DNA of 9,425 bases from positions 1 to 9,425 of the forward strand of contig JBHIER010000096.1 of assembly GCA_046760705.1 (NCBI GenBank), in the 5' to 3' direction. This document shows, one piece after another, positions 1-9,425 of the stretch (its first letter is position 1; the number at the start of each line of letters is the position of its first letter). This DNA is from JBHIER01 sp046760705 [NCBI: bacterium] (GTDB lineage: Bacteria > JBHIER01 > G020348925). The notes under the pieces are model-generated. The model worked only from the letters and a program-made list of their open reading frames with translations. It was not told the origin of the DNA and ran no database searches. The translations under genes were made by a program, and so were the position numbers.

Positions 1-1
1 C

Positions 2-771
2 ATTCCCTATGAGAATATCAGCAAGATCATAAAGCTGAACAGCCTCTGGGAGGCGGAGACGAAGATTCGCCTGCCTGGGGAGATCATCGATGAGCACATC
101 TCCTTCCGCCTGGGGGGACCTGCTTTTCGCTGACCTTCTTTCTGCAAACCATCCTCACCTTGAACGGGTTTCACTGCTACCTGGTGATGGCCGAGATGAG
201 GGCCGGAGGCGACATCCACTGCTGTCTGGTGGTGACGCTGGATGGCAGCAAGTACCTCGTCGACCCGGGATATCTGCTCCACCGGGCGATGGAGATCAAC
301 CCCGAGAGGCCCAGGCTGTACCGTACGGAGTATGCCGGTGTCGAACTGAGCTACGATCCCAGGTCCCGATATTATAACCTGTTTACGTTTGACGAAAAAG
401 AGACGAAGTGGCGGTACCGCTTTCGAGACAGGCCGACCCCAGTGGAGGAGTTTCTGCACCACTGGCACGACTCCTTCTGGAGGCCCACCCTTCACGGCAT
501 CCTGTTGACCAAAGTCTCCAAAGATGGGCTCATCTACGTCCATAAGACCTTCATGCGGGAGACGACCTTTCGAGGCAAGCGGAACGTCAACATCAAGCGA
601 AACTACCACGCCGCAATCAGCCAGATCTTCGGCATCGATAAACGGCTCATTGAGCAGGCCCAGGCTGCCCTGAAGGAGAATCTGGCAAGGGAGAGAGAAT
701 TGGGGTTGTTTCAACCCAATAAATACAAAACTCAAAATCCCAAATCCAAAATCCACAATTCAGATGAATGA
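2..771 (+). pseudogene. Arylamine N-acetyltransferase-like gene, 5' cut by window edge, frameshifted
   Basis: The encoded protein resembles the NAT family (Acetyltransf_2), which moves an acetyl or other acyl group from CoA to an amine through a Cys-His-Asp triad. Frame 2 opens the window with IPYENISKI, the family's N-terminal IPFENL-type motif, and runs to RLGG before hitting a stop at 131-133. The protein resumes in frame 1 from codon 118 as TCFSLTFFL, with the catalytic Cys codon at 121-123. The triad His is at 217-219 (GGDIHCC) and the Asp at 262-264 (YLVDPGY). Adding one G to the six-G run at 112-117 joins the two frames. As written, only a product starting at ATG 160 could be made, and it would lack the nucleophile. 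The last ~17 codons (718-768) lie in the palindromic repeat downstream, so the native C-terminus was probably a little shorter. The substrate is unknown. Family assignment is good; whether the frameshift is real or a sequencing error is open. Confidence 0.75.
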
Positions 772-853
772 CCCTTTTTATCGTTCCTAAACTCCAGTTT
801 TGGAACGAGAATTGAAATTTCGGATTTTGACATTTAATTTTTGGATTTGATTC
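718..853. repeat. Compound palindromic intergenic repeat (REP-like core with A/T-rich inverted arms)
   Basis: The core at 781-808 is a near-perfect palindrome: arms TCGTTCCTAAACT and AGTTTTGGAACGA, one mismatch, two-base loop. It resembles the widespread REP-like family with TCGTTCCC...GGGAACGA ends. It is flanked by A-rich and T-rich arms that pair with each other: TCAAAATCC at 732-740 with its complement at 822-830, and AAATCCAAAA at 742-751 with its complement at 839-848. The element fills the whole space between the acetyltransferase-like gene and the DUF4416 gene. It supplies the stop codon of the first and the bases just upstream of the second's ATG. No transposase is associated. Confidence 0.7.
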
Positions 854-1396
854 ATGAAACCCACTCAACCGGACCCCGTCAAGCTGTTCATCGGAGTTCT
901 TTACAGCGATGAACAACTGCTAAGAAGAGCCAAGGATCTCCTGCAGGAGACGTACGGCAGGATAGATTACGAGAGCCAACCCTTCGAGTTCACCCAAACC
1001 GACTATTACGTGCCGGAGATGGGACGACCCATCTACCGCATCTTCCTCTGCCATGAGCCTCTCATCCGGCCCAACGACATTGCCCAGATCAAGCTCCAAA
1101 CGAACGAGATTGAAGACCGGCTCACCTTCGCTGGAAAACGGAAGGTCAACCTCGACCCGGGGTACATGGACACCTGCAAAGCCGTCCTCGCCTCGGCCAA
1201 GTACAACGGACCCAAGGTCTACCTCGATCACGGCATCTGGGCCGACCTGATCCTCTACTACGAAAAGGGTACCTTTCGCCCTTATCCTTGGAGCTTCCCA
1301 GATTTTAAGACCGGCCGGTACACTCGACCCTTTCTACGGATTCGAGAATTGTACAAGGCTCAGTTGAGAGAGGAGATGCAAAGAGGGGAGGAGTAA
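854..1396 (+). CDS. DUF4416 family protein
   Basis: This 180-residue protein matches the uncharacterised DUF4416 family over its full expected length. Recognisable family blocks are KLFIGVLYSDEQLL at 10-23, FTQTDYYVPEMG at 46-57, GKRKVNLDPGY at 94-104 and PWSFPDF at 145-151, with a C-terminal RELYKAQ helix. There is no signal peptide or membrane segment, so it should be cytoplasmic. The biochemical role is unknown. The ATG at 854 is chosen because the family begins with a short KP(V)KLF(I/V)G segment. No convincing Shine-Dalgarno sequence precedes it, since the upstream bases belong to the palindromic repeat. It follows the acetyltransferase-like gene in the same direction, but the repeat between them may separate their transcripts. 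The end is tail-to-tail with the GAF gene at 1738. Confidence 0.9.
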   Translation: MKPTQPDPVKLFIGVLYSDEQLLRRAKDLLQETYGRIDYESQPFEFTQTDYYVPEMGRPIYRIFLCHEPLIRPNDIAQIKLQTNEIEDRLTFAGKRKVNLDPGYMDTCKAVLASAKYNGPKVYLDHGIWADLILYYEKGTFRPYPWSFPDFKTGRYTRPFLRIRELYKAQLREEMQRGEE

Positions 1397-1519
1397 CTGC
1401 CCGTCCCAAATGCCAAAAAAGAACAAAATCTGCTTGACATGGGGAACGCGGTTGCCTTATCCCTCTTGATAATATTGTTGTGCGTTGATTTGATCCCACC
1501 TGTATCGAGCAATAATGCT

Positions 1520-1544
1520 GGGGCAGGAGGTGTACTCCTGCCCC
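1520..1544. repeat. Perfect GC-rich hairpin
   Basis: GGGGCAGGAG at 1520-1529 and CTCCTGCCCC at 1535-1544 are exact reverse complements around the five-base loop GTGTA. It lacks a T-tract on either strand, so it may be a dispersed repeat or a bidirectional structure ending the two convergent transcripts. Confidence 0.7.
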
Positions 1545-1569
1545 CAAACCGGTATGGTAAAACGAATAC

Positions 1570-1650
1570 GGGTGGGAGCCTGCCTGTGCGTGTCCGCCCC
1601 TCTGCCGTGCCCGGCACAGGCAGGCACGCAGACAGGTGCAACTCCCATCC
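1570..1650. repeat. Nested long imperfect hairpin
   Basis: The outer stem pairs GGGTGGGAG (1570-1578) with CTCCCATCC (1642-1650), one G-U pair. The middle stem pairs CCTGTGCGTG (1583-1592) with 1625-1636, with a two-base GA bulge. An inner hairpin at 1603-1622 pairs TGCCGTGC with GCAC-A-GGCA. The nested layout suggests a repeat built from inverted copies. Confidence 0.55.
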
Positions 1651-1737
1651 GAGCGGGTCCTATACGATTAAATCATTCTTGACGTTCTCCCCAGAAATTC
1701 CACAAATTTATAAATTTCCCCTTTTTGATGCATTCAA

Positions 1738-2217
1738 TCAAAGGACCTTGGAGATCATCTCGCACACCTTTTCCAGCAAGTCCTTGTCTTTCTCGGTAAA
1801 AGGTGAGATGGAGTGGGAGTCGATGTCAAGTTCTCCGACAATCTCACCCCTCTTGAATATCGGGACCACGATTTCAGATCGAACCTTTGAGCTGCACGAA
1901 AGATAGTTCGTCTCCTCTGACACATCCTGGACAACGAATGTCTCCTTCCTCTCCGCTGTCTGACCGCATATGCCTCTCCCGAACGGTATTCTCACGTGTT
2001 CGGTGGGTTCTCCGACATAAGGCCCGAGGATAAGCTCTCTTTTCTTCACCCGGTTCACCAGGTAGAACCCAACCCAGTCGTAGTAGGAAACGTTATCCCT
2101 AAGAAGCTTGCAAATGGCCATGAGTTTCTCATCTCTTCCGGAGGTACCCTCGATAATTTCCCTCACTTTACCGAGAGGGGTATCGAACTCCTGTTTCTTA
2201 TCTGTCATGTTTTTCAT
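1738..2217 (-). CDS. GAF-domain protein related to free methionine-(R)-sulfoxide reductase
   Basis: This is a single GAF domain of the fRMsr (MsrC/YebR) type, 159 residues, which reduces free methionine-R-sulfoxide in the cytoplasm. Visible landmarks are YDWVGFYLV at 46-54, VRIPFGRGICGQ at 75-86, SCSSKVRSEIVVP at 107-119 and GELDIDS at 128-134. By spacing, C108 matches the catalytic Cys of E. coli MsrC (C118), C84 matches its C94, and E115, D131 and D133 match its active-site acidic residues; these numbers are from memory. The position of the first E. coli Cys (C84) is H74 here, so disulfide chemistry may differ. The gene is last in a leftward operon and overlaps the AhpD-like gene. Met4 (ATG at 2208-2206) may be the true start: the only purine-rich site, AAGGGA, is almost next to the first ATG but about ten bases from Met4. 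A non-catalytic GAF sensor is the alternative. Confidence 0.82.
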   Translation of the reverse strand: MKNMTDKKQEFDTPLGKVREIIEGTSGRDEKLMAICKLLRDNVSYYDWVGFYLVNRVKKRELILGPYVGEPTEHVRIPFGRGICGQTAERKETFVVQDVSEETNYLSCSSKVRSEIVVPIFKRGEIVGELDIDSHSISPFTEKDKDLLEKVCEMISKVL

Positions 2218-2578
2218 TTCCCTTGAGATTCCCCGTTTTCGTCAATTCCTCCCACACCTCGAACGCTCGCCTGAGATGCGGGATTGTGATTGAACCACCG
2301 ACAACGAGGCCTATCCTGAGCGCCTCTTCGAGTTCGTCATCTTTCACACCCGACTCATGACACTGAACAATGTGATATTTGATACAATCATCACATCTCA
2401 GCACAAGGGAAGCGACGAGGCCTAACAACTCCTTCGTTTTCGCGGGAAGAGCGCCGTCCCGGTAGACTTGGGAGTCGAGGCTGTAGAATCTCTTGATCTG
2501 GGTCCCTGCGTATCTCATTACGATTCCGTTCAGTCTATTTCGTTCCTCTTTGAATTTTTCGATTGTGCTCTCACTCAT
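2198..2578 (-). CDS. Carboxymuconolactone decarboxylase/AhpD-like family protein
   Basis: This 126-residue all-helical protein belongs to the CMD/AhpD family, whose CxxC members act as thiol-dependent peroxidases or disulfide reductases. The active-site block is clear: E50, C62, C65 and H69 in KTKELLGLVAS...RCDDCIKYH. Their spacing equals that of E118, C130, C133 and H137 of mycobacterial AhpD (numbers from memory). A further Cys, C73, follows. GGSITIPHLRRAFEVWEEL at 94-112 is the typical C-terminal helix pair. No signal peptide is seen. The ATG is preceded by GGGAG about eight bases upstream, supporting this start. It lies 43 bases after the permease and overlaps the GAF gene, so the three are probably co-transcribed; pairing with a methionine-sulfoxide-reductase-like protein fits a role in oxidative stress. 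It is not a true carboxymuconolactone decarboxylase, since those lack the CxxC motif. Confidence 0.9.
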   Translation of the reverse strand: MSESTIEKFKEERNRLNGIVMRYAGTQIKRFYSLDSQVYRDGALPAKTKELLGLVASLVLRCDDCIKYHIVQCHESGVKDDELEEALRIGLVVGGSITIPHLRRAFEVWEELTKTGNLKGNEKHDR

Positions 2579-2621
2579 GATTACGTCTCCCTAAATACTG
2601 CCAGGGAATCTCAGTTTCCCA

Positions 2622-3146
2622 TCATCCTTTGATCCCTGCAAAGAGCGACTGGGCTATCAATCCGGCAATGGGTGGGAAGAAGAATGTACTTGCGATGCGA
2701 ATGAGCGTAAATTTCCAGCCCAGTATTCCTACTTCCATCGGCAATCGGCCAACCGCCCACAATGACCATCCCGTCAGGAAGGCAACCATGGTTCCCACAC
2801 TGGCGCCGGAACGCAAAAGTCCAGCCGCAATGGGCAAGCTGACGTACGGACCTCCTGGAGCCAAGCCGCCAGCCACTGTCCCGGTGAGTATCCCTCGTAT
2901 GCCAGATTCCACACCCACCCACCCTGACAGAAGCTCTCGAGGAAGAAGAGCCTGAACCATACCGGCCACCACAAATGCGAAAAACAACAATGGCAGGATT
3001 TCAACCAGCATTTTCAGCGTTGACTTCAGACCGATTACATGCTGTGCTTCTCCTTTGCAATATCCTATATAAACCAGAACAATTGCAAGCATCCCCATTA
3101 CGATCGTTGGAATCAACATATTTGAACCTTTCTCCTCCTTGGTCAT
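2622..3146 (-). CDS. Half-size permease of the ArsP/DUF318 family
   Basis: This is a 174-residue polytopic inner-membrane protein. Hydrophobic segments lie at about 11-29, 47-66, 83-111, 116-131 and 150-171. The GG-APGGPYVSLPIAAGLL stretch around 93-111 is the conserved element that places it in the ArsP_1/DUF318 permease family. Full-length members are roughly twice as long, with two such repeats, so this is a single-repeat form that would need to dimerise. Some full-length relatives export organoarsenicals; the substrate here is unknown. Two starts are possible. The first ATG has GGTGGAG seven bases upstream. Met10 (3119) has an AAGG about seven bases upstream and a longer AAGGAGGAG run before that, and would begin directly in the first membrane segment. 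It heads the operon with the AhpD-like and GAF genes. No promoter of its own is apparent between it and the acetyltransferase remnant, so it may be transcribed from the promoter at 3723-3751. Confidence 0.75.
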   Translation of the reverse strand: MTKEEKGSNMLIPTIVMGMLAIVLVYIGYCKGEAQHVIGLKSTLKMLVEILPLLFFAFVVAGMVQALLPRELLSGWVGVESGIRGILTGTVAGGLAPGGPYVSLPIAAGLLRSGASVGTMVAFLTGWSLWAVGRLPMEVGILGWKFTLIRIASTFFFPPIAGLIAQSLFAGIKG

Positions 3147-3201
3147 AATTCTTCTCCACCTGAGAGACAGCCGGTCTGGTGAATGCTTTCGAAGGCTCCT
3201 C

Positions 3202-3429
3202 TCAACGGCTGATAAAGCACCTCATGATGGGCCGGGTCTCAGATCGCCGGGCCATTTCTACAAACCCAGCCTTGCGGAATGCCGATGCCAAACCATGATA
3301 GGCAAAAGGGTCGGGCATGGTGGTTTTCTTCGGCTCCACCGGATACCCTTCGACAATCCTTGCGCCTCGTTGCTGAGCATATTCTGCAGCGGCCTTTAGA
3401 AGCTTAACTGTGATCCCCTTGCGTCTGTT
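3202..3429 (-). pseudogene. C-terminal remnant of a GNAT acetyltransferase
   Basis: Reading leftward, the frame ending at the TGA 3204-3202 gives RRKGITVKLLKAAAEYAQQRG, then RIVEGYPV, MPDPFAYHG and FRKAGFVEMARRS-TRPIM. This is the C-terminal half of a common GNAT N-acetyltransferase type: the acetyl-CoA-binding R/K-x-x-G loop with its helix, then the EGYP and FxKAGF-EVARR motifs. The N-terminal ~80-100 residues are missing. The frame runs back only to a TGA at 3477-3475 and has no plausible start. Upstream of about 3427 the residues no longer look like GNAT; instead another frame there belongs to the nitrobindin-like gene. The piece is therefore joined to that gene at roughly 3424-3433 by a deletion. 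It is almost certainly non-functional. Confidence 0.75.
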
Positions 3430-3666
3430 CTCCTTTTGGGCTTTCCGCCTGGGGTTCGTAAACAGACTTGTTTTTCACTTGAAGAAATTTTCCTTTGATT
3501 TGAGAATAAATTGATATTCTCGTTCAACCGAGCAGACACCAGGACATCCTTTTCCTGTGCCCTCCCACGAGCCAATGAAGAGTTTGAGCGGTTCCCACAC
3601 ATCTTTTTCTTCCTGAGCAAAGAGAAAGAGTGGCAACAACGCCAAAACGAAAGGACCTTTACGCAT
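3428..3666 (-). pseudogene. 5' remnant of a secreted nitrobindin/FABP-like beta-barrel protein, frameshifted
   Basis: The first frame (3666-3475) starts with MRKGPFVLALLPLFLFA, a signal peptide with likely cleavage after FA. It continues with WEPLKLFIGSWEGTGKG and VEREYQFIL, resembling the GxWxGxGxG opening of nitrobindin/THAP4-type lipocalin-like barrels. It then meets a TGA at 3477-3475. Shifting by one base inside CTCAAATCAAAGG restores the fold's continuation, KGKFLQVKNKSVYEPQ, then ESPKGE, so one base appears to be lost from an A run. At about 3428 homology stops and GNAT sequence begins; the rest of the barrel (about 110 residues) is gone. The start is well supported by AAGGAGG at 3679-3673, six bases from the ATG, and by a near-consensus promoter further up. 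Family call is moderate; the broken state is clear. Confidence 0.6.
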
Positions 3667-3722
3667 GATCGGCCTCCTTTTGCCTCAATTTGGTCTTCCA
3701 TTACAGCGGATAATGCACTCCT

Positions 3723-3751
3723 ATAATAACATTTCTAAACCGCTTTGTCAA
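3723..3751 (-). promoter_or_regulatory. Sigma-70-type promoter for the leftward transcript
   Basis: On the minus strand TTGACA (3751-3746) is followed after exactly 17 bases by TATTAT (3728-3723). Transcription would start near 3716, about 50 bases before the ATG at 3666 with its AAGGAGG site. The target gene is now a pseudogene. The promoter may still drive the permease, AhpD-like and GAF genes downstream, since no other promoter is apparent before them. Confidence 0.7.
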
Positions 3752-3956
3752 CACATTTTTCAAGCAGTGTAAGAGAGCTCGACTCTCATCTCCCGGAAAA
3801 GGATGTGGGCCTCCGGTGGATCGGAACCCCTATCGAGGCCTTAAATGGCAGGAAACTGTCGAAAAAACTCCTTCTCTGTTCGGCAATATTCATGCCATTC
3901 CCGCTTTTCCAAAGAGATCCCGCATTTGCTCCAATGATTGAACTCTCATTTATGGG

Positions 3957-3985
3957 TTGGCAGTCGATGGAATTTTCCCTATCTT
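3957..3985 (+). promoter_or_regulatory. Candidate promoter for the XPB-Bax1 operon
   Basis: TTGGCA (3957-3962) and TATCTT (3980-3985) are separated by 17 bases, matching the sigma-70 hexamers at 5/6 and 4/6 positions. The start point would be near 3992, giving a leader of about 140 bases that includes the palindrome at 4070-4096. Confidence 0.35.
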
Positions 3986-4069
3986 ACTGGTGATGGTTAA
4001 GGCACGGCAACTCCAATCCTTATGTCCGTAGGGAGGAGCTGGTGAGAGCCGGGGGGGAGTTTGCGGGGT

Positions 4070-4096
4070 GTAGGGTGGCTTCGCAACCCGGCCTAC
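4070..4096. repeat. Imperfect palindrome in the helicase leader
   Basis: GTAGG (4070-4074) pairs with CCTAC (4092-4096), then GG with CC and TT with AA around a CGC loop: nine Watson-Crick pairs and one G-U over 27 bases. It resembles dispersed GTAGGGTGG-type repeats. It sits 34 bases before the helicase ATG and would fold in the mRNA leader. Confidence 0.4.
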
Positions 4097-4129
4097 TGGC
4101 TACAAATCGTGCTTGGAAGAGAAGCCAGG

Positions 4130-5521
4130 ATGGAAGTCAAGCTGAGGTTTGAAAGAGGGACCCTGGTGTTGGAGAACTGGGGGGAGTCAAAGCCGCCCCC
4201 TTCCTTCACCTGGGACAGGCGGCACGAGCGGTGGCGCGCTTTCGCCATGGCTTACGCCAGCACGCTCCGCTGGCTCCAGAGGGCTGGCCACGATGTTCAG
4301 GACGGTGCCCGCAACTATCAGGCTCTGGACCTGAAGGCCAGATCGGACTTCGATCCCCGCCCCTACCAGCGGGAAGCCTTGCAGGCTTGGGAGCGCGGTC
4401 GGCGTTGCGGAAGTGTGGTCCTGCCCACCGGCACCGGGAAGAGTATCGTGGCCCTGAAAGCCATCGAGGCGGTGGGGCTGAACACCCTGGTCGTCTCCCC
4501 GACCATCGATCTCATGAACCAGTGGTACGACCTCATCTCCGGCACCTTCGGGCGGGAGATCGGCATCCTCGGCGGCGGCTATCACGAGGTGAAGGAGATC
4601 ACTGTCACCACTTACGACAGCGCTTACCTTTACATTGACCAGTACGGCGATCGGTTTGGCCTGCTGGTCTTCGACGAGGTCCACCACCTGCCGGCACCGA
4701 AGAGCTCCCACATCCCCCAGATGAGCATCGCCCCGTATCGCCTGGGACTGACAGCCACCTATCGCCGCTTGGATGGTCTGCACCTGAAGCTCCGCAGCCT
4801 CATTGGGCCGGTCGTCTACAAGAGATCGATCAAGGATTTCAAGGGCGAACACCTCTCCGACTACGAGATCGTCCGCATCAGTGTCCCTCTCAACCCTGAG
4901 GAACGAACGCGCTACGATCGACATCATCAGGTATACTCCTCCTACGCCAGGGAGCGGGGGGTCGCATATTTCGGATCGAAATCGCGCCCCTGGGAGAACT
5001 TCATCAGAGAGAGCGCCTACGACCCGGAGGCCAGGAAGGCCCTTCTGGCCCGGCGGGAAGCGCTGAAGATCTCCTCAGGAGCGAGGCGGAAAATGGAGGT
5101 CCTGGAGTCGCTCATCAAGCAGCACCATTCGCAGCGGGTCATCATCTTCACCGAAAATAACGACCTGGTCTACCGCATCTCCAGTGATTTTCTCATCCCG
5201 GCCATCACCCATCAGACGAAAACGGTGGAGCGGAGGCAGATCCTGGACCGCTTTCGAAAAGGGATTTATCGTCTCATCGTCACCTCCAAGGTGCTGAACG
5301 AAGGTGTGGACATCCCTGAGGCGAACGTGGCCATCATCCTGAGCGGATCGGCCAGTCCGCGCGAGCACCTGCAGCGATTGGGGCGGATCCTCAGAAAAAG
5401 GAGCGGCAAAAAGGCCCTGCTGTACGAAGTGGTCACCAAGGGAACCAAGGAAACAGGTGTCTCCTATCGGAGGAGAGCCAGCGATGCTTACCGGCGATCT
5501 GGTCAGATACTATATCGATAA
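4130..5521 (+). CDS. xpb: XPB-family DNA helicase (superfamily 2)
   Basis: This 463-residue ATP-dependent DNA helicase has the XPB architecture. An N-terminal damage-recognition-like region (about 1-70) is followed by helicase domain 1: RPYQREAL at 77-84, Walker A LPTGTGKS at 98-105, DEVHH box at 182-186 and TAT at 208-210. A thumb-like insert spans about 245-310. Helicase domain 2 has VIIFTENN at 337-344, VTSKVLNEGVDIPEA at 384-398 and the arginine-finger motif QRLGRILR at 415-422. After the TAT motif, where XPB proteins carry the RED triplet, this one reads R213-L214-D215. The ATG at 4130 starts MEVKLRFERGTLVLE, a typical family N-terminus; its ribosome site is weak. In archaea XPB works with the nuclease Bax1, and here the Bax1 gene starts inside its last 38 bases, so the two are probably made together for DNA repair. 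No C-terminal TFIIH-type extension is present. Confidence 0.93.
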   Translation: MEVKLRFERGTLVLENWGESKPPPSFTWDRRHERWRAFAMAYASTLRWLQRAGHDVQDGARNYQALDLKARSDFDPRPYQREALQAWERGRRCGSVVLPTGTGKSIVALKAIEAVGLNTLVVSPTIDLMNQWYDLISGTFGREIGILGGGYHEVKEITVTTYDSAYLYIDQYGDRFGLLVFDEVHHLPAPKSSHIPQMSIAPYRLGLTATYRRLDGLHLKLRSLIGPVVYKRSIKDFKGEHLSDYEIVRISVPLNPEERTRYDRHHQVYSSYARERGVAYFGSKSRPWENFIRESAYDPEARKALLARREALKISSGARRKMEVLESLIKQHHSQRVIIFTENNDLVYRISSDFLIPAITHQTKTVERRQILDRFRKGIYRLIVTSKVLNEGVDIPEANVAIILSGSASPREHLQRLGRILRKRSGKKALLYEVVTKGTKETGVSYRRRASDAYRRSGQILYR

Positions 5522-6677
5522 CGGCCGCATCTTCCCCCTCTTCGTCTCCCGAAGGGAGAGCCCCCACTATCTCACGATCTGCCGGGAGCTCATCGATATC
5601 TTCGCTGAACACGTGGGAAAGCCACGAAGGGAGCTCTCCGAGGCGCTGGAGCGGTTCGAATCCGACTCCACCGACTTTAAGATATACCGCGGCCTGGCCA
5701 AGCTGCTTCTGGACCGTTGCGCCTTTGCACCGCCCTGGGGTGGCGACTGTTCCAACTTGCGGCAAAGGGTGTTTGAAAGGGCCCAGGCGGCCTATCCCAT
5801 TGTCTTAGAGCCGGACCTGTTGCATCAGACGACAAGAGGAGATGTTCTCAACGGGGTGGCCGAAGAGCTGAGTGAATCCCAAGAGAAGCTTGATGAGCTG
5901 CTGTACGGCGACCTGGCTGAGAACCAGATTCTGGTCGGCCTCAAAAAGCAGATGGGCCCCCAGGAGTTGCTCAGGCGTTATAACCTGGCTCTGGCCCAGG
6001 GGATTCTCTATCGGGCCGTGCGCATGAGGATTTGGGTCCGGAAAGATTTTAAACCGGTCTTCAAATACATCAAACTGGCCCAGCTCATCCACGAGATTCA
6101 CCCGGTTGCCACCGGCGGGTACGAGATCATCCTCGACGGCCCGGCCTCTGTGCTGCGACACACCCAGAAGTACGGTGTGCACATGGCCCGCTTCCTCCCA
6201 GGCCTGCTCCTGGCCAAGGGGTGGCGGATGTCGGCCCTCATCGATACCGAAAAGGGGCCGAGAAGCTTCTCCCTGGACCACACCTGCGGCCTGCATACTT
6301 ATTACAGGGAGGAGCATCCCTTCGATAGCACCATTGAGGAGAAATTTTTCACAGCCTTCCAGGCAGCCAAGACAGATTGGCGGATCGAAAGAGAGGCCGA
6401 GATCATCGACCTGAGAGAGACGGTGCTGATCCCAGATTTCAAAATCACCCATCCCGATGGGCGCACCCGAGCCATGGAGATCGTCGGCTTCTGGACGCCG
6501 GAATATCTGGAGAAGAAACTGGAAAAATTGAAAAAGGCGCACCATCAGAATCTGATCATCGCCGTCAACGAGACGCTCAAATGCTCCAGAGGAGATTTTC
6601 AGGGCCAGGTGATCTTTTATAAGACCGGTATCCGGGTGCCGAAGATCCTGGAAGCCCTGGAGAGGCCAGCCCCTTAG
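5484..6677 (+). CDS. bax1: Bax1 (DUF790) nuclease, partner of XPB
   Basis: This 397-residue protein belongs to DUF790, the family of archaeal Bax1, a metal-dependent structure-specific endonuclease that binds XPB. The N-terminal part starts with MLTGDLVRYYIDNGRIFPLF, the family opening, and runs through a helical region (about 30-200). The C-terminal nuclease core has a PD-(D/E)xK-like arrangement: STIEEKFFTAF at 282-292 (E285/E286), VLIPDFKI at 314-321 (D318), MEIVGFWTPEYLEKKLEKL at 331-349 (E332, W337, K344/K345). The start at 5484 is chosen over an upstream GTG (5457) because GGAGGAG lies eight bases before this ATG and family proteins begin here. The 38-base overlap with the helicase means its ribosome site sits within the helicase coding region, suggesting translational coupling. 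Together they should unwind and cut damaged or branched DNA. Family assignment is strong; activity is inferred. Confidence 0.9.
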   Translation: MLTGDLVRYYIDNGRIFPLFVSRRESPHYLTICRELIDIFAEHVGKPRRELSEALERFESDSTDFKIYRGLAKLLLDRCAFAPPWGGDCSNLRQRVFERAQAAYPIVLEPDLLHQTTRGDVLNGVAEELSESQEKLDELLYGDLAENQILVGLKKQMGPQELLRRYNLALAQGILYRAVRMRIWVRKDFKPVFKYIKLAQLIHEIHPVATGGYEIILDGPASVLRHTQKYGVHMARFLPGLLLAKGWRMSALIDTEKGPRSFSLDHTCGLHTYYREEHPFDSTIEEKFFTAFQAAKTDWRIEREAEIIDLRETVLIPDFKITHPDGRTRAMEIVGFWTPEYLEKKLEKLKKAHHQNLIIAVNETLKCSRGDFQGQVIFYKTGIRVPKILEALERPAP

Positions 6678-6718
6678 GTCTGTTCGACCCACTCCACGAA
6701 AGGTGAGAAGAAACAAAA

Positions 6719-7396
6719 ATGAGTTCTGATAAAAGAGGCAAATTCATAGTTTTTCAACGCGTATCAAAAAGGTATAAGGATTTATTCGCTCTGGATAATG
6801 TCTCCTTCGAAATAGGCGAAGGGGAGATCTTTGGATATATTGGTCCCAACGGAGCGGGTAAGACAACCACAATCAAAATCATGGTTGGTCTCATAAAAAA
6901 ATTTCAAGGCCTTACTATATTGGGGATAATAGTATGCCGGAGAATATGGCCAATGTCCAGAGAACCTTAGGAGATTGCTTTTCAGGAATGGCGAACCGTT
7001 GATCATGCCCTGACAACATTCGGAAAACTTTCAGGTCTGAAAAGCAACGAGCTTGAACAGCGTATTAAAGATGCACTTGATCTTTTGGATTTAAGCGAGG
7101 TAAGACATAAGAAGATTCTGCAAAAGGTACGACCGTTTTCTTTTCGTCGCATATATTGAGCGATGTGCAGGAATAAATAAACAAAGGCCGCATATTAAAG
7201 ATAGGTACATTGGATGATTTGAAATCTCATTTTTTCATAACTCATGACATTGAAATCTTACTATCCTCCAACTCAGGGCAGTAATGTTATAAGACTGCAG
7301 ACGGACGTCAACTGTCGCATTCGCAGTTTCAAACCGATCGCTCCTGATCTCGACGAAGTATATCTCAGGTATATAGAAAGAGATAGAAACTCATGA
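6719..7396 (+). pseudogene. Decayed ABC transporter ATP-binding protein
   Basis: The N-terminus is intact: FIVFQRVSKRYKDLFALDNVSF, then GEIFGYIGPNGAGKTTTIKIM with the Walker A motif at residues 42-50. After FQG (about 6910) the frame is lost; the continuation NSMPENMANVQRTLG is in another frame. AFQEWRTVDHALTTFGKLSG through LDLSEVRHKKI returns to the first frame (6971-7122). At about 7125 a large piece is gone: the next recognisable part, GTTVFFSSHILSDVQE, is the H-loop region, so the LSGG signature and Walker B aspartate are missing. Further shifts precede NKGRILKIGTLDDLKSHF (about 7180-7232) and the C-terminal PIAPDLDEVYLRYIE. The stop overlaps the permease start as ATGA at 7393-7396, the original operon junction. 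The gene cannot make an active ATPase. It is AT-richer than the helicase genes before it. Confidence 0.88.
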
Positions 7397-7932
7397 GTTT
7401 GACATTACTGTTTAGAGACGAACTGAAGGTTTTCTACAAATCAAATGTGATGATCCTTCTATGGATCGGATTACCTATATCCACCCTATTTTTGCATTTC
7501 TTAGCACCGCCGGATTTTGGGAAGGAGATCTCATTCAGTTTTGTCGTTTCAAGTGTGATATCCAATATTGGCGGCATCTTGGCCTCTATTATGCTCGCAG
7601 TCTACATTATTCATGAAAAAAGCAAACATGTGTACCATCTGTTCCTCATCCGACCCGTTAAAAGAAAAGATGTTATTCTGGCTAAATTTTTTGCTTTCTT
7701 TCCTTGCGTTGCAATCGCATATGGGCTCGCATTTTTGTTAGGGTTGATTATAGATTCTTTCTATCATGGCGGCATATCCAGCTCAGTTTTTAAAGGCACC
7801 ATAGTCTTGTCATTCCTGCAAATGCAGGAATCTCCTAGAGATCCCTGTATACACAGGGGCAAGGATTCCCGTATAAAAGCAGACCTGTTTGTGGCAGACA
7901 GGCCTCTGTGGCTGATGCATTTTCTGGGATAA
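7393..7932 (+). pseudogene. ABC-2-type permease, 3' end replaced by repeat sequence
   Basis: The first ~138 residues are an ABC-2-type membrane subunit. Hydrophobic segments lie at about 19-38 (VMILLWIGLPISTLFLHFLA), 48-72 and 97-121. The cytoplasmic loop HEKSKHVYHLFLIRPVKRKDVILAKF is typical of the region that contacts the ATPase. From about 7807 the frame runs into REP-like DNA (CATTCCTGCAAATGCAGGAAT and following hairpins), so residues from about 139 to 179 are not transporter sequence. The remaining membrane segments of a normal ~230-270 residue subunit are absent. The ATG overlaps the stop of the decayed ATPase gene. With both subunits broken, the exporter is dead; its substrate cannot be told. 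Confidence 0.8.
7807..7905. repeat. REP-like palindromic cluster truncating the permease gene
   Basis: Three hairpins follow one another. ATTCCTGC (7812-7819) pairs exactly with GCAGGAAT (7824-7831) around AAAT. CCCTGT (7843-7848) pairs with ACAGGG (7853-7858) around ATAC. CCTGT (7884-7888) pairs with ACAGG (7898-7902). The first, with its GTCATTCC left edge, matches the dispersed GTCATTCC-type bacterial repeats. The ABC permease reading frame loses its identity exactly at this edge. Confidence 0.65.
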
Positions 7933-8046
7933 AGATAGCCCATGACTTTTCTAACCAAAATACATACATGCTTGATTGAAAATATTTCTTACCAGAGAAG
8001 AAAGATTTGATTGTCGATACTATAGAGTCGAAGAAAGGAGGATTTC

Positions 8047-8433
8047 GTGTCAAAGCAAATTGTACACACCGACGGAGCGCCGGTGGCCATTGGCCCATAC
8101 AGTCAGGCAGTGAGGGTGAGCTGTGGAGAGTTGCTCTTTACCGCCGGTCAGATTCCCATCGATCCGGAGACCGGAGAAGTGGTGGCCGGTGGCATAGGGG
8201 AGCAGACCAGGCGGGTTCTTGAAAACCTGAAGGCTGTGGTCGAAGCTGGCGGTTCCAGCTTCGGAAGAGTTCTGAAGGTGACCGTTTTTTTGGCAGAGAT
8301 GAACGATTTTGCGGCCATGAACGAGGTCTACGGTGAATACTTTACCGATGACCCACCCGCCCGCTCGGCGGTCCAGGCCGCCCGCCTGCCGAAAGACGTC
8401 AGAATTGAGGTCGAATGCGTGGCGGCAGTATAA
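8047..8433 (+). CDS. ridA: RidA family enamine/imine deaminase
   Basis: This 128-residue protein is a full-length RidA (YjgF/YER057c/UK114), a cytoplasmic trimer that hydrolyses reactive 2-aminoacrylate and other enamines/imines released by PLP enzymes, protecting those enzymes from damage. Family signatures are AIGPYSQAV at 14-22 (Y18), [15 protein letters not shown] at 30-44 and [21 protein letters not shown] at 103-123. R106, which binds the substrate carboxylate, and E121, placed like E. coli E120, are present. The Cys after ARS in E. coli is Ala here. The GTG start is well supported by AGGAGG at 8036-8041, five bases upstream. It stands alone: the broken ABC genes lie before it and the gene-free region after it. 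No clear promoter was seen in the 114 bases upstream. Confidence 0.95.
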
Positions 8434-8785
8434 CCCAAATCCTCAGGGGACAGAGTCTACCCTTGTCTGTTGACAGCATCTCCGTGCCACTTCGCCGGCC
8501 GAATTCCCCATAGCTTCAAAAATGTGTTGACAATAAGGCCTAAATATATTATTGTTGATGTGAAAGGGGGGTGATCTGAGGATGGGTTCGCAGCAGGCGG
8601 GCGGGCTTCGTTACCGTCACCTTCATCCCGTACTTCTCCCGGGAATTCCAATGGCGGTACATGAAAAAAAGCTTGCAAAAAAGCAAACTTTTACGATGTA
8701 ATAATATATACACAAAAGAGATTCCGGATGTCAAGGAAAATCCTGAGCTATCGCTCAGGAGGCTTTAAAAAACAGATAATCACAC
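8434..8785. other. Gene-free region with hairpins and possible promoters
   Basis: I recognise no protein gene here. Near the RidA end, AGGGGACAGAGTCTAC (8446-8461) resembles the edge of dispersed GGGGACAGA-type repeats. TTGACA at 8527-8532 with TATTGT at 8550-8555 (17-base spacer) could be a rightward promoter. It is followed by a purine-rich AAGGGGGG and an ATG at 8582 that opens only a 39-codon frame of unknown identity. On the minus strand TTGACA (8734-8729) with TATATA (8710-8705, 18-base spacer) points leftward. A hairpin at 8667-8692 (AAAAGCTTGC / GCAAACTTTT, one mismatch) has A- and T-runs on its two sides, like a bidirectional terminator. A remnant gene or a small RNA are both possible. 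Confidence 0.4.
8735..8760 (-). terminator. Intrinsic terminator after the IS91-like transposase genes
   Basis: TCCTGAGC (8741-8748) and GCTCAGGA (8753-8760) pair perfectly around TATC. Read leftward the hairpin is followed by TTTTCC (8740-8735), and it lies about 25 bases after the stop of the small zinc-ribbon gene. It may also belong to the terminal structure of the insertion element. Confidence 0.6.
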
Positions 8786-9019
8786 TTAGGATATATTTAT
8801 AAGTTCTTGACATGCAGGACAAATTAAGTCATTTCTTCCGCCTTCATGATGTTCCTTTCCTCCTGGGGAGAAATCTATCACTACTGGACGGGCAATGATT
8901 ATCCTGCTCTCACATCCAGAACAAACAACACTCACTTTCACGTCCTCTTGCTCTTCGAATTTAGAAGGGAAAACATAGTTGCTCAGATGCTTCCCCTTTT
9001 TTCTCTTCCTTCTCCTCAT
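8786..9019 (-). CDS. Small zinc-ribbon-like protein overlapping the transposase end
   Basis: This is a 77-residue putative protein of unknown function. A basic N-terminus (MRRRKRKKGKH) is followed by two CxxC pairs, C33-S-G-C36 and C67-P-A-C70, spaced 30 residues apart. This is the geometry of a zinc ribbon, suggesting a nucleic-acid-binding or structural role. It overlaps the last 59 bases of the transposase gene in another frame, so its N-terminus shares DNA with the acidic-to-basic tail of the transposase. The first ATG is used, with a weak GGAAAG eight bases upstream; the real N-terminus could be shorter. A stop is reached about 25 bases before an intrinsic terminator, supporting a shared transcript with the transposase. 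The CxxC pairs argue against a chance frame. It is probably an accessory gene of the IS91-like element, or a broken-off zinc finger. Confidence 0.55.
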   Translation of the reverse strand: MRRRKRKKGKHLSNYVFPSKFEEQEDVKVSVVCSGCESRIIIARPVVIDFSPGGKEHHEGGRNDLICPACQELINIS

Positions 9020-9425
9020 AATCTCTTTCCTCTATCAGTGGAACACAATCATCTTCAAAACTGTATATTATCCCATATCCTGGATGCCAAATAGAATATA
9101 ACATCATCTCCTGGCCGCAATCTTCACAAATCAGTGGATCTTTACCAAAACTCCTTATCATCCTCTCCCGATAAGAACGAGCAGGGGCTGTCTTTTTCAA
9201 AAGAAGCTCAAACTCCTGGGCTATCCCCTTGCCCTTCTCAAATAACTTTGTAAGCAATTCCCTTATCCTTGTCACTTTCCTAAAGGGATACAACCCATAA
9301 TGCCTTATCACTTTAAAGCTTTTCGGCATTATGTGTTGTATCATCCGTCTTATGAACTCATATACCGATACGCTCACCTCCACCTTCCTATCCGTAGGAT
9401 GCTCCCTGTACCAATAGGTCACCCT
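8961..9425 (-). CDS. IS91-like transposase, C-terminal part (runs off window end)
   Basis: The frame is open through the right edge of the window, so only the C-terminal ~154 residues are seen. VTYWYREHPTDRKVEVSVSVYEFIRRMIQHI followed by PKSFKVIRHYGLY is the characteristic C-terminal block of Y2 (IS91/IS801-type) rolling-circle transposases (Y2_Tnp family). Downstream is a CEDCG motif (C99/C102 counted from the Val in VTYWYRE), then an acidic tail (EERDYEEKEEKK). The catalytic HUH and double-Tyr region would lie outside the window to the right. No frameshift is seen in the visible part. The small zinc-ribbon ORF overlaps its 3' end. The element enters from the right and ends somewhere before 8735. 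Confidence 0.85.
   Translation of the reverse strand, partial: RVTYWYREHPTDRKVEVSVSVYEFIRRMIQHIMPKSFKVIRHYGLYPFRKVTRIRELLTKLFEKGKGIAQEFELLLKKTAPARSYRERMIRSFGKDPLICEDCGQEMMLYSIWHPGYGIIYSFEDDCVPLIEERDYEEKEEKKGEASEQLCFPF
9020..9425 (-). mobile_element. Part of an IS91-family insertion sequence
   Basis: This covers the unambiguous transposase part of the element, which continues beyond the window. Its left boundary is not defined: the overlapping small ORF (to 8786) and the hairpin at 8741-8760 probably belong to it as well. IS91-type elements lack terminal inverted repeats and target duplications, so no boundary repeat is expected. Confidence 0.6.

What the first reader, a model, noticed from the sequence alone, without database searches (positions are those of the whole stretch)
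4130..6677. XPB helicase-Bax1 nuclease pair in an apparently bacterial setting
The sequence shows a complete SF2 helicase with XPB motifs, overlapped by a complete DUF790 protein with acidic nuclease motifs. XPB-Bax1 is established as an archaeal unwinding-and-cutting machine for nucleotide-excision-type repair; neighbouring genes (RidA, DUF4416, IS91 transposase, sigma-70-like promoters) point to a bacterium. The pair is the only complex operon left intact between decayed genes, suggesting selection or recent acquisition. It could be a repair module parallel to UvrABC or part of genome defence.
Basis: partly seen in the sequence, partly recalled or inferred. Interest (0 to 1): 0.65.

Follow-up and report, generated by a model that had tools for sequence, protein, structure and literature searches.

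The report
Archaeal-type helicase-nuclease pair in bacterium
A bacterium carries two overlapping, well-preserved genes for a DNA-opening and DNA-cutting pair (XPB and Bax1) best known from archaea; similar pairs sit on plasmids of Deinococcus and salt-loving archaea, so this is a new member of a known kind rather than a new system.

Summary
Window 4130-5521 encodes a complete XPB-type helicase and 5484-6677 a complete Bax1/DUF790 nuclease, overlapping by 38 nt, with helicase motifs and nuclease acids intact. The setting is bacterial: the flanking acetyltransferase and DUF4416 genes are adjacent, in the same order, in a 5-Mb MAG chromosome titled Gemmatimonadota (CP070758.1), which carries the same pair elsewhere (XPB 83%, Bax1 73% identical). 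That genome also has complete uvrA, uvrB and uvrC.

The pair is not new to bacteria: 40 plasmid records hold a Bax1 relative, 11 of them Deinococcus and 29 haloarchaea, and the same 40 hold the matching XPB. A 2005 paper placed DUF790 in archaea and cyanobacteria beside such helicases. In both gene trees the window, Deinococcus and haloarchaeal-plasmid rows separate from the few archaeal reference rows; whether the bacterial pairs form one clade is unresolved.

dN/dS near 0.1 supports selection; divergence like that of neighbouring genes argues against recent acquisition; a defence role has little support. Most likely it is an auxiliary structure-specific unwinding-and-nicking complex for repair or recombination (inferred). 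New member of a known kind.

The parts
4130..5521 (+). XPB-type SF2 DNA helicase, 463 aa, with DRD domain and RecA-like domains; R-L-D at the RED position
   Evidence: Pfam and PDB matches; motifs aligned with 23 relatives
5484..6677 (+). Bax1 / DUF790 PD-(D/E)XK-type nuclease, 397 aa; acids E285/E286, D318, E332
   Evidence: Pfam full length, PDB, acids aligned with AfBax1
5484..5521 (+). 38-nt overlap of the two genes; suggests translational coupling
   Evidence: 14 nt in CP070758.1 and, by the records' annotation, in 15 of 20 fetched plasmid loci
5471..5479 (+). Shine-Dalgarno-like GGAGGAGAG ahead of the Bax1 ATG, inside the end of XPB
   Evidence: sequence; kept in CP070758.1

Best explanation
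A two-gene, probably translationally coupled operon for an XPB-Bax1 helicase-nuclease heterodimer of the type that also lives on Deinococcus and haloarchaeal plasmids. By homology with the archaeal complexes, XPB binds a double-strand/single-strand junction and uses ATP to open or translocate DNA, while Bax1, bound to XPB through its N-terminal part, cuts one strand near the junction with its C-terminal PD-(D/E)XK domain. In a bacterium that has UvrABC the pair most likely serves as an auxiliary structure-specific repair or recombination nuclease, not as the main excision-repair pathway. Shown here: gene content, motifs, linkage, purifying selection, co-presence with UvrABC in the nearest genome found. 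Inferred: complex formation, activity, substrate, cellular role.
For: Full-length matches to both partners of the solved complexes. Helicase motifs and the three nuclease acids kept. The 40 plasmid records with Bax1 (E up to 1e-5) and the 40 with XPB (E up to 1e-40) are the same; best places adjacent, same strand, XPB first in 37 of 40; of the three exceptions CP002989 has an adjacent pair at its Bax1 place, CP085884 seems to lie across the record start (inferred from positions, not fetched), CP031304 is truly separated. Several records are near-duplicates of one species. dN/dS 0.11/1.35 and 0.17/1.37 against CP070758.1. uvrA 1455 bits, uvrB 1056, uvrC 595, each over cut-off, and no ERCC4/XPF match in that genome. 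Auxiliary role: in Halobacterium, uvr mutants repair no photoproducts in the dark although rad25/XPB genes are present (PMC1590041, passages; its authors leave a sub-pathway role open); in Haloferax, loss of rad25a, c or d, but not b, impairs gene conversion (PMC11276520, passages); XPB loss in Thermococcus and Sulfolobus gives only slight UV sensitivity (PMC7690668, PMC7776575, passages).
Against: No biochemical or genetic datum for a bacterial pair turned up in the searches made. Not all archaeal features are kept: the RED motif reads RLD, and the second acid of the AfBax1 N-terminal nuclease site (E135) is alanine. Sequence identity to the solved Bax1 proteins is only 29-30%. Structure predictions were too poor to test the fold. 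Whether the window's own organism has UvrABC is not known; only its relative was searched. The Haloferax Rad25 paralogues were not checked for a Bax1 partner. The dS values are near saturation, so dN/dS is rough.
Confidence: 0.68

Rival explanations
1. The pair is a full nucleotide-excision-repair pathway parallel to UvrABC for bulky lesions, as proposed for archaea without Uvr proteins.
For: Homology to the archaeal pair proposed for such repair (PMC7293015, passages); conserved XPB damage-recognition-type domain.
Against: No obvious second incision enzyme: no ERCC4 match in the relative's genome and the putative N-terminal site of Bax1 is altered. Uvr mutants of Halobacterium show no other dark repair (PMC1590041, passages).
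Confidence: 0.12
2. The pair is a mobile or selfish, plasmid-linked or anti-foreign-DNA cassette: a helicase that opens and a nuclease that cuts invading DNA, spread between haloarchaea and bacteria.
For: Relatives lie on 40 plasmid records; the haloarchaeal plasmid rows do not group with the one other haloarchaeal row, L008 (p-AU 0.03 for XPB, 0.001 for Bax1, groups chosen after seeing the tree); the pair sits at different places in two related bacteria; XPB resembles the helicase PbeA of a defence system at E 2.2e-53 over residues 89-463 and the phosphorothioation restriction model TIGR04095 at 131 bits, below its cut-off of 600; Feder and Bujnicki left a selfish character open (PMC1189080).
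Against: No PADLOC match for Bax1; no constant third gene by product name in 20 plasmid neighbourhoods, type I restriction genes in one (L015); no match among 50,697 phage records and none in viral contigs.
Confidence: 0.15
3. The window pair is a recent transfer from archaea with no settled function.
For: GC of the pair is 57-60% against 39-54% for the other genes except RidA (58%); in CP070758.1 the pair (53%) is also richer in GC than its immediate flanks (mostly 41-49% per kb).
Against: Third-position GC (0.78, 0.74) is like the acetyltransferase and DUF4416 genes (0.74, 0.71); in CP070758.1 the pair's 53% is like four other loci of that genome (50-54%); pair DNA identity 76% is like the 73-75% of syntenic neighbours; strong purifying selection. 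No close archaeal relative was seen, though the archaea reached here are few.
Confidence: 0.05

Closest known systems
XPB-Bax1 pair of CP070758.1 (MAG titled Gemmatimonadota bacterium isolate bin29), L001 6674-9224
   Same: Same order, overlapping genes and same ribosome-binding site; XPB 83%, Bax1 73% identical
   Different: 14-nt overlap instead of 38; different place in the genome: the window's neighbours NAT, DUF4416, RidA and CMD match within 1.806-1.897 Mb, the pair lies at 0.062-0.065 Mb
Deinococcus plasmid XPB-DUF790 pairs (11 records, e.g. NC_019789.1)
   Same: Two-gene unit in a bacterium, overlapping in 10 of 11 as annotated; catalytic motifs mostly alike
   Different: Bax1 33-38%, XPB 43-47% identical; on plasmids
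Haloarchaeal plasmid XPB-DUF790 pairs (e.g. Halobacterium salinarum NC_010366.1)
   Same: Same unit; Bax1 42-45%, XPB 49-52% identical in the 8 aligned
   Different: Archaeal host; Bax1 51-64 residues longer
XPB-Bax1 of Archaeoglobus fulgidus and Sulfurisphaera tokodaii (PDB 6p66, 6p4f, 6p4o, 6p4w)
   Same: Matched along both proteins; nuclease acids alike
   Different: Bax1 29-30%, XPB 41-43% identical; RED/RDD instead of RLD; the acid at AfBax1 E135 not kept
XPB/Rad25 helicases of other bacteria (Mycobacterium tuberculosis, Kineococcus; D. radiodurans DRA0131)
   Same: Bacterial XPB-family helicases already in print (PMC3353954, PMC2587704, PMC5867870, PMC10614293, passages)
   Different: PMC3353954 says bacterial XPBs have another N-terminal domain, most likely lack the thumb motif and had no identified Bax1 complex; PMC10614293 describes DRA0131 as a RAD25-like helicase fused to an endonuclease domain. 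The window XPB has the DRD and aligns through the thumb region

Membership tests
Bax1 / DUF790 (PF05626) | Full-length profile match above the gathering score | tested here: met
   399.4 bits, positions 1-387 of 387, cut-off 28.8
Bax1 / DUF790 (PF05626) | NUS-domain acids named for AfBax1 (E275, D305, E318) | tested here: met
   Window E286, D318, E332. Across 25 aligned rows D and the last E are kept in 25; the column of AfBax1 E275 is E in only 4 of 25, whereas the neighbouring column (AfBax1 E274, window E285) is E in 24 of 25 (L012 has K), so the family-wide acid is probably the latter
Bax1 / DUF790 (PF05626) | N-terminal second site of AfBax1 (D133, E135) | tested here: not met
   D kept in 25 of 25. 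E135 position: A in the window, no acid in 12 of 13 bacterial rows (L007 has E), acid (E or D) in all 8 haloarchaeal plasmid rows and all 4 archaeal reference rows. Shown by mutation for AfBax1; not treated as defining the family
NCBIfam Bax1 equivalogs NF053694, NF053695 | Score over the curated cut-off of 500 | tested here: not met
   197 and 194 bits; so not filed in these equivalogs
XPB helicase, DRD type | XPB_DRD, RecA-like domains and ERCC3_RAD25_C above cut-off | tested here: met
   XPB_DRD 49.8, ResIII 95.5, Helicase_C 69.8, ERCC3_RAD25_C 67.4 bits, all over cut-off
XPB helicase, DRD type | RED motif | tested here: not met
   RLD. R and D kept in 24 of 24 aligned XPBs, the middle residue is E only in AfXPB and D in StXPB, so strict RED does not fit even the solved St protein and I do not use it to define this type
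NCBIfam NF045503 repair_heli_XPB | Score over the curated cut-off of 610 | tested here: not met
   205 bits; not filed in this equivalog
XPB-Bax1 operon | XPB gene directly before Bax1 on the same strand | tested here: met
XPB-Bax1 complex | Physical heterodimer; unwinding and incision of bubble or fork DNA | not testable with these tools
   needs purified proteins; fold models of the single chains unusable
Known anti-phage systems (PADLOC) | Profile match of both proteins to one system | tested here: not met
   Bax1 no match; XPB matches only helicase models, best PbeA E 2.2e-53 over residues 89-463

The most novel reading that the evidence does not exclude
The window, Deinococcus and haloarchaeal-plasmid pairs belong to one largely plasmid-borne subfamily of XPB-Bax1, with a non-acidic middle residue in the RED motif and, in its bacterial members, loss of the second Bax1 acid at the N-terminal site; it has crossed between archaea and bacteria as a two-gene cassette and serves a task other than UV excision repair, such as recombination between genome copies or control of incoming DNA, beside an intact UvrABC.
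Probability: 0.3. Interest if true: 0.6.

Novelty: new member of a known kind. Interest (0 to 1): 0.35.

Why it matters
The cell biology of XPB-Bax1 is unsettled even in archaea. Pairs in bacteria that also have UvrABC let the question 'what does XPB-Bax1 do that UvrABC does not?' be asked in a genetically tractable laboratory Deinococcus. A 2012 paper noted that no such XPB complex had been identified in bacteria (PMC3353954, passages); these gene pairs are the candidates to test.

Tried and rejected
Structure prediction of Bax1 and XPB from two-row alignments gave mean pLDDT 43 and 39; only the last hundred-odd residues of Bax1 neared 70, and no fold search was run. Viral contigs: no relative by single protein or by alignment. 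Phages: none. A wider survey of bacterial genomes failed: the single genome-contig scan used one protein and found one close relative, and the genome search gives no kin of that genome, so cyanobacterial pairs and most archaeal groups are missing from the trees. Archaeal origin of the contig rejected by synteny with a bacterial MAG. Recent acquisition rejected on divergence and codon composition. A palindrome-like stretch at 4070-4096 was tested as a dispersed repeat: one match with two mismatches to its core in the relative's genome. The stretch 3690-3790 had no match there. No Rfam family in the window and no tRNA. The phylum label of CP070758.1 is the record's own and was not tested; no paper in the held library names the record.

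Full report
What is there. The window holds two complete genes on the + strand. The first, 4130-5521, is an XPB-type helicase of 463 aa with the archaeal-type DRD domain, both RecA-like domains and the ERCC3/RAD25 C-terminal match; its best solved relative is A. fulgidus XPB at E 5.5e-109. The second is Bax1/DUF790, a full-length Pfam match of 399 bits, best solved relative AfBax1 at 1.1e-39. Its likely start is ATG 5484, not GTG 5457: relatives start at the same residue, and a GGAGGAGAG lies at 5471-5479. The genes overlap by 38 nt; in CP070758.1 the overlap is 14 nt, in 15 of 20 fetched plasmid loci also 14 nt by annotation, 1 nt in two (L004, L009), while L010 and L016 have gaps of 40 and 50 nt and L008 has another gene between.

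Motifs. Walker A, DEVHH, the motif V-like and motif VI stretches are intact. The acids that PMC7293015 names in AfBax1 (E275, D305, E318; passages) align with window E286, D318 and E332. The D and last E are kept in 25 of 25 rows; the E275 column is E in only 4 of 25, while the column beside it (window E285) is E in 24 of 25, so that one is probably the family-wide acid. Two archaeal features are not kept: the RED motif reads RLD (middle residue S in 11 Deinococcus rows; P, A or T in the haloarchaeal plasmid rows and L008; D in St; E only in Af), and the second acid of the N-terminal site of AfBax1, E135, is alanine; no acid stands there in 12 of 13 bacterial rows, but one does in all 8 haloarchaeal plasmid rows.

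The host is a bacterium. The closest pair found is in CP070758.1, a 5.04-Mb chromosome titled Gemmatimonadota. The acetyltransferase and DUF4416 genes at the left of the window are 71% and 74% identical to two genes that are adjacent in the same order in that chromosome, next to what reads as a sigma-factor gene (by eye). RidA (73-74%) and the CMD protein (76%) match at 1.806 and 1.896 Mb, so the four neighbours fall within about 91 kb, while the pair lies at 0.062-0.065 Mb. DUF4416, RidA and CMD were sought in the whole genome, the acetyltransferase only in the fetched stretches. GAF, ArsP, ABC and IS91 proteins gave no match in the fetched stretches and were not sought in the rest. The pair has therefore moved relative to its neighbours in one of the two lineages, or was gained at different places.

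Selection and age. Against CP070758.1, XPB has dN 0.11 and dS 1.35, Bax1 dN 0.17 and dS 1.37 (Nei-Gojobori, 14 codons at the overlap left out of each gene); dS is near saturation. DNA identity of the pair is 76% over 2.5 kb, that of the acetyltransferase and DUF4416 stretches 73% and 75%, of RidA 74%. Third-position GC of the pair, 0.78 and 0.74, is like the acetyltransferase and DUF4416 genes, 0.74 and 0.71; the other genes are lower, the ABC and IS91 parts lowest. In CP070758.1 the pair's GC of 53% is like four other loci (50-54%) but above its immediate flanks (mostly 41-49% per kb). On balance this fits long residence, not recent arrival.

Repair context. The relative's genome has one full uvrA, uvrB and uvrC each over cut-off (partial or weaker matches also exist), one match to the XPB C-terminal family, one DUF790 and no ERCC4 nuclease (the control rang in four archaea of 14 genomes). 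So the pair stands beside UvrABC there. The window's own genome is not held. D. radiodurans is listed with UvrABC and the XPB homologue DRA0131 in PMC2587704 (passages); DRA0131 is described as fused to an endonuclease domain (PMC10614293, passages), a different arrangement.

Distribution. tblastn against 72,556 plasmid records found Bax1 in 40, of which 11 Deinococcus and 29 haloarchaea, several of them near-duplicates; the XPB query with limit 1e-40 found the same 40. Best places are adjacent in 37 of 40; of the others CP002989 has an adjacent pair, CP085884 seems to span the record start (inferred), CP031304 is separated. I fetched 20 of the 40 loci, all 11 Deinococcus and 9 haloarchaeal. 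No third gene is constant by product name; DNA-related neighbours vary (a topoisomerase in L004, spore photoproduct lyase family in L014, restriction genes in L015, a UvrD-like helicase in L021, an SOS-associated peptidase in L022). The control genomes of the genome search ring for DUF790 in Deinobacterium, Haloferax, Sulfolobus and Methanosarcina, 4 of 14.

Trees. In both gene trees (24 XPB, 25 Bax1 rows) the window and CP070758.1 pair together, and with Deinococcus and haloarchaeal-plasmid rows they lie on one side of a branch (100/98 and 100/99) from Af, St, 8gy8 (Bax1 only) and L008. Holding the haloarchaeal plasmid rows together with L008, the other haloarchaeal type, is rejected (p-AU 0.03 and 0.001), but the groups were chosen after the tree was seen. 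A bacterial clade is neither shown nor rejected (XPB p-AU 0.40; Bax1 present with 56/6 support); nor is window plus haloarchaeal plasmids (XPB present with 76/44; Bax1 p-AU 0.32) or Deinococcus plus haloarchaeal plasmids (0.12 and 0.53). Trees are unrooted, long branches are flagged, the PDB rows are partial and of deviating composition, and the archaeal reference rows are only three or four.

Literature. Feder and Bujnicki 2005 (PMC1189080, section 19) already wrote that DUF790 is found almost only in archaea and cyanobacteria and is usually associated with COG1061 helicases. PMC3353954 (passages) wrote in 2012 that such an XPB complex had not been identified in bacteria. Searches of the held library for Bax1 with XPB, with bacteria and with Deinococcus, for DUF790, COG3372, DRA0131 and bacterial XPB listed no title or abstract on a bacterial pair; most of the papers listed were not opened, and most subscription papers are not held. 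Two primary Bax1 papers of 2009 and 2010 were not held.

Function. By homology the pair should open and nick DNA junctions. Genetics in archaea that have both systems points away from main UV repair (PMC1590041) and towards recombination or gene conversion (PMC11276520; one of four paralogues had no effect, and a link to Bax1-partnered paralogues was not checked). I therefore favour an auxiliary structure-specific role, at moderate confidence.

Noticed in passing
6719-7400 (+): ABC transporter ATPase remnant with stops and frame changes (by eye), followed by a partial ABC-2 membrane gene (7393-7932).
   Followed up: partly
1-771 (+): Arylamine N-acetyltransferase-like gene with one frameshift near 112-127; open in CP070758.1.
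   Followed up: yes
2622-3146 (-): ArsP-type permease gene that covers only positions 9-135 of the 294-position family profile.
   Followed up: no
3716-3765 and 8513-8562: Inverted 50-nt stretches, 74% complementary, each holding TTGACA (promoter scan for the first, by eye for the second), flanking the segment with XPB, Bax1, ABC and RidA.
   Followed up: partly
4070-4096: Palindrome-like stretch with a GGGT...ACCC stem just upstream of XPB; no second copy in the window, one weak match in CP070758.1.
   Followed up: yes
8961-9425 (-): C-terminal part of an IS91-family transposase at the window edge; about 49 residues follow the end of the family match.
   Followed up: no
CP070758.1 (G001) 2.52, 2.74 and 3.36 Mb: Partial UvrA-like pieces (profile positions 564-924 and 2-538 in two places) and a short UvrC-like protein besides the full copies.
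   Followed up: no
Bax1 alignment column of AfBax1 E275: The residue named as catalytic in the AfBax1 paper is E in only 4 of 25 aligned rows; the residue before it is E in 24 of 25.
   Followed up: partly
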